64,000 nucleotides of DNA from Lacinutrix jangbogonensis. GTDB lineage: Bacteria > Bacteroidota > Bacteroidia > Flavobacteriales > Flavobacteriaceae. Within the stretch, counting starts at the first letter, position 1, and each line of letters starts with the position of its first letter. The position numbers and the translations under genes are program-made. Under the pieces are notes generated by a model. The model ran no database searches. It was not told the origin of the DNA and saw only the letters and a list, made by a program, of their open reading frames with translations. The stretch lies in assembly GCF_000797445.1 (NCBI RefSeq), contig NZ_JSWF01000031.1, positions 62,001-126,000 on the forward strand. Reading direction: 5' to 3'. Shown one piece after another: positions 1-64,000 of this stretch.

Positions 1-158
1 TCTATTTTACTTGGATTTTTACTATATTTTTTGGTAAAATTTGGTGTGTTGGTATAATAATCATTCGGGAAAATATTAAATAATGACAATGCAAATTCCA
101 CTATAATAAGAATGATTACTTTAGAAATAGTGTAGTATATTATTTTTTTACCTAACAT
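1..158 (-). CDS. N-terminal part of a membrane-anchored protein, cut by the window edge
   Basis: An ATG at 158-156 on the minus strand opens a reading frame that stays open to base 1 (about 52 codons seen). The first residues are MLGKKIIYYTISKVIILIIV, a short basic start followed by a hydrophobic stretch of about 17 residues, so the product is probably anchored in or exported across the inner membrane. It starts 5 bases after the stop of the methyltransferase gene upstream, so it is the last visible member of the minus-strand operon that begins near 5450. Anchored SGNH/GDSL hydrolases often begin in this way, but there is not enough sequence to claim that family. The function is unknown. Confidence 0.6.
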   Translation of the reverse strand, partial: MLGKKIIYYTISKVIILIIVEFALSLFNIFPNDYYTNTPNFTKKYSKNPSKI

Positions 159-163
159 TTTGA

Positions 164-916
164 TTATTTTTTTATGAATCGATACCAAGAAAATGGCGAC
201 TCTTTTTTGCCTAACATTTTATGTAGTATATTTCTTTTGTAGGTGTATAATGTATCAAAATTAGCAACCAAATTTTTATCGTGTGCATGATAGTGTTTTG
301 CCATTTCTGGAACACCTAGATTTGTGTAATATTTCTTTGTACTTTCTTTAGCGTTTTTGATTTCTGAAGTTTTATAAAACGGACTATCTATGATATGAAT
401 TTCTCCATTTGGTTTTAAAAAAGAATGTAATAATGTTATAAGTTCACTAAAATTTTCAAAATATTGTACTACTCCATTAAGTGTTATGATATCAAATTGT
501 GCTTCAAAAACAGAAGACGTTTTAAAAACATCTGCATAAACAAATTTTAAATATTTTGATTTAAAAACGCTAGCAGCTTGTTCTAACTCCTCTTTATTTA
601 TATCTAGACCTACAACGTTATTTACGTTTGGTATTTTAGCTATTTTATTTGAAAACCAACCGTTTCCGCAGCCAATATCTAAAACAGCTAAAGCTCTTTT
701 TTTTCTAGAGATATAATCAATAATACGTTGTGTGGATTGTATTCTAAAAGGCCATTCAAAGCGATTCAAATTTGGTAATATTCCAACCTCTTTATCCGTT
801 AGAATTCTCCCTTCATTTTTCCGTGCTTTTAGATATAAATTATTACTATCTATTATTTTTTCAGTAATATAAAAAACATTTTTTTTGTTGTTGTATGTGC
901 TATAATCAATCTCCAT
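164..916 (-). CDS. Class I SAM-dependent methyltransferase
   Basis: This 250-residue protein has a Rossmann-type methyltransferase core. Motif I is LDIGCGNGWFSNKIA (about residues 79-93), a motif II acid lies in VVGLDINKEEL, and the motif IV region is FDIITLNGVVQYFE, followed by LHSFLKPNGEIHIID. The latter layout is typical of small-molecule or lipid methyltransferases of the Methyltransf_11/25 type rather than DNA enzymes. About 70 residues precede motif I, a little more than usual, and may cap the substrate. The start codon shares one base with the stop of the radical SAM gene upstream (TAATG), which indicates translational coupling. The substrate is unknown; the two radical SAM neighbours suggest modification of a small metabolite, lipid or glycan. 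Confidence 0.8.
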   Translation of the reverse strand: MEIDYSTYNNKKNVFYITEKIIDSNNLYLKARKNEGRILTDKEVGILPNLNRFEWPFRIQSTQRIIDYISRKKRALAVLDIGCGNGWFSNKIAKIPNVNNVVGLDINKEELEQAASVFKSKYLKFVYADVFKTSSVFEAQFDIITLNGVVQYFENFSELITLLHSFLKPNGEIHIIDSPFYKTSEIKNAKESTKKYYTNLGVPEMAKHYHAHDKNLVANFDTLYTYKRNILHKMLGKKESPFSWYRFIKK

Positions 917-2298
917 TACTTTTTAAAACTCATTATTTGCATCGCTAAAAAGCCTTTGGTTTTCATTTTTAAAAAGGAGAAGTAACTTCTATTTTCTTTT
1001 TTTAATTCTTTCTTAGCATTAACCTCATTTACAATATATTTTATTGCGTAATCGTAAAATACTGATGGATAGGTTCGTTTAAAATCAATATCACGATCGG
1101 TTGAGGTTTCCCAGTCTGGTTTAATCGTTATTTTATCTTCAATGTCGTTATATAGAGCGGTTCCTTTTATTGGGTATGCCTTGGTAATCGTAAAATGTGT
1201 TGGGTCTGCGTCTTTTAAATATTTGGTTGTAATTTTTATATCGTTTAAAGTTTCTCCGGGATAACCAACCATAATAAAAGTACCAGTTTCCATACCTAAA
1301 GCATTGGTGTCTTGTATCGCTTTTTTTACCACATCTACATCAACACGCCGATCCATGGCGTCAATAATTTTTTGAGAACCAGATTCTGCACCAATCCAAA
1401 TGCGGTAACAACCAGCCTCTTTTAAAAGCTGAAGAATTTCTGCATTTAAACGTTCGGCTCTGGTAATGCATTCAAAAGGAATAATGGCATTCTGTTCTAA
1501 AACTTCGGCATGAAATTCTTTAATCCATTTATGACTTACCGAAAAAACATCGTCAACAAACCAAATAGTATCTGGATTGTAATTACTTTTAAGATGATTA
1601 AGTTCTTCGGCAACTTGCTTTGCTGGTCTACGTCTATAACTTTGTCCGTAAACAGCCGTACTACACCATTTACAGGTGTATGGGCAACCACGTTGTGTAC
1701 TAATAGTCATAGAGCTTTTACCATGAAATGTTTTCCAAGTATCTAAATATTTTTCAACTGGGATCGCTTCTCTATTGGGTAATGGTAAGTCTTCTAAAGA
1801 CTTCATTTTTATTCTAGGTTTCGTTTTAAAAACCGTATTATCTTTTAAAAATGCAATACCAGAAATTTCATTGTAATCTGCTTTGTTGACTATCGCTTTA
1901 TAAAGTTCGAAAGTTGTTTGTTCTCCTTCACCAATGACAATAAAGTGTGCGCCAGTATTGAGGTAGTTTTCTAAATTATAAGTAACATCTGGTCCACCTA
2001 AAATTATTTTCGGGAACCCATATTTACTATCACTTATTAGTATTTTTATTAATTTAACAACATTAATTTTTGTCATTAAATTGGCATAAATAGCGATTGC
2101 TTTTGCTTGTGTTTTTTCTAAAAAATCAAGTTGTTCTTTAGCAGAGTAAAAGGTGGAATCGTAAACATGATTTTCAACGTTCTGCTCGTTTAAATACCCG
2201 GAAATGTATAGTAATCCTAAAGGTGCATAAGGTTTCATTATTTTTTGTTCCTTATCATCTTCGTTTAAAAAGTAGGTATGTGTTAAAACGATACTCAT
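916..2298 (-). CDS. B12-binding-type radical SAM protein (copy 1)
   Basis: The protein has 460 residues. Residues 1 to about 150 form a cobalamin-binding-like Rossmann domain (KPYAPLGLLYISGYL near the start, IILGGPD, GEGEQTTFEL). The radical SAM core follows, with the cluster motif CPYTCKWC at residues 205-212 (Cys205, Cys209, Cys212). The GEGE and WIGAESGSQKII stretches are typical of the BchE/HpnJ-like class. The cobalamin-ligating DxHxxG motif is not obvious, so B12 may be absent or bound base-on. It is paralogous to the protein at 3070-4524 and overlaps its upstream neighbour by 4 bases (ATGA). Members of this class perform methylations, cyclisations or C-C bond chemistry on unactivated carbons. 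No specific substrate can be inferred. Confidence 0.82.
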   Translation of the reverse strand: MSIVLTHTYFLNEDDKEQKIMKPYAPLGLLYISGYLNEQNVENHVYDSTFYSAKEQLDFLEKTQAKAIAIYANLMTKINVVKLIKILISDSKYGFPKIILGGPDVTYNLENYLNTGAHFIVIGEGEQTTFELYKAIVNKADYNEISGIAFLKDNTVFKTKPRIKMKSLEDLPLPNREAIPVEKYLDTWKTFHGKSSMTISTQRGCPYTCKWCSTAVYGQSYRRRPAKQVAEELNHLKSNYNPDTIWFVDDVFSVSHKWIKEFHAEVLEQNAIIPFECITRAERLNAEILQLLKEAGCYRIWIGAESGSQKIIDAMDRRVDVDVVKKAIQDTNALGMETGTFIMVGYPGETLNDIKITTKYLKDADPTHFTITKAYPIKGTALYNDIEDKITIKPDWETSTDRDIDFKRTYPSVFYDYAIKYIVNEVNAKKELKKENRSYFSFLKMKTKGFLAMQIMSFKK

Positions 2299-3077
2299 TT
2301 AGGTTTCAGTTCTATTAAAAAGTGATCAGCATATTTCGCATAACGAGAAGCTGTTAAAATAGTGTCTGTTTTTTTTAAAATATTAAAGATAATCGACCGC
2401 GTTAAAAATGAATGTTCAAGATACGACGGCGGAATAGCTAATCCTACTGGTTTTATTTTATTTATTGTAAAACTGTTTTTAGTTAATGCTATAATATCTT
2501 TTGGGTTATAATACCAAGTTTTTACTTTTACACCTTCTAAATTTGCTAATACTGCTTGGTTTGTTTGCCTGCGTTTTGCCTTTTTAAAGTCGGCCTTTAA
2601 ACTAAAATAGAAGCGTTCCCAAAGGCATTGTTTTGGCATTATAACTGTTATTATTTTTCCGTTTGGTTTTAATAAAGATACAGAAGTTTTAAAAAACTGC
2701 TCTAATTCTTCTGCAGACAAGCAATTCAATCCTCCGAAATTTGAAAAAATAATATCAAATTTTTTATCGAAAGTTGAAACTTTAATACTATTTATATCCT
2801 GTGTTTTAAAAGTGATTGTATTAGAATCCTGTTTGGATTTGGCAACAGCTATCATTTTTTCAGAAATATCTGTTGCGATAACGTTATGTCCCGATTTTTT
2901 AAATGCAATAGCGTCATATCCTGTGCCACAATTGAGCTCTAAAATATCTAATCTTTTTTTGGATTTAAAAATCCCATCTAAGTTTTTATATATAATAGCG
3001 CGTTGTGCTAAGCCAATTTTAGACGTTGTAAAATAGGAGTCGTAGTCTGCTGCTGCGTTATCAAAATCACTAATCAT
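2295..3077 (-). CDS. Class I SAM-dependent methyltransferase
   Basis: This 260-residue methyltransferase shows motif I as ILELNCGTGYDAIAF (about residues 45-59), the post-I acid in VIATDISEKMI and the motif IV region in FDIIFSNFGGLNCL, followed by SLLKPNGKIITVIM. This is the canonical order of the Methyltransf_25 fold. The C-terminal third (WYYNPKDIIALTKNSF, then IGLAIPPSYLEH-like sequence) probably shapes the substrate pocket. It overlaps the downstream radical SAM gene by 4 bases and the upstream one by 8 bases, so it is made from the same operon as both. It resembles the first methyltransferase only in the SAM core and is not a recent duplicate. Confidence 0.8.
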   Translation of the reverse strand: MISDFDNAAADYDSYFTTSKIGLAQRAIIYKNLDGIFKSKKRLDILELNCGTGYDAIAFKKSGHNVIATDISEKMIAVAKSKQDSNTITFKTQDINSIKVSTFDKKFDIIFSNFGGLNCLSAEELEQFFKTSVSLLKPNGKIITVIMPKQCLWERFYFSLKADFKKAKRRQTNQAVLANLEGVKVKTWYYNPKDIIALTKNSFTINKIKPVGLAIPPSYLEHSFLTRSIIFNILKKTDTILTASRYAKYADHFLIELKPK

Positions 3078-4524
3078 TAGTGTGTTGTAATTTTTTAAGC
3101 ATCAATTTATCTATAAGCGCTGAAGGAATATAATACAATAGTAAGCCAATAGCTCTCCAATTTGTTTTTATTGAAGCGTTAAAAATAGATTTCGTGTTTG
3201 CAAAACCTTGGCTTTTTCGGTACTCTTTATGAACATAGCGTTGTAATTTTCTGTAAAATTTAGTGCTATACGTTCCGTTAAACATCATGGCTAAATCATC
3301 AGAATCTGTCCAATTTGCCTTCAGTATTAAATCATCTTTTACTTTGTCGTAAAATTTTGTTCCTGGTAATGGATAAGAGACAGATATGCCGAGGTCATCT
3401 GGTATCAATTCTTTTATCATTGCGATAGTTTTATCAATATCGGCTTTAGTTTCGTTTAAATAGCCAAACTGAATAAAAAAGGCGACTTTAATAGCCTTCT
3501 TTTTTAAAAGCCTAGTCGCTTCATAAATTTGTTCTACTTTGGTTTCTTTATCCATCGCATCTAAAATGGCTTGAGAACCACTTTCGGCACCAACCCAAAC
3601 CTCTTCTAAGCCACTTTCTGCTAAAGCATCAATGGTATCTTCTTTTAGCAGTAAATCTACACGACTTTGTATGTAGTATGAAATGTTCAGCTTTTCTGCC
3701 TTTAAATGTTTATTAAACGCTTGAACCCAATTTGGTTTTAATCCAAAAATATCATCACACATCCAAAAACGGTTGACATCAAAAGTGTCAGATAAATATT
3801 TAATATGTTTTGTAATGTATTCTGGAGAATGCGAATTATAGCGATTACCGTAAATAGGTTTAGCACACCAATTGCATTTAAACGGGCAACCACGAGTTGT
3901 GGCAATATTTATTGTAAACGTTTTTCCGCTTTGCTTCCAGACATTTTTGTAATCGTTTATAGCTATTAAATCCCAAGCAGGAAACGGTAAGACGTCCAAA
4001 TCTCTTAAAACAGTACGTTTGGGGTTTTCTGTAATCTCTGTTTTATTTTTATAAACGAGACCCTTTATTTCACTAACACTTTCGTTATTATTTAAAGTAT
4101 TTATTAATTCGTTTAAAGAAATTTCACCTTCGCCTTTAATAATATAATCTGCACCGTTGTCTAAGTAACTTTCGTAATGGTCTGTAGAATCAGAACTGTT
4201 AGTAATAACAATACAACCCATTTCTTTTGCCAAATGCATCATCTTAAAAGCCGCTTCACGCATGGTCGTTAGGCACATTTTGGTTAGATAATTAAAACCA
4301 TCATCGTAGATTATAAAATATTTTGGCTTTTTGGCTTTTAGAAAAGGAGTAATAGTTTCTGGGTTGTCTACCAAATTGGTATCAAAAAGAGCCACACTAT
4401 GTCCGTTTTCTCTTAAATATGCAGCAGCATAAAGTGTGCCTAATGGCGGAAATGGCGTTTTGTTATCCCATTGTTTTTTATCGAATTTATAAAAGTAGGA
4501 ATGTGAAAATACAATATCAACCAT
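3070..4524 (-). CDS. B12-binding-type radical SAM protein (copy 2)
   Basis: The protein has 484 residues and is a paralogue of the product of 916-2298. The N-terminal domain contains PFPPLGTLYAAAYL and the conserved GADYIIKGEGEISL. The radical SAM core carries CPFKCNWC at residues 213-220 (Cys213, Cys217, Cys220) and the later EEVWVGAESGSQAILDAM helix. As in copy 1, no clear DxHxxG cobalamin ligand is seen. The C-terminal ~60 residues include a hydrophobic stretch (AIGLLLYYIPSALI) that may contact the membrane. The gene overlaps the downstream methyltransferase by 8 bases and lies 2 bases from the upstream nucleotidyltransferase-like gene. Two radical SAM paralogues with two methyltransferases suggest successive modifications of one product. 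Confidence 0.82.
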   Translation of the reverse strand: MVDIVFSHSYFYKFDKKQWDNKTPFPPLGTLYAAAYLRENGHSVALFDTNLVDNPETITPFLKAKKPKYFIIYDDGFNYLTKMCLTTMREAAFKMMHLAKEMGCIVITNSSDSTDHYESYLDNGADYIIKGEGEISLNELINTLNNNESVSEIKGLVYKNKTEITENPKRTVLRDLDVLPFPAWDLIAINDYKNVWKQSGKTFTINIATTRGCPFKCNWCAKPIYGNRYNSHSPEYITKHIKYLSDTFDVNRFWMCDDIFGLKPNWVQAFNKHLKAEKLNISYYIQSRVDLLLKEDTIDALAESGLEEVWVGAESGSQAILDAMDKETKVEQIYEATRLLKKKAIKVAFFIQFGYLNETKADIDKTIAMIKELIPDDLGISVSYPLPGTKFYDKVKDDLILKANWTDSDDLAMMFNGTYSTKFYRKLQRYVHKEYRKSQGFANTKSIFNASIKTNWRAIGLLLYYIPSALIDKLMLKKLQHTND

Positions 4525-4526
4525 AT

Positions 4527-5417
4527 TTATTTATGTATTGAATTATACTTTTTATCGAAGGTTTCCTTTTTTAAATTGAAGGCATCAATAACTTTCTTTT
4601 GAAAATTTTGAGGGTGATGTTTACTAACCGATTTAGTAGATTTTAAAGCTATTTCAAACTCTTTTTTCTCTAAGGAGCTAAATTTTGAAGTCCAACGTTT
4701 AACCGTAAGTTTTCTAAAAGTGTTATCAGTCCAAGTTCCAATTTTTGTATTAAAAATACGCTCTGCAATTTTAGAAATATAAAATGGTTTCACCTCTTTT
4801 ATGGTTGAGGTATCAACTTTTAAGTTTGGTAAATATTCTGTTGCCCATAGGTTTGTAGCAAGGAACTCATTAAAAACAGATTTGCCACTCGCAGGAATTA
4901 AAGTTAAAAGCTCTGTGGCTGTAAATAGATTTTGTTCTGAAATTTCTAAAGTATCACTACTAATGAAATAATTTACACAGAAGTATTTTTTAGAGTTTCC
5001 TAAAAACAGTTTTTTATATAAAATAAGCAGTGTTCTTGACACCCATAATCTATTTGGTTTTGTAATAAGAAAGAAATCGAAATCACCATCATCATCGTAG
5101 TAACCTTTAGATAAAGCTCCAGAAATACTGACGCTTTCTATATAAGGGAATCTAGAGATAAAACGTCCGCGTTTTAATGCCTTTGGCAGCATCTCTTCTG
5201 CTTTTTTATTTCCATATTTGCGTTTAGCAACAGCACCATTTTTAGCATTATATAAGTGAAAACCTTCAGTTTTTTCTATTGCTTTTAGGTTTATTAATGT
5301 CTCTAAATCTGTGTCTAAGCCAGAGGAATCCTCAAGTTTAGAATATAAATATATTTCTTCTTTTGTTAATGGGTAATTAAAGATAGAAAAGTAGAGTATG
5401 GGGTTTAGCGCTTCCAA
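4527..5417 (-). CDS. Nucleotidyltransferase-fold protein, first gene of the operon
   Basis: This 296-residue protein has a winged-helix-like N-terminus (ILYFSIFNYPLTKEEIYLYS) and a nucleotidyltransferase-like core with SGALSKG (residues 99-105) followed by DDDGDFDFFLI, where Asp112 and Asp114 form the usual DxD metal pair. Similar proteins occur in Bacteroidota next to radical SAM genes, but their substrate is not known to me. The frame begins at a TTG codon (5417-5415). No ATG lies in frame upstream, and a TAACTTTG promoter motif ends 26 bases before it, so TTG is the probable start. The gene heads the operon that runs to base 1. Confidence 0.72.
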   Translation of the reverse strand: MEALNPILYFSIFNYPLTKEEIYLYSKLEDSSGLDTDLETLINLKAIEKTEGFHLYNAKNGAVAKRKYGNKKAEEMLPKALKRGRFISRFPYIESVSISGALSKGYYDDDGDFDFFLITKPNRLWVSRTLLILYKKLFLGNSKKYFCVNYFISSDTLEISEQNLFTATELLTLIPASGKSVFNEFLATNLWATEYLPNLKVDTSTIKEVKPFYISKIAERIFNTKIGTWTDNTFRKLTVKRWTSKFSSLEKKEFEIALKSTKSVSKHHPQNFQKKVIDAFNLKKETFDKKYNSIHK

Positions 5418-5442
5418 ATGGTTAATAACAGTTATTATCTTT

Positions 5443-5450
5443 CAAAGTTA
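5443..5450 (-). promoter_or_regulatory. Promoter -7 element of the radical SAM operon
   Basis: Read on the minus strand this is TAACTTTG, a full match to the Bacteroidota -7 consensus TAnnTTTG. Transcription would begin a few bases downstream and give a leader of about 15-20 bases before the TTG start of the nucleotidyltransferase-like gene. No convincing TTG box is seen 19-21 bases further upstream. Confidence 0.5.
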
Positions 5451-5909
5451 CAAAACAGAATAGTATTAATGTTATAAGCCCTACAAAACTTTTTGGCCTT
5501 AAAATGTAGCTTAGTTAATGGTATTTGTTGCTTATAGAGCTTTGTCATTAACAAAAATAAGCACGAGCCAATTTTTAAGTTTAAGAATATTCTGTCTTAA
5601 GCTTTGGTTATTAGCTTTGTGTATTGAGTTTTTTGTGTAATTTTCTAATTAAAACAATTCAATTTACCATTTATAATGGGTTTTAAACAATTACCTTTGG
5701 GCTCGTATTATTTACATGTTGATATTAATTTTTTTCATGTTACATAAGCGAAGTATAGGGCCTTTTATTTAAGCCTTTAGTTTGATTAATTTAATCACTA
5801 TTGTCCAACTTAATGCCTGATTACTAGTAAGTAAATACTACTAATTATTTTAATAATACGTCTTGCTAATAGTATTACTTTGCAATTCGATTTTAACGCA
5901 ATACAAACC
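5451..5909. other. Intergenic stretch between divergent genes
   Basis: About 450 bases of very AT-rich DNA separate the minus-strand operon from the plus-strand methyltransferase. I see no coding frame with recognisable content, no strong hairpin and no member of the repeats found elsewhere in the window. The right end contains TTACTTTG at 5876-5883, one base from the TAnnTTTG consensus, which may be the promoter of the methyltransferase. Confidence 0.5.
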
Positions 5910-6977
5910 ATGATTTCTGATATAATTATAAACAAACCAGAACCTTTTTTACCAGAACAGCCGTTACCACAATTTAATCGCTCGATAAATATTAATCGTA
6001 CGATTAAAGGTTTAGAAGCTGGAAAACCTGTAATGATAACAGAATTTTATAGTAATGGTTTAGATTTACTTAAAGCGTTGCATAGACATCTTAAAAACAA
6101 GTTTCCTAACGATACTTTTAAAGAGCAGCGTGAGTATCGTTTAGCATATAAAGAGCTGTCCAAGCTTATTTATATAGAAATTGTAGACCATAAATTAATC
6201 GTAAAAAAAGCACCATCTATTGGTTGGTTGGCAAAGCTCTATCCAGAAAACGATAGTTTCTTATTACCTTTTACTAAAGTGCAAGGACTTAATAGTGCGT
6301 GGCAATGGCACCAAAACGGGATTACATTACCTGTATTAAGAAATAAAATTCATCCCTATTATGGTGTGTATTTTCCAACGCGTTTCGATCATTTAATTTT
6401 GTTTGATAATTGGCTAAAACGTTATTCAGGACCTAAGAAATCTGCAATAGATGTGGGTATTGGAAGTGGCGTATTGGCTTTTCAAATGGTAAAACATGGT
6501 TTCCAAAAGGTTTTTGGCACAGATACAAACCCAAATGCTATTGTTGGACTAACAGAATCTATGGGAGACACAAAAATGTCACGGAAAATAGAACTCGATT
6601 TCGCCTCTCTTTTTGGTAAGTGGGACAAGCAAACCGAACTCATTGTTTTTAATCCACCTTGGTTGCCTGCTTCTCATGATTTAGATAAAAATGACGAAGC
6701 TATTTATTATAATGAAAATCTATTTTCAGAATTTTTTACAGACGCTAAAAAGCGATTGTTGCCAGAAGGTAAACTTGTTATTATATTCTCTAATATGGCA
6801 CAAATAACAGAGGCTACAGAAGTGCATCCTATAGAAAAGGAACTAGCGGAAGGCGGACGTTTTAAATTAGAGAACTGTTTAAAGAAACCAGTAAAAGCAG
6901 CTTCAGATAAAACAAAACGCGATCCTAATTGGCGCGCTACTGAAGAAGTAGAACTTTGGGAATTGGTTCATGCTTAG
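5910..6977 (+). CDS. SAM-dependent methyltransferase with an NPPW motif
   Basis: The frame is open from a TTG at 5880, but that codon overlaps a promoter-like TTACTTTG. I therefore prefer the ATG at 5910, which gives 355 residues. The C-terminal half has motif I (AIDVGIGSGVLAFQM), a following GTDTN acid and motif IV LIVFNPPWLPA. NPPW in place of NPPY is characteristic of methyltransferases acting on planar nitrogen, such as RsmC/PrmC/TrmN6-like enzymes. The N-terminal ~170 residues have no family I recognise; they may bind RNA or protein. The gene is monocistronic and converges on the fic gene, with 23 bases between stops. A target cannot be assigned. Confidence 0.72.
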   Translation: MISDIIINKPEPFLPEQPLPQFNRSININRTIKGLEAGKPVMITEFYSNGLDLLKALHRHLKNKFPNDTFKEQREYRLAYKELSKLIYIEIVDHKLIVKKAPSIGWLAKLYPENDSFLLPFTKVQGLNSAWQWHQNGITLPVLRNKIHPYYGVYFPTRFDHLILFDNWLKRYSGPKKSAIDVGIGSGVLAFQMVKHGFQKVFGTDTNPNAIVGLTESMGDTKMSRKIELDFASLFGKWDKQTELIVFNPPWLPASHDLDKNDEAIYYNENLFSEFFTDAKKRLLPEGKLVIIFSNMAQITEATEVHPIEKELAEGGRFKLENCLKKPVKAASDKTKRDPNWRATEEVELWELVHA

Positions 6978-7000
6978 AATAAAACACATTAAAGTTTAAC

Positions 7001-7963
7001 TTATTTTTCTGAAGGTAAATACATGGTTTTGTTCTTTTCTCCGGTCTTTTTAAAATGGTTCATTTCTATCCCTTTTTTTAAGTCACGACTTGCAGTTGCA
7101 GAAGAAATATCTTTAAAAACGTTCATATAATCTTTTCTCGAAAAAGCCTTTTTATCTAGAGATAAAAAATGCCGTAATCTATCTTCATTACTAAAAATTT
7201 TATTATTAAAGTCTAGTAAAGTATCTATGGACGTATTTATTATCCCTAACATGTATTCAATAAATTTGGTCGAGTTGCCCAATTTATCGCATGCGCCTAA
7301 AACATTGTAATAGCTTTCTTGATTTTTACTAATAGAAGTTTCAAAAGGTAAATAGGCAAAAACTGGATATTTATCCATGAGGATTATGGTTTGCCACAAA
7401 CGTCCCATTCTACCATTACCATCTATAAACGGATGAATAAACTCCAATTCATAATGAAACACACAACATTTTATTAACGTAATCTCGTCATCATTTTTTA
7501 AATAATCGAAAAGGTTTTTCATTAAAAAGGGTACATTCTCAAAAGGAGGTGCAATATGTTCTACTGTGTTGTTTTTAGCAATACCAACACTTTCGTTTCT
7601 ATAAGTTCCAGGTTTGTTAACCAAACCTTTCATTAAGATGTTATGTGCTTTTAAAAAAGACACTTCGCTGTTTGGTTTGTAATGCTCTAAGCTATCATAA
7701 ACAGCAATTGCATTTAATACTTCTTCAACATCTTTTTTAGGACCAATCACTTTTTTGTTTTCTAGCAAGGCCTTTATTTTCGCTTCACTTAACGTGTTGC
7801 CTTCTATTTTTAGTGAAGAATGAATCGTTTTTATTCTATTCTGTTTTCTTAGAGTAGGAGAAGGTTTGTTTATATAGTTTGCATTAATAGCACCAATTTT
7901 CTCTGAAATAGAAGTAATTAATTTCAGAATATCATAAGTGATCTCGTAAGGTGGTTTTTGCAT
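7001..7963 (-). CDS. Fic-domain adenylyltransferase, class II type
   Basis: The Fic catalytic motif HPFIDGNGRMGR is complete, with the catalytic His about 120 residues from the C-terminus, so this enzyme should transfer AMP or a related moiety to a target protein. An inhibitory helix motif SSLKIEGN lies N-terminal to the Fic core, which is the class II arrangement where the Glu blocks ATP until displaced. A winged-helix-like C-terminus follows (KKAFSRKDYMNVFKDISSAT). The frame can be extended 8 codons to 7987, but those codons coincide with two TGATAGTATCA palindromes, and family members commonly begin close to KPPYEIT. I therefore place the start at the ATG 7963-7961. It is divergent from the broken parD at 8029. 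Confidence 0.85.
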   Translation of the reverse strand: MQKPPYEITYDILKLITSISEKIGAINANYINKPSPTLRKQNRIKTIHSSLKIEGNTLSEAKIKALLENKKVIGPKKDVEEVLNAIAVYDSLEHYKPNSEVSFLKAHNILMKGLVNKPGTYRNESVGIAKNNTVEHIAPPFENVPFLMKNLFDYLKNDDEITLIKCCVFHYELEFIHPFIDGNGRMGRLWQTIILMDKYPVFAYLPFETSISKNQESYYNVLGACDKLGNSTKFIEYMLGIINTSIDTLLDFNNKIFSNEDRLRHFLSLDKKAFSRKDYMNVFKDISSATASRDLKKGIEMNHFKKTGEKNKTMYLPSEK

Positions 7964-7988
7964 GATAGTATCATTTGATAGTATCAAA
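7963..7988. promoter_or_regulatory. Paired palindromic operator between fic and the parD remnant
   Basis: Two palindromes lie side by side: TGATAGTATCA (7963-7973) and TTTGATAGTATCAAA (7974-7988). Both share the core GATAGTATC, and their centres are 13 bases apart. Just beyond are a TATATTTG promoter on the plus strand and a further half site (TGTATCAAAA) at the start of the parD remnant. This is the usual architecture of an autoregulated antitoxin operator. The regulator could be the now broken ParD or a related protein encoded elsewhere. Confidence 0.55.
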
Positions 7989-8003
7989 GGTAGTGTAATT
8001 TCG

Positions 8004-8011
8004 TATATTTG
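8004..8011 (+). promoter_or_regulatory. Promoter -7 element for the parD remnant
   Basis: TATATTTG matches the TAnnTTTG consensus of Bacteroidota. It lies 18 bases before the ATG of the broken parD gene and next to the palindromic operator pair. No clear TTG is seen at the right distance upstream. Confidence 0.5.
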
Positions 8012-8028
8012 AGTAAATTTGTATCAAA

Positions 8029-8172
8029 ATGGGAAAAAACACATCAATATCTTTAGGAGATTATTTTGAAGCACTAATTAAAGCGCTTGAAGTTGGCGAG
8101 GAAAGTGGGTTTGTCGAAAATTTCAATTAAAAAGAAAATTTAAATAAGTTACATGTTCAAAAAGTAAGGTAA
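8029..8172 (+). pseudogene. ParD/CopG-type antitoxin remnant with internal deletion and stop codon
   Basis: The frame starts MGKNTSISLGDYFE, a clear ParD N-terminus, and then jumps to ALEVGEESGFVENFN, which resembles the C-terminal part of ParD antitoxins. About 40 residues that normally hold the ribbon-helix-helix second half and the linker are missing, in frame. A TAA at 8128-8130 interrupts the frame. The codons after it read KENLNKLHVQKVR and stop at 8172, the expected ParD C-terminus, so one nonsense change broke the last part. No ParE toxin gene follows; the next gene is convergent and 17 bases away. A truncated 33-residue product could still be made from 8029. Confidence 0.7.
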
Positions 8173-8189
8173 AAACAAACCTAGACAGA

Positions 8190-10460
8190 CTAAGCTTCAT
8201 TTCTATAATACGCATCCAATACAGCTTCAACCGTATCCACAACTAATTTCGCATTCTCTTTAGTAAAACACAAAGGCGGTTTTGTTTTAATCACACTATC
8301 AAAAGGACCATCTGTACTGATAAGAATAAAACGGTCTCGCAATTCATTTTTAATGTATTTTGCTAATGCGGTATTTGGCTCTATGCTGTTTTCCTTCACT
8401 ATTTCTACACCAATAAATAATCCAGAGCCACGAACATCACCAATACACTTATATTTTTCTTTTAGTTTATTAAAAAGCGCTTGATAATAATCACCAACCA
8501 CTTTAGCATTTTGCTGTAATTGGCTAGTTTCAATGTCTTGTAAAACCGTTAACGCTATTTTACAAGACACAGGATTACCACCAAAAGAGCTAAAAAACTC
8601 CACACCTTTACCAAACGAATCTGCTATTGCTTTAGTAGTTACAACGGCTCCCATGGGATGTCCATTTGCAATAGGTTTTCCTAAGATTACAATATCCGGA
8701 ATAACATCTTGTGCTTCAAAGCCCCAAAAATGGTCTCCTAAACGTCCAAAACCAGTTTGTACTTCGTCGCTTATACAAACACCACCTTGCTTTCTAATGG
8801 CTGGATACAATGCTTTTAAATAGCCTTTTGCTAAAGGCACTTGCCCACCACAACCCACTATAGGTTCTGTAATAAAAGCTGAAATTTTAGAGCTGCTATT
8901 CTCAATTTGTACCATCGCATCTTTGGCATAGGCTTTTCCGGCACTACCATCATTAGTTGTGTATTGTCCTCTATAAGTATCTGGAATTATGGTTTTAATA
9001 ATGTTGTTTTTTTCGCCTTGCCCTTTTTTGTTATTATACTTATAATGGCTAATATCTAAAGCCATTTGCGTATTTCCATGATAGCCATGTTCCATAACCA
9101 TTATGGTATTTTGCTTGGTATGTGTATTGGCAAGCCGTATTGCTAAATCGCTTGCAGCACTACCAGAATTCACAAAGAATACGGTGTCTAATGCCTCTGG
9201 AAATTTTGATAATAAGGCTTCGGCATATTCTGAATAGGCATCACATACATATCTAGTATTCGTATTTAATGTTCCAATGTGTTGCGATGCTATTTTTGTA
9301 ATTTCAGGATGTGCATGACCAATATGCGGAATGTTATTATAGGCATCCAAAAACGTATTACCATAACCATCGTACATGTATTGAAACGCAGATCCTATCA
9401 TGTAAATAGGGTTATCGTAACTTAACGATACTATTTCACTCGTAAACTCATGACGTTTTGCTATTAATTGGGTTATCGGTTTAGGCGTTGTAATCTTAAA
9501 ACCTGCAGCCTTATAAAAATCGTTTTTTGCATGTATTGGATTTATTTTTATCCATAGATGAAGCATTTTTAATGCGTTTTTTTCGCTACTGGAAGCATAA
9601 CTGTTTTCAGGATTTACTTTTTTGGAATGTGCCGCATTACATAAACTTGTACACAAACGACCAGCGATGAGGTAGTATAAAATATCTAATTCTTTTTCTT
9701 CTAGAGGAAGCACCTCATGATAGCCTTTTATTAAATAAATGGCCCATTCTAAAGGGTTATCTTTATCATAACATGCATAAGCTATGGCAATAGCCAATTC
9801 GTTAATTAAAGGTGAATGTGCTAAATCGCCAAAGTCTATAAGTCCAGAAACCGTATTGTTTTTAACTAAGGTATTCCATTCGTTAACATCGTTTTGGATT
9901 ATAGATTTTCGTAATTCAGGAAGTATTGGCGAAACATGCAAATCGAATTGCTGAAAGAAATAAGACACCAAGTGTCTGTCGCTAGCCTCTTCAATAGCAT
10001 AAATATATTTTTTATTAAGGTTTAGGTATTGTAAATCCCATTCCCATTGTCTTGCTTTTAAAACATAGTTATTCAATTTTAAAAGCTGAAGATCTAACTG
10101 TGCTGCAAAAGTCCCTATAGATGTAATTAAACTTGGTGTGTGTGTAATATCGCCTAAAAAATCACCCTCTAAAAAAGAGAGTACGCGACAGATGGTTTTA
10201 GTAGTGTTTAGTTCTGCTATTTTAAGAAAACCACCATCTTTAAAAGCGATGGGTTTTGGAAACATGTTCTCGTTTTCTAAGGCATTTAATACAGAAATCT
10301 CAGCTTCAATTATAGCGAGCATATCTTCTGAATACGCGTATGTCTTAAAAATGAATTTAGCGCTATCGGTTTTTAGTAGATAATTTATGTTCTCGTAACC
10401 GTTGAGTTTTTTAAGCTCTAGGATTTCAAAATTAAACCAAGATTTAATGGTGTTTAGCAT
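8190..10460 (-). CDS. Kinase-phospholyase fusion (APH-like kinase plus class III PLP enzyme)
   Basis: This 756-residue protein fuses two enzymes. Residues 1 to about 310 form an APH/choline-kinase-like fold, with IIQNDVNEWN in the position of the catalytic loop and GLIDFGDLAHSP holding the metal-binding Asp. Residues ~320-756 are a class III aminotransferase-fold enzyme with ISDEVQTGFGRLG and the PLP lysine at 595 in LGKPIANGHP. In animals the hydroxylysine or ethanolamine kinases and the PLP phospholyases of this fold are separate and act in sequence. Here they are covalently joined, so phosphorylation of an amino alcohol or hydroxylated amino acid followed by elimination is the likely activity. 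Larger bacterial fusions also carry a peptidase-like domain, which is absent here. The 5' end is duplicated at 11670-11879. Confidence 0.78.
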   Translation of the reverse strand: MLNTIKSWFNFEILELKKLNGYENINYLLKTDSAKFIFKTYAYSEDMLAIIEAEISVLNALENENMFPKPIAFKDGGFLKIAELNTTKTICRVLSFLEGDFLGDITHTPSLITSIGTFAAQLDLQLLKLNNYVLKARQWEWDLQYLNLNKKYIYAIEEASDRHLVSYFFQQFDLHVSPILPELRKSIIQNDVNEWNTLVKNNTVSGLIDFGDLAHSPLINELAIAIAYACYDKDNPLEWAIYLIKGYHEVLPLEEKELDILYYLIAGRLCTSLCNAAHSKKVNPENSYASSSEKNALKMLHLWIKINPIHAKNDFYKAAGFKITTPKPITQLIAKRHEFTSEIVSLSYDNPIYMIGSAFQYMYDGYGNTFLDAYNNIPHIGHAHPEITKIASQHIGTLNTNTRYVCDAYSEYAEALLSKFPEALDTVFFVNSGSAASDLAIRLANTHTKQNTIMVMEHGYHGNTQMALDISHYKYNNKKGQGEKNNIIKTIIPDTYRGQYTTNDGSAGKAYAKDAMVQIENSSSKISAFITEPIVGCGGQVPLAKGYLKALYPAIRKQGGVCISDEVQTGFGRLGDHFWGFEAQDVIPDIVILGKPIANGHPMGAVVTTKAIADSFGKGVEFFSSFGGNPVSCKIALTVLQDIETSQLQQNAKVVGDYYQALFNKLKEKYKCIGDVRGSGLFIGVEIVKENSIEPNTALAKYIKNELRDRFILISTDGPFDSVIKTKPPLCFTKENAKLVVDTVEAVLDAYYRNEA

Positions 10461-10476
10461 GTGGTGGGTTTTTGCT
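10276..10476. repeat. Direct repeat A, 5' end of the kinase-phospholyase gene (intact copy)
   Basis: This ~201-base stretch covers the first 61 codons of the fusion gene and 16 bases upstream. It recurs in the same orientation at 11695-11895 with about 16 differences, roughly 92% identity by hand alignment. The second Fic gene and its operators lie between the two copies. Confidence 0.9.
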
Positions 10477-10496
10477 AGTAATAAATTAGTGGAAAA

Positions 10497-11537
10497 TTAG
10501 AAATAAGTATCAACCGCAAATTCAAATTGATTAATGAAAATAGACTTCATTGCAGAAATATTATTTTGTTCATAGAAAATGAGCATGGCTTTTTTATAAT
10601 CAATAGAGTCCACAGTTCTAAATGAAATTGGGCAATAGTTGTTATTAATTAAAATAGCATTACTCACAATTCTCGCTGTACGTTTATTACCATCTTCAAA
10701 AGGTTGGATGTAAGATATTAGTAGTAAAGCCAAAAACGCTTTTTCGAAAACAGACTGTTTAGTTTGTATCAATTTGCACATCGCTTCAATAGCCTCAGTA
10801 ATTTGAAAGGCATTGTCTAAAGGTTTATAGTTTGTACCAGAAATGCCAACACGACTATTTCTAATATGTGTTTCAACACCCAATTCTTTTATTAGTAAAC
10901 TGTGAATATCTTCTAGTCTTAACTTAGTGAGTGGTTCTAGGTAATCTGGATGCTCAAAAATAAAATCTAGTGCTGTTTTATGGTTTAGAAGCATCGTTGC
11001 ATCATCCCGGGTTTTTCCTTGTGCAGTTTGTTGCTCTTTTAAAAGCAATTCCGTTTCCAATAAAGTATAAGTATTACCTTCAATCTGAGAGGATTTCCAA
11101 CTTAAATCAATAGCTAAACGTTCTAATTCTTTTTGGTATCCTGAATAAGATAATTGGCTGCTTTTTTTGAGATACGTATTTTGTAATGCGTGTAGTTTTT
11201 TAATTTCGTTTGTTGTAAAAAGTGGTAACGTTTTAAGATCTTGAGAAATGAGCTTGAAATTAAATTGGTTATTAATGTCTCTATCATCAATTTCAGTTTC
11301 AAAATACGAATCTGGATTGATAGTATTTAAAAGATTAACATTGCTTTCTGTTTTATATTTAGTGCCTTTTCCTTGGCCTTCAATTGTAATTAATCCTTTA
11401 TTAATAAGTACAGTCAAGCTTCTTTTTGTAGTAGCATACCCAATTGTAAGTTGCAAACCATCATGTATCTCTTTAGACGATTGCATTGGGTTTTTTCTTA
11501 TATACTCCAATAATTTTGATTCTCTACTGCTTAACAT
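10497..11537 (-). CDS. Fic-family protein with N-terminal winged helix and a His-to-Gln change
   Basis: The ATG at 11537-11535 gives 346 residues; a TTG two codons upstream also keeps the frame. Residues ~1-65 form a winged helix (SSKEIHDGLQLTIGYATTKRS is the likely HTH), so the protein may bind DNA. The Fic core has the inhibitory motif SSQIEGNT and the active-site region YIQPFEDGNKRTARI. The pattern HxFxxGN(G/K)R is kept except that the catalytic His is Gln, so ordinary AMP transfer is doubtful. The promoter region carries four evenly spaced copies of a 9-bp word, the probable operator for its own winged helix. The gene lies between two copies of the 5' end of the neighbouring fusion gene and is probably part of a variable island. 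Confidence 0.78.
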   Translation of the reverse strand: MLSSRESKLLEYIRKNPMQSSKEIHDGLQLTIGYATTKRSLTVLINKGLITIEGQGKGTKYKTESNVNLLNTINPDSYFETEIDDRDINNQFNFKLISQDLKTLPLFTTNEIKKLHALQNTYLKKSSQLSYSGYQKELERLAIDLSWKSSQIEGNTYTLLETELLLKEQQTAQGKTRDDATMLLNHKTALDFIFEHPDYLEPLTKLRLEDIHSLLIKELGVETHIRNSRVGISGTNYKPLDNAFQITEAIEAMCKLIQTKQSVFEKAFLALLLISYIQPFEDGNKRTARIVSNAILINNNYCPISFRTVDSIDYKKAMLIFYEQNNISAMKSIFINQFEFAVDTYF

Positions 11538-11555
11538 AACCAATTGATTGTAATT

Positions 11556-11630
11556 TGTAGCTCATTAGTATTGTAAATGTAGCTCAAAAAGGTGTAAAAT
11601 GAGCTACAATTTTATAAAAAATGAGCTACA
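11556..11630. promoter_or_regulatory. Four operator copies at exact 22-bp spacing
   Basis: The word TGTAGCTCA occurs at 11556-11564 and 11578-11586. Its reverse complement TGAGCTACA occurs at 11600-11608 and 11622-11630. Start-to-start distances are 22, 22 and 22 bases, two turns of B-DNA, so all four sites face the same side of the helix. The orientation is two forward then two inverted. The array begins 18 bases upstream of the ATG of the winged-helix Fic protein and probably mediates autoregulation. Confidence 0.75.
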
Positions 11631-11669
11631 AGTAGTTTTTATAGCTTATTTTTTGATAAAGAAAGTATT

Positions 11670-11879
11670 TTAGTTAGAAATCGATTTAGGTTTATCTAAG
11701 GCCTTTAATACAGAAATCTCTGCTTCAATTATAGCGAGCATAGCTTCTGAATACGTATACTTCTTAAAAATGAATTTAGCACTATCGGTTTTTAGTAGAT
11801 AATTTATGTTCTCGTAACCGTTGAGCTTTTTAAGTGCGACGATTTCAAAATTAAACCAAGAGTTGATGGTGTTTAGCAT
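11670..11879 (-). pseudogene. Truncated second copy of the kinase-phospholyase 5' end
   Basis: The frame encodes 69 residues starting MLNTINSWFNFEIVALKKLN. It matches the first ~60 residues of the fusion protein at 8190-10460 with about ten substitutions, then diverges and stops (DKPKSISN). It contains only the first strands of the kinase N-lobe and cannot be an active kinase. Similarity continues 16 bases upstream of the ATG, so the copied DNA includes part of the leader. It marks the left edge of the segment carrying the restriction-modification operon. Confidence 0.85.
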
Positions 11880-11895
11880 GTGGTGGGTTTTGCTG
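11695..11895. repeat. Direct repeat A, second copy
   Basis: This is the truncated partner of 10276-10476, in the same orientation and about 92% identical. Several differences change amino acids, so this copy may have drifted after losing function or may come from a diverged donor. Together with the polA fragment at 21137-21354 it brackets the restriction-modification operon. Confidence 0.9.
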
Positions 11896-11973
11896 ATGCT
11901 AATTTAGGGAAATAATTGATGTTGTACGATAATAGGGTTAGATGAAAAATAGTTTGATTTAGTAGGCTAATTT

Positions 11974-12090
11974 TTATTTATCTAAAACCTTTACAAACTC
12001 TCCAATTGTTCGAATTTCAGATTGACTATTTTCTTCAATAATTATCTCTTTGAAACTTTTGTATATGAATTTGGTTTTAGAATTATAGAT
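11974..12090 (-). pseudogene. Possible C-terminal remnant of a lost gene
   Basis: On the minus strand a short open stretch of 38 codons ends with GEFVKVLDK and a TAA at 11976-11974. It has no start codon of its own and is preceded by a TGA. The composition (charged, alternating Lys/Glu/Ile) looks like the end of a real protein rather than random AT-rich DNA. It may be a gene fragment left at the boundary of the inserted restriction-modification segment. No family is recognised and it may be chance. Confidence 0.25.
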
Positions 12091-12107
12091 TCATGAATAA
12101 TTTTAAG

Positions 12108-14495
12108 CTAAATTTTTATTCCGAATTTTTTTAGTTTTTTAATAGATTCAAAACTTTTTATTAACGCTCCTTCTTTTACAGAATTTTTTTTCAAAATTTT
12201 AGAACTTACATACTTAATATTAGAGAGCTCTTTATATTCAAATGATTTGGTTTGTTCACCTAGTGCTATGATTTTTTTCCAATCATCAGTTGAAAGTAGC
12301 TTTAATCTATCGTAAATGGGTTTTATTTCAATTACTTCCTTTTCTTTTAAATTTGATAATTTTTTTATTGCATCTAGTTTTTCAGGATTATTAGTAATAA
12401 ATAGTAATCCCTTTTTTCCAACATGAAAATCTTTTGAATTTAAATTTCTATTTTCTTTAATTCTTTTAACTAAGTCAAAAAGTTCATAATAATCTAAACC
12501 TTCTATAGGAGTATCATTTATGTAGTGTTTTAGACCATCCCAGAATTTAATACCCATTTTTTTTATTTCACTTATTGTAAATAAAATGTTTTCAGTATCA
12601 TTTTCAACAACTTCTTTTTCCTTTGTTCTTGTAATAGCTTCTTCTTCAGATATTAGATAATTATTAAGAACATTAAAGTCAAGATTATAATTATCTTCTT
12701 GTAATTTTTTCCAAGACAATTCTTTTTTAGCGTATTCCGAAATAAGCGTATTTACAGCATTTCTTGTTAAATGATTATATACAAAAACCAATAATTCTTT
12801 AAATAGATTAATAACAGAGTCATCAAGTTTTTGTTCAGAGTAGATTTTCCATAGGTCTGTTCTGTTTTTTGTTAGATAGTGATAGTACGCTACTGTATAA
12901 GCAACAGAATAAGATTTTAAGTTAGTGTCACCAATAGCATCAACATTCTTTCTTCCAAAAAGTTTATCTACGGTTTTAAAAATAATTGCATTAGCAATAA
13001 GTTTTTTATAAAAATTTTCACCGGGCATTTTATTTTTTTTAACTAACTCGTTTGTGTTTTTAATAAAATCAAGAAAGTTTTTTTGAGATCCTCTTGAGAC
13101 CATGAATGGTTTTAATTCCCAGAGATTTATGTACTTAGCAATTTCAGATTTTACAAACTTTAATTTTGTAGGATTCTGCTCTTTAAACCTCTTTTGAAGA
13201 GAGGGCGTTAGTTTGTTTACAGCTTCCCTATATTGTCCTTTAACTCTTTCAAAATACCATAAAACTGATTGGTTTCGGTTTTCTGGATTGGTAACATATT
13301 TTTTTCTAGATAAACTTTCAATCTGGACGAAGTAAGGGTTGTTTGATGATAAATCTAATTCTGTAACTTTATTTTGACTGTTGGCATATCTCGCAATATT
13401 AGGGACTTCAATGTTTTTCAAATCGATATCCTTTATAACTGTCAATTTCATTTGAACAGATATATTTTTCAAATCTGCATCTTTATATTTTTTTTGAGTG
13501 TGGTATAATGATGCTGTTGTTTGTCCTCCATTAACAATTTGAAAATCACTTAACCTTGTAACATATAGTTGGTTATTTACTATTGTAGTTTCAACTTCAT
13601 TTGCTGTTGCGGTAATACCATTGTTATATGGTAAAAACATCTGTGGTTTTTCTCTTATTGTATCCCGAATTCCTTTATTAAATTTACCTGCTTGTCCCAG
13701 AAAAGCTCTAACATTACTTTCTAATAATTCATTAGAAAATTCTTTATAAAGATTTGCTAATACATAACCTGGTATTATTGCCAAATAACAATCATATAAT
13801 TCATCAATATTAGGGACTTTTAAACACTGAATACCTTCTTGGTTGTTGTCTAAAAAATCAGAAAAATTAATCTCAATAGGCTCTCTATTACTATTTGTCT
13901 CATTTATTTTAAAAAAACGATTTATATCCCATACATGAAGATTAATGCTAAGGTTTTCAGCAATTCCTTTTAATTTTACTTTTTCTACTTTCTGATTTGA
14001 GTTACCATTCAACAATAAATAAATATTAATTCTGTCAAATAAAAGATTTTGCTTTCCAATAATTTTTAATAATTCTACTAGTTCATCATTAGAAGCATCT
14101 ATATAATCTATTTGTCTTTTAAGGGCTCCATTCAAAAATCGTTTTATCTGATTTATAGTTTTAGTAAATTCGGGTGTGGGTATGTTGTAATCATAAGTGT
14201 CATGATTATAATAAGTAACAAATAGCTCTAATGTCTCAAAATAATTTTTATTACTATCATCTTTATAAGCGTCTTTTAAGCAATATCCATTAATTTTCCA
14301 GTCTATTCCGCCTTTTGAATTAGGATGCACAAAAGGAAGAACTCTAGCTCCTTCTGTTTTTTCTATTGCTTCTAATACTTCTATACAATATTCAGTGAAT
14401 TTATCTTCAAAACTATAACCTTCACCATCAGAATACACTAAGGCTGCAACTTCAGATTTTACTTCTTCTATATAATTCGATAATGCTCTATTCAT
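12108..14495 (-). CDS. AIPR-family protein of the restriction-modification operon
   Basis: This 795-residue protein carries the hallmark of the AIPR (abortive infection phage resistance) family: NNGITATANEVE followed by FQIVNGGQTTASLYH near residue 320 and MKLTVIKDID after it. The N-terminal ~200 residues resemble the nuclease-like region common in the family, but I cannot assign a catalytic set by eye. The C-terminal ~180 residues are rich in charged helices. AIPR proteins are linked with phage defence and with Z1/GHKL restriction systems. The gene is the last of five, overlaps the nuclease gene upstream by 8 bases, and is presumably translated from the same message as the methyltransferase. 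Confidence 0.85.
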   Translation of the reverse strand: MNRALSNYIEEVKSEVAALVYSDGEGYSFEDKFTEYCIEVLEAIEKTEGARVLPFVHPNSKGGIDWKINGYCLKDAYKDDSNKNYFETLELFVTYYNHDTYDYNIPTPEFTKTINQIKRFLNGALKRQIDYIDASNDELVELLKIIGKQNLLFDRINIYLLLNGNSNQKVEKVKLKGIAENLSINLHVWDINRFFKINETNSNREPIEINFSDFLDNNQEGIQCLKVPNIDELYDCYLAIIPGYVLANLYKEFSNELLESNVRAFLGQAGKFNKGIRDTIREKPQMFLPYNNGITATANEVETTIVNNQLYVTRLSDFQIVNGGQTTASLYHTQKKYKDADLKNISVQMKLTVIKDIDLKNIEVPNIARYANSQNKVTELDLSSNNPYFVQIESLSRKKYVTNPENRNQSVLWYFERVKGQYREAVNKLTPSLQKRFKEQNPTKLKFVKSEIAKYINLWELKPFMVSRGSQKNFLDFIKNTNELVKKNKMPGENFYKKLIANAIIFKTVDKLFGRKNVDAIGDTNLKSYSVAYTVAYYHYLTKNRTDLWKIYSEQKLDDSVINLFKELLVFVYNHLTRNAVNTLISEYAKKELSWKKLQEDNYNLDFNVLNNYLISEEEAITRTKEKEVVENDTENILFTISEIKKMGIKFWDGLKHYINDTPIEGLDYYELFDLVKRIKENRNLNSKDFHVGKKGLLFITNNPEKLDAIKKLSNLKEKEVIEIKPIYDRLKLLSTDDWKKIIALGEQTKSFEYKELSNIKYVSSKILKKNSVKEGALIKSFESIKKLKKFGIKI

Positions 14496-15468
14496 TTTTT
14501 AACTCATTTATTATTGTGTCATAGTCGGCTCTAAAATCTTCAATAGCAGAATTTTCTATATAGTATGAAGTATTATATATCCCGTTAGGAAGATTACTAT
14601 TTGTTAGTTTTGGAAAAGATTCATTAACCTCATAAATAGACCTAGTTTTAATGCCATATTCAACATTGTAGTTTTCTGCGTCATCTTCAAAAAAGCCAGC
14701 AGATTCTAACCTCTCATTAAAGAATTTTAAAGTTGTAGAATTACTGTTGATTTTTTTGCGTATTGAATTAACAACTGAATTAAGCGAAATACCTTTTTCT
14801 TTAAGGTTTTCACAAGCAAAGCAATACAAAAACAAATTATCGATATTGAGTGTATCCAATTGTCTTTCACTTGTAATTTTTATTCTAGGTAATTTTGAAG
14901 ATGTAAATTTTATTTCAAAACAAGTAGAGCCAAAAGTAAAGTCTTTATCCTCAAAATCTGGACCTGTCCAGCCGTTTAAAACATAATCTGGATTAAATTT
15001 ATTATCTATAAGTTCATCAATAAATATAAGTTCACCTAGTAAGCCTTTTTGCTGTTCAATTGATAAACCTTGAGTATTTAATTTGTCGAATAGTTTTTTC
15101 CATTTTTGAATAACATTAGAGGTTTTTGTAATTGCTTCATTCTCTGTTGTAGAATCAATTATTTCTTCAATAATGTTTTCAATAAACAAACTAAATATAC
15201 CTTTTAGTTCATTGTCAATCAAATAGATATTCAATTCTTTGCTTTCTTTTAAATCAAACACTTCTATTTGAACACCCTTAAATTTAAAATTTTTAAATTC
15301 AGGAATAATAGCGTGACTTGAAAGTGACATTATGTATAAATGATTGCCTGTAATATGATTAGTTGCAGCATAACAATCAAATTGTGGTACTACATCAATT
15401 TTTGTTTTTATAATTAATTCATCTTTAGAGGGTTTTTGAAGTGCCCAGATGGATTTTAAATCTAACAT
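14488..15468 (-). CDS. PD-(D/E)XK-motif endonuclease of the restriction-modification operon
   Basis: This 326-residue protein has the restriction-endonuclease fold signature in order: Glu146 in GLLGELIFIDEL, Asp171 in WTGPDFEDKDF and the pair Glu185 and Lys187 in CFEIKFTSS. The family is the 'PD-(D/E)XK motif protein' found next to Z1 helicases and GHKL ATPases and is the likely DNA-cutting subunit. The N-terminal ~100 residues form a beta-rich domain of unknown role, possibly for target recognition or contact with the ATPase. The gene ends inside the start of the AIPR gene (8-base overlap) and begins 3 bases after the Z1 gene stops. Confidence 0.85.
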   Translation of the reverse strand: MLDLKSIWALQKPSKDELIIKTKIDVVPQFDCYAATNHITGNHLYIMSLSSHAIIPEFKNFKFKGVQIEVFDLKESKELNIYLIDNELKGIFSLFIENIIEEIIDSTTENEAITKTSNVIQKWKKLFDKLNTQGLSIEQQKGLLGELIFIDELIDNKFNPDYVLNGWTGPDFEDKDFTFGSTCFEIKFTSSKLPRIKITSERQLDTLNIDNLFLYCFACENLKEKGISLNSVVNSIRKKINSNSTTLKFFNERLESAGFFEDDAENYNVEYGIKTRSIYEVNESFPKLTNSNLPNGIYNTSYYIENSAIEDFRADYDTIINELKNE

Positions 15469-15471
15469 AAT

Positions 15472-18294
15472 TTAATAGTTTTCTGGGTTGTCATCATCTT
15501 GCATAACCTCTTCATCAAAATCATCAAATACAGTAGCTGTATAAGATGTTTTTTGTTCATTCTCAATTTTAGGGAAATGAATACTATAACCGATAATAGG
15601 TATGTCGTTTTTTAAATTTTTCGTGCCTCTTTCGTCTAAAGCATAGATTAATAACAACCCCTTTTTTTCGATAGCTCTGCGAGCTTTAATGTCTTTATTG
15701 GTTTTATGTCCTTTCTTTTCTAAATCTACCTGCCTATCAATTAAATCATCAATTTGATTTTTTGTGATTTTATAAAGTTGATTTTTCTCTGTTTGATTTC
15801 TAACACTGCAAGTCATTTGAGTTGATTTACCCTTGATTTCAACTTCATAATTCATAGCATCAACTCTGTTTTTATTCACTTTCTGTTCAGGGTCATCATA
15901 TATCCATACTTTTTTATCGGTATTTGACACTAAACATATATTCCATTCTTTAATACTGCTTATTGATTTTTGAGCATTAATATATTCTGTTATTACTTGA
16001 CTATTTATTGCAGGTATGTTTATTTTAAAGTCTCTAATAAAGTGAGTTAAATATTCAGTATCGACATTGTTATATGATAAATATCTTAATTTATCTCTTT
16101 TAAGTGTTTTGATCGGATTATCTAGTCTTTTAATTAAGTTTTGTAATAAAGTGAAGTTGTTTTTAATTGAATCAAAGTCCTTATTTAACAAATAAGTTTG
16201 AAGATTTGTACCTGAAAAAGATATTTGAATATTTGTAGACCAATGAAGTTTTGATACACTAGTAACAGCTAATAGTCCATGATGATTTCTTACTTTTAGC
16301 TTAAAATCAGTAGGCTTTAAATTCTGAGAACTCATAATGTCAAAATCATTTCTCATTTCCTCTGTTGCCATTGTTATATGATTAAACCAATTGAATATTC
16401 TTTCATTTGTATACAACCTGCATAAATCTACATAACCAGGTCTATAACCAAACCATCTTCCCATTTGCATAAGAGAGTCGTACATTTTTGTTGTTCTTAA
16501 ATAATAACTCACAGAAAGACCTTCAAGTGTTATTCCTCTTGATAGTTTACCTCCACCAATAGCTATTACTGATAATCCATTCTCGTATCTATCATAATCA
16601 ATATTCGAAATATTATGGTAATCTAATTTAGATAATGATGTTGTACCATGAACTGCTCTTATATCAAATTTTTTAATTGCTGGTCTAATTTCCTTTTTTA
16701 CATCTTCCCATTCGTGTATTATAATTCTATTGTCTTTATAATCTAAACGATCTAGTACATTATTAGTCGTTGGTACAAAATCAGATTGGAATAAATGTTT
16801 TAAGCTACTTATAAACTCACTGTCGTTTGCTTCAACTTTATTTATAAATTCTTTTATTAATTCATTTACAAGCAAGGCAACTTTGTCAATCCATTTTACA
16901 TATAAAGCAACATGTATTAGCATGGAATTATGTTTTTTTTCATGACCGCGTAATCTTCTAATAGCACAAGTTAATATATAAGACTTAATTGCTGTCTGTA
17001 GGCTATTAGGTAGATATTCTGGTAAATCATCTTTATTGTGCTGATTAATTTTTTCAAAAAGTGGTGGATTATATTCTTCACTATAAATAGGTCTAAAAAT
17101 ATCTAATGGCTCATTACTTTCTCCTGTAATAGGGTCTTCAAGACCAAATAGTTTTGATGCACCAATGTAATTTTTTGCAGCCTTAATATTTAAGATGAAA
17201 TGCTGAGGAAATAAGTCGTTACCTATATAATATTCTTTACCTTTTACATAAGTAGTAAGTTCATCATTATACTCTTGAGATATAAATAGATTTGCATAAG
17301 GTGTGGCTGTATATCCTATGAAAGTATTTTGGTTAAATAGATTAAGTAAAACTCGTATTAATTTATTAATTGTTTTAACCTCGTTAATGTCTTTTGTTGT
17401 GTTTACAGAGGCGTAATCTGATTCATCATCAATAATAAGAGCAGGTACATTCATTAATTTTTTTCGGCCTTCAACTGTCTTTATGTTTTCATTATGAGCT
17501 AGCCAATCAATCAAATTTTCAAGAATAGTCTTGTTCTTTTTTATAACGAAAACAACAGGGTTCTTACCTATAGGTATATTAGAGTTGTGTAATTGTTTAG
17601 TACTAAAATCGCCTTCATCACCTTTAAGATAATAAGATGAAGTTAATGGATATATGTCTTTTTCAACTTTGTATTTACCAACCCCTTTTATTCTGTTTTC
17701 TCTTTTGTTTCTTAAGTAAGCAGAGCTATCTCTACCAATATAGCCCGCGTCTATTCTTTCTTGGGTTTGTCTCCTTAAAGAACTAATAGTTCCAGCAATA
17801 ACAATTATTAATTTATAGCCTGCATCTGTGGCTTTATTTATTAAACCAACATAATTTGATGTTTTCCCAGACTGAACATGTCCAACCACCATTCCTCTTC
17901 TATCCCAAGAACCTTCCTGTTTAGGGTTTACACATTTATCAAGAATTTTGTCTGTAAAATCATCTAAAGAAGCAGTTGGAAAAGACGGATCATTCTTTTC
18001 TAAATAAAGTTTATATCTTTTCCATAATTCAAAATCAATATTAGCTTTTTCATTATTTAACCAAGGTTCAATATCATCTGTCATAGAAGTAATTGAGCCT
18101 TGTCCTATGCTTAAATCCGACATTAAAACTTCAAATAAATCTTCTTTATTTATGTTTTGACCAGGCACAATATTCATAATCAGTAATCTATCTATAACAG
18201 ATTGAATTACCTCTTCAGTGATTTCTCCTTTTTCCTTTTCGTGTTCTATTAATGTATGTGCAAACAGTCTTGCTGTTTCGTCGATTTTACTCAT
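15472..18294 (-). CDS. Z1-domain superfamily II helicase-like ATPase
   Basis: This 940-residue protein has the Walker A motif GHVQSGKT at residues 138-145, a Walker B-like LIIDDESDYASVNT, and later helicase elements GGGKLSRGITLEGL and QMGRWFGYRPGY, the latter with the arginine-finger-type motif VI. The domain between them corresponds to the Z1 family. These motors were described as part of restriction systems with MORC/MutL-like ATPases (Iyer, Abhiman and Aravind, 2008). It would translocate or remodel DNA to activate the nuclease. The ATG overlaps the stop of the GHKL ATPase gene by 4 bases, so the two are probably made in fixed ratio. Confidence 0.88.
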   Translation of the reverse strand: MSKIDETARLFAHTLIEHEKEKGEITEEVIQSVIDRLLIMNIVPGQNINKEDLFEVLMSDLSIGQGSITSMTDDIEPWLNNEKANIDFELWKRYKLYLEKNDPSFPTASLDDFTDKILDKCVNPKQEGSWDRRGMVVGHVQSGKTSNYVGLINKATDAGYKLIIVIAGTISSLRRQTQERIDAGYIGRDSSAYLRNKRENRIKGVGKYKVEKDIYPLTSSYYLKGDEGDFSTKQLHNSNIPIGKNPVVFVIKKNKTILENLIDWLAHNENIKTVEGRKKLMNVPALIIDDESDYASVNTTKDINEVKTINKLIRVLLNLFNQNTFIGYTATPYANLFISQEYNDELTTYVKGKEYYIGNDLFPQHFILNIKAAKNYIGASKLFGLEDPITGESNEPLDIFRPIYSEEYNPPLFEKINQHNKDDLPEYLPNSLQTAIKSYILTCAIRRLRGHEKKHNSMLIHVALYVKWIDKVALLVNELIKEFINKVEANDSEFISSLKHLFQSDFVPTTNNVLDRLDYKDNRIIIHEWEDVKKEIRPAIKKFDIRAVHGTTSLSKLDYHNISNIDYDRYENGLSVIAIGGGKLSRGITLEGLSVSYYLRTTKMYDSLMQMGRWFGYRPGYVDLCRLYTNERIFNWFNHITMATEEMRNDFDIMSSQNLKPTDFKLKVRNHHGLLAVTSVSKLHWSTNIQISFSGTNLQTYLLNKDFDSIKNNFTLLQNLIKRLDNPIKTLKRDKLRYLSYNNVDTEYLTHFIRDFKINIPAINSQVITEYINAQKSISSIKEWNICLVSNTDKKVWIYDDPEQKVNKNRVDAMNYEVEIKGKSTQMTCSVRNQTEKNQLYKITKNQIDDLIDRQVDLEKKGHKTNKDIKARRAIEKKGLLLIYALDERGTKNLKNDIPIIGYSIHFPKIENEQKTSYTATVFDDFDEEVMQDDDNPENY

Positions 18295-19760
18295 TTCAAA
18301 TAGTCGTTTATTAATGGAAAAAGATTAAAAGGCACAGAGTTCATTATTTGTTGTCTAGCTAAAGACTCTGGGATACCATTAGAAATATTTATTTTATATA
18401 AATCAATAGCTAATTTAATTAATTCATCACTTGGTGTTTCAGAAATTTTCTCTAATTCATGATGTGATGGGTCTTCATTTTGATTGTATAAGATTAGCTC
18501 TAGTGGAATATTGTTTTCTATTAATTTTAGAGTTTTAGAGACTATTTTTTTTGCCCCTTCTAATTCAAGTGCTTGTTTAATTATTGGGTGTTTTCTATTA
18601 ATCTTATATTTTTTAATTCCTTCTCTATTGGTTTCATCGTTCCAAAGCATTTCAATACTAGTACTTTTTTGATTATCTGAAATAGATTTTTGGCCTCTCC
18701 AATTATAAACTTTAGCAGATTTTTTTATAGCAGCTTTAGCAATTCTTGCTAGTTCTCTTCTTACTTCTATTGGTGGTGTTGCTGTTGACTTTTTTATATC
18801 TAAATTCCAGGCAAAATCACCTGTGTTTGGAAAATTAACAGCTATTCTTGCTAATTTTGAATAGTCTCTTTTTTTCTCTAAACCAAGCCAATCTCCAGAA
18901 ACTAATAATCTGTCTCCTCTATATATATAAAATCCTTGTTGGTTAAACCAGCCTAGAGGTCCTCCAGATTTCTCATATTCTTCAGGGCTAATTCTAGACA
19001 TGTGTGGTAGTATGTAATATGTTACATCAACATTACCTCCTATTTTAGCAGGTAAACCCATTTCGGGCTTTGTAGTTAAGTTGTATAGAAATGGATTCCA
19101 TGGCTCTATAGGGTAAGTATTTGATGTGAGTTGAATTTTATTATTCTCTAAAAATCTATGAAAAACTAGGCTTAGATGTTCTTTTACTGTAGACATTTCT
19201 TGGTAAAAAGCATTTTTTACTGTTTCATTATCCTTTTGAGCATTGCCGACTATTCTATCAAGATTTTCCCAGAGAACAATAGTTCCAGACTCATATTTAT
19301 CTATTAATTTAAGAAACTTCGAATCTGATATGTAGTCTAATAATACCCATTCCTCAACTTCATTTATAAAATCGATATCCCAGCATCTTTTTATAGTTTT
19401 ATAACCTAATTTTTTTGTTATAACTGTTAGCCTTTTACACTGAGAAAACGAAGCGGTTTTTAATCCCATTCCGAATCTTCCTAAATCATTTTCATTTCTA
19501 ATTTCGTCTGGATCCTTACTTCCTGGTGTCATCGCTTGAATTAACTCTTCCAGATTCATGCCATTGCCATTATCAATAATTGAGATATAAGATTCTTTAC
19601 CTATCCAAGTATAGTCAATATCAATTTTTGTAGCATTTGCAGAAATACTATTATCTATTATATCAGCTATAGCTGTAGATAAATTATAACCAAAACTTCT
19701 ATACGAGTTAATTGTAGATTTTGGGTTAGGTTGTGCGTTCTCTGCTTTATATTGATGCAT
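18291..19760 (-). CDS. MORC/MutL-like GHKL ATPase of the restriction-modification operon
   Basis: The protein has the Bergerat ATP-binding fold: motif I IADIIDNSISANA, motif II SIIDNGNGM and motif III LGRFGMGLKTASFSQC. It then continues as a transducer-like domain with VSGDWLGLEKKRDYSKLARI and NLDIKKSTATPP, the S5-type lysine region of the GHL class. I place the start at the ATG 19760-19758 (489 residues), one base after the methyltransferase stop, rather than at the in-frame ATG ten codons upstream, which would overlap the methyltransferase gene. ATP-driven dimerisation of such proteins clamps DNA. Here it is expected to work with the Z1 motor and the PD-(D/E)XK nuclease. Confidence 0.87.
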   Translation of the reverse strand: MHQYKAENAQPNPKSTINSYRSFGYNLSTAIADIIDNSISANATKIDIDYTWIGKESYISIIDNGNGMNLEELIQAMTPGSKDPDEIRNENDLGRFGMGLKTASFSQCKRLTVITKKLGYKTIKRCWDIDFINEVEEWVLLDYISDSKFLKLIDKYESGTIVLWENLDRIVGNAQKDNETVKNAFYQEMSTVKEHLSLVFHRFLENNKIQLTSNTYPIEPWNPFLYNLTTKPEMGLPAKIGGNVDVTYYILPHMSRISPEEYEKSGGPLGWFNQQGFYIYRGDRLLVSGDWLGLEKKRDYSKLARIAVNFPNTGDFAWNLDIKKSTATPPIEVRRELARIAKAAIKKSAKVYNWRGQKSISDNQKSTSIEMLWNDETNREGIKKYKINRKHPIIKQALELEGAKKIVSKTLKLIENNIPLELILYNQNEDPSHHELEKISETPSDELIKLAIDLYKINISNGIPESLARQQIMNSVPFNLFPLINDYLK

Positions 19761-19761
19761 A

Positions 19762-21011
19762 CTATAAAATTTCTTTAATTTTATTAGCAATACCTTCTGC
19801 CATTAAAGGAGGTACAGCATTACCAATTTGTTTAAAAGCAGCAGTTCTGCTTCCTTCAAAGAAAAAATCATCTGGAAATGATTGAATCCTTGCAGCTTCT
19901 CTTAAGGAAATTGACCTATTTTGTTTTATGTCTGGATGTATGTAATAGTGACCATCCATTGCAATATGAGCAACTACTGTATTGGAAATACCATCTGGAT
20001 TGACTACTCGAAATCTATTTGTGAAAGAGGTTGTGTTCTTATGTTTAATTAGTCTTTCGGGTAAATCCGCGTAATTTAATTTTTTTCTTTTTTAAGAAGT
20101 AAATTAACCGCTATCCTATATATTTCTAAATCTGTTTCATTATGAGGTCTTGCTAGATGTTGTGTTGTGAAATCTATACAATTCCTTATACCAGTTTCCT
20201 TTAAATAAGCTGTAATTGGTTTAGCATATTTAATTACACCAAGATTACCTTGACCATGTTTGAGCTTTGGTAGGTCAGAGAATATACTTTCTCCTAGCTT
20301 ATATTTAGTTATATTATCTTCAAAATTAGGATATTTATGGTTTAGTCCTTTTTTCCAGCCAATCATGATTACTCTTTTTCTGTCTTGTAAAACATTAAAG
20401 TGTTTAGAATTAAGGTGTTTTTTCGGTGGGATTTCTATTTCGTAGCCTGCATCATTTATTGCTTTATAAATTTCTTTTAAGAAAGTTCCATTACTAGCAG
20501 ATAGAATTCCTGGAACATTTTCAAAAACAAACATTTTAGGATTATACTTCTTAAGGAATTCAACGTAGTGTTTATAAAGATGATTTCTTGGGTCGTCTTT
20601 CATTCCTTTGGGATCTCTTGCTCTTCCTGCTATTGAATAGGCTTGACAAGGAGGTCCACCAATGATTAAATCTATATTATTATTATTATCAAGAGAAGAA
20701 TCTATTTGTTGAAATATATCATCTAGAGTTTCATTTGAAATTTCTGTATTAATTACAGATTCAATAATTTTACTTGGTACAGATTCCCAATACTGTTCTC
20801 GGGTAATCTTCTTTTTAAGATAATTATGATAAATATCTATTTTATTGTTTTCTTTTAAATAATGATATGCAGTTCTTGTTTTTAAAGTATCACAAGCATC
20901 TTTGTTCATTTCAACATGAGCAATTGGACTAAAGCCAGCTCTCATAAAGCCTTCTGATAATCCTCCTGCACCTGAAAATAAGTCTATAAATTTCAACTTT
21001 TTATCTTTCAT
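19762..21011 (-). CDS. DNA cytosine-5 methyltransferase, frame broken in an A7 run
   Basis: Two frames together make one C5-cytosine methyltransferase of about 416 residues. The N-terminal frame (20076-21011) has motif I FIDLFSGAGGLSEGF, motif IV GGPPCQAYS with catalytic Cys122, motif VI FVFENVPG and motif VIII QDRKRVIMIG. The C-terminal frame holds motif IX/X sequence (REAARIQSFPDDF, then QIGNAVPPLMAEGIANKI). The break is at a run of seven A on the coding strand (plus-strand T 20080-20086). One extra A gives a continuous frame through TNRFRVVNPDG and MDGHYYIH. The sequence A AAA AAT followed at once by TAA also fits a -1 slippery site. The intact enzyme would protect host DNA from the nuclease encoded downstream, so loss of function should be harmful unless the frame is corrected. 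Confidence 0.85.
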
Positions 21012-21067
21012 TTTTCATTTTTATTCTAAAGTCATTACATTTTATTAAGAAAGAAAGCAATTGTTTT

Positions 21068-21075
21068 CAAATATA
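21068..21075 (-). promoter_or_regulatory. Promoter -7 element of the restriction-modification operon
   Basis: On the minus strand this reads TATATTTG, a full match to TAnnTTTG. It lies 57 bases before the methyltransferase ATG and would transcribe all five restriction-modification genes. The inverted repeat at 21097-21112 sits 21 bases upstream, over the expected -33 region. Confidence 0.6.
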
Positions 21076-21096
21076 AACGATAATTACTATTGTGTT

Positions 21097-21112
21097 TTAC
21101 GGTATTCCGTAA
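21097..21112. promoter_or_regulatory. Inverted repeat over the -33 region of the restriction-modification promoter
   Basis: The arms are TTACGG and CCGTAA around a TATT spacer, a 16-base dyad. Its position over the expected -33 box of the TATATTTG promoter suggests an operator controlling the methyltransferase operon. No controller (C) protein gene is visible in the operon, so the methyltransferase itself or a distant regulator would have to bind. Confidence 0.45.
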
Positions 21113-21136
21113 TCAGCCTTTTTATTTTATAAATTC

Positions 21137-21354
21137 CCTAATACGCCTCCAACCAATTCAAACCAACATCCATTTCCACATCCAACGGAACCTCCATTAC
21201 AAAAGCACTTTCCATTTCAGTTTTAATCAAGGTTTTCATTTCCTCAAGTCCTGGTTTATAAACATCAAAAACCAATTCATCATGTACTTGTAGTAGCATT
21301 TTAGTTTTATAATTACCAGCTTCTAGTTTGTTGTAAATATTAATCATGGCAATT
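21137..21354. repeat. Direct repeat B, second copy of the polA 3' end
   Basis: This 218-base stretch matches 22449-22666 in the same orientation with 14 differences (about 94% identity). It begins 1 base before the stop of the truncated polA frame and ends 7 bases before its first ATG. The DUF1016-type nuclease gene lies between the two copies. Confidence 0.92.
21138..21347 (-). pseudogene. Truncated second copy of the polA C-terminus
   Basis: The frame encodes the last 69 residues of DNA polymerase I, from MINIYNKLEAG through the palm motif QVHDELVFDV to the stop. It differs from the intact copy by only two residues although about 14 bases differ, so most changes are synonymous. It must therefore derive from a polA that was under selection, most simply the polA of a related strain. 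It lacks all the rest of the polymerase and cannot act alone. It marks the right edge of the segment that carries the restriction-modification operon. Confidence 0.88.
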
Positions 21355-21359
21355 AACCT

Positions 21360-22370
21360 TTATTCATTTAGCTTCTTTCTTTCAATACGTTCCTTTGCTT
21401 TCAATAATGCTTGGTGTAATTTCTTTTCTAGTTGTTCTTTTGGTAAAACCTCAGTCCAATATTCGGCAACCATAATACCATCTTTATGCATTTCTAGAAG
21501 TTCTATTTGTTCTTTACTGGCTTCTGTGCATAGTATAATTCCTATTGGAGCATGCTCTCCTTCTTGCATTTCGTGTTTTTCTAGCCATTTTAAATACAAT
21601 TCCATTTGTCCTTTGTATTTGGCTTTAAATTTGTCAATTTTAAGTTCAATTGCAACTAGTCTTTTTAGTTTTCTGTGATAAAATAATAAGTCTAAATAAT
21701 AGTCGTCTCCATCTATTATCATTCTTTTTTGTCTTTCTACAAAAGTAAATCCGTTACCTAATTCTAATAGGAATAATTCAAGTTCTTTAAGAATAGCACT
21801 TTCTAAATCGTTTTCTAAATAACCGTCTTTTAAATCTAAAAAGTCCAGTAAATAAGGGTCTTTAAAGACTCCTTTTTCAAGGTGTTTACTTTCATTAATC
21901 TGAATATCTGCATGTTCGGTTCTTTCGTAAACTTTTTTTGAAATTTGATTTCGTAAATCTCTAACGCTAGTTAAGTTATTAAACACGTTTTTAGAATAGA
22001 AATAGCGTTCTTTCTCTGTTTTTAGAGGAATTAGAACTAAAAAATGAGACCATGACAAATGTCGTGACAGTGTAACGACAGTCTCAAAATCTGAGAATTT
22101 TTCAGAAAATTGAATCATTCGTCGAAGATTTTTATCTTTAAAACTACTCCCAAAATTAATTGTCAATGCTCGTGACAGTGAAACGACAATTTCTTGTCCA
22201 TATTTTGCTCTATTATTTTCTAAAATTTCAGATTGAATGCGTTTCCCTATTTGCCAAAACATTATGGTCAAAGCACTATTAGCTTGAATAGCGACTTGAG
22301 TTTTTGTTTTTTCAACGATAGAAACTAAATCCTTAAGTATATTTTGATATTCTGTTTTTTCTATAGGCAT
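21360..22370 (-). CDS. DUF1016/YhcG-type PD-(D/E)XK nuclease
   Basis: This 336-residue protein has the two-part layout of the YhcG/DUF1016 family: an N-terminal helical domain (MFWQIGKRIQSEIL, then FSEKFSDFETVVTLSRHLSWSHF) and a C-terminal PD-(D/E)XK nuclease domain with Asp227 in DDYYLDLLFYHRKL and Glu242 and Lys244 in VAIELKI. Such proteins are often found with restriction systems and mobile DNA and are thought to cut DNA or resolve recombination intermediates. The gene is alone, with its own TATCTTTG promoter, directly downstream of polA. It is flanked by two copies of the polA 3' end, which points to an accessory insertion. Confidence 0.85.
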   Translation of the reverse strand: MPIEKTEYQNILKDLVSIVEKTKTQVAIQANSALTIMFWQIGKRIQSEILENNRAKYGQEIVVSLSRALTINFGSSFKDKNLRRMIQFSEKFSDFETVVTLSRHLSWSHFLVLIPLKTEKERYFYSKNVFNNLTSVRDLRNQISKKVYERTEHADIQINESKHLEKGVFKDPYLLDFLDLKDGYLENDLESAILKELELFLLELGNGFTFVERQKRMIIDGDDYYLDLLFYHRKLKRLVAIELKIDKFKAKYKGQMELYLKWLEKHEMQEGEHAPIGIILCTEASKEQIELLEMHKDGIMVAEYWTEVLPKEQLEKKLHQALLKAKERIERKKLNE

Positions 22371-22389
22371 TATTCTAATATTCTAAAAC

Positions 22390-22397
22390 CAAAGATA
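22390..22397 (-). promoter_or_regulatory. Promoter -7 element for the DUF1016-type nuclease
   Basis: On the minus strand this reads TATCTTTG, matching TAnnTTTG, and lies 20 bases before the ATG at 22370. It lets the nuclease gene be expressed independently of polA, whose stop is 53 bases upstream of the element. Confidence 0.5.
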
Positions 22398-22448
22398 ACG
22401 CAAAATTTGAGGCGGTTATCCAAAGGCGGTTTTACAATTGAGTCTTTT

Positions 22449-22666
22449 CCTAATGCGCCTCCAACCAATTCAAACCAACATCCATTTCAACATCCAAAGG
22501 AACCTCCATCACAAAAGCACTTTCCATTTCCGTTTTAATCAAGGTTTTCATTTCCTCTAGTTCAGGTTTATACACATCAAAAACCAATTCATCATGAACT
22601 TGCAGTAACATTTTGGTTTTATAATTACCAGCTTCTAGTTTGTTATAAATATTAATCATGGCAATT
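22449..22666. repeat. Direct repeat B, intact copy at the 3' end of polA
   Basis: This is the partner of 21137-21354. It holds the last ~70 codons of polA and has the complete gene upstream. Confidence 0.92.
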
Positions 22667-25305
22667 TTAATAATATCTGCAGCAGAACCTTGTATTGGTG
22701 CATTTACAGCATTACGTTCTGCTGCACCACGAACAATTGCGTTAGCGCTATTAATATCTTTTAGGTAACGCCTTCGGTCTAAAACGGTTTTTACATACCC
22801 ATTATCACGAGCAAAATCTACCTGTTCGCTCATGTATTTTTTAAGTTTTGGGTAGGTTTCGTAATAGGTGTCAATCAATTCTTTGGCTTCACCACGCGAT
22901 AAATCGGTTTGGTTACTTAAACCAAAAGCAGACACACCATACACAATCCCAAAGTTTACGGTTTTGGCATTACTACGTTGGTCTCTGGTTACTTCGGCTA
23001 AAGGCACATTAAATACTTTAGACGCTGTAGAGGCATGAATATCTTCGCCATTTTTAAAGGCTTCAATCATGGTTTCTTCTTTACTTAAAGCAGCAATAAT
23101 ACGCAGTTCTATTTGGCTATAATCGGCAGCCAGTAAAGTGTACTCGTCATTTCGTGGTATAAACGCTTTACGCACTTGACGACCACGTTCTGTACGAATT
23201 GGGATATTCTGTAAATTCGGATTATTACTACTTAAACGTCCTGTAGCAGCAACGGTTTGCATGTAATCTGTGTGCACACGACCTGTAGATGCTTCCACTT
23301 GCAATGGTAAGGCATCAACATAGGTGCTTTTTAGTTTTGCTAAACCACGATATTCTAAGATGTCTCTAATTATTTCATGCTCTTTTGCTAAAGCAGATAA
23401 GATATCTTCTCCAGTTTTATATTGACCTGTTTTTGTCTTTTTAGGCTTGTCTACAAGCTTCAGTTTTTCGAATAGGATAATGCCTAATTGTTTTGGTGAC
23501 GCGATATTAAATTCTTCGCCTGCAACGTCGTAAATTTTAGCAACCAAGGTGTCGATGTCTTTGTTTAAATCTTCAGCTAAGCCATTTAAAAAAGGTACAT
23601 CTAGATTAATACCTTCTAATTCCATGGCAGCAAGTACACGAAGTAAAGGCACTTCAATAGTATTGAATAGTTTTTTGGTATTGGCTTCGCCTAACTCTTT
23701 TTCAAAATGGGCTGCCAGTTGTAATGTAATATCTGAATCTTCAACCGCATATTCCGTTTGTTTTTCTAACGGCACATCTCGCATGGATAATTGATTCTTT
23801 CCTTTTTTACCAATCAATTCTACAATAGAAACAGGTGTATAGTTTAAGTACGTTTCTGCCAATATATCCATATTATGGCGCATATCAGGATTAATTAAAT
23901 AGTGTGCTAACATGGTGTCGAACAAGTGTCCTTTAACCTGCACGTTGTATTTTGCCAATACTTTAATATCGTATTTTAAATTCTGTCCAATTTTCTGAAT
24001 CGATTCGTTTTCAAAAAATGGTCTTAGTTCTTCAATAATTGCTTGTGCTTCTTCTTTATCTTCAGGAAATGGCAAGTAGAAACCTTTGCTTACTTCCCAT
24101 GAAAAAGCAATACCAACCAACTCTGCCGTTAACGGATTTAATCCTGTGGTTTCCGTATCGAAACACACAGACGTTTGGTTCATTATATTTTTAATGAATA
24201 GTTTGGTTGCCATTCCTGGTGCTATACTTTGGTAGAAGTGCGAATAGGTTGCAATGGTTTTTCTTGTCAATGGATCTTCGGTTGTCGCTTCCGCGGAAGT
24301 ACTCTCGCCTCCAAACAAATTAAATTGTCCCGCACCTGCACTTTCAGCTTCCTTTGGTGTTACTTTTATTTCTGCTTTTTCTGAAGTAGTCTCTTTTGGT
24401 GTCGCTGTTGCTTCCGCGCCAGAAGCAAAGGTTTTATTAAAATTATCTATCAGTCTTCTAAACTCTAATTCTTGAAAAATTTCAGTTACTTTAGGAACAT
24501 CTGGTGTAGACATTTCGTAATCTTTAGCATCAAAAGTCACCGGAACATCTAGCATTATGGTTGCTAGTTTTTTAGATAATAATCCCAGTGCGCCATTGGC
24601 TTCAATTTTTTCTTTCATTTTACCTTTGAGCTCGTGTGTATTGGCTAAAAGATTTTCCATAGACCCATAAGCTGCTAAAAACTTCTTCGCCGTTTTTTCT
24701 CCAACTCCTGGTAATCCAGGAATATTATCACTGGCGTCTCCCATCATACCTAAAAAGTCAATGACTTGTAAAGGGTCTGTAACTTCAAATTTCTTTTGTA
24801 CTTCTGGAATGCCCCAAGTTTCATATCCACCGCCAAACATGGGTCTGTACATAAATATGTTTTCGCTTACTAATTGCGCAAAATCTTTATCTGGAGTCAC
24901 CATAAAGGTTTGGAAACCTTCTTTTTCGGCTTGTTTGGCAAGAGTTCCAATAACATCATCGGCTTCAAAACCTGCTTTTACCACAATAGGAATATGCATG
25001 GCTTTTAAAATGTCCATGATATACGGAATCGCCGTTTTAATACCTTCTGGAGTTTCATCTCTATTGGCTTTATATTCGGCAAACATTTCGACGCGGTCTG
25101 TACTTCCGCCTTTATCAAAACAAACCGCTAAATAATCTGGTCGTTCGCGTTTAATAACATCTAATAACGAGTTCATAAAACCCATAATTGCTGAGGTATC
25201 TTCGCCTTTAGAGTTAATTCTTGGGTTTTTTATAAAGGCATAGTAGCCACGAAAAATTAATGCGAAAGCATCTATTAAAAAGACGCGTTTATTGTTATCT
25301 GACAT
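22450..25305 (-). CDS. polA: DNA polymerase I
   Basis: This 951-residue family A polymerase fills gaps and removes RNA primers and damaged DNA. The order is a 5'-3' exonuclease domain (residues ~1-290, with AVCFDKGGSTDRVEMF and GFEADDVIGTLA), a linker rich in Ala, Thr and Glu, a 3'-5' exonuclease domain that keeps its acidic motif (VCFDTETTGLNPL), and the polymerase domain with LLAADYSQIELRIIAAL, RSNAKTVNFGIVYG and QVHDELVFDV. All key acids are present, so proofreading and polymerisation are both expected. The last 218 bases are repeated at 21137-21354 beyond the adjacent nuclease gene. It is divergent from the asparaginase gene. Confidence 0.97.
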   Translation of the reverse strand: MSDNNKRVFLIDAFALIFRGYYAFIKNPRINSKGEDTSAIMGFMNSLLDVIKRERPDYLAVCFDKGGSTDRVEMFAEYKANRDETPEGIKTAIPYIMDILKAMHIPIVVKAGFEADDVIGTLAKQAEKEGFQTFMVTPDKDFAQLVSENIFMYRPMFGGGYETWGIPEVQKKFEVTDPLQVIDFLGMMGDASDNIPGLPGVGEKTAKKFLAAYGSMENLLANTHELKGKMKEKIEANGALGLLSKKLATIMLDVPVTFDAKDYEMSTPDVPKVTEIFQELEFRRLIDNFNKTFASGAEATATPKETTSEKAEIKVTPKEAESAGAGQFNLFGGESTSAEATTEDPLTRKTIATYSHFYQSIAPGMATKLFIKNIMNQTSVCFDTETTGLNPLTAELVGIAFSWEVSKGFYLPFPEDKEEAQAIIEELRPFFENESIQKIGQNLKYDIKVLAKYNVQVKGHLFDTMLAHYLINPDMRHNMDILAETYLNYTPVSIVELIGKKGKNQLSMRDVPLEKQTEYAVEDSDITLQLAAHFEKELGEANTKKLFNTIEVPLLRVLAAMELEGINLDVPFLNGLAEDLNKDIDTLVAKIYDVAGEEFNIASPKQLGIILFEKLKLVDKPKKTKTGQYKTGEDILSALAKEHEIIRDILEYRGLAKLKSTYVDALPLQVEASTGRVHTDYMQTVAATGRLSSNNPNLQNIPIRTERGRQVRKAFIPRNDEYTLLAADYSQIELRIIAALSKEETMIEAFKNGEDIHASTASKVFNVPLAEVTRDQRSNAKTVNFGIVYGVSAFGLSNQTDLSRGEAKELIDTYYETYPKLKKYMSEQVDFARDNGYVKTVLDRRRYLKDINSANAIVRGAAERNAVNAPIQGSAADIIKIAMINIYNKLEAGNYKTKMLLQVHDELVFDVYKPELEEMKTLIKTEMESAFVMEVPLDVEMDVGLNWLEAH

Positions 25306-25328
25306 TGGTATATATTATAATGTGAAAA

Positions 25329-25356
25329 CTGTCACTCTGAGCGCAGTCAAAAAGTC
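25329..25356. repeat. Fragment resembling a flavobacterial dispersed repeat
   Basis: The word GTCACTCTGAGCGCAGTC followed by an AAAAAGTCTT stretch resembles a short intergenic repeat I have seen in many flavobacterial genomes. Only one copy is present in this window, so the identification rests on memory and cannot be confirmed here. Confidence 0.3.
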
Positions 25357-25468
25357 TTAATTCGAAAAAGAGAATAAAAAACCTGTTTATAGCTGCAATT
25401 TGCAAATTACAATTTCTTAAAAAATAAAAGAACCTGATTTTTAAGAAAGTTATTAAAAAATCTCAACG

Positions 25469-25476
25469 TATTTTTG
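25469..25476 (+). promoter_or_regulatory. Promoter -7 element of the isoaspartyl peptidase gene
   Basis: TATTTTTG matches TAnnTTTG and lies 22 bases before the ATG at 25498. It would give a leader of roughly 15 bases. Confidence 0.5.
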
Positions 25477-25497
25477 TAGCCTTAAAATTTACAATAA

Positions 25498-26427
25498 ATG
25501 AACACATTTTCAATAGCCATACATGGTGGAGCAGGGACTTTAGTAAAAGGTATGATGACTCCAGAATTAGAAACAAGATATAAAGCCGCTTTACAATTAG
25601 CTTTAGACTCAGGGTATCACATTTTAGAATCTGGAGGAACTGCCACAGAAGCTGTTGAAAAAGCAGTGGTTGTTTTAGAAGATTCACCATTGTTTAACGC
25701 TGGAAAAGGCAGCGTTTTTACTGCGACCGAAAGTCATGAAATGGATGCAAGTATAATGGACGGTAAAACATTAAATGCAGGAGCTGTAAGTTTAATTACT
25801 GGCATTAAAAACCCGGTAAGCCTAGCACGTGATGTGATGGAAAAAAGCGAACATGTTTTTCTTGCTGGTGACGGTGCAATGCAGTTTGCTAAAGAACTAG
25901 ATTATAATTTGGAAGGTTCATCGTATTTTTACGATGAACTAAGACATAATCAGTGGTTAGAAATTAAAGACACCGATAGTTTTCAGTTAGATCATGCTAA
26001 AAAGAAGGATTCTAAATTTGGAACTGTAGGCGCTGTTGCTTGCGATAAAGAAGGAAACATTGCTGCTGCAACGTCTACTGGTGGTATGACCAATAAAAAA
26101 TGGGGCCGCGTAGGTGATAGTCCAATGATTGGAGCCGGAAATTATGCTAATAATAAAACTTGTGCTATCTCATGTACAGGAAGTGGTGAGTTTTTTATTC
26201 GTGGTGTTGTTGCTTACGATGTGGCATGCCTAATAGAACATAAAGGACTAAGTTTAGAAGCTGCCGCAAGCGAAGTAATACACAAACGTATTCTCGAAAT
26301 AAAAGGGGATGGTGGTCTAATTGCTATCGATACGAAAGGAAATATTGCGATGCCTTTTAATACAGAAGGAATGTATCGTGCTAGTAAATCTTCTACTGGA
26401 ACTGAAGAGGTTTCCATTTATAAGTAA
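25498..26427 (+). CDS. Isoaspartyl peptidase / type 2 L-asparaginase
   Basis: This 309-residue N-terminal nucleophile hydrolase is made as a precursor that cleaves itself before Thr176 in SKFGTVGAVACD. The following GGMTNKKWGRVGDSPMIGAG holds the substrate-binding residues. It begins IAIHGGAGTL, the family signature. The enzyme hydrolyses beta-aspartyl dipeptides and L-asparagine. Because a cyanophycinase and a cyanophycin synthetase lie within 4 kb, the most likely role is to split the beta-Asp-Arg dipeptides released from cyanophycin. No signal peptide is seen, so it acts in the cytoplasm. It is cut off from the other two cyanophycin genes by the palindrome array. Confidence 0.9.
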   Translation: MNTFSIAIHGGAGTLVKGMMTPELETRYKAALQLALDSGYHILESGGTATEAVEKAVVVLEDSPLFNAGKGSVFTATESHEMDASIMDGKTLNAGAVSLITGIKNPVSLARDVMEKSEHVFLAGDGAMQFAKELDYNLEGSSYFYDELRHNQWLEIKDTDSFQLDHAKKKDSKFGTVGAVACDKEGNIAAATSTGGMTNKKWGRVGDSPMIGAGNYANNKTCAISCTGSGEFFIRGVVAYDVACLIEHKGLSLEAAASEVIHKRILEIKGDGGLIAIDTKGNIAMPFNTEGMYRASKSSTGTEEVSIYK

Positions 26428-26431
26428 GAAT

Positions 26432-26548
26432 TTCTCGATACCATTTTCTCGTACTTCACAAACCACTCGAAGTGACAAGCGGAGTCTTTAATCATAACTA
26501 GTTGTCAGTTCGAGTGATTTCGATTTTTCATCGAAATTGTATCGAGAA
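26432..26548. repeat. Palindromic repeat unit 1
   Basis: This unit is 117 bases. The outer arms are TTCTCGATACCATTTT-like and AAATTGTATCGAGAA; the inner arms are CCACTCGAAGTGACAA and TTGTCAGTTCGAGTG. A small third hairpin (TTTCGAT and ATCGAAA) stands between the right-hand arms, giving a cloverleaf-like fold. It ends 4 bases before the stop codon of the first GIY-YIG gene. Confidence 0.9.
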
Positions 26549-26552
26549 CCAA

Positions 26553-26846
26553 TCAATCCTTAAACTTCTTTTTCGAAAGATTAGGCAAGTTCTCGAACGC
26601 ATTATTTATTAATGCTTCTTTCTTTGCTCTTGACCATTTTTTAATCTGTTTTTCTGATTCAATAGCCTGATTTGGATTTGTGAATTCAGCATGAAAAACT
26701 AACTTGATTGGTCTTCTATTATGCGTGTAGCTATCTGGATATTTACCTGTTTGATGTTCTATAACTCTTGCTTGAAGTTTTGAGGTGAAACCTGTGTAAT
26801 AACTTTTATCTGAACACTCTAATATGTAAACGTAGTATGTTTTCAT
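26553..26846 (-). CDS. GIY-YIG nuclease domain protein, copy 1
   Basis: This 97-residue single-domain protein has the GIY-YIG core YYVYILECSDKSYYTGFT (VYI and YTG in place of GIY and YIG), the conserved Arg in LQARVIEHQTG and the Glu in AIESEKQIKKWSRAKKEAL. It belongs to the small YhbQ/UPF0213-like group. It is set between palindromic units, 4 bases after unit 1 and 27 bases before unit 2, and the same spacing is kept in the second copy. The protein differs from copy 2 by one residue (Pro for Leu in TNPNQ). A single-domain nuclease locked to a palindrome family recalls RAYT transposases with REP elements, but with a different nuclease fold. Confidence 0.9.
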   Translation of the reverse strand: MKTYYVYILECSDKSYYTGFTSKLQARVIEHQTGKYPDSYTHNRRPIKLVFHAEFTNPNQAIESEKQIKKWSRAKKEALINNAFENLPNLSKKKFKD

Positions 26847-26873
26847 ATTTAAAGGTAGTTAAAAATGATGTGC

Positions 26874-26990
26874 TTCTCGATACAATTTTCTCGTGCCTCA
26901 CAAACCACTCGAAGTGACAAGCTGAGTTGTTAATTGAACCTTGTTGTCACTTCGAGTGGTTTCGATTTTTCATCGAAATTGTATCGAGAA
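26874..26990. repeat. Palindromic repeat unit 2
   Basis: This unit is 117 bases and nearly perfect. Outer arms TTCTCGATACAATTT and AAATTGTATCGAGAA, inner arms CCACTCGAAGTGACAA and TTGTCACTTCGAGTGG, variable hairpin arms TTTCGAT and ATCGAAA. It lies just upstream of GIY-YIG copy 1, whose promoter may overlap its arm. Confidence 0.92.
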
Positions 26991-27001
26991 CTTATTTATG
27001 C

Positions 27002-27119
27002 TTCTCGATACAATTTTCTCGTGCCTCACAAACCACTCGAAGTGACAAGCTGAGTCTTTAACGATAACTAGTTGTCAGTTCGAGTGAAATTGCTTTTTCA
27101 GCAATTTAGTATCGAGAAC
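27002..27119. repeat. Palindromic repeat unit 3, variant hairpin
   Basis: The outer and inner arms are as in unit 2, but the small right-hand hairpin has arms AAATTGC and GCAATTT in place of TTTCGAT and ATCGAAA. Both sides of the stem changed together, so base pairing is kept. Confidence 0.9.
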
Positions 27120-27129
27120 TTATTTATGC

Positions 27130-27246
27130 TTCTCGATACAATTTTCTCGTACCTCAAAAACCACTCGAAGTGACAAGCTAAGTTTTTAATGATAACTTAT
27201 TGTCAGTTCGCCTGCAATTGCTTTTTCAGCAATTTAGTATCGAGAA
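27130..27246. repeat. Palindromic repeat unit 4, variant hairpin
   Basis: This unit is 117 bases with the same AATTGC and GCAATT hairpin as unit 3. The inner right arm is damaged (TTGTCAGTTCGCCTG), so this unit is decaying. Confidence 0.88.
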
Positions 27247-27257
27247 CTTATTTATGC

Positions 27258-27374
27258 TTCTCGATACCATTTTCTCGTGCCTCAAAAACCACTCGAAGTG
27301 ACAAGCTAAGTGGTTTATGATATCTTATTGTCATTTCGAGTGGTTTCGATTTTTCATCGAAATTGTATCGAGAA
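27258..27374. repeat. Palindromic repeat unit 5
   Basis: This unit is 117 bases with the standard TTTCGAT and ATCGAAA hairpin. The loop between inner arms is TAAGTGGTTTATGATATC rather than the GAGTTGTTAATTGAACC of units 2, 7 and 8. Confidence 0.9.
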
Positions 27375-27386
27375 CTTATGTGATGC

Positions 27387-27503
27387 TTCTCCATACCATT
27401 TGCTCATGCTTCACAAACCACTCGAAGTGACAAGCTAAGTGGTTTATGATATCTTATTGTCATTTCGAGTGGTTTCGATTTTTCATCGAAATTGTATCGA
27501 GAA
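27387..27503. repeat. Palindromic repeat unit 6
   Basis: This unit is 117 bases. The left outer arm is altered (TTCTCCATACCATTTGCTCATGC) while the right arm is intact. The loop is the same as in unit 5, so units 5 and 6 are probably a tandem copy. Confidence 0.9.
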
Positions 27504-27515
27504 CTTATGTGATGC

Positions 27516-27632
27516 TTCTCCATACCATTTGCTCATGCTTCACAAACCACTCGAAGTGACAAGCTGAGTTGTTAATTGAACCTTGTTGTCACTTCGAGTG
27601 GTTTCGATTTTTCATCGAAATTGTATCGAGAA
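27516..27632. repeat. Palindromic repeat unit 7
   Basis: This unit is 117 bases. The left part matches unit 6 (TTCTCCATACC), and the loop and right part match units 2 and 8, so it looks like a recombinant. It ends 4 bases before the stop codon of GIY-YIG copy 2. Confidence 0.9.
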
Positions 27633-27636
27633 CCAA

Positions 27637-27930
27637 TCAATCCTTAAACTTCTTTTTCGAAAGATTAGGCAAGTTCTCGAACGCATTATTTATTAATGCT
27701 TCTTTCTTTGCTCTTGACCATTTTTTAATCTGTTTTTCTGATTCAATAGCCTGATTTAGATTTGTGAACTCAGCATGAAAAACTAACTTGATTGGTCTTC
27801 TATTATGCGTGTAGCTATCTGGATATTTACCTGTTTGATGTTCTATAACTCTTGCTTGAAGTTTTGAGGTGAAACCTGTGTAATAACTTTTATCTGAACA
27901 CTCTAATATGTAAACGTAGTATGTTTTCAT
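27637..27930 (-). CDS. GIY-YIG nuclease domain protein, copy 2
   Basis: This 97-residue protein is identical to copy 1 (26553-26846) except for one residue (Leu in TNLNQ). The surrounding 4-base and 27-base spacers and the adjoining palindromic units are also the same, so a module of about 1.1 kb was duplicated recently. The family motifs are those described for copy 1. Keeping two intact copies of a one-domain nuclease suggests current or recent activity. Confidence 0.9.
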   Translation of the reverse strand: MKTYYVYILECSDKSYYTGFTSKLQARVIEHQTGKYPDSYTHNRRPIKLVFHAEFTNLNQAIESEKQIKKWSRAKKEALINNAFENLPNLSKKKFKD

Positions 27931-27957
27931 ATTTAAAGGTAGTTAAAAATGATGTGC

Positions 27958-28074
27958 TTCTCGATATAATTTTCTCGTACCTCAAAAACCACTCGAAGTG
28001 ACAAGCTGAGTTGTTAATTGAACCTTGTTGTCACTTCGAGTGGTTTCGATTTTTCATCGAAATTGTATCGAGAA
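27958..28074. repeat. Palindromic repeat unit 8
   Basis: This unit is 117 bases, with a left arm of TTCTCGATATAATTT and otherwise very close to unit 2. It is 27 bases upstream of GIY-YIG copy 2 and closes the array. Confidence 0.92.
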
Positions 28075-28102
28075 CCGTTTAAAAAGCATCAATGTATTGT
28101 AG

Positions 28103-28195
28103 TTTTCCGCGTTAGCGATTGCAGCGACATCCTTTTGCTTTTTTGCAAAAGATATAGCGGAAAGCGCGACCTTTAGGTAACGCCCAAAAAAAGGG
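28103..28195. repeat. Structured intergenic repeat, different family
   Basis: This stretch has outer arms TTTCCGC (from 28104) and GCGGAAA (28157-28163) and an inner hairpin CTTTTGC / GCAAAAG (28132-28138 and 28145-28151). I recognise the surrounding words (GTTAGCGATTGCAGCG, AAGCGCGACC, CGCCC) from intergenic repeats of flavobacteria by memory. It lies downstream of the cyanophycinase gene and may also help end its transcript. Confidence 0.55.
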
Positions 28196-28240
28196 AGTAA
28201 GAAATTTAAATTATGAGATTCCTTTTTTCAAAGAAATGTG

Positions 28241-29101
28241 TTAAATAAAAGACGCTTCAATAGGTAAAACTTTAACCTTTTTCTTATCGATATGGAAAAG
28301 ATCACCATTTGATAAAATATGCGTGCGCATGTTGGTTAAAGACATTGGTGTGCCTTCTGACAGTTCTTTATGTTTATTATGTTTTATGCGTCTGCCATCG
28401 AAAATAATAACCATTCCAGAGCCAATAACGCGGCATTTACTATTTTTAATAATCATACCAGTGTCTTCTGCTAAACCAATACCAATAAGTTTTGGGAATT
28501 GTGCTACAGCTTCAGAAATACGTCCAAAACGGCCACGTCTAATAAAGTGTGTATCGATAATTAGTCCAGGCACCAAACTCAGGCCTTTATACATAGTTAC
28601 AGCACCTTTTATAAAAGACTCTGTTGCACTTCCACCAGCAATCATTTCGTTAGACATCATCATTGCTCCCGCACTTGTACCAGCGACAACAAAACCTTTT
28701 TCGGTTTTATAACGGTGTTTTATAATGTCGTGAATTTGTGTACCACCAATTTTATTAGTGATTTTAGATTGGTCACCACCAGAAAACATTAAACAATTGG
28801 CATTTTTGATTATTGCAATTGATTCTGGTTTTTCAGAATCTTCCTTACTTCTTATGTCTAAAACAGTAACATTTGTACACCCTAAAGTAGAAAAAGCTTC
28901 TAAATAATTTTCACCTACTTCTACAGGAATACTTGATGCTGTTGGGATAACAACAATATTTGCAGCTGTTCCTCCGGCTTCTCTTACTACATGAAATAGA
29001 ATACCATCGTCTATAAACTCTAGAGTGTATTGCTCGTTTTCTTCTATTCCTTTATCTTCATTTCCACCAATAGGAATTAGTGTTCCTTTATTCTTCAACA
29101 T
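28241..29101 (-). CDS. cphB: Cyanophycinase
   Basis: This serine peptidase of family S51 cuts cyanophycin into beta-Asp-Arg dipeptides. The nucleophile elbow VVAGTSAGAMMM holds the catalytic Ser. LMFSGGDQSKITN and GLAEDTGMIIKN are further family blocks. The frame opens at 29134, but the added residues MWHTKYCNPRL are unlike the family and MLKNKGTLIPIGGNEDKG is a typical start. I therefore choose the ATG at 29101-29099 (286 residues). There is no signal peptide, so it would act on intracellular granules. It is divergent from cphA with 260 bases between starts. Confidence 0.92.
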   Translation of the reverse strand: MLKNKGTLIPIGGNEDKGIEENEQYTLEFIDDGILFHVVREAGGTAANIVVIPTASSIPVEVGENYLEAFSTLGCTNVTVLDIRSKEDSEKPESIAIIKNANCLMFSGGDQSKITNKIGGTQIHDIIKHRYKTEKGFVVAGTSAGAMMMSNEMIAGGSATESFIKGAVTMYKGLSLVPGLIIDTHFIRRGRFGRISEAVAQFPKLIGIGLAEDTGMIIKNSKCRVIGSGMVIIFDGRRIKHNKHKELSEGTPMSLTNMRTHILSNGDLFHIDKKKVKVLPIEASFI

Positions 29102-29361
29102 AAGTCTGGGATTGCAATATTTTGTATGCCACAAAAATAAACTAAATTTTTAAGAGAAAAATTTATATATTTATAATCTTTCAACGAGTGCTTTTTTCAT
29201 TTTTGTTTTAAATCGAAAATGAGATACAATGTATTTAGATGAATTTCTTTTGAAAAATTTAGCCCTGTTAGGTTTAAGAAAGAAATTAGGGGTGAATTTT
29301 TCCCTAGTATAGGAAACAAAAAAAGTAAAGACGATATCACGAACTAACGAAACCAATTATT

Positions 29362-32004
29362 ATGAAAATACGCGAAATAAATGCCATGAGAGGACCAAAC
29401 TACTGGTCTATAAGAAGACATAAACTTATTGTTATGGTTTTGGACCTAGAAGATATGGAAGAAAAACCATCTAATAAGGTTGACGGTTTTCCTGAACGTT
29501 TAAAAGCGATGTTTCCAACGATGTATTCTCATCGCTGTTCTGAAGGTTGCGAAGGCGGATTTTTTATGCGTGTAGATGATGGCACTTGGATGGGACACGT
29601 AATAGAACATATTGCATTAGAAATCCAAACGCTTGCTGGAATGGATACAGGCTTTGGTAGAACACGTGGTTATGGAGAAGAAGGTGTTTACAATGTTGTA
29701 TTCTCTTATATGGAAGAAAATGTTGGGCGATTTGCTGCAAAATCTGCGGTTAGGATTTGTGAAGCTCTAATAAGTGGAGAAGATTATGATTTGTCTGAAG
29801 ATATTCAAGAAATGCGTGAATTAAGAGAAAGCTCGCGTTTAGGACCAAGTACAGGATCTATAGTTGCCGAAGCTGAAGCGCGCGGTATTCCTTGGATTCG
29901 TTTAAATAAATATTCGTTATGCCAATTAGGTTATGGTGCAAACCAAAAACGTATTCAAGCAACAGTTACTAGTGAAACTAGTAGTATTGGTGTGGAAATA
30001 GCATGCGATAAAGAAGATACAAAATACCTTTTAGAGCAAGCTGAGGTTGAAGTCCCTAAAGGAGATATTATAAGACGCGAACGTAGTTTAAAAGAAGCTT
30101 GTCGCTATGTTGGTTATCCTTTGGTAATTAAACCTGTAGATGGAAATCACGGAAGAGGAATTACCGTAGACATACAAAACTACGATGATGCTCTAGTCGC
30201 TTTTAATCATGCAAAAGGCAGCTCTAGAAGTGGAGCGATTATAGTAGAAAAGTTTGTTATTGGTGAAGATTATAGATTATTAGTTATTAATAATGTATTA
30301 GTTGCCGGAGCTATTAGAACGCCTGCTCATGTTTTGGGTGATGGTAAATCGACTATTCAAGAATTAATAGATAAAGTAAATAGCGATCCGCGTCGTGGTT
30401 ATGGACATGAAAATGTACTCACAAAAATTACTGCAAACGAGTTAACGCAAACTATAATTAAAGCTGCTGGCTATACTTTAGAATCGGTTATTTCTAAAGG
30501 CGAAAGACTTATTTTAAAAGATACAGCGAACTTAAGTACTGGAGGCACTGCAGCAGATATTACAGATATTATTCACCCTGCAAATATTGCTATGGCAGAG
30601 CGTATCTCGAAAATTATTGATTTAGATATTTGCGGTATTGATATCATGACCACGGATATTTCTAAACCGCTTTCAGAAACTGGAGGTGCTGTTCTAGAAG
30701 TCAATGCTGGGCCAGGATTTAGAATGCATTTAGCACCAACTTCTGGATTGCCAAGAAATGTTGCTGCTCCTGTAATCGATAAATTATTTCCAACAAAAGG
30801 AGAAACAGGACGTATTCCTATTATTGCAACTTCAGGAACTAATGGTAAAACAACAACAACACGATTAATAGCGCACATTGCAAAAATGAAAGGCTATCGC
30901 GTAGGTTACACTACTAGTGATGGTGTTTATATACAGAATAGATTATTAATGACAGGAGATTGCACAGGACCCGCAAGTGCGGAGTTTGTACTAAAAGATC
31001 CTACAGTAAACTTTGCTGTTTTAGAATGTGCTAGAGGTGGATTATTACGTGCTGGATTAGGATTTAAAAAATGTGATGTTGCAGTTGTTACAAATGTAGC
31101 AGCAGATCATTTAGGTTTAAAAGGAATACATACTATAGAGCAATTAGCGAAGGTAAAAGCAGTAGTTCCAGAAACTGTTTTACCAGAGGGTTATGCTATT
31201 TTAAATGCAGATGATGATTTGGTTTATGATATGCGACGTAATCTAGAATGTAATGTAGCTTTATTTTCTATGGACGAGAATAACCCGCATATTAAAGCAT
31301 TACAGCGTTTAAATGGTATCACAGCAGTTTACGAAAACGGCTGGGTAACTATTTGTAGAGGCGAGTGGAAAATGCGCTTAATGAAAGCTGAAAATATTCC
31401 GTTGACTTATGGCGGAAAAGCTAAATTTATGATTCAAAATGTGTTAGCTGCTGTTCTTGCAGTACATGTACAAGGCATAAGTATTGAGGATATGAAAGCG
31501 GGTTTAGAAACTTTCATTCCTTCTGCGGCACTAACGCCAGGACGTTTAAATCTATTCGAATTTAAAGATTTCACTATTCTGTTAGATTATGCACATAACC
31601 CTGCAGGAATGAGAGCACTTCAAGGTTTTGTTGAAGAGTTAGATGCGACTGTAAAAGTAGGAATTATAGCTGGAATTGGAGATAGAAGAGTAGAAGATAA
31701 TAACGAAATGGGAGGTATTGCAGCCGAAATGTTCGATGAAATTATTATTCGTCAAGACAAACGCTTACGTGGAAAAACAGAAGAGGAACTTATTAAAATG
31801 CTAAATGATGGTATTAAAAAGAAAGACCCAAATAAGAAAACAACTATTATTCCATCGGAAAAAGAAGCGATAACTTATGCTATTAAAAACGCAGTTAAAG
31901 GCTCACTAATTATTTTATGTAGCGATGTTATTCCAGATGCTTTAGAGTTGGTTCAGAAATTTAAAGCACAAGAATCTCGAGGTGAATTGAATTTTACTGA
32001 TTAG
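29362..32004 (+). CDS. cphA: Cyanophycin synthetase
   Basis: This 880-residue enzyme builds the storage polymer multi-L-arginyl-poly-L-aspartate from ATP, Asp and Arg. The order is an N-terminal domain (MKIREINAMRGPNYWSIRRH), an ATP-grasp domain for Asp addition (PLVIKPVDGNHGRGITVDI, VIGEDYRLLVINN) and a Mur-ligase-like domain for Arg addition with the P-loop IATSGTNGKTTTTRLI near residues 487-502 and LLDYAHNPAGMRALQGF. The length and order match the known CphA1 family. A strong terminator follows 30 bases downstream. With the cyanophycinase and the isoaspartyl peptidase it gives a complete make-and-break pathway for a nitrogen reserve. Confidence 0.96.
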   Translation: MKIREINAMRGPNYWSIRRHKLIVMVLDLEDMEEKPSNKVDGFPERLKAMFPTMYSHRCSEGCEGGFFMRVDDGTWMGHVIEHIALEIQTLAGMDTGFGRTRGYGEEGVYNVVFSYMEENVGRFAAKSAVRICEALISGEDYDLSEDIQEMRELRESSRLGPSTGSIVAEAEARGIPWIRLNKYSLCQLGYGANQKRIQATVTSETSSIGVEIACDKEDTKYLLEQAEVEVPKGDIIRRERSLKEACRYVGYPLVIKPVDGNHGRGITVDIQNYDDALVAFNHAKGSSRSGAIIVEKFVIGEDYRLLVINNVLVAGAIRTPAHVLGDGKSTIQELIDKVNSDPRRGYGHENVLTKITANELTQTIIKAAGYTLESVISKGERLILKDTANLSTGGTAADITDIIHPANIAMAERISKIIDLDICGIDIMTTDISKPLSETGGAVLEVNAGPGFRMHLAPTSGLPRNVAAPVIDKLFPTKGETGRIPIIATSGTNGKTTTTRLIAHIAKMKGYRVGYTTSDGVYIQNRLLMTGDCTGPASAEFVLKDPTVNFAVLECARGGLLRAGLGFKKCDVAVVTNVAADHLGLKGIHTIEQLAKVKAVVPETVLPEGYAILNADDDLVYDMRRNLECNVALFSMDENNPHIKALQRLNGITAVYENGWVTICRGEWKMRLMKAENIPLTYGGKAKFMIQNVLAAVLAVHVQGISIEDMKAGLETFIPSAALTPGRLNLFEFKDFTILLDYAHNPAGMRALQGFVEELDATVKVGIIAGIGDRRVEDNNEMGGIAAEMFDEIIIRQDKRLRGKTEEELIKMLNDGIKKKDPNKKTTIIPSEKEAITYAIKNAVKGSLIILCSDVIPDALELVQKFKAQESRGELNFTD

Positions 32005-32034
32005 AAATTTTAATAAATAAATAGAATAGATATG

Positions 32035-32071
32035 AAAGCCGAAACGAAAGTTTCGGCTTTTTGTTTTTTTA
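32035..32071 (+). terminator. Rho-independent terminator of cphA
   Basis: The stem AAAGCCGAAAC (32035-32045) pairs with GTTTCGGCTTT (32050-32060) over a GAAA tetraloop, followed by TTGTTTTTTT. It lies 30 bases after the cphA stop. Confidence 0.92.
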
Positions 32072-32391
32072 GTAAATAGTGACATTGTGTGAAGCTCAAT
32101 TAGCGCTAATTTGGATGCGGTTTTAAAACTTTAAATTTGATGTGTTCCTTCTTATAGTTGAAGGAAGGTGAATATCGCTTTAGCTAAATTCGGATGGTTT
32201 GCAAAAAGTGTGAAGCGGCTTTTATATTTACGCCACTTTTCTTATATTTTTTTTATAAAAAAACAGAATGCATACTCGGCTTAAAGTAAGAGAAGTGTGG
32301 CATAAAATTATATGCTTGCGTTTTTTTTGAGTTTTTACTTAGTCTAAAAAATAAACAATAGTTTTTTTAAAGAATTTAGAATCAGCATGTA
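32072..32391. other. Intergenic stretch with an imperfect inverted repeat
   Basis: About 320 bases without a credible gene. It contains an imperfect inverted repeat with arms TTTACGCCACTTTTCTTA (32227-32244) and TAAGAGAAGTGTGGCATAAA (32287-32306) around 42 AT-rich bases. The arms could form a long hairpin in a transcript reading out of the convergent glycosylasparaginase gene. No further copy is seen in the window. Confidence 0.45.
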
Positions 32392-33393
32392 CTAGGCCTT
32401 AACCATAAACTCAGACTGAATTTGTTCATTCACTCCATTTTGATACTTAGTCATGCTAAACCATTGATGAATACCAAAACAACCTGTTTCACCTTGTTTG
32501 TTAACGGCGACATAACCAACTTGGAAGTTTTTATAGTTGCTATTTGGTTTGTTTACAATACGACCAATAGCTTCTTCACAAGCCTCCTGTGGCGATTTCC
32601 CTTGTCTCATAAGTTCTACAACCAAAAAGCTGCCAACTGTTTTAACAACCTCTTCTCCAAGTCCTGTAGCTACACAACCTCCAACTTCATTGTCTATAAA
32701 TAATCCAGCGCCAATAATTGGAGAATCACCAACACGTCCACCCATTTTGTAAGCAAGTCCGCTTGTGGTACAAGCACCAGAAATGTCACCATTTTTATCG
32801 ATGGCTATCATGCCAATGGTATCATGATTTTCTATATTAATAATAGGCTTGTATTTTGCTTCAACTTTCCATTTTTCCCAGGCTTCTTTTGAGGCTTCGG
32901 TTAATAGATTTTCTTTTTTAAAACCAAGTTCATAAGCATATTTTTCCGCACCTTTTCCCGCTAACATGACGTGAGGCGTTTTCTCCATCACGTGTCTAGC
33001 AACAGAGATAGCGTGTGTAACATTTTGAAGATAGACTACGGAACCACAGTTTCCATTTTTATCCATAATGCAAGCATCTAAAGTCACGTTTCCGTCGCGA
33101 TCTGGTAAGCCTCCTTTTCCTACAGATTGTCCTTTTTCGTTGGCTTCTTCAATTTTACAACCAGCTTCGACAGCATCTAATGCGTTACCGCCTTTTTCTA
33201 AAACCTTATAGGCTTCAGCTGTAGCATTCTCTACATGCCAAGTTGCAATCACTAATGGAAAGGATGCAACAGCTTTAGTTGTGATTATTGGTTTTTCTAT
33301 TTTACTGTCTTCAGCACAACTAATTAAAGTGCTTCCTACAGCTAAACCAGCAGTAGAAAGTGTTGTATTTTTTAAGAATTTTCTTCTATTCAT
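32392..33393 (-). CDS. N4-(beta-N-acetylglucosaminyl)-L-asparaginase (glycosylasparaginase)
   Basis: This 333-residue Ntn hydrolase removes Asn from GlcNAc-Asn, the last step of N-glycoprotein breakdown. Thr192 in HDTIGMIAID is the autoprocessing nucleophile, and GGRVGDSPIIGAGLFIDN is the family substrate-binding block. The N-terminus MNRRKFLKNTTLSTAG has a twin-arginine pattern and ends in a lipobox (LISC, Cys26), so the enzyme is probably exported as a folded lipoprotein, like the F. meningosepticum enzyme that is secreted to the periplasm. It lies downstream of the MFS transporter and GH92 genes on the same strand and shares their function. Confidence 0.9.
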   Translation of the reverse strand: MNRRKFLKNTTLSTAGLAVGSTLISCAEDSKIEKPIITTKAVASFPLVIATWHVENATAEAYKVLEKGGNALDAVEAGCKIEEANEKGQSVGKGGLPDRDGNVTLDACIMDKNGNCGSVVYLQNVTHAISVARHVMEKTPHVMLAGKGAEKYAYELGFKKENLLTEASKEAWEKWKVEAKYKPIINIENHDTIGMIAIDKNGDISGACTTSGLAYKMGGRVGDSPIIGAGLFIDNEVGGCVATGLGEEVVKTVGSFLVVELMRQGKSPQEACEEAIGRIVNKPNSNYKNFQVGYVAVNKQGETGCFGIHQWFSMTKYQNGVNEQIQSEFMVKA

Positions 33394-33465
33394 AGAAAAA
33401 GTATTTTTTTTTATTTCCGTGATTTGTGCTGAACTTGTTTCAGTAAGATGGAAATAATTTAATTT

Positions 33466-35142
33466 TTAATATTCTACACCTTGCCTATCTAATACAGATT
33501 TAGCTCTATACGCATAGAATAATAAATAAGCAAAGCATAAAACGGCCATCCAATAGGATGATTGAATACTGTAGACATCTGCTAATTTTCCTTGTAACGG
33601 CGGAATAATTGCACCACCAAGAATCATCATTATTAAAAAAGCGGAACCTTGAGAAGTATATTTTCCAAGACCAGCAATACTTAATGTGAAAATACATGGC
33701 CACATAATAGAACAAAATAATCCACCAGATAAAAATGCAAATAAAGCAACGTTTCCTGTAGTGAATAAACCGATTAACATAGCAATTACGCCAAGTAAAG
33801 CAAATATTTTTAGCGTTTTTACTGGGTTGTCTTTAGCCAAGAAGAAACCACCAATTTGAACAGCGACACAGATTGCGAAAAATAGGATTTCGTTTGTAGA
33901 AAATACTTTTCCGGCAATGCCATTAAATAATAGTATTACTCCAAAAGCAACGTAAGGCACAATAATCAATAGCGCTTTTTTTAACCCTTTACTCGGACTA
34001 AAAACGGTTATTGCTCCAACCCAACGACCAATCATTAAGCCGCCCCAATACAGTGATATAAATGGTGCGATTCCAGCATCGTTAAGCACTGGTAATCCTA
34101 ACGGATTCGTATTAGCAACTTTATCCGTAACTTGTTTTAATAGCTCACCTAAATTACTTCCGATTGTTACTTCTACACCAACGTAAGTGAAGATTGCTAA
34201 CATGCCTAAAACCAATTGTGGGTATTTCATTGCGCCCCAACCTTCGGCTTTTTTTGAAGCGCTTGTGTTTGCGAAAAATATTGTAGCGACTACTGCCAGT
34301 AATGCTACAAATAATAAGATTAAACGTGATTTTTCTAAATTTTCCGTAGAAACCGCATCTCCAGAATAGGTGCTAAATATGTAACCAAAGCAACTAAGAA
34401 TGACTACAGTTAATAAAATAAGTAAATTTCTTGCTTTATTTGCTGGTTCAAAAGCTGTTTCAGACTTTAATGCAGGTAATTTTTTAGAGAAATGAAATAA
34501 TGCTGCAGCTAATAAAAACAATACACCAACACCTAAGTAAAGCATTTGTACTGTGGTCAATGTAATTTCATTATTCTTAATCATTCTTACCAACTCTTCT
34601 GGACTTACTGATGCCGTTCCAAAAATAACTAAAGCCACAACTATTGGTCCTATAGTTGTTCCTAAAGAGTTAATTCCTCCAGCTAAATTTAAACGATGAG
34701 AACCCGTTTTAGGATCGCCAAGTGCAATAGCAAATGGATTAGCAGTAGTTTGTTGTAAAGAAAAACCTAAACCAACAATAAATAAGGCAATTAAAACATA
34801 ATAGAAAACACTTGTTTCTCCTTGTACAGCTCCCGCTGTAGCCGGATACATAATAAATGCGCCAATTGCAGAGAGTAGCAAACCATAAATAATTCCTTTT
34901 TTGTAGCCCCAAGAATTAATAATGTCTTTTTTAATCGAGCTAGACACAATGAAAAGTAAGAGTGCTCCAATAAAATAAGCACCATAAAATGCAAACTCTA
35001 CCAGTTGCGATTGAAATTGATCAATTTCAAAATATGTTTTACAAAAAGGAATAAATACACTGTTGGATGCAGCAATAAATCCCCAAAAAAAGAAGACAGT
35101 AACTAAGGTCGTTAAAGCAGATTTGTTGTTTTGGTCTTTCAT
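33466..35142 (-). CDS. MFS sugar transporter of the FHS (FucP-like) type
   Basis: This 558-residue membrane protein has 12 or more hydrophobic segments and begins [18 protein letters not shown], the conserved first helix of the fucose-galactose-hexosamine proton symporters. It keeps [13 protein letters not shown] and [17 protein letters not shown], both typical of the group. It is longer than FucP (~440 residues), with an enlarged region between helices 6 and 8. The neighbours release mannose and GlcNAc, so one of these, or a small oligosaccharide, is the likely cargo. It lies 69 bases from the GH92 gene and 72 bases from the glycosylasparaginase gene, all on the minus strand. Confidence 0.85.
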
Positions 35143-35211
35143 TGGTTAGTTTTTAGTTGGTCTAAATGTAATTAAAATATGTTCTTAAATTCGTGTTTAA
35201 ATTGTGTGTTG

Positions 35212-38145
35212 TTATTTTATAATTATTTCATCTACAAATAACCAACTTCTACCATCATCTTTATACCCTAAGTGCCATTCTGGAAGTTGACCTAGTTTTT
35301 TGGCTATTATTTTTATGAAACGAAATTTCGAGTTAAGTTTATTTACGACATGCGATTTAATTGCTGGGCTTTCTACAGCGACTACTGGGCCAAAATCATT
35401 TTTACTAATTGATTTAAAAGTCTTACCATCTTTAGAGCCAAATACGGCGATATCGGTTGGAAGAAAAATCCAACTTCTTTGGTCTTGAAGAAAATTAACA
35501 CTTACAGTGTTTACCGTTTTTACGCTTCCTAAATCTATAGTGGCAATTAAATCTGTATCAAAATAACCTTGCCATGTTCCTGTTCTAAAATCTTGAGTAC
35601 CCAAAATACCATCTATTAAGGCATCTTTCCCGCCTGCATTATATTGATTTGCATATTCAGAATCTAATGTCACAGAAAGATTAGGGTCTATTTTGAAGAA
35701 ATTGGTTGTTATTGTTTTACTTTTTTTCTCATTAAATTCTGAATAGACTTTTAATGTTTCAGCTTCAGAAATCGTAAATGGTGTTGTATATTTTTTATAA
35801 CCAGAATTGTTTTCTGAATAATAAATGATGGCATCCTTAGTATTGCTTTTTAATTCAACTTCAGTTTTACCATTAAAAGCGGTATCGCCTTTTGATATAA
35901 ATGGAGGCGTAACAATAATATGATCTTCAATTTTTGTTTCAGGAACTTCGTTGTTTTTTGAAGCCCATTCCGTTGCAGCTCCTTTCATTTTAAAATGAAG
36001 TGTTCCACCATTCATTATATCTTCATGTGAGATATAAGATTGATTATGTGGTTTTCCATTTAAAGTTGCAGATGCTATATAAATGTTCGAATCGCTTAAG
36101 TTTTCAGCAGAAACAGTAAACGTTTTTCCGTTTTCTAAGTTAAAAGTCGCTTTTTCGAATAAAGGTGTGCCAATAATATATTGATTGCTTCCTGGTGTAA
36201 CCGGATAAAAACCTATGGAACTAAAAATGTACCATGCACTCATTTGTCCGCAATCTTCATTTCCAGAAATACCATCTGGAGTATTAGTATATAATTCGGT
36301 TAAAATTTGATGTACTTTCTCTTGCGTCTTGTTTGGTTTATTTACAAAATTATACAAATAAGCCATGTGATGACTGGGCTCATTACCATGTGCATATTGC
36401 CCAATTAAACCTGTGATATCTACTTGATGTCGACCAGAAGTTTGGTCTTCGGCAATAAATAATTTATCTAAATTGGCTTCTAGTTTATCTTTTCCACCTA
36501 ATAAATCGATAAAGCCGGAAATATCTTGTGGTACATAAAAACTGTATTGCCAAGAATTGGCTTCAGTATAATTAAAATTCACTTCGTAAGGATCGAAAGG
36601 TGCAAACCAAGTATTACGAAAACGACCTCGCATAAATTGCGTTTCTGGGTCGAAAACATTCTTGTAATTTTGTGCTCTTTCTGTATAGTCCTTATAAATA
36701 TCTTTTTTATTCATGACTTTTGCCATTTGCGCAAGCGTCCAATCATCATAAGCATATTCCAAAGTTTTAGAAACCGATTCGCTCTCTTCTTCTACAGGAA
36801 TGAACCCGAATTTTTTATAGCTTTTTAATCCTAATTTATCTCGCGTTGCACTATGCATCATCGCTTCTAATGCTTTGTTTTCATCGTAACCACGAATACC
36901 TTTTAAATAGGCGTCTGAAATCACTGGTACAGCATGATAGCCAATCATACAGCCTGTGTAATTGGCACTTAAATCCCAGATAGGCATAATTCCACCTTCG
37001 TCGTATTTAGCTAAAAAGGTGTTTATAAAATCGTTAGTTTTATCTTGCTCAATAATCGTGTAAAGTGGATGAGCAGCACGATAGGTATCCCAAAGAGAGA
37101 ACACGGTATAATAATCGAAATCTTTAGATGTGTGGATTTCTAAATCCATACCGCGATATCTACCATCCACATCTTGATATAAATTTGGCGCTAAGGCTAC
37201 ATGATACATAGAAGAATAGAAATTGGTTTTATTATTGACGTTATCACTTTCAATAACTATTTTTTCTAATTGTGTCTCCCAAAAATCTTGAGCTGTTTTT
37301 TTTACTTGATCAAAAGTTTGATTTCCAATTTCGCCTTCCAGATTTTTTCTAGCACCTTCAACATCAACTGCACTAATTCCTACTTTAATGTAAACAGGTT
37401 CGTTATTTGGGTTTCTAAATTTCAAGGCTATTTTTTGAGCACCAGGCATTCCAGATTTTGGTGGCGATTGCAAAACATCGTTAAATGGATGCGATGTTTT
37501 TATAACAAAATATAAACGTTGATCTTTTGCCCAAGCGTCAGAAAAGCGGTAGCCCACAATTTCGGTTTCAGATATTTTTTCAATGTTAGCATCTAATACT
37601 TTATCGCGATGCATTAAATCTACAATGGCATATTGGTTTTCAGATGAAGGAAATTCATATTTATGAATACCGCTACGCTTAGAAACGGTTAATTCTACAT
37701 CAATTTCTGTGTCTTCTAAATGCACTTTGTAAAAACCAGGTTCTGCGACCTCATTATCATGCGAGAATTTAGATTTATATCCTTTTTCGCCATCAGCACC
37801 ATTATTAAAGGTTTGCGCATTTGTTGGCATTATTAAAAGGTCTCCATAATCGCTAACACCCGTTCCACTTAAATGTGTGTGCGAAAAGCCGTAGATGTAT
37901 TCGTCGGAATAATGGTAACCAGAACAACCATCCCAGCCATCTAAACGTGTGTCTGGACTTAATTGCATCATTCCAAATGGCATAGTCGCTCCTGGGTAAG
38001 TATGACCATGTCCGCCAGTACCAATAAACGGATTGACATATGATATTAATGACTGGTCTTTTTCTGCCGGAACATTTTTTACTTCGTGCTTGCAACTTGT
38101 AAATAATAGGAATAAACTAAAAAGGATAGTGATTGTATGTCTCAT
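35212..38145 (-). CDS. GH92 alpha-mannosidase lipoprotein
   Basis: This 977-residue exo-alpha-mannosidase is calcium dependent in known members. The N-terminus (HTITILFSLFLLFTSC) is a lipoprotein signal with Cys18. The GH92 blocks NPFIGTGGHGHTYPGATMPF, YTVFSLWDTYRAAHPL and GNEPSHHMAYLYNF are intact; the Glu in the last is the likely acid catalyst. A C-terminal region of about 230 residues carries a chitobiase/Fn3-like segment and an F5/8 type C carbohydrate-binding module (TIDLGSVKTVNTVSVNFLQD). The enzyme trims terminal mannose from high-mannose N-glycans. It heads a minus-strand operon with the transporter and is divergent from the GH20 gene by 42 bases, so the two share a control region. 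Confidence 0.93.
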   Translation of the reverse strand: MRHTITILFSLFLLFTSCKHEVKNVPAEKDQSLISYVNPFIGTGGHGHTYPGATMPFGMMQLSPDTRLDGWDGCSGYHYSDEYIYGFSHTHLSGTGVSDYGDLLIMPTNAQTFNNGADGEKGYKSKFSHDNEVAEPGFYKVHLEDTEIDVELTVSKRSGIHKYEFPSSENQYAIVDLMHRDKVLDANIEKISETEIVGYRFSDAWAKDQRLYFVIKTSHPFNDVLQSPPKSGMPGAQKIALKFRNPNNEPVYIKVGISAVDVEGARKNLEGEIGNQTFDQVKKTAQDFWETQLEKIVIESDNVNNKTNFYSSMYHVALAPNLYQDVDGRYRGMDLEIHTSKDFDYYTVFSLWDTYRAAHPLYTIIEQDKTNDFINTFLAKYDEGGIMPIWDLSANYTGCMIGYHAVPVISDAYLKGIRGYDENKALEAMMHSATRDKLGLKSYKKFGFIPVEEESESVSKTLEYAYDDWTLAQMAKVMNKKDIYKDYTERAQNYKNVFDPETQFMRGRFRNTWFAPFDPYEVNFNYTEANSWQYSFYVPQDISGFIDLLGGKDKLEANLDKLFIAEDQTSGRHQVDITGLIGQYAHGNEPSHHMAYLYNFVNKPNKTQEKVHQILTELYTNTPDGISGNEDCGQMSAWYIFSSIGFYPVTPGSNQYIIGTPLFEKATFNLENGKTFTVSAENLSDSNIYIASATLNGKPHNQSYISHEDIMNGGTLHFKMKGAATEWASKNNEVPETKIEDHIIVTPPFISKGDTAFNGKTEVELKSNTKDAIIYYSENNSGYKKYTTPFTISEAETLKVYSEFNEKKSKTITTNFFKIDPNLSVTLDSEYANQYNAGGKDALIDGILGTQDFRTGTWQGYFDTDLIATIDLGSVKTVNTVSVNFLQDQRSWIFLPTDIAVFGSKDGKTFKSISKNDFGPVVAVESPAIKSHVVNKLNSKFRFIKIIAKKLGQLPEWHLGYKDDGRSWLFVDEIIIK

Positions 38146-38187
38146 TAAAAAATAGATTACTAAATTTAAAAAATCTAATATACTAAA

Positions 38188-40470
38188 ATGAAATTCGCAA
38201 AACGCTTAAGTCTTTTTCTTTTACTATGTATAACGTTTAGTTGTACGAATAATCGCGTAGAAGCAGTGGTTCCACAAATTATTCCTATGCCTTTAAGTGA
38301 AACTATTCTTGAAGGTGAATTTATATTTTCTTCCGAAACGCAGATAGTAAGTAATGAGTCCTTTAAAATATCTACTCGTTTTTTAACTGAATACCTGTCT
38401 GATTTCAATTTGAAAGCTTCTGAAGCTGAGGTCAACATAAATACTATTCAGTTTATAAAAGATGAAACGATACTTAATACTGAAGGGTATACGCTCGATA
38501 TTTCAACTGAAACAATAAAAATTTCAGCAAAAACAGATCAAGGTGCTTTTTATGCAGTGCAATCGCTAAGACAATTGTTGCCAGAATCTTTAGAAATTGG
38601 AAACGCCACCGAAAAGCAATTCGCAATACAATGTTTAAAAATAGAAGACGAACCACAATTTAAATATCGAGGCATGCATTTAGATGTTGGAAGACATCTC
38701 TTTTCTACCGATTTTATAAAGAAGTATATTGATGCTCTTGCTATGTTAAAAATGAATACGTTTCATTGGCATTTAACCGAAGATCAAGGCTGGAGAATAG
38801 AAATTAAAAAATATCCAAGACTTACAGAAGTTGCAGCTTTTAGAGACGAAACATTAATAGGGCATTATAATACGCAACCACAACTCTTTGATGGAAAACG
38901 ATATGGCGGTTTCTATACGCAAGAACAAATTAAGGAGATAGTGAAGTACGCTAATAATCGCAATGTAACGATTATTCCAGAAATAGAAATGCCAGGACAT
39001 TCTCAAGCCGCAATTGCAGCCTATCCAGAATTAGGTTGCACAGGAGAACAAGTAAAAGTAGCTCAAAAAGGAGGTGTTTTTGAAGCTATCTATTGTTCAA
39101 AAGACGAAACGTTTAATTTTATTGAAGATGTTTTAGATGAGGTTATGGAGTTGTTTCCAAGTGAGTATATTCATATTGGAGGAGATGAAGCTCCAAAAAC
39201 AAGGTGGAAGAGTTGCGGAAAATGTCAAAAAAGAATTAAAGACGAAGGACTAAAAGACGAACACGAACTCCAAAGTTATTTTATTTCTCGAGTAGAAAAG
39301 TATCTTAATAGTAAGGGTAGACAAATTATTGGTTGGGACGAAATTCTAGAAGGCGGTTTAGCACCAAATGCTACAGTAATGTCTTGGCGTGGTTTTAATG
39401 GAGCAATAGAAGCAGCAAAACAACATCACAATGTTATTTTAACTCCTGGTTCTCATTGTTATTTTGACCATTACCAATCTGAAAATGAAGAAGAACCTCT
39501 TGCTATTGGTGGATTCTTGCCATTAGAAAAAGTGTATAGTCTCAATCCAATTCCAGAAGAATTAACTCAAGAAGAAGCTAAATATGTGCTTGGAGCTCAA
39601 GGCAATGTATGGACAGAATACATGCCTACATCACAGAAAGTAGAGTACATGGTGTTTCCACGAATTCTGGCATTAAGCGAAGTTGTTTGGTCTAATCCTG
39701 AAAATAAGAACTACAATAATTTTGTGTCTAGAGTTGAGAATTTTCATAAACGATTGGATGTTTTAGATATTAATTATGCCAACCATTTGTATGAAATTGA
39801 AGGCGAAGTCGTTTCAAAAGAAACCAACATATTTTATAAAATGAAAACTGTTTCTAAAGGAAAAATCATTCGTTATACCTTGGATGGTTCAGAACCAACA
39901 CTAAAATCTGATATTTATAATACTGCTATTCCAATTACCAATAAGGTCACTATTAAAGCAAGCGTGTTTCATAACAATGAGAAATTAGGAAAAACGTTTT
40001 CTCAAAAAATTAACTTGCACAAAGCGGTTGGGAAACAGATTACAATAAATAAAGCACTAAATTCATCTTATCCTGGAAGTGGAGCAAACGGATTAATTAA
40101 TGGTATAAAAGGATCTAATTCTCGTTATGGAGATAAAGAATGGTTAGGGTTTTCTGGTGAAGATTTAGAGATTACTATAGATTTAGGAGAGAAAACCAAT
40201 GTTAAATCTATTAAAACTAGATTTCATAATGGAAATGGACAGTGGATTTATGCGCCAAAGAAAGTTGAATTTTGGTTCGATGTAAATGATAGAATACCAA
40301 GTGCAGTATTATTAAATTCTGATGAAATGTTAGTTAATATAAGATTAGAGAAAGAAGTCAATACTAGATATATAACCCTTAAAATCCCAAATTTTGGTAT
40401 CATTCCAGAAGGTAAACAAGGTGCAGGACATAAAGCTTGGACGTTTATTGATGAGATAATAGTAAAGTAA
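38188..40470 (+). CDS. GH20 beta-N-acetylhexosaminidase lipoprotein
   Basis: This 760-residue enzyme removes terminal GlcNAc or GalNAc. The signal ends LLLCITFSC, a lipobox. The catalytic pair is Asp333-Glu334 in YIHIGGDEAPKTRW, the substrate-assisted motif of GH20. FHWHLTEDQGWRIEIKKYP is a second family block. After the barrel come a chitobiase C-terminal-like Fn3 domain (IIRYTLDGSEPTLKSD) and an F5/8 type C module (TIDLGEKTNVKSIKTRF) like that of the GH92 enzyme. It lies divergently next to GH92 and serves the same N-glycan pathway. Confidence 0.93.
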   Translation: MKFAKRLSLFLLLCITFSCTNNRVEAVVPQIIPMPLSETILEGEFIFSSETQIVSNESFKISTRFLTEYLSDFNLKASEAEVNINTIQFIKDETILNTEGYTLDISTETIKISAKTDQGAFYAVQSLRQLLPESLEIGNATEKQFAIQCLKIEDEPQFKYRGMHLDVGRHLFSTDFIKKYIDALAMLKMNTFHWHLTEDQGWRIEIKKYPRLTEVAAFRDETLIGHYNTQPQLFDGKRYGGFYTQEQIKEIVKYANNRNVTIIPEIEMPGHSQAAIAAYPELGCTGEQVKVAQKGGVFEAIYCSKDETFNFIEDVLDEVMELFPSEYIHIGGDEAPKTRWKSCGKCQKRIKDEGLKDEHELQSYFISRVEKYLNSKGRQIIGWDEILEGGLAPNATVMSWRGFNGAIEAAKQHHNVILTPGSHCYFDHYQSENEEEPLAIGGFLPLEKVYSLNPIPEELTQEEAKYVLGAQGNVWTEYMPTSQKVEYMVFPRILALSEVVWSNPENKNYNNFVSRVENFHKRLDVLDINYANHLYEIEGEVVSKETNIFYKMKTVSKGKIIRYTLDGSEPTLKSDIYNTAIPITNKVTIKASVFHNNEKLGKTFSQKINLHKAVGKQITINKALNSSYPGSGANGLINGIKGSNSRYGDKEWLGFSGEDLEITIDLGEKTNVKSIKTRFHNGNGQWIYAPKKVEFWFDVNDRIPSAVLLNSDEMLVNIRLEKEVNTRYITLKIPNFGIIPEGKQGAGHKAWTFIDEIIVK

Positions 40471-40542
40471 ATTAAGATTATCTCTTAGAGTGATTTTTGA
40501 GATACAAAAAATTGTATCGATAAGCATTCAAGGTTAAAATAG

Positions 40543-40602
40543 TTCTCGATACAAAATAATTATCTTCGTTGCACTCGATAATTATTTTACTCGAACTGAC
40601 AA
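40543..40602. repeat. Half unit of the palindromic repeat family
   Basis: This 60-base element has TTCTCGATAC at one end and CTCGAACTGACAA at the other, with a hairpin between whose arms are AAAATAATTATC and GATAATTATTTT. It is the reverse complement of the right half of the array units at 26.4-28.1 kb, with a third version of the variable stem. It lies between the GH20 and cutC genes. A further remnant of outer-arm sequence lies at about 40499-40521. Confidence 0.75.
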
Positions 40603-40618
40603 TAATAATAGTAAAATC

Positions 40619-41341
40619 ATGAAACTAGAAATCTGTGCCAACTCATATCACTCTGCAAAAAATGCGCAAGAAGCTGGAGCGCAGCGTATAGAATTATGTA
40701 GCGAATTAGCCATTGGCGGCATTACACCAAATTACGGTTTGCTTAAACAAGTTACCGAAAACCTGTCTATTGAAACGTTTGTTTTAATTCGTCCTCGAAG
40801 TGGGAATTTTACCTATTCTAAAGCGGAGTTTGAAATCATGAAAACCAATATCGTTCTTTGTAAAAACTTAGGTTTTTCAGGTGTTGTTTCTGGTGTTCTA
40901 AATAAAGACAATACAATAGATATTGAAAGAACTAAAGCATTAATAGAACTCTCAAAGCCAATGCAATTTACGTTTCATCGTGCATTCGATTGGACTCCAA
41001 ATCCGGAACAAGCTCTACAGCAACTCATTACTCTTGGAGCGGATAGGATATTAACATCAGGACAAAATAATTCTGCAGAAAAAGGCTTAGAAATTTTAAA
41101 AATTTTGAGGGACAAAGCTAAAAATGAAATCATTATTCTTCCTGGAGGAGGCGTTTCAGTAGAAAATGCAACACTATTTAAAAAAGAGGGTTTTACCGAA
41201 ATTCATGCTTCATTAACAACACTTGAAAAAGTGAATGCTATACCAAACATTTCAATGCATAGTCAAAAACAGTATAGCGAAACACATATTGCAGTTTCTA
41301 GTTTCGAAAAAATAAATAAACTACTCAAAAACATAAAGTAA
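40619..41341 (+). CDS. cutC: CutC family protein
   Basis: This 240-residue TIM-barrel protein has the family N-terminus LEICANSYHSAKNAQEAGAQRIELCSEL and the blocks LIRPRSGNFTYS and FHRAFDWTPNPEQAL. CutC was linked to copper tolerance in E. coli, but its biochemical activity is unclear. The gene stops just before the PNGase F-like gene begins (the spacer is zero bases) and is probably co-transcribed with it. cutC is often found within sugar-degradation loci of Bacteroidota, which may point to a role in glycan or hexosamine metabolism. Confidence 0.9.
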   Translation: MKLEICANSYHSAKNAQEAGAQRIELCSELAIGGITPNYGLLKQVTENLSIETFVLIRPRSGNFTYSKAEFEIMKTNIVLCKNLGFSGVVSGVLNKDNTIDIERTKALIELSKPMQFTFHRAFDWTPNPEQALQQLITLGADRILTSGQNNSAEKGLEILKILRDKAKNEIIILPGGGVSVENATLFKKEGFTEIHASLTTLEKVNAIPNISMHSQKQYSETHIAVSSFEKINKLLKNIK

Positions 41342-42535
41342 ATGAAGATTAAATTTTGTCTTTTAGCCCTAGTTTTTTTTACCGCTTGTAAAAAGGAAAT
41401 AAAATCTATTGGAGATACAAAAATTGAGGTGTTTAGTAGCACAAATATCTATTTTGATATGGCTTTTAAAGACGGTTCTAAAAAGCTAAACGATTCTATT
41501 TTGCGATTAGATACTGGCAGAATTATTGTAAAAAAAGTGAAACTACCAAACTATAATAAGCAAGCTAAAGTTACAGTAAATGCTACACTTACTTCTAATG
41601 GAGACCCTTGGGACAAAAGCGGTTCTTTGTTTATTATCCCTAAAACGGCAGACTTAACGCTATTGGATTTTGAATCTGGTGATTTCGATATTTTCAGCCT
41701 TAATGAAACCTATCGAGCAGTTAAGTCTATTGATAGTTTAAAGTACGAGCCTAACGTAGAACTTATTCGTTTTATGACACCTTTTGGCGTTGGGCATTTT
41801 ACAGAAGATGAACACGTAAAAGATAGAAAACCGCCATACATTCCACATTGGGAAAATGAAGTAAAATGGTCTCAAGACATTACGCAATTATTACCACTAC
41901 TAGAAGATGCCGTTTATATTGGTGTTTTTATAGATGTTTGGACTAAAGAAGGCTATACTATTTCTGTAGATCTAGATTTTGATGAAAGTGAAATCTTAAA
42001 TCATGAAAAGAAACCTCAAACGGTTATTTCATTGGTTAATACTTCAAGATATACTAATGGTCAAAAAATGTATGACGATTTTTCGAAGCAACCTCTTGAA
42101 GTCGATTTTAATGCAAATAAAACCTACAAAAACGCAAAACTTCATTTTATTACTACAGGTCATGGCGGTCATGCAGAAGGTGATGAATTTGTAAAGAAAG
42201 AACATCAGCTTTATCTTGATGGCGAAAACATTAAAACATGGATTCCTTGGCGAGATGATTGCGCAAGTTTTAGACGTTTTAATCCAACTTCTGGCACATG
42301 GAAAGCTAGTGAATTTATGGAAAATGATAAATCTGAAGATATGATAGCATCTTCAGATTTATCACGATCAAATTGGTGTCCTGGCAGTCAAGTGTTGCCT
42401 GAAATTATCAATTTAGGCGATTTGCAAAAAGGAAAGCACAGCCTTAAAATTGCCATTCCGGAAGCGCAAGTTGGTACAGAAAATGAAAATAATTACTGGA
42501 TGGTTTCTGCTTATATTGTTTATGATAATGAATAG
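41342..42535 (+). CDS. PNGase F-like peptide N-glycosidase lipoprotein
   Basis: This 397-residue protein is exported as a lipoprotein (LLALVFFTAC, Cys16). It matches peptide-N4-(N-acetyl-beta-glucosaminyl)asparagine amidase F: the N-terminal jelly-roll block DPWDKSGSLFII, where Asp91 aligns with the catalytic Asp60 of the known enzyme as best I recall, ITTGHGGHAEGDEF, and the C-terminal DCASFRRFNPTSGTWK and DLSRSNWCPGSQV. The enzyme releases whole N-glycans from glycoproteins, turning Asn into Asp. It directly follows cutC and overlaps the GH2 gene by 8 bases, forming the plus-strand half of the N-glycan locus. Confidence 0.88.
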   Translation: MKIKFCLLALVFFTACKKEIKSIGDTKIEVFSSTNIYFDMAFKDGSKKLNDSILRLDTGRIIVKKVKLPNYNKQAKVTVNATLTSNGDPWDKSGSLFIIPKTADLTLLDFESGDFDIFSLNETYRAVKSIDSLKYEPNVELIRFMTPFGVGHFTEDEHVKDRKPPYIPHWENEVKWSQDITQLLPLLEDAVYIGVFIDVWTKEGYTISVDLDFDESEILNHEKKPQTVISLVNTSRYTNGQKMYDDFSKQPLEVDFNANKTYKNAKLHFITTGHGGHAEGDEFVKKEHQLYLDGENIKTWIPWRDDCASFRRFNPTSGTWKASEFMENDKSEDMIASSDLSRSNWCPGSQVLPEIINLGDLQKGKHSLKIAIPEAQVGTENENNYWMVSAYIVYDNE

Positions 42536-44999
42536 AATTGTACTCTTATTAATACTATGTATTTGTTTCTCTTGCAAAAAGGAAAGTACTCCAATATCTG
42601 TTGAAATTTCAGAAAACTGGACGTTTAAAAATGTAAAAGATGCGCATTGGCTTCCTGCTGAAGTTCCAGGTGAAGTCCATATGGATTTATTTAAAAACAA
42701 TAAAATTGAAGATCCCTTTGTTGCTAATAATGAAGACGATTTACAATGGATATCTAACGAAGATTGGGAATACAAAACCTATTTTAAAGTAGAAGGAAAG
42801 ACGCTTGAACGAAAAAATTTAGAACTCAATTTTAATGGTTTAGACACTTATTCCTCTGTTTATTTAAACGACAGCTTGATTTTAAAAAGTGATAACGCTT
42901 TCCGAAGTTACAAAGTGGACGTGAAATCAATTTTAAAGGCCAAAAATGAATTAAGAATCATTTTTGAGCACACTAATATTTCTGAAGACAAAGCGAAAGC
43001 AAAATTGACTTATCAATTGCCAGAAGGGAATCGTGTTTTTACTAGAAAGGCACAATTTACTTATGGTTGGGATTGGGCGCCAAAATTTGTGACTTCTGGA
43101 ATATCGAAACCTATTGCCTTGGTAGCTTGGGATGATTATAAGATTAATAGTATTGTTGTTAATCAACAACAATTAAAAAGTGATATAGCATTTTTAGATA
43201 TTTCAATTGATGCTAACACTAAAATCGATTTAGGTTTAACCTATGAGGCTTTCGTTAATGATTCATTGGTGAGAATATTCACAGAACATGAAAAACTGTT
43301 ACCTTATGGTTATGTCCCATTTAAGATCAAAAACCCAAAACTATGGTGGCCACACAATTTAGGCGAACCTTATTTATACGATATTAAGGTAGTCGTTAAA
43401 AATGGTGATCAAATTCTAGATAGTATCAGCGTTAAAAAAGGTTTGAGAACAATAGAATTGGTTACGGAAAAAGACAGTATAGGTAAATCCTTCTATTTTA
43501 AAGTGAACGAAGTGCCAGTGTACGCCAAAGGCGCAAACTACATCCCGCAAAACAGTTTTCAAAACCAAGTTAAAAATAAAGATTACGAAAAACTATTAAG
43601 TGATGTAGTAGATGCTAATATGAACATGCTTCGCGTTTGGGGCGGAGGAATCTATGAAAACGATATTTTCTACGATTTATGCGACGAAAAAGGAATCCTT
43701 GTTTGGCAAGACTTTATGTTTGCTTGTGCTATGTATCCTGGAGACGATGCGTTTTTAGACAATGTAAAAATTGAAGCAGAACAACAAGTAAAACGTTTGC
43801 GAAGTCATGCTAGTATTGCATTATGGTGTGGTAATAATGAAAGTAGTGAAGGCTGGAAGCGTTGGGGCTGGCAAAGTGATAGAAGTGAAGATGAGAAAAC
43901 AGAAATATGGAATAACTATTTAAAATTATTCGATACTATTTTACCTGAAATAGTTTATAAAAATACAGATACAGATTATTGGGAAAGTTCGCCAAGTTAT
44001 GGTCGAGGAAATCCAAAATATAAGACAGAAGGCGATGCACACGATTGGTGGATTTGGCACGACGAATATCCTTTTGAGCATTTACAGGATAACGTGCCAC
44101 GTTTTATGAGCGAATTTGGTTTTCAATCTTTCCCAAGTTATGAGGCTATAAAATATATAAATGGGAATGATAGTATTTCGATTTCATCAAAGGCGTATTC
44201 AACACATCAAAAACATGCGCGTGGATTTTCAATAATAAAAAATTATATGGTACGCGATTTTCCAGTGCCAGATAATGATGAAGATTATGTATACGTGAGT
44301 CAATTATTACAAGCACATGGCATTACCATGGGTATAGAAGCGCAACGTCGTGCACGCCCTTACAATATGGGAACCTTGTATTGGCAATTAAACGATTGTT
44401 GGCCAGTAACCTCTTGGTCGAGTATCGATTATTTTGGCAATTGGAAAGCCTTACATTATAAAGTGAAAGAGAGTTTTGAAAATGTTTTGGTGTCTAATAC
44501 AATTAAAGGAAATATTATTGAAGTTTTTGTTGTTAATGATCTTTTAGAGACGGCTAAAGGAAACATAAAGGTTGAAATTAGAAATTTTAATGGAGACTCT
44601 ATTTGGGCCATTAATAAAGATATTGAATCACCTAAACTGTCCAGTAAAAGAGAATATAGAATAAATTATAGAGGATTAGAATTTAATAAAAAAGAAGCCG
44701 TTGTAATTACAACATTTAATGGAAAAACAACATTAGATTATTTTGTAAGTCCTAAAGACTTAAAACTTGAGCAAGGAGAGATTGAAAGAAAAATAATAAA
44801 AACTGAAGATGGCTTTTCTATCGAATTATCTTCAAAAGTGCTTCAAAAAGACGTGTTTTTATATTCAAATGAAAAAGGTCATTTTAGCACTAATTTTTTC
44901 GATATGCTGCCAAATGAAACTAGAATAATTCAGTTTAAGACTGAAGCACTTCAACTTAACCATTTAAAAATAAAAACGTTTAACAAATTACTAAGATAA
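42528..44999 (+). CDS. GH2 beta-mannosidase lipoprotein
   Basis: The enzyme of about 823 residues cleaves the core beta-1,4-mannose of N-glycans. The ATG at 42528 gives MNRIVLLLILCICFSC, a lipoprotein signal. The frame continues 26 codons upstream inside the PNGase F gene, but that part is not a plausible leader. Known beta-mannosidase blocks are present: TRKAQFTYGWDWAPKF, LRVWGGGIYENDIFYDLCD, the acid/base Glu in LWCGNNES and the nucleophile Glu in FMSEFGFQSFPS. It completes the sequence PNGase F, GH92, GH20, GH2. Its last codons are repeated at 52413-52460 at the far side of an inserted block. Confidence 0.93.
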   Translation: MNRIVLLLILCICFSCKKESTPISVEISENWTFKNVKDAHWLPAEVPGEVHMDLFKNNKIEDPFVANNEDDLQWISNEDWEYKTYFKVEGKTLERKNLELNFNGLDTYSSVYLNDSLILKSDNAFRSYKVDVKSILKAKNELRIIFEHTNISEDKAKAKLTYQLPEGNRVFTRKAQFTYGWDWAPKFVTSGISKPIALVAWDDYKINSIVVNQQQLKSDIAFLDISIDANTKIDLGLTYEAFVNDSLVRIFTEHEKLLPYGYVPFKIKNPKLWWPHNLGEPYLYDIKVVVKNGDQILDSISVKKGLRTIELVTEKDSIGKSFYFKVNEVPVYAKGANYIPQNSFQNQVKNKDYEKLLSDVVDANMNMLRVWGGGIYENDIFYDLCDEKGILVWQDFMFACAMYPGDDAFLDNVKIEAEQQVKRLRSHASIALWCGNNESSEGWKRWGWQSDRSEDEKTEIWNNYLKLFDTILPEIVYKNTDTDYWESSPSYGRGNPKYKTEGDAHDWWIWHDEYPFEHLQDNVPRFMSEFGFQSFPSYEAIKYINGNDSISISSKAYSTHQKHARGFSIIKNYMVRDFPVPDNDEDYVYVSQLLQAHGITMGIEAQRRARPYNMGTLYWQLNDCWPVTSWSSIDYFGNWKALHYKVKESFENVLVSNTIKGNIIEVFVVNDLLETAKGNIKVEIRNFNGDSIWAINKDIESPKLSSKREYRINYRGLEFNKKEAVVITTFNGKTTLDYFVSPKDLKLEQGEIERKIIKTEDGFSIELSSKVLQKDVFLYSNEKGHFSTNFFDMLPNETRIIQFKTEALQLNHLKIKTFNKLLR

Positions 45000-45057
45000 C
45001 TCACTTTAACAATGAATATCTTTGCAGTAAAAAAAATTACTTTATGTTGCGTTGGAT
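44956..45057. repeat. Direct repeat C, left copy
   Basis: This 102-base segment covers the last 14 codons of the GH2 gene, the spacer and the first five codons of the metallophosphoesterase gene. The same segment occurs at 52413-52514 with five differences (95% identity). This copy retains the -7 box TATCTTTG at 45017-45024. Confidence 0.93.
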
Positions 45058-45085
45058 TGTTCGTGTTTTAATTCAAAAAGTTTAA
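45044..45085 (+). pseudogene. Truncated start of the metallophosphoesterase gene
   Basis: This frame begins MLRWI like the intact gene at 52501, then reads VRVLIQKV and stops. It is the 5' stub left at the left edge of the inserted block and has no function as a phosphoesterase. Confidence 0.7.
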
Positions 45086-45095
45086 ACGAGTTCAT

Positions 45096-45137
45096 AAAAA
45101 AAGACCAGTAAAATTTTTATTTACTGGTCTTTTGAGT
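45096..45137. terminator. Bidirectional terminator between GH2 and the T9SS lipase gene
   Basis: The stem AAAAGACCAGTAAA (45099-45112) pairs with TTTACTGGTCTTTT (45120-45133). Poly-A on one side and poly-T on the other allow it to work for both converging genes. Confidence 0.88.
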
Positions 45138-45151
45138 TTTAATGAACTTAG

Positions 45152-47989
45152 TTATTCTTTAATAAGTTTGCCTATATGTGTTTTTCCATATTGATCTAGT
45201 CTCTTTATTAAATATATGCCTGTTTTAGAAATTAGGTTATTATTTATAATCGTTTCATTTTTAATTTCTAAACTTTTATAAATAAGATTACCATAAAAGT
45301 CGTAAATCCATAAATTATCACCTTTGTACTTTGTAAAATCTATTTTTTCATTATTATTTCTAAATTGATTACAAGGATCGTTAGGTGGTAATTTAAGAAC
45401 TATAGAAATATCTTCTCCTTTATTTGGGTTTGGGCTTATTCTTAATTGTGGGCCACAATCGTCTTCATCTACTTCATTACCATGTAAATTTTTATAGAAT
45501 AAAGTTCCTGTTCCGCAACTGTTTTGAGGCCTGCAAGTTAATACGCCAAAACCTTTACCAGCTCTAATAGTTACAATTCTATTACCTTGACCGCTTACAA
45601 TTTCCCAATCGCAATAGCCACTATTATCTCCAGATAATGTCCACACATAATTATTTACTTTATGTACAAAAGGAGCAATGTATTGTCTGGTTTGGCATTC
45701 GTTTAAAGTACTTGGTCCAGTTAAAAACTCACTAGTGGAGTTTGGAGAACCATTTATTGGTTGTGGGTTTCCTGCAAGCTCTGCTAGAAGCCAATTAACA
45801 CTTTCTTCTGTAAAAGAGGTGTGTTGCTCGTTAATTTTTGGAGCATAAAAACTATCGAAAGGAATATCGTCACTGCATAATAAATTAGAGTCTATATATT
45901 CTCCCCAATTAAATTCTGGATTAGTAAAACCTAGTGCGCTTACTGTTGGGATAAATGTATGTATTTTTTTATTGGTTCTAGATTCAAAATGATCTCCTGT
46001 TATGCCTAGTAATTGAAAGCCATAAGCTTGAGCTATTAAATTACCAAAACTTATACCATTATTAAAACTATATATATCTGGAGAGGCACCCATAACAGAG
46101 GCATGAATTTGATTTTCACTATTAAAATAACCACCAGGTAATACATCTAAACTTCCATAAATACTATTGTTTGTGTACGTTGCTGTTCGGGTAGGTTTAC
46201 CTAGTCTCCACAATCTTGCAACTTGTTTTGTGCCTCCAGTAGTTGGCATATAATTAGTATTCATTTCTGCGACTTTAATGTCTACATTATTTAAAAAGCC
46301 ATCTGCAAAACCATGTATTCTAAAATCTTCTTCTCCTGCAGTTCCTAAATGCTTACCAGTTATCGAGCCATTTACAATAGCTATTCTTCTTAAATTTTGT
46401 GGGTAACCGTTAGAACCTGGCAATCCATTTGTATTTAAATTATTATAATATTGTTGAAAAAATGGTGAGCCGCCATTTAAATAATCTGAAGACTGCCCAG
46501 TTTTGTGTTGACTAATAACTTGTTGTTTTGCAGCAGTAGATTTTAATTGGTCAAAGTAAAAATCTTGAGCAGCGGCACTACCACCAAAACCAGCCAATAA
46601 ATCTATCATAGATTGTATGCCCATTGGGATATTAGCACCCAAATGTGGGCTATCTATACTTACCCATAATCGAGTATTATGGTCTATATTGTTTTTTTCC
46701 ATATATGCTAAGGCATAACGGCTTATTTGTCCACCCATACTTGGGCCAACAATTACCAACTCTTCGCTACTATTATTTGCAAATAGTGTTGCGTTAAGGT
46801 GGCTATAAAGGGAAACATGCGCTAACGCATTACGCTCTATATAATCTGCGCCACCATCTATGGTTTTTATAACTCCATTTACATTTTTATAATGGGTAGG
46901 TTGGTTTACTAAAATAACATCGTAGCCAAGGTTTCTAAGTAATGGAATTATTGGTGTATCAAAAACTCCATCTTTATAAGTCATAAACTCCTCTAATGAT
47001 GTGTGATCTCCATCTGGCAAAGGTGAGTCGTCATCTTGTATTTTTCTTCTATCTAATGGATCGAAACCATCTATAATTACAATAGGTTTTAACAAAATAC
47101 GTTGTTCGCTCTCATTGTTTAAAGTATGATAATAAATACTGTATTCTAACTTTCCAGCAATTGGTGTAGTTTCGTTATAATTTGGAAAAGATAGTGTTGA
47201 GTTGTGTATGGTATCTAATATTGCTCCTTCATTCATTCTTTGCATACTAGTTTTAGGCAATTTTACATGTAGTTTTCCATAAGTAGTTTTAGTAGTACCA
47301 TCTTTAAAGTTTACTTTAAACGTTAATGTTTTGTATCCAGATTCCAGATACGTAATTGGAAAACTAATTTTTGTTGTGGTATCTATTTTGGTATAATTAT
47401 ATACTTTTCCTGTATCAAAATTTATGGCTATAGATTTAATAGGGTTGTTAGAGTCTTCAAACCATAGGTTTGGATTTAAACTATAATTAATAGTTTCTCC
47501 AACAGCATATTGTTTTAAAGGTGCTAAAATTAAAACATCATTATTTTTAAAAATAGGTTTACCGTTAATTTTACTATACATCTGGTTTTCTACTTTTAGT
47601 GCATCTTCATTTTTATCTTTATTATTAATATTTAAGCTTTGAAATTGCACATTTATAATGCCTATTTCAACTTTATTTAAGCGATTGTGTATTTTATAAT
47701 GTTTACGCACATTTTCTAAAGATTTAAATTTAGTGTGGTTAGAGGCATTAAATAATTCTTGAATTGCTTGCTCAAAATAGCCAATTGTAGCGGTGTTGTT
47801 GCTTTTGTTAAATTGTGTTAAGTTGGCAAGTTGTGTTACTCTATCGTATAAAAAGGAAGATGTTAAAGCTGTTTTATTAATATTTACCAGCATACTATCT
47901 ATATTAGGTTCTGGTATTTTGTTAGTATTTTGAGCATAACTAAAAATGTTAAATACTAAAAAGGCGAGGATAGTTAATGTTTTTTTCAT
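45152..47989 (-). CDS. Type IX-secreted lipase-like alpha/beta hydrolase with PKD-like domain
   Basis: This 945-residue protein has an N-terminal signal peptide (TLTILAFLVFNIFSYAQ). The centre has an alpha/beta-hydrolase core with the nucleophile elbow IVGPSMGGQISRYALAY, the GxSxG serine of lipases and esterases. Residues ~745-850 resemble a PKD-like module (YVWTLSGDNSGYCDW). The last ~85 residues are a type A sorting domain for the type IX system (LRISPNPNKGEDISI ... SKTGIYLIKRL). The protein is thus exported and attached or released at the cell surface. It is the most downstream gene of the cargo block, on the same strand as the lipoproteins. Its substrate is unknown. Confidence 0.82.
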   Translation of the reverse strand: MKKTLTILAFLVFNIFSYAQNTNKIPEPNIDSMLVNINKTALTSSFLYDRVTQLANLTQFNKSNNTATIGYFEQAIQELFNASNHTKFKSLENVRKHYKIHNRLNKVEIGIINVQFQSLNINNKDKNEDALKVENQMYSKINGKPIFKNNDVLILAPLKQYAVGETINYSLNPNLWFEDSNNPIKSIAINFDTGKVYNYTKIDTTTKISFPITYLESGYKTLTFKVNFKDGTTKTTYGKLHVKLPKTSMQRMNEGAILDTIHNSTLSFPNYNETTPIAGKLEYSIYYHTLNNESEQRILLKPIVIIDGFDPLDRRKIQDDDSPLPDGDHTSLEEFMTYKDGVFDTPIIPLLRNLGYDVILVNQPTHYKNVNGVIKTIDGGADYIERNALAHVSLYSHLNATLFANNSSEELVIVGPSMGGQISRYALAYMEKNNIDHNTRLWVSIDSPHLGANIPMGIQSMIDLLAGFGGSAAAQDFYFDQLKSTAAKQQVISQHKTGQSSDYLNGGSPFFQQYYNNLNTNGLPGSNGYPQNLRRIAIVNGSITGKHLGTAGEEDFRIHGFADGFLNNVDIKVAEMNTNYMPTTGGTKQVARLWRLGKPTRTATYTNNSIYGSLDVLPGGYFNSENQIHASVMGASPDIYSFNNGISFGNLIAQAYGFQLLGITGDHFESRTNKKIHTFIPTVSALGFTNPEFNWGEYIDSNLLCSDDIPFDSFYAPKINEQHTSFTEESVNWLLAELAGNPQPINGSPNSTSEFLTGPSTLNECQTRQYIAPFVHKVNNYVWTLSGDNSGYCDWEIVSGQGNRIVTIRAGKGFGVLTCRPQNSCGTGTLFYKNLHGNEVDEDDCGPQLRISPNPNKGEDISIVLKLPPNDPCNQFRNNNEKIDFTKYKGDNLWIYDFYGNLIYKSLEIKNETIINNNLISKTGIYLIKRLDQYGKTHIGKLIKE

Positions 47990-48045
47990 AATTTTAAAGT
48001 GTTAAAAGTGAAACAGTTGTTTAGTGATTGTTTTATAATTAATAG

Positions 48046-48069
48046 TAGGTGTTGTTAGCGCAACACCTA
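48046..48069. terminator. Conserved hairpin after lipoprotein gene 1
   Basis: TAGGTGTTG (48046-48054) pairs with CAACACCTA (48061-48069) over a TTAGCG loop. It lies 6 bases after the stop of the minus-strand gene. There is no T-tract on that strand (it reads CTATTAATTATA), so it may stabilise the mRNA end rather than end transcription. Confidence 0.55.
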
Positions 48070-48075
48070 TGTTTT

Positions 48076-48684
48076 TTATGGGAAAATAGTCTCTGAAAGA
48101 GTATTACCATTTATGTCAAAGCGCCCTTCCGTTATCTCAATTTCGTCTTCATTATTATTAATATTTTTTAATCGTGCATTGAATATACCTGATATAATCC
48201 CATTATCATATCTACTAATTGTTATATTACCAGAATTCTCATAAGAACAATAGTTTTTATAAATGTTTTCAGAATGGTCATATACTCTACAGAATATGTT
48301 TGTAGTTAATGGACTATCTACATTGTCTTGACAATTACTCTCGTTTACAATATAATTACTCACTTGTGTATTTTCTAAATCAAGAATATGCAAAACGATT
48401 TTTCCGGTTTTTTCACTTGCGTAATCATTAATAATTATTTCATTGTATAACCTATCTGGAGGGAAAGAAAAAATTTTCATTCCTCTATCTGATGAATTAA
48501 AAGTACCTGAACCATCTCTTGGTGTTAATAATACACCATCAATATAACACCCAAAAGTATTTTCTCCTGTTTGCGTTGCTTCTGGCAGTGTTGGTGTAAA
48601 TGTGTTGTTGTCGTCATCTTTACTACAACCAAATAGTAGTAGTAAAATGAGTATTGTTGTAATTAATGTTTTTGTTGATTTCAT
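48076..48684 (-). CDS. Tandem paralogous lipoprotein 1 (DUF6252-like)
   Basis: This 202-residue lipoprotein has the signal LITTILILLLLFGC followed by SKDDDNN, a typical surface-export acidic patch of Bacteroidota. The mature part begins LPEATQTGENTFGCYIDGVL, which I associate with the DUF6252 family, and ends EITEGRFDIN. Cysteines in FGCY, NCQDN, IFCRV and YCSYEN are shared with its two neighbours and may form disulfides. It is the most diverged of three tandem copies (48076-50280). The function is unknown; a beta-sandwich binding protein at the cell surface is plausible. Confidence 0.8.
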   Translation of the reverse strand: MKSTKTLITTILILLLLFGCSKDDDNNTFTPTLPEATQTGENTFGCYIDGVLLTPRDGSGTFNSSDRGMKIFSFPPDRLYNEIIINDYASEKTGKIVLHILDLENTQVSNYIVNESNCQDNVDSPLTTNIFCRVYDHSENIYKNYCSYENSGNITISRYDNGIISGIFNARLKNINNNEDEIEITEGRFDINGNTLSETIFP

Positions 48685-48835
48685 AATTAGCTATTTTAAT
48701 TTGTTTAAAATTAGTGGTTTGCTTTATTTTAGATGTCCTGAATTAAGCAAAATGCTAAAATTAGGACATGTTTTTTCATAATTTTAAAGTGTTAAAGGTG
48801 AAACAGTTGTTTAGTGATTGTTTTATAATTAATAG

Positions 48836-48859
48836 TAGGTGTTGTTCGCGCAACACCTA
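48836..48859. terminator. Conserved hairpin after lipoprotein gene 2
   Basis: TAGGTGTTG pairs with CAACACCTA over TTCGCG. It overlaps the TAG stop of gene 2. The preceding ~85 bases are nearly identical to those at 47991-48076, so the gene and its downstream region were duplicated together. Confidence 0.55.
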
Positions 48860-49477
48860 TGTTTTTTGAAAGGTTGTATTTGATAATGTAGATCTATTAA
48901 TGTCAAATCTTCCTTGAGTAATTTCTATTATATCTTCTGGGTCATCTCTGTTTTGAGCAGAACAACTAAAAGTGCCAGAGACTATTCTATTTTCTAAATC
49001 GAAGTATGTAATATTAATCGTGCCTCCATTTTCAATAGAGCAATACCATTTAAAAACTTGCAAATTGTCATCCCACATCCTACAACGGATATTTATATTT
49101 GGGTTAGCATCAATACCATTTTCGCAATTACTTTCATTAATAATGAAATTGCCTTCTCCATTATCTTCTAGAGCATTAAAATGTAATTGTAAAAGTCCAC
49201 CATTACCACTTTTATAATCTCTAACGCGTAATTCATTATATGGTGAATTTTCTGGCCCTACAAAAAATAACATTCCATAGTCAGAGCCTAAAGTAGATCC
49301 TGTTCCATCTCTTGGAGTTAGCAACATTCCATCAATATAACACCCAAAAGTGTTCTTTCCAGTTTGAGTTGCTTCTGGTAATGTTGGTGTAAAAGCGTTG
49401 TTGTCGTCATCTTTACTACAACCAAATAGTAGAAGTAAAATACGAGTTGTTGTAATTAATGTTTTTGTTGTTTTCAT
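48857..49477 (-). CDS. Tandem paralogous lipoprotein 2 (DUF6252-like)
   Basis: This 206-residue paralogue of the flanking genes has the signal ending LLLLFGC and the same SKDDDNNAFTPTLPEATQTG start. The middle part differs (GMLFFVGPENSPYNELRVRDY), but the frame of Cys residues and the end EITQGRFDIN are kept. The upstream spacer (48685-48856 region) contains an inverted repeat with arms ATGTCCT and AGGACAT that recurs before gene 3. The three genes probably share one promoter region, perhaps under the AraC-type regulator at 51182. Confidence 0.8.
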   Translation of the reverse strand: MKTTKTLITTTRILLLLFGCSKDDDNNAFTPTLPEATQTGKNTFGCYIDGMLLTPRDGTGSTLGSDYGMLFFVGPENSPYNELRVRDYKSGNGGLLQLHFNALEDNGEGNFIINESNCENGIDANPNINIRCRMWDDNLQVFKWYCSIENGGTINITYFDLENRIVSGTFSCSAQNRDDPEDIIEITQGRFDINRSTLSNTTFQKT

Positions 49478-49627
49478 AATTAGCTATTTTAATTTGTTTA
49501 AAATTATTGGTTTGCTTTATTTTAGATGTCATGAATTAAGCAAAATGCTAAAATTAGGACATGTTTTTTCATAATTTTAAATGTTAAAGTGAAACGATTG
49601 TTAAGTGATTGTTTTGTAATTAATATT

Positions 49628-49651
49628 TAGGTGTCGTTAGAGCGGCACCTA
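49628..49651. terminator. Conserved hairpin after lipoprotein gene 3, with covariation
   Basis: TAGGTGTCG pairs with CGGCACCTA over TTAGAG. Compared with the other two hairpins a T-A pair has become C-G and another has become T-G, so pairing is preserved while the sequence changed. This supports a functional RNA structure. Confidence 0.6.
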
Positions 49652-49656
49652 TTTTT

Positions 49657-50280
49657 TTATGGATAAGAGGTTAAATTAACTGATGTTCTATTTATATCAA
49701 ACCTTCCTTGTGTAATTTCTATACTATCTTCTGGGTTATCATAATTTTGAACAGTGCAATTAAATGTTCCTGAAATTATTCCGTTGTCAAAATCATACCG
49801 TGTAATGGTTAAAGTGCCACCATTTTCTATAGAACAATACCAATTATAAGTATTTGTTTGTTTATCTAAAAGTCTGCATCGAATATTTATATTGTTGTTA
49901 GCATCTACATTATCTTCACAATTACTTTCATTTATTATAAAAGATCCTTCTCCATTAGCATGCAAATCTATAATGTGTATGTCCATTTGTCCACCAGTGC
50001 CACTTTTAAAATCTCTAATATTAATTTCGTTGTAAATGTAATCTGGTGCATCGCCTAGAGCAGAAAAACTCATTCCAGTATCAGGAAATCCATTTGCTCC
50101 TTCTCCATTTCTTGGTGTGAGTAATACACCATCAATATAACAACCAAAAGTATTTTTACCAGTTTGTGTTGCTTCAGGAAGTGATGGTATAAATGCGTTG
50201 TTTTCATCATCTTTACTACAACCAAATAGTAAAAGTAAAATGAGTGTTGTTGTAATTAGAATTTTTGTTTTCATAATCAT
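49657..50280 (-). CDS. Tandem paralogous lipoprotein 3 (DUF6252-like)
   Basis: This 207-residue copy starts MIMKTKILITTTLILLLLFGC; the second Met may be the true start. The mature protein has SKDDENN, LPEATQTGKNTFGCYIDGVL and EITQGRFDIN, as in copies 1 and 2. It is closer to copy 2 (shared NGGTLTITRYD-like and INIRCR sequence). Copy number has grown by tandem duplication within the cargo block. It lies 110 bases downstream of the outer-membrane-type gene. Confidence 0.8.
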   Translation of the reverse strand: MIMKTKILITTTLILLLLFGCSKDDENNAFIPSLPEATQTGKNTFGCYIDGVLLTPRNGEGANGFPDTGMSFSALGDAPDYIYNEINIRDFKSGTGGQMDIHIIDLHANGEGSFIINESNCEDNVDANNNINIRCRLLDKQTNTYNWYCSIENGGTLTITRYDFDNGIISGTFNCTVQNYDNPEDSIEITQGRFDINRTSVNLTSYP

Positions 50281-50389
50281 GTATTTTAAAATGTTAGTTT
50301 AAAGTTCAATAATTAATTGGTTTTATGTGTCCAGAAAATGGCATAATGCTGAAATTGGGATAGATTTTAAGTTTATGAAATACAAAAAA

Positions 50390-50995
50390 TTAGTATTCTA
50401 ATCTTGATTTACTTCCAAGTTTCCATTGTAATAAAATACCAATACTGTAAATTGTATTTATACTATTTATATTAGTATGAAATTGAAACCCTAAAGAAAA
50501 TCGCTTTCCTGTTTTAAAGCGAATATTACTTTGCAATACTAAGCCAATAGTATTATTCTTATCTTTAATGTAATTATAGTCATAAGAAGTAAAAGAAAGA
50601 AAACCACCACTACTAGTTCCGGAACCAGGTATTATTTCTGGTGTCGTTATGGTTTGAGAAAAATAGCCCAAGCCACCAAAAACATCGAGATACAACCATT
50701 TTTTATCTTTAAATTCTTTACCATAAAAGATATCGAATTCTCGAAAAACCTTAGTTGTAGATGGTCCAAGTACAGAAATATTAAATTCGCTTCCAGATAA
50801 AGCAAAAGCTTTATAAATATGTTTATTCTTTTTAAGACTTAATGCAATGCTAACGGCAATACCACTGTTGCTATTGTCAAAATAAATATTAATAGGGGAA
50901 ATATCAATACTATTAAACTGTAGCTTATTCTTGGTTTCTTGAGAGTAAGAATAAAAAGAGAGCAAGAATAGGAGAATAAAAAATCTAGTTTTTAT
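50390..50995 (-). CDS. Outer-membrane beta-barrel-type protein with ATA in place of its start codon
   Basis: The mature part (about 180 residues) alternates hydrophobic and polar residues with Gly- and Tyr-rich strands (YLDVFGGLGYFSQTI, NTIGLVLQSNIRFKTG, YSIGILLQWKLGS) and ends near an aromatic residue, as small outer-membrane barrels do. A standard start exists only at a TTG (50965-50963), which would cut the signal peptide short. In the same frame the codons before it read KTRFFILLFLLSFYSYSQ, a perfect signal peptide, preceded by ATA at 50995-50993 and then a stop. A single ATG-to-ATA change explains this. Expression may therefore be low or lost. Confidence 0.6.
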   Translation of the reverse strand: MKTRFFILLFLLSFYSYSQETKNKLQFNSIDISPINIYFDNSNSGIAVSIALSLKKNKHIYKAFALSGSEFNISVLGPSTTKVFREFDIFYGKEFKDKKWLYLDVFGGLGYFSQTITTPEIIPGSGTSSGGFLSFTSYDYNYIKDKNNTIGLVLQSNIRFKTGKRFSLGFQFHTNINSINTIYSIGILLQWKLGSKSRLEY

Positions 50996-51181
50996 GTGTC
51001 TCTATTTATTTTTTTTAATGGACACATATTGTTCGCTATTAATTATTTCCTTTGGCGATAAGATTTTTGAATATGCTCGTTTCATAATTGAATATTTAAG
51101 TGAATTTAAATATCAATATTTTTCTACCATAAGTTATCCTATAAAAAGCATAGTGCCATTATCTGGACAAATTTATGCGTA

Positions 51182-52309
51182 TTACATGGTGTTATTAGAC
51201 CTATATTGAGAAGGAGTTTTGTTTGTGAATTTCTTAAACGCACTATAAAAGGTGGACTTAGAATTGAAGCCACTTTCTAACCCAATAGCAGTTATCGTAT
51301 AATTACTATAAGTTGAATTTATTAATAATGATTTGGCATAATTCACTCTATATTCATTAATAAGGTTCGTGAAATTTAAATTTTTATGAGTATTAATCAC
51401 CTTAGATAAATGACTTGCGCTAATATTTAACTCTATAGAGAGATCTTCAAGGCACAAGTTTTCATTTAAAAACAACGCATTGTTTTCAATATGTTCACAA
51501 ATCTCATTAAAAAATCTAGATTGGGAATCAACGATTTTATTTTTAATTTTAGGAGGCTTAGTATTTTTCTTTTCAAGAATATCTTTTCTAAGCCTTATTC
51601 TATCTGTCATTACATTATAGCGTATAAACCCTTGATAACCTATCCAATATAATACTAAAGAACTTCCAATTCTTAATAGTGAATACATGTTAAATTGTGG
51701 AATATCTATAAATATGTTAGATAGAATAGCCAATAACCAAAACAATAATACTAAACTACCTAATATAATAAATTGTTTCAACCACTTATTGTCATTAAAT
51801 GAAAGTGCATATTTATAATTGAATTGCTCTTTAAAGATTATTTTATAACAACGGTAAAAAATGTAAAACGAAAATAGTGCATTTACTGCCTCTTCAATTC
51901 TAGTATATGAGGTGATTATATTTATTTCAATTTTAGTGTTGTAACATAGACTTATAAGTATTAAACGAAGAATAATTTCTATAAAAAACAAGTATATTAT
52001 TAATTTGATATAGTTTTTGTATTTTTTTTCAACTAATAAAAAATGGATAAGAAAACTGTAAAAAGCAGGTACAATAAAAACATACCAAGGCACTTCTAAA
52101 TTCTTAATAAAAAACCAAGAAGAGGAATAATCATTACTTATTAGCCAAGCTTGTATATTGTTAAGTGAAATACTTAGTACTAAAAGATTTAAAAATAGAA
52201 TCGCTTTACTAATTTTCTTTTTAGGGTGATACATTAATGTTATGCTATTAAAAAGAAATCCATGTACAGCTCCTGTTAATAATATAATATTAAAGATATT
52301 TTCAAGCAT
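51182..52309 (-). CDS. Membrane-bound AraC-type transcription regulator
   Basis: This 375-residue protein has about seven hydrophobic segments over residues 1-235 and an AraC-type DNA-binding domain at the C-terminus, with two helix-turn-helix elements (LSIELNISASHLSKVINTH and ITAIGLESGFNSKSTFYSAF, then TNKTPSQYR). This layout, a membrane sensor fused to AraC HTH, is common in Flavobacteriia. It is the most upstream gene of the cargo block and on the same strand as the genes it may control: the barrel protein, lipoproteins and lipase. The signal sensed is unknown. Confidence 0.85.
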   Translation of the reverse strand: MLENIFNIILLTGAVHGFLFNSITLMYHPKKKISKAILFLNLLVLSISLNNIQAWLISNDYSSSWFFIKNLEVPWYVFIVPAFYSFLIHFLLVEKKYKNYIKLIIYLFFIEIILRLILISLCYNTKIEINIITSYTRIEEAVNALFSFYIFYRCYKIIFKEQFNYKYALSFNDNKWLKQFIILGSLVLLFWLLAILSNIFIDIPQFNMYSLLRIGSSLVLYWIGYQGFIRYNVMTDRIRLRKDILEKKNTKPPKIKNKIVDSQSRFFNEICEHIENNALFLNENLCLEDLSIELNISASHLSKVINTHKNLNFTNLINEYRVNYAKSLLINSTYSNYTITAIGLESGFNSKSTFYSAFKKFTNKTPSQYRSNNTM

Positions 52310-52412
52310 AGTTTTATGATTGTTAGCGTTTATAAATGTAATTAATAGTTCTATAATAAAAAAGGAAAGATAATTCTGATAAGAGAATAAATTCTAATTT
52401 CGATTTTTCAGT

Positions 52413-52514
52413 TTAACCATTTAAAAATTAAAACGTTTAACAAATTACTAAGATAACTCGCTTTAACAATGAATATCTTTACAGCAAAAAAAATTACTCT
52501 ATGTTGCGTTGGAT
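52413..52514. repeat. Direct repeat C, right copy
   Basis: This is the partner of 44956-45057 (five differences in 102 bases). It contains a leftover of the GH2 3' end (QFNHLKIKTFNKLLR and its stop, 52410-52457) before the intact metallophosphoesterase gene. Before insertion of the block between the copies, GH2 and the phosphoesterase gene were neighbours about 40 bases apart. Confidence 0.93.
52474..52481 (+). promoter_or_regulatory. Probable promoter -7 element of the metallophosphoesterase gene
   Basis: TATCTTTA differs in its last base from the TATCTTTG of the left copy at 45017-45024, which matches TAnnTTTG fully. The promoter of the intact gene may therefore be weaker than the orphan copy. 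Confidence 0.4.
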
Positions 52515-53802
52515 AATAATCTCCATAATTTTACTAGTATTAGACTTTTATGCTTTTCAAACGGTAAAAACAATTACTAAAAGTTATTGGTTTTACGCTA
52601 TTTATTGGCTAGCAAGTCTTTTTGTACTTGGTAATCTAATTTATCATTATTCTAGTTTTTCTAGATCAGATAGATTTACAATTAGTCATGGTTATGCTCT
52701 AGCCTATTTATTTGGACTTTTTGTGCCAAAGCTTATCTTATTGTTGTTTATGTTTGGCGAAGATATTGTGCGAGCAGTTTTGGCTATAATTAATAAATTA
52801 TCGAATTCCAGCCCTGAAAATAGTCCCTACTCAACAAGTAGGCGCGGATTTGTTTCTAAAATTGCTTTGGGTATGGCGGCCATTCCCTTTGCTTCATTTA
52901 TCTATGGTATTTTTCAAGGAAAATATAATTATAAAGTTATAAAGCATGTCCTTTATTTTGAAGATTTACCGGAAGCATTCGACGGGTACACCATTACTCA
53001 AATTAGCGATATTCATTCTGGAAGTTTGGAGAGTAAAGAGAAAATTTCTTACGGAATAGATTTAATTAACGAACAAGAAAGTGATGCTATTTTATTTACG
53101 GGAGATTTAGTAAATACTAAAGCTGAAGAGATGAATAGCTGGATTGATACCTTTGGAAAATTAAAGGCTAAAGATGGCAAATTTGCAGTCATGGGAAATC
53201 ATGATTATGGATATTATGCCTACGGCAATGATAAAGCTTTAAACGAAGAAAATCAGCGTCAACTAGAAGTCGTTCATAAAAGACTAGGTTTCGACCTAAT
53301 ACTGAATGACAAGCGTAAAATAGAACGCAACGGACAAGCTATTAATATTCTTGGTGTTGAAAATTGGGGAGCGTCGAGACATTTTCCAAAACGCGGAAGC
53401 CTAAAAGAAGCCACAAAGTCTATTGGAGAAAACGATTTTAATATCCTTATGTCTCATGATCCGTCACATTTTGATTATGCTGAAATGGAACTTAATAAAA
53501 AAGACAGAAATAGTCATGATTTAGTTACAAACGAAACAAATGTTATTGATTTCGAGAAACATATTCATTTAACTTTAGCAGGTCACACGCATGGAATGCA
53601 ATTTGGCATCGAAGTGCCATCTTTAGGTATTAAATGGAGTCCAGTAAAATACCGTTACCCAAAATGGGCCGGACTCTACGAAGTAGCAGGAAAGTTTTTA
53701 CACGTAAATAGAGGTTTTGGGTACTTGGCTTTTCCTGGTCGCATTGGTATTTGGCCAGAAATTACAGTGATTACACTAAAAAAAGGAACGAAAGTTGCTT
53801 AA
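52501..53802 (+). CDS. Membrane-anchored metallophosphoesterase
   Basis: This 433-residue protein has four hydrophobic segments in the first ~145 residues and then a calcineurin-like phosphoesterase domain. The metal ligands are in ITQISDIHSGSL, LFTGDLVNTK, VMGNHDYG, LMSHDPSHF and LTLAGHTHGMQFG. The group includes YkuE/YaeI-like enzymes that act on phospholipids or UDP-linked lipids at the membrane. The ATG lies inside the right copy of repeat C, and the gene stands alone. Its substrate cannot be stated. Confidence 0.88.
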   Translation: MLRWIIISIILLVLDFYAFQTVKTITKSYWFYAIYWLASLFVLGNLIYHYSSFSRSDRFTISHGYALAYLFGLFVPKLILLLFMFGEDIVRAVLAIINKLSNSSPENSPYSTSRRGFVSKIALGMAAIPFASFIYGIFQGKYNYKVIKHVLYFEDLPEAFDGYTITQISDIHSGSLESKEKISYGIDLINEQESDAILFTGDLVNTKAEEMNSWIDTFGKLKAKDGKFAVMGNHDYGYYAYGNDKALNEENQRQLEVVHKRLGFDLILNDKRKIERNGQAINILGVENWGASRHFPKRGSLKEATKSIGENDFNILMSHDPSHFDYAEMELNKKDRNSHDLVTNETNVIDFEKHIHLTLAGHTHGMQFGIEVPSLGIKWSPVKYRYPKWAGLYEVAGKFLHVNRGFGYLAFPGRIGIWPEITVITLKKGTKVA

Positions 53803-53888
53803 TATGCTATTAAATTAAATAGATAAATCTATAAGTTGTTAAAAAATTGTAGATTTACAGTTATCATTTTAAACTAATACTTTAAGAA

Positions 53889-54185
53889 ATGTCAAAATTC
53901 GGAGAATTAATCGATGTAAAAATCCCAGTTTTACTAGATTTTTTTACAGAGTGGAATGAAAAATCTACAGCTATGCATCCTATACTTCGTGATGTTGCAG
54001 CTGCACTTGGCGATAAAGCTAGAGTGATTAAGATTGATGTAGATAAAAACAAAGAATTATCGGAAGCTTTGCGTGTAAAAAGTTTACCAACTTTAATTAT
54101 TTATAAAGATGGTGAAATGAAATGGCGACAAAGTGGAGAGCAAGATGCTAATACTTTAATAGCTATTGTTCAAGACTTTGTTTAA
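53889..54185 (+). CDS. Thioredoxin-fold protein without the CxxC active site
   Basis: This 98-residue protein has the thioredoxin fold order: PVLLDFFTEWN, then KARVIKIDVDKNKELSEAL, then the cis-Pro loop VKSLPTLIIYKDGE. Where thioredoxins have WCGPC the sequence reads WNEKSTAM, so both redox cysteines are absent, and no other Cys is present in the protein. It cannot exchange disulfides and is more likely a binding or chaperone-like partner. It is monocistronic and converges on the deacetylase gene with 19 bases between stops. Confidence 0.85.
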   Translation: MSKFGELIDVKIPVLLDFFTEWNEKSTAMHPILRDVAAALGDKARVIKIDVDKNKELSEALRVKSLPTLIIYKDGEMKWRQSGEQDANTLIAIVQDFV

Positions 54186-54204
54186 ATATACCAAATGAAT
54201 TACT

Positions 54205-54867
54205 TTATAATGCATTAGTAATTGCTTTAAAAGTATAGCCTTTTTTACTAAAATAGTCCAATACTTTTGGCAGTGCATACATCATATTTCTAGATGCCTT
54301 TACGCTATCATGAAAGACTACTATATTGTTTTTTGCAGATGCTTTACTAATTACATTTTTTAAGCATTGCTCTTTAGAGATTTTATGTTCCCAATCGAAA
54401 GCAATAACACTCCACATAATTATTTTGTAGCCTAAATGTATTAAAGCTTTACCTTGACTATTCTTCAATTGTCCAAAAGGAGGTCTATAAAGATTGTTGA
54501 TCGGTGATTCTTGATTTTTGATTTCAGAATGAATAATTCCTTGCGCTTTTCTTATGTTCTCTAGATAGTTTTTAGTTGAAGTTTTCCAGCCTTTAATATG
54601 ATCATGAGTATGGTTTCCAAAACTATGACCTTCTTTTAAAATAGCCTGAAAGATTTCTGGATGTTTAGCCACATTATTTCCAATGCAAAAAAAGGTGGCC
54701 TTTGCATTGTATTGTTTAAGTGTGTTTAGAGTCCATTGAGTAATTTCTGGTGTTGGACCATCATCGAATGTTAGATATAAAATTTTGTCTTTAGACGAAA
54801 AATCCCAAACATAGTTTGGGAATATTCGTTTTATAAATGGTGGTATTTTAGCAGGAATAAATGGCAT
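54205..54867 (-). CDS. Polysaccharide deacetylase (NodB-like, CE4)
   Basis: This 220-residue enzyme has the CE4 motifs in order: LYLTFDDGPTPE (metal and catalytic Asp), FGNHTHDH (two metal-binding His) and YRPPFGQ (third motif). It would remove N-acetyl groups from peptidoglycan or an amino-sugar polymer. No signal peptide is clear, although the N-terminus is hydrophobic at IPAKIPPFIKRIF. It lies 2 bases downstream of the DUF2723 gene and is probably co-transcribed, which suggests an envelope role. Confidence 0.87.
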   Translation of the reverse strand: MPFIPAKIPPFIKRIFPNYVWDFSSKDKILYLTFDDGPTPEITQWTLNTLKQYNAKATFFCIGNNVAKHPEIFQAILKEGHSFGNHTHDHIKGWKTSTKNYLENIRKAQGIIHSEIKNQESPINNLYRPPFGQLKNSQGKALIHLGYKIIMWSVIAFDWEHKISKEQCLKNVISKASAKNNIVVFHDSVKASRNMMYALPKVLDYFSKKGYTFKAITNAL

Positions 54868-54869
54868 GT

Positions 54870-57800
54870 TTATTCTTCTGTTTCAACCTCAATGGGTTCG
54901 ATATTAGGGATGCTACTATCTCTATCAATATCGCGTTCTTCCCTTAATTGTGGACTATCGTCTTCTGGGAAGAGTCTACTAAATAGTTTTTCGTAATTAT
55001 TAAAATTTAAGAATTCTTTTTCAGCAAAGTCTTCATCATATTCTACTAAAACGATTATTAAGGCTCTGTAACGTTCTAAATCTGTAACAATTTCTTGTCC
55101 GTTTTTAAGTTGATTATCAAGAGTCAGTTCGCTGTAGTATGTTAAATTTTCTTGATATTTTACTGCAACATCTTGAAACAATTGTCTTGCTTTGTCTTGC
55201 GACCCTACTTCGTAATAACCACTTACGTAAGGTTCTAATAAAGTATAATAACCAAATTTATCTACAGGCATATTTTCCATTGCAATGTCTGCAATGTTTT
55301 CTGCTTTATCAAGTTTGTTTTCTTGAATTAGTTTCTCCATTAAACGTGCTAGATTCCCTCTGTAAGTTATAGAATTCTTTCGTGTTTCTGGATCGTGGTA
55401 AATGTCATCACTACCACTATTTCCCCAATCCCAAGCTTTAACTTTGTCGTACATAAATTCACTGTCTACGCGACCCATATCAAAAGGATTTGCACGATCT
55501 GTAGGTGTTTTTATTGGTACGAGTTTGTAGCACATACCATCCAACTGCAGGTAGTCTTTCATCCAGATGTAATCATCTTCTCCAAAAGCACCACCAGTAA
55601 AGTAAATAGGGCGTTTCCAATCGTTATTAGCAACAATGTCTAGCATTAATAAACGTTGCTTGTAAATCGCGCTTTCTTTAATTTTTATATCTATATAATC
55701 AACCATAGCATCGGCATCTTTTTCCTTAACAATACCATATTTAATAGCATTAGCTTTATTGACAGGAATACGAATATTTTCTACTGGAAAATAATTTGTG
55801 TTTAATAATTGTGAAGGGTATTGATCTGTTTTTTCACCTTGTAATTGGATAATACGCTTAAACTTAGTCTTAGGATTATCACTAGAAACAAAATCCATGA
55901 ACTCTTTAATCATTAAAGTATCTCTACTAAAAGTAGGCTTAGCTTCTTCCGTTTTTGGATCTACATAATATGTGCGTTTCATGATATAATCTCGCGTACC
56001 ATATTTATACTGATCATGTGTTAATTGCGAAGGTACAGGATCACTCTCGTAAGCCTTTCGTTTCATCTGGTCTATATACCAATCGGTTTGGAATAAGCTG
56101 GTGTTTACAACACGAACATCTGTTCTATAGTTTTCAATTTCTTGAGCATACCATAGCGCAAACGTATCGTTATCTCCGATAGAGAATAGAATTGCATTTT
56201 CACCACAAGAATCTAGATATTTTTTAGCCATAGATAAGGCTGTATATTTTCCAGATCTGTCATGGTCATCCCAATTATTTACTGCTAAAATTAATGGCGC
56301 AATAAGTAAGCAAACTCCGGTAATTGCCAGAGGTAAAGCCGAACTTTTTACTTTATCTTTAAAGAACTCATACATACCATAGACACTAAAGCCTATCCAA
56401 ATAGCAAACACATAAAACGACCCAACCACAGAATAATCACGTTCACGAGGCTCAAAAGGTCTTACGTTAGTGTATACTTGAATTGCGATTCCTGTAAAAA
56501 GGAAGAATACCAACAGCACCCAAAACGTTTTTTTGTCTTTATTAAATAAGAAGAATAGCCCAATAATACCTAATATAAGCGGAAGAAAAAAGTACGTATT
56601 TCTGGCTTTATTATTTTTCACATCACTTGGTAAATGATTTTGAGATTGACCTAAATGCATTTCATCTACAAAGTTAATTCCACTAATCCAGTTTCCATGA
56701 TTGTTGTATTCTCCTTGAATATCGTCTTGTCGTCCTGAAAAATTCCACATAAAATAACGCCAATACATATAACCTAATTGGTATTGAAATAAATAGGTTG
56801 TAGTCGCTAAAAAAGAAGGTTTTTCAATATCTAAATACTCTTGACCATATTCTTTTAAAAACCTATGATAACCTTCATAATCAACATTTCCACGGGCAAC
56901 TTCACCTTTAAACTGATTAATAAAAGCAACATCTTTTTGAACCCTTGGACTTAGAGCAACATTTAATTTTTCGCCATAAATCTCCATAAATTCGTCATAC
57001 TCATTCTCTGTTAATTCGTTTTGTTGGTATTTTTCAACAAAAGCAGCAATTTTTTTCTGTGTGAACGGATCGATGTTAAATTTATCTTTTAAATTATAAT
57101 CTAAAAAACCTGAAAACATCATGTAATTCTCTGCATGCTCACCACTCCACATTCTTGGTAAAACAGCAGCATGATCGTAATTGTAATTTTGTACAGCATC
57201 CTTGTAATCGTTAACAATTACGTATTCACCTTTTTCTAAATCTTTTTCATATTTAGGTTTGTCATCTCTGTAAGCATCTTTTTTGTTTTTATTTAAAGCA
57301 GCATATTGGTCTGTAAATAATGGTCCGTAAAACAAGTGTGTTTTTGGGTATTGTTCTAAATTGTAATAAGCCAAAAGCTCTCTAGCACTAGAAGGATTGT
57401 TTTCATTTATTACTACACCAGCATTAGCTCTAATGGGTAACATTAGCCAAGAAGAGAAACCAATAACTACAAATGTTAGACATAAAATACCTGTGTTAAT
57501 ATGTCTATAACCTTTTTCTCTTGTGTATTTTAAACTAAAATATATTGCAGCCACCAATAGAACGCCTGCGATTATAGATCCTGAATTAAAAGGTAAACCA
57601 ACAGTGTTTACAAAGAAGATCTCCAATAGGCTGAAGAATCTTAGAATATTAGGAGCTAATAATTTAAAAATGAATAGTAGAATAGCAACCGAAACTATGT
57701 TTGCGATAATGAAATTCTTAAGTGTTACGGTTTTATAATTTTTAAAATAATAAATTAATCCTATGGCAGGAATCGTTAATAATCCCATAAAGTGAACACC

Positions 57801-58364
57801 AAATGAGAGCCCAATTATAAAAGCAATAAGAATTAGCCAACGGTTTCCTCTTGGATTATGCATGTCGAAATCCCAACGCAATGCGCAATAAAATAAAATA
57901 GACATTAATAAGGTCGCCATGGCATAAACTTCTGTTTCAACAGCATTAAACCAAAAAGAATCTGTAAAAGCAAACGTTAAACTTCCAACTAAAGCACTTC
58001 CTAAAATAGCATAGCCTTTAGCATCAGTAAATTTTTCAGAAGCAGTCATTTTTCGAAGTAACAATGAAATACTCCAAAACATAAACAGAATAGTAAACGC
58101 ACTAGAAACAGCACTTAGCATATTAAGCATGAGTCCAATGTTTTCTGGTGACATAGCGAAGGTTGAGAAAAAGGCACCTAACATTTGAAATAAAGGTGCT
58201 CCTGGTGGATGTCCAACCTGTAGTTTTGCAGAGGTTAAAATATATTCACCAGCATCCCAATAACTAACCGTTGGTTCAACTGTTAAACTGTAAGTTATTA
58301 AAGCAATTAAAAAAGCGAACCATCCTAAGATAGTGTTCCATTTTTTAAAGTTTGAAGACCTCAT
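54870..58364 (-). CDS. DUF2723 membrane protein, glycosyltransferase-like
   Basis: This 1164-residue protein has about a dozen transmembrane segments in residues 15-700 and a large soluble C-terminus that ends in helical repeats. Near the N-terminus is VSYWDAGEYILTSAKLQVGH, with the acidic DxGE motif of GT-C-fold enzymes such as protein O-mannosyltransferases, and then HPPGAPLFQMLG. DUF2723 proteins are found throughout Bacteroidota and are proposed to glycosylate exported proteins or lipids. A role in surface O-glycosylation is likely but not shown. The polysaccharide deacetylase gene follows by 2 bases. Confidence 0.85.
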   Translation of the reverse strand: MRSSNFKKWNTILGWFAFLIALITYSLTVEPTVSYWDAGEYILTSAKLQVGHPPGAPLFQMLGAFFSTFAMSPENIGLMLNMLSAVSSAFTILFMFWSISLLLRKMTASEKFTDAKGYAILGSALVGSLTFAFTDSFWFNAVETEVYAMATLLMSILFYCALRWDFDMHNPRGNRWLILIAFIIGLSFGVHFMGLLTIPAIGLIYYFKNYKTVTLKNFIIANIVSVAILLFIFKLLAPNILRFFSLLEIFFVNTVGLPFNSGSIIAGVLLVAAIYFSLKYTREKGYRHINTGILCLTFVVIGFSSWLMLPIRANAGVVINENNPSSARELLAYYNLEQYPKTHLFYGPLFTDQYAALNKNKKDAYRDDKPKYEKDLEKGEYVIVNDYKDAVQNYNYDHAAVLPRMWSGEHAENYMMFSGFLDYNLKDKFNIDPFTQKKIAAFVEKYQQNELTENEYDEFMEIYGEKLNVALSPRVQKDVAFINQFKGEVARGNVDYEGYHRFLKEYGQEYLDIEKPSFLATTTYLFQYQLGYMYWRYFMWNFSGRQDDIQGEYNNHGNWISGINFVDEMHLGQSQNHLPSDVKNNKARNTYFFLPLILGIIGLFFLFNKDKKTFWVLLVFFLFTGIAIQVYTNVRPFEPRERDYSVVGSFYVFAIWIGFSVYGMYEFFKDKVKSSALPLAITGVCLLIAPLILAVNNWDDHDRSGKYTALSMAKKYLDSCGENAILFSIGDNDTFALWYAQEIENYRTDVRVVNTSLFQTDWYIDQMKRKAYESDPVPSQLTHDQYKYGTRDYIMKRTYYVDPKTEEAKPTFSRDTLMIKEFMDFVSSDNPKTKFKRIIQLQGEKTDQYPSQLLNTNYFPVENIRIPVNKANAIKYGIVKEKDADAMVDYIDIKIKESAIYKQRLLMLDIVANNDWKRPIYFTGGAFGEDDYIWMKDYLQLDGMCYKLVPIKTPTDRANPFDMGRVDSEFMYDKVKAWDWGNSGSDDIYHDPETRKNSITYRGNLARLMEKLIQENKLDKAENIADIAMENMPVDKFGYYTLLEPYVSGYYEVGSQDKARQLFQDVAVKYQENLTYYSELTLDNQLKNGQEIVTDLERYRALIIVLVEYDEDFAEKEFLNFNNYEKLFSRLFPEDDSPQLREERDIDRDSSIPNIEPIEVETEE

Positions 58365-58525
58365 ACACGTAGTTTGTTTATTTTAATGGCGAATTTACTA
58401 ATAAATATCAAATGAGAATGATAAAATTTTCATAACAGATTTTATTAAAACAGCTCATTTTCATATAACTGACTGAGTTTTCTAAAAAAAAGTAAAAAAA
58501 TATAAATTTTTTTACCACAAAATGT

Positions 58526-58555
58526 TTGTGCAAATAAAACTTTGTTATAGATTTG
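58526..58555 (+). promoter_or_regulatory. Promoter of the tRNA-Gln gene
   Basis: TTG at 58526-58528, exactly 19 bases, then TAGATTTG at 58548-58555. This is a full match to the Bacteroidota consensus TTG-N19-TAnnTTTG. The mature tRNA starts 19 bases downstream. Confidence 0.85.
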
Positions 58556-58573
58556 CATCCTGTTACAAAATAT

Positions 58574-58646
58574 TGGCCTATGGTGTAACTGGTAACACGT
58601 CAGTTTTTGGTACTGAAGAGTCTAGGTTCGAGACCTAGTGGGCCAA
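58574..58646 (+). tRNA. tRNA-Gln (anticodon TTG)
   Basis: All four arms fold by eye: acceptor TGGCCTA with TGGGCCA, D stem GTGT with ACAC, anticodon stem TCAGT with ACTGA around loop TTTTGGT (anticodon TTG, reads CAA), and T stem CTAGG with CCTAG around TTCGAGA. The discriminator base is A at 58646. The 3' CCA is not encoded. Confidence 0.95.
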
Positions 58647-58652
58647 CAAAAT

Positions 58653-58686
58653 TAATCCTAATACATTTATGTGTTGGGATTTTTTG
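58653..58686 (+). terminator. Terminator after tRNA-Gln
   Basis: An imperfect stem (AATCCTAATACA with TGTTGGGATT, including a bulge and wobbles) is followed by TTTTTT. It lies 6 bases after the tRNA. Confidence 0.65.
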
Positions 58687-58706
58687 GTTTTACACGTTTG
58701 CTCGTG

Positions 58707-58735
58707 AAAAAAAGGCTCCGTTTTAGAGCCCCTTT
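58707..58735 (-). terminator. Terminator of the universal stress protein gene
   Basis: On the minus strand GGCTC and GAGCC (58726-58730 and 58714-58718) pair over a 7-base loop, followed by a run of seven T. It lies 21 bases after the stop. Confidence 0.85.
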
Positions 58736-58756
58736 TAAAATACTATGTTTTCAGTA

Positions 58757-59578
58757 TTAAATCTTAAATGTGATTACTGGTCTTTTTGCATGATTTACAA
58801 GGTCTTCACTTAAACTCCCATTTAAAAAATGCGAAATCCCTTGCCTTCCATGTGTGCTAATACCTATAAGATCTGCGTTTAGAATATGAGAAAAGTTTAA
58901 AATTCCTTTCTCTACAGTTTCGTCATTGTATATGTTTGTCGTGTAGTTTGTAAAGTTTGTCCCTTCTATAAACTCAGAAATTTTCACTTTAGCACGAGCT
59001 GTTGTTTTAAAGTTAGAAACGGTATTTACCATTAATAGATGAATTTTTGCATTAAAAGCTTCTGCTAGTTTAGTTGCTTGTTTAAACGTTTCTCTATTGT
59101 CATTTTCAAAGTCGGATGCAAAAACAAATTCTTCAATATTAAAATCGTCATGCTCGTTTTTAATTACTAAAACAGGCTTTTCAGACGTACGTACAATTTT
59201 TTCAGCATTAGAGCCAATAAACATTTCTTTAATACCACTAGAACCATGAGATCCCATAACGATTAAATCAATGTCATGAGACTTACAAGTTTCTAAAATT
59301 CCAGTAGAAATATCATGGAAATCTACCATTTCTCTTACAGTAATGTCGGTTAAATAGTCTTTAGCCATAACACCTTCAAACTGCTTGTGTGCTAATTTCA
59401 TGAAGTATACAGCTTCTGGTAAATCTGCTGGAGCATTTTTACCAATACTTGATAATGGTAAATCTAGCATGTGTAATAAAATAAGTTCGCAATTGTGTTT
59501 TTTAGACAATTGAGCTGCTACTTTTATAGCATTTTCGGCTTCTTTTGAAAAGTCCGTAGGGACAAGAATTTTTTTCAT
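58757..59578 (-). CDS. Universal stress protein with two UspA domains
   Basis: This 273-residue cytoplasmic protein is a tandem of two UspA folds. The first starts KKILVPTDFSKEAENAI and ends with the ATP-binding loop GSHGSSGIKEMFIGSNAEK. The second ends GISTHGRQGISHFLNGS. Both keep the G-2x-G-9x-G(S/T) pattern, so ATP binding by both halves is likely. The gene is single, with its own terminator. Proteins of this kind help survival under starvation or stress, though the direct partner is not known. Confidence 0.93.
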   Translation of the reverse strand: MKKILVPTDFSKEAENAIKVAAQLSKKHNCELILLHMLDLPLSSIGKNAPADLPEAVYFMKLAHKQFEGVMAKDYLTDITVREMVDFHDISTGILETCKSHDIDLIVMGSHGSSGIKEMFIGSNAEKIVRTSEKPVLVIKNEHDDFNIEEFVFASDFENDNRETFKQATKLAEAFNAKIHLLMVNTVSNFKTTARAKVKISEFIEGTNFTNYTTNIYNDETVEKGILNFSHILNADLIGISTHGRQGISHFLNGSLSEDLVNHAKRPVITFKI

Positions 59579-59792
59579 AATTAATGATGTTTAAGAAGTA
59601 CTTCAATTTAATAAAAAAAAAGGACTTCTAAAAATCAATACTATAATACTTCTAGATTTTACGGGAAAGGTTTGTCTTTTTATGTTGTAAGGGGTGTTTT
59701 ATTTTACTAGAAAATTTGACATAACACAACGGTAGTTTTTTGAAAAAGCAAAAGTCTGCTTTAGTTTTCTATGAAAATTAATAAAAACATCG

Positions 59793-59800
59793 TATATTTG
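59793..59800 (+). promoter_or_regulatory. Promoter -7 element of the rimP-nusA-infB operon
   Basis: TATATTTG matches TAnnTTTG. Transcription would start near 59805 and make a leader of about 55 bases that contains the hairpin at 59825-59845. No clear TTG box is seen upstream. Confidence 0.6.
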
Positions 59801-59824
59801 CACCGTTGTAAGAAAAATGAATGT

Positions 59825-59850
59825 GAGCGGACGAAAAGTCCGCTCTTTTT
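59825..59850 (+). terminator. Leader terminator/attenuator before rimP
   Basis: A perfect 8-bp stem GAGCGGAC / GTCCGCTC closes a GAAAA loop and is followed directly by TTTTT. It ends 10 bases before the rimP start codon and 25 bases after the -7 element. An intrinsic terminator between promoter and first gene of the operon encoding NusA, a termination factor, suggests attenuation or autoregulation. Confidence 0.8.
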
Positions 59851-59860
59851 ATACTTAAAA

Positions 59861-60321
59861 ATGTTTAATACCACAGTAAAAGATTTATTGAATGAAGCCT
59901 TAGAGGAAAGAGCCGATTTGTTTTTAATCGATTTCACTATTTCTGGCGACCAATCAATAAGCATAATTATCGATGGTGATAATGGTGTAAAAGTTGAAGA
60001 TTGTATGTTTATTAGCAGGGCAATTGAAAATAATATTGATAGAGAAGAACATGATTTTTCTTTAGAAGTAGCTTCTTCTGGAGCAGCTGCGCCTTTAACG
60101 CTACCAAGACAATTTAAAAAAACTTAGGTAGAACATTAGAAGTTAGAACACAAACCGAAAACATTGAAGCAGAATTAATAAATGTCTCGGAGGAAGGTAT
60201 TGAATTGACATGGAAAGCTAGAGAGCCAAAACCTGTAGGAAAAGGGAAGGTGACGGTTCAGAAAAATGCAGAAATAGCGTTCAACGATATTGTAGAGGCA
60301 AAAGTTATGATAAAATTTTAA
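59861..60321 (+). CDS. rimP: Ribosome maturation factor RimP, frame broken in an A7 run
   Basis: RimP binds the 30S subunit late in assembly. The first frame reads MFNTTVKDLLNEALEERADL, with the family block LEVASSGAAAPLTLPRQFKK, and stops at 60127. The second part, in the next frame, reads NLGRTLEVRTQTENI and ends KVMIKF at 60321. The break is at seven A (60116-60122); one more A gives a continuous protein of 153 residues, the normal length for RimP. The ATG at 59861 is preferred over an upstream in-frame ATG at 59771, which lies before the promoter. The gene opens the conserved rimP-nusA-infB order. The lesion is more likely a sequencing error than a true loss. Confidence 0.9.
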
Positions 60322-60333
60322 TTTAGTAGAATA

Positions 60334-61566
60334 ATGGAAAATATAGCGTTAATTGAGTCATTTTCAGAGTTTAAAGACGATAAATTAATCGATCGTGTTA
60401 CGCTAATGGCGATTTTAGAAGATGTATTTAGAAATGCATTAAAGAAGAAGTTTGGAGATGATGATAACTTCGATATTATTATAAACCCGGATAAAGGAGA
60501 TTTAGAGATTTGGAGAAATAGAATCGTTGTTGCGGATGGAGAAGTGGAAGAGCCTAATCAAGAGATTTCTATAACGGCTGCAAGAAAAATTGAACCAGAT
60601 TTTGAAGTTGGTGAAGATGTTTCTCAAGAAGTTAAACTTATAGATCTAGGGCGTCGAGCTATTTTAGCATTACGCCAAAACTTAATTTCTAAAATTCACG
60701 AACACGATAATACCAATATATTTAAGCACTTTAAAGAGCTTGAAGGAGATTTATATACTGCAGAAGTACACCACATTCGTCACAGAGCAGTTATTTTATT
60801 AGATGATGATGGTAATGAAATTATTTTACCAAAAGATAAACAAATACCTTCAGATTTTTTCCGTAAAGGAGACAATGTAAGAGGTATTATCGATAGTGTA
60901 GAGCTTAAAGGTAATAAACCAGCGATTATTATGTCGCGTACATCACCTAAGTTTTTAGAGAAATTATTCGAGTCTGAGATTCCTGAAGTATTCGATGGTT
61001 TAATTACTATTAAAAACGTAGTAAGAATTCCAGGTGAAAAAGCGAAAGTAGCTGTAGATTCTTACGATGATAGAATTGATCCTGTTGGAGCTTGTGTTGG
61101 TATGAAAGGATCAAGAATTCATGGGATTGTTCGTGAATTAGGAAATGAAAACATTGATGTTATTAATTATACTAGTAACTTACAATTATATATTACAAGA
61201 GCATTAAGTCCAGCACGAGTAACATCTATTAAAATTGATGAAGAAAACAAACGTGCAGAGGCTATATTAAAACCAGAAGAAGTAAGTAAAGCTATTGGTC
61301 GTGGAGGTCACAACATTCGTTTAGCGGGGCAACTTACTGGTTACGAGATTGACGTTTTTAGAGAAGGTGCAGAAGAAGATGTGGAGTTAAGAGAATTCTC
61401 TGATGAAATTGAAGGCTGGGTAATTAAAGAATTTAGCAAAGCAGGTCTAGATACGGCTAAAAGTGTATTAGAGCAGGACATTGTAGATTTAGTAAAAAGA
61501 ACAGACTTAGAAGAAGAAACAATATTAGATGTTATAAGGATTCTTAAGGAAGAATTCGAAGATTAA
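60334..61566 (+). CDS. nusA: Transcription termination/antitermination factor NusA
   Basis: This 410-residue protein has an N-terminal RNA-polymerase-binding domain (ENIALIESFSEFKDDK), an S1 domain, and two KH domains (VGACVGMKGSRIHGIVREL and EEVSKAIGRGGHNIRLAGQL). There is no long acidic C-terminal extension as in E. coli, which is usual for Bacteroidota. It controls pausing and termination, and may act on the hairpin in its own operon leader. It lies 12 bases after rimP and 43 bases before infB. Confidence 0.96.
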   Translation: MENIALIESFSEFKDDKLIDRVTLMAILEDVFRNALKKKFGDDDNFDIIINPDKGDLEIWRNRIVVADGEVEEPNQEISITAARKIEPDFEVGEDVSQEVKLIDLGRRAILALRQNLISKIHEHDNTNIFKHFKELEGDLYTAEVHHIRHRAVILLDDDGNEIILPKDKQIPSDFFRKGDNVRGIIDSVELKGNKPAIIMSRTSPKFLEKLFESEIPEVFDGLITIKNVVRIPGEKAKVAVDSYDDRIDPVGACVGMKGSRIHGIVRELGNENIDVINYTSNLQLYITRALSPARVTSIKIDEENKRAEAILKPEEVSKAIGRGGHNIRLAGQLTGYEIDVFREGAEEDVELREFSDEIEGWVIKEFSKAGLDTAKSVLEQDIVDLVKRTDLEEETILDVIRILKEEFED

Positions 61567-61609
61567 CATATATTTGAGTAAAATTAAGGTATTAAGGTAA
61601 AGGCAATTT

Positions 61610-64000
61610 ATGGCTGAAACGATTAGATTAAATAAAGTACTACGTGAGCTTAACATCTCTCTAGATCGTGCTGTGGAATTTTTAGATTCCAAAGGTGTCG
61701 ATATAGAGAAGCGTCCGACAACGAAAATTTCTGAAGGGACTTATAAGATTCTTTCAGATGAATTCGAAACAGATGCTGGTAAAAAGGTTAAATCTCAAGC
61801 GGTTAGTGAAGCTAAGCTTAAAGAAAAGGAAGATTTACGTATTAAACGTGAGCAAGAATTAGAAGTTAAGCGTAAAGAAGAGGAAGCTAGAGCTATTGCC
61901 AAAGCCAAGGCCGAAGAAGTTGTAAAAGCGTCTAAAACCCTTTCTGGACCTAAAAAAGTTGGTAAAATAGATTTAGACCCTAAAAAGAAAGCGCCTAAAG
62001 TTGAGACAAAGGAAGTTAAAGAAGTAAAGGTTGAGGCTCCAAAAAAGGAAGTTAAGGCAGATACAAAAGCTCCTGTAAATGTTGAAGTAAAGAAGGAAGC
62101 TCCTCTTAAGAAAGTGGATTCTGCTAAAGCTGATTCGACTAAAGCCGATTCGACTAAAGCCGATTCTTTGAAAGAAGAATCTGCGAAATCTAAACCTAAA
62201 AAACCTGAAAAAGAAGTTCCTGCTGAAGAGATTGCTAAAGAAGAAAGCAATATACCAGAAACAGTAGAAACTCAATATCAAAAACTTTCAGGACCTAAAA
62301 TTGCAGGTGAAAAAATAGATTTATCTCAGTTTAATAAGCCAAAGAAAAAGAAAGAGGTTGTTAAAAAAGTGGATGATGCTAATAAGAAAAAGCGTCGTCG
62401 TATCTCTAAGCCAGGTGATAATAGACCAAGTGCTGGCGGAAACAACAGAGGAGGCAATAATCGCGGTGGAAACGATAGATTTAAAGGGAAACCTGGACAA
62501 GCGCGTCGTACTATTGTAAAAGCAGAACCTAGCGAAGAAGATGTAAAGAAACAAGTAAGAGAGACACTTGAAAAATTACAAGGGAAATCGAGCAAAGGTA
62601 AAGGTGCTAAATATAGAAGAGATAAAAGAGATCAACATAGGGAGCAGACAGAAATCGATGAACAAATCGAAGCAGCAGAAAGTAAAATTCTTAAAGTAAC
62701 AGAATTTGTTACTTCAAGTGAAGTTGCTACGATGATGGATGTTCAGGTAACTCAAATTATCTCGGCATGTATGTCTCTTGGTATGATGGTAACAATGAAT
62801 CAGCGTTTGGATGCTGAAACGTTAACTATTGTAGCAGAAGAGTTTGGTTATAAAGTAGAATTTGTAACTGCAGATATTGAAGAATCAATAGTTGAGATAG
62901 AAGATAAGCCAGAAGATTTAATTGAACGCGCACCTATTGTAACTGTAATGGGACACGTAGATCACGGTAAAACTTCCCTTTTAGATTACATTCGTCAAGA
63001 AAACGTAATTGCAGGAGAGTCAGGTGGTATTACACAACATATTGGAGCGTATGGTGTAGAATTAGAAAATGGTCAAAAAATAGCATTTTTAGATACTCCA
63101 GGTCACGAAGCATTTACAGCAATGCGAGCACGTGGTGCACAAGTTACAGATATTGCTATTATTGTTGCTGCCGCAGATGATGATATCATGCCGCAAACAA
63201 AAGAAGCAATTTCTCACGCTCAAGCAGCTGGAGTGCCTATTGTATTTGCAATAAATAAAATTGATAAACCTGATGCTAATCCAGAAAAGATTAAAGAAAG
63301 GTTAGCACAAATGAATCTTTTAGTTGAAGATTGGGGTGGGAAAATTCAATCTCATGATATCTCAGCAAAAGTAGGTACAGGTGTTAAAGAATTATTAGAA
63401 AAAGTATTACTTGAAGCAGAGTTATTAGAGTTAAAAGCTAACCCTAATAAAGCGGCACAAGGTACAGTAGTTGAAGCATTCTTAGACAAAGGCCGTGGAT
63501 ATGTATCAACTATATTAGTGCAAGCAGGAACACTGAAAGTAGGTGATTACGTGTTAGCTGGTAAAAATAGTGGTAAGATAAAAGCCATGCAAGATGAACG
63601 TGGTCACGATGTTCAATCTGCAGGGCCTTCTACGCCAGTCTCAATCTTAGGATTAGATGGCGCACCGCAAGCTGGAGATAAATTTAATGTATTTGCAGAC
63701 GAGCGTGAAGCGAAGCAAATTGCAACAAAACGTATGCAATTACAACGTGAACAAGATGTTCGTACTACTAAAACATTAACACTAGCAGAAATTGGTCGTC
63801 GAATCGCATTGGGTACGTTTAAAGAATTAAATATTATTCTTAAAGGTGACGTTGATGGTTCTGTAGAGGCATTAACAGATTCTTTCCAGAAACTGTCTAC
63901 TGAAGAAATTCAAGTCAATATTTTACATAAAGGTGTTGGAGCCATTACAGAAAGCGATGTGTTGTTGGCTACAGCTTCAGACGCTATTATTATAGGCTTT
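61610..64000 (+). CDS. infB: Translation initiation factor IF-2, cut by the window edge
   Basis: The ATG at 61610 begins [20 protein letters not shown], the usual IF-2 N-terminal subdomain, and the frame is open to base 64000 (797 codons). Residues ~80-330 are a long charged linker rich in Lys, Glu, Ala and Pro, with the tandem repeat [15 protein letters not shown], and a Gly/Asn/Arg-rich stretch. The G domain starts near residue 445: GHVDHGKT (G1), DTPGHEAF (G3), NKID (G4) and SAK (G5). Domain II follows ([19 protein letters not shown]). About 130-150 C-terminal residues are expected beyond the window. The factor brings fMet-tRNA to the 30S subunit. Confidence 0.96.

Follow-up and report, generated by a model that had tools for sequence, protein, structure and literature searches.

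The window analysed here is a stretch of 64,000 nucleotides of the Lacinutrix jangbogonensis genome, in which two nearly identical genes for a small GIY-YIG nuclease lie within an array of palindromes. This arrangement raises the question of whether enzyme and palindromes form a single system and, if they do, what the enzyme does to the repeats. From sequence comparison, the array is a strong candidate for a nest of TGTC-tagged, REP-like palindromes accompanied by a dedicated single-domain GIY-YIG nuclease.

Structure of the Array and Its Elements

Eight copies of one palindromic unit (repeat family D2) occupy positions 26432–28074, each running from the outer arm TTCTC[G/C]ATA through the outer arm GTATCGAGAA (Table 1). 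A first-pass annotation, made from the letters of the window, had described eight units of about 117 bp with inverted repeats and two near-identical 97-residue GIY-YIG genes at a fixed spacing, and both descriptions are borne out exactly: every unit measures 117 bp, and each gene is separated from the adjoining units by 4 bp after its stop and 27 bp before its start. The two copies are 99% identical, both match Pfam GIY-YIG, and they are the matches that the window protein finds in its own genome at E ≤ 0.001. In the same genome, near-full-length matches to one unit occur in this array only, and diverged pairs and single halves, recognized by eye, lie elsewhere. As for the claimed position between iaaA and cphB, the cyanophycinase neighbour scores above its NCBIfam cut-off, whereas the iaaA-like neighbour matches beta-aspartyl-peptidase below the cut-off (339.9 vs. 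567 bits).

Table 1. Palindromic units, nuclease genes, and a dispersed element pair in the window.
Feature	Position	Strand	Description
Palindromic unit 1	26432..26548	.	TGTC-tagged half-element pair, tags inward
GIY-YIG nuclease gene copy 1	26553..26846	-	97 aa
Palindromic unit 2	26874..26990	.	
Palindromic unit 3	27002..27118	.	
Palindromic unit 4	27130..27246	.	
Palindromic unit 5	27258..27374	.	Unit used for folding
Palindromic unit 6	27387..27503	.	96% to unit 5 over 129-nt repeat
Palindromic unit 7	27516..27632	.	
GIY-YIG nuclease gene copy 2	27637..27930	-	97 aa
Palindromic unit 8	27958..28074	.	
Dispersed nuclease-less pair, same element type	40480..40601	.	Tail to tail, partly decayed; core found by pattern, pair by eye

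Each of these "cloverleaf" units consists of two inverted half-elements whose TGTC tags point inward (16 of 16 tags), and the genes sit tail to tail, between the outer ("tail") ends of adjacent units. A half-element reads, in order, TGTC, A, a 4-bp arm (CTTC/GTTC), GA, G, an insert, C, GA, and the closing arm (GAAG/GAAC). Among 72 halves from 15 chosen loci, picked by a pattern that leaves both outer arm letters free, these letters are G..C in 35, C..G in 30, and other combinations in 7, and thus the arm covaries. The upstream element is C..G at all five nuclease genes examined, and the downstream element is G..C at four of them and C..C at copy 2 of the window. Folded as single-stranded DNA, unit 5 reaches z-scores of −7.5 and −7.0 on the two strands, with 0 of 200 shuffles as good. 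The genome-wide count called for in the first-pass annotation finds a dispersed element of many copies, since its core, TGTCA[C/G]TTCGAGTG (REP-A), occurs 26 times in the window's genome; a reversed control of this pattern is absent from all 60 genomes compared.

Other traces of such elements were noted in passing. A lone decayed TGTCACTCTGAGCGCAGTC element at 25330–25356 of the window belongs to the palindrome type found around L191, another nuclease of the group, and a broken nuclease relative (L057, G000:C24:9847-10047) lies elsewhere in the window's own genome (G000), beside GTCATTGCGAG-type sequence. In Rfam, positions 26931–27067 weakly resemble Wolbachia sRNA46 (27.3 bits vs. a gathering threshold of 65.3), and this RNA may in turn be related to a tagged palindrome.

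The Nuclease

The proposal that the nuclease has a single domain is upheld, GIY-YIG being its only Pfam match and the predicted model (mean pLDDT 77) forming one domain in 97 residues. In 34 aligned proteins (alignment A6, comprising the window protein and 33 of the 80 loci described in the next section), Y17, G19, R27, H31, and E65 are invariant, and the Tyr, Arg, His, and Glu among them presumably have a catalytic role. The best structural matches found with Foldseek are the UPF0213 proteins 1zg2 and 1ywl, followed by SLX1 (E about 0.03), for which sequence comparison gives no significance (E 0.11 or worse); BH0048 ranks first both by sequence (E 3.4e-15) and by structure. To judge from dN/dS ratios of 0.07–0.11 in four species pairs among the window's genome, G001, G002, and G005 (dS up to 1.3), the nuclease is under purifying selection; the L088–L082 comparison was left out on account of a frame slip, dS is saturated in the other Bradyrhizobium comparisons, and the two window copies, with a ratio of 0.23, differ too little to judge.

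A phage or defence gene was considered and rejected, there being no PADLOC match and weak PHROG matches. Relatives of the nuclease are found in 24 phage records, e.g., that of Rhizobium phage RHph_Y65, with class identities of 29–43%. On plasmid p1 of Planktothrix agardhii (L062), a member of the repeat-linked nuclease group has an MmeI-type restriction gene on one side and the DISARM gene drmA on the other, and TGTCATTCTGAG repeats flank it at both ends.

Association of Nuclease Relatives with Palindromes

The first-pass annotation had named its own refutation: the link would be accidental if homologous genes in other genomes usually lay away from such palindromes. In a set of 60 genomes, the window's own included, 36 contain a match to the nuclease, and the 95 matches were reduced to 93 by dropping two fragments and to 91 by dropping two with less than 100 bp of flank. 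The flanks were compared with no sequence assumed, by searching for an exact repeat of at least 14 nt common to the left and right 250 bp; this threshold, those of at least five copies and at least 59–60% identity used below, and the REP patterns were chosen after viewing the data. Such a repeat flanks 59 of the 91 relatives, as against 9 of 432 control ORFs from the same regions (9 of 440 in an earlier version of the count) and 6 of 109 gap-matched controls, which have gaps of at least 80 bp on both sides. At 40 of the 59 loci, the shared repeat has a [C/T]GTCA tag no more than 20 nt away, compared with 90 of 911 random segments; the 19 loci lacking one near the repeat include diverged or untagged palindromes (L182, L202), as well as L246, L247, L249, and L260, which look like tRNA or coding sequence. 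A strict scan for perfect-stem hairpins gives a weak signal in this set (18 of 91 vs. 19 of 432), also against the gap-matched controls (11 of 109, p 0.04).

Genome G001 carries seven nuclease copies, two of them frame-broken, in six palindrome types as classified by eye, the GTCATTGCGAGG type being common to two copies; the flank test was negative at the G001 loci L178 and L183. Since copies of one genome occupy different palindrome types, the link is set apart from a species effect, and species-level confounding was rejected. Three findings narrow the claim that can be made about the tag and leave the association unaffected: the spread of the seven copies over six types, the weak outcome of the strict scan, and the untagged repeats. 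The idea of one palindrome family tied to the nuclease thus survives as to the tie, but other relatives carry other palindromes, many of them [C/T]GTC-tagged (the 40 of 59 loci above).

A protein-only query of one-per-species genomes returned at least 586 relatives, and the best 80 were kept; one of the three query rows, L051, already had tagged flanks. By their record titles, the 80 loci belong to Flavobacteria, Alpha-, Beta-, Gamma-, and Deltaproteobacteria, Nitrospirae, Spirochaetes, Ignavibacteria, Omnitrophota, Planctomycetes, and several candidate phyla. Among these best 80 of at least 586, a strict [C/T]GTC-tagged hairpin lies within 250 bp on at least one side at 68 loci (39 of 263 controls; 12 of 50 gap-matched controls) and on both sides at 39 (5 of 263; 2 of 50), and the flank repeat of at least 14 nt is found at 54 (2 of 50 gap-matched controls). 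Together with the 59 of 91 in the first set, where the other 32 relatives fail the flank test, these counts favour a genuine link for most relatives. Chance or base composition as the source of fold and association is ruled out by the fold shuffles and the control ORFs. On this comparative evidence, enzyme and palindromes almost certainly belong together.

The placing of the hairpins is also regular. The 39 two-sided loci are oriented (+,−) in 29 cases, (−,+) in 4, (−,−) in 3, and (+,+) in 3, the usual order being tag > hairpin > tail > gene < tail < hairpin < tag. The nearest upstream hairpin lies 18–41 nt before the match start at 38 of 57 loci (27 in the window), and the nearest downstream hairpin 3–23 nt after the stop at 30 of 50 (4 in the window). 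At 63 of the 80 loci, a CGTC-REP-type hairpin with no more than one mismatch is present within 300 bp, with the tag TGTC in 42 and CGTC in 21, a CCA tail in 54, and a 6-nt loop in 3. In aligned hairpins, where the scanner requires pairing and only compensatory changes therefore carry weight, double-sided pair changes fill 17 cells in 27 aligned examples (2.6 in shuffles) and 27 cells in 15 aligned examples (8.3 in shuffles); alignment A4 leaves out 4 of the 31 8/4 hairpins as near-copies (L076, L077, L081, and L083). Loop class shows weak clustering along the nuclease tree (14 changes vs. 17.8 shuffled, 12/500; 22 of the 80 loci, outside the two loop classes, left out), and loop-class co-phylogeny was set aside for the weakness of this signal. 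No tagged hairpin was found at L116, L140, and L144 even by a loose scan. The loci L116, L140, and L143, which are without clear tagged hairpins, form a clade (SH-aLRT 96), a possible case of repeat loss.

Cognate Pairing and Comparison of Orthologous Sites

Two nuclease types, A (at least 59% identical to that of the window) and C (at least 60% identical to that of L070), were compared with the repeats of their genomes. At least five REP-A cores occur in 6 of 9 genomes with nuclease A and in 4 of 51 others (Fisher 0.0003), and at least five copies of REP-C, a CGTC-type repeat, in 4 of 6 genomes with nuclease C and in 3 of 54 others (0.001). The crossed pairings are weaker, with a value of 0.26 between REP-A and nuclease C, but between REP-C and nuclease A some signal remains (Fisher 0.06, rank test 0.01). 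In the eight other genomes with nuclease A, REP-A cores number 5–65 in five, one in G034, and none in G040 and G053, and the repeat occurs in the absence of nuclease A in G048 (68 cores), G036, G006, and G012. Similarly, G028 holds 15 REP-B copies and, like G048, gave no nuclease match in the protein searches run (window-type and nuclease C), and G018 holds 24 REP-C copies, its nearest nuclease-C relative containing six stops. Repeat counts thus appear to follow the cognate nuclease, with orphans, and the exceptions count against a strict rule.

The first-pass annotation had also suggested comparing sites with and without units, and between species, orthologous sites are indeed found empty, with a gene-less pair, or with the nuclease. 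At the iaaA–cphB site, the genes adjoin in G010, which by eye is empty, G001 and G005 have units and one nuclease, and the window has eight units and two. In G002, the corresponding region (L164, G002:C2:77665-80874) shows a truncated iaaA-like gene that runs into the apparent 3' end of a cyanophycin synthetase; the array-bearing stretch is missing, and an assembly fault is possible. An S46 peptidase gene is present in 12 of 13 genomes of the genus, and its downstream site, compared by eye, carries units and a nuclease in G002, one gene-less unit in G001, and a decayed unit in G007, with no unit within 700 bp downstream in the other nine genomes; the window's genome has a pair about 0.8 kb from this site (L014). 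At one Bradyrhizobium site, the nuclease is accompanied by one repeat type in L082 and L091 and by another in L088, L104, and L108, the arrangement is inverted in L148, and L117 has a repeat pair of a third type and no nuclease. The repeat types differ even between L082 and L088, which are closest by flank (93% and 92%). An exchange of cassettes in Bradyrhizobium is not claimed here, as protein identities hinted at it (95% vs. 87%) and DNA identities gave no resolution. Neither a target-site duplication nor an exact insertion joint was found, which counts against the explanation preferred below.

Relation to Known Systems

The UPF0213 (COG2827) proteins (B. subtilis YazA; 1zg2, 1ywl) have the same single-domain fold of about 95 residues as the nuclease. 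They differ in that the YazA-like genes lie between yabA/trmN6 and rsmI in three Bacilli and that the set mostly lacks, by eye, an EKxIKxW-type motif. Among plasmid records (20 of 43 used), the flank repeat is found at 0 of 13 YazA-like genes, L065 having a one-sided hairpin, and at 4 of 7 genes of the other, repeat-linked group, the group labels having been set partly after viewing the flanks of 12 of the 20 loci and the 8 later loci all falling in the repeat-less group. GIY-YIG homing endonucleases, intron-borne enzymes that join the nuclease to a separate DNA-binding domain and whose DNA breaks provoke copying, and SLX1, which cuts branched DNA, share the catalytic fold; the nuclease here, a single domain in 97 residues, shows no added DNA-binding domain.

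On the side of the repeats, CGTC repeats were defined in five phyla including Bacteroidetes by Di Nocera et al. (2013; PMC3733652), and the CGTC-tagged REPs include Neisseria dRS3 and Rickettsia RPE-4 and RPE-6; in the part of that paper considered here, the repeats apparently have no dedicated transposase and no associated transposase genes. The terms GIY, nuclease, transposase, and RAYT do not occur in the portion of the main text of the 2025 RepRanger paper (PMC12306157) considered here, and no paper tying GIY-YIG proteins to REPs was found among the titles and abstract openings listed from the open-access literature, bioRxiv excluded. The relatives' loci resemble CGTC-tagged REPs in their [C/T]GTC tag, 8–9 bp stem, and 4–5 nt loop (63 of 80), and the half-elements of the window resemble them in their TGTC tag. 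However, the window elements have a 4-bp arm, tandem GA mismatches (GA.GA), and a longer insert, in place of the 8–9 bp stem, 4–5 nt loop, and CCA tail that define the CGTC-tagged REPs, and with this short stem, these mismatches, and this insert they would be at most a divergent branch. Beyond what the first-pass annotation had described, the GIY-YIG link extends to many phyla, and many of the palindromes have the known CGTC-tagged REP form, with no enzyme assigned in the part of the defining paper considered (PMC3733652). Closest in organization are the REPtrons of the REP/REPIN-RAYT systems, which, according to the parts of two papers considered (PMC6006769, PMC8266576), likewise set a small nuclease gene between inverted tagged palindromes and show cognate pairing, repeats without an enzyme, and gene-less dimers. 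The enzyme here is GIY-YIG, not HUH/Tyr as in the RAYTs, which cut and rejoin single-stranded REP DNA at the tag; the system would work like a REPtron and, as the protein shows no HUH domain (Pfam: GIY-YIG only), is not a RAYT.

Alternative Explanations

The nuclease might have a housekeeping function, trimming or resolving the palindrome hairpins in a structure-specific manner, so that the repeats are made tolerable and not spread. SLX1 is a structure-specific enzyme, and its rank behind UPF0213 among the nearest folds (Foldseek E about 0.03) as well as the purifying selection on the nuclease are consistent with such a role. Taken alone, however, housekeeping is an unlikely explanation, as it does not account for the short-distance placing of the gene between inverted elements in many phyla, for the different palindromes of the copies in G001, or for the differences in gene and elements between species at one site. 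The gene could also be a passenger, present by chance or as a fixed neighbour in palindrome clusters that are insertion-tolerant spots, and L036, L037, and L042 (G017, G009, and G011), by eye, as well as several Bradyrhizobium loci, do look inherited with the same neighbours. This passenger explanation is disfavoured and has very little probability in view of the flank repeats at 59 of 91 and 54 of 80 relatives, compared with 6 of 109 and 2 of 50 gap-matched controls.

Movement of the palindromes in trans by a HUH transposase (RAYT/IS200), with some other role for the GIY-YIG gene, was rejected on the distribution of Y1_Tnp and the absence of nearby REP-A cores, and is highly improbable. A Y1_Tnp match does occur in 7 of 11 genomes chosen for REP-A or nuclease A, but no REP-A core, the one repeat sought, lies within 1.5 kb (less at contig ends) of any of the 23 Y1_Tnp loci, and G002, G005, G012, and G036 are without a Y1_Tnp match, yet G005 has 65 REP-A cores; moreover, CGTC repeats are reported without transposase-gene association in the part of PMC3733652 considered. 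An RNA-level role, in which the hairpins serve termination or RNA stability and the enzyme has an RNA target or is under the control of the hairpins, has some precedent in the REPs acting in RNA discussed in parts of PMC3733652 and PMC5082802 and in the one Rfam match, Wolbachia sRNA46, below gathering. Termination, however, needs neither a tag nor a fixed orientation, and the distribution among genomes and copies resembles that of mobile DNA, so that this role also appears improbable.

Proposed Mechanism and Significance

The explanation preferred here, and probably the right one, is that the nuclease targets the palindrome and brings about the spread or maintenance of these repeats. The first-pass proposal of a GIY-YIG analogue of REP/RAYT is partly supported, the association having withstood the refutation named with it; that the palindrome is the substrate, and that the enzyme has a mobilizing or maintaining role, is the inferred part. 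When the palindrome is single-stranded, during replication or repair, or extruded, the nuclease would recognize the hairpin with its GTC tag and cut there, and the break would then be repaired with another element as the template. GIY-YIG enzymes act by DNA hydrolysis and are not known to have a strand-transfer step, which favours repair copying over excision and insertion. Such copying may spread, homogenize, and tandemly amplify the elements, now and then together with the nuclease gene, and the gene-less pairs would be a non-autonomous form, as REPINs are to RAYTs.

More broadly, we lean towards the view that the CGTC/TGTC-tagged REP superfamily has, across bacteria, its missing dedicated enzymes in this group of GIY-YIG nucleases. 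They may form a second, independently evolved class of palindrome-mobilizing systems, parallel to RAYT–REP, that would operate by hydrolytic cutting and repair-coupled copying and not by HUH transposition. The maker and mover of the CGTC-tagged palindromes were left open in the part of the defining paper considered here (PMC3733652), and a candidate enzyme of about 95 residues can now be put forward. If this is true, palindrome-spreading systems evolved at least twice in bacteria, with unrelated nucleases, and many genes annotated just as "GIY-YIG nuclease family protein" would gain a testable function.
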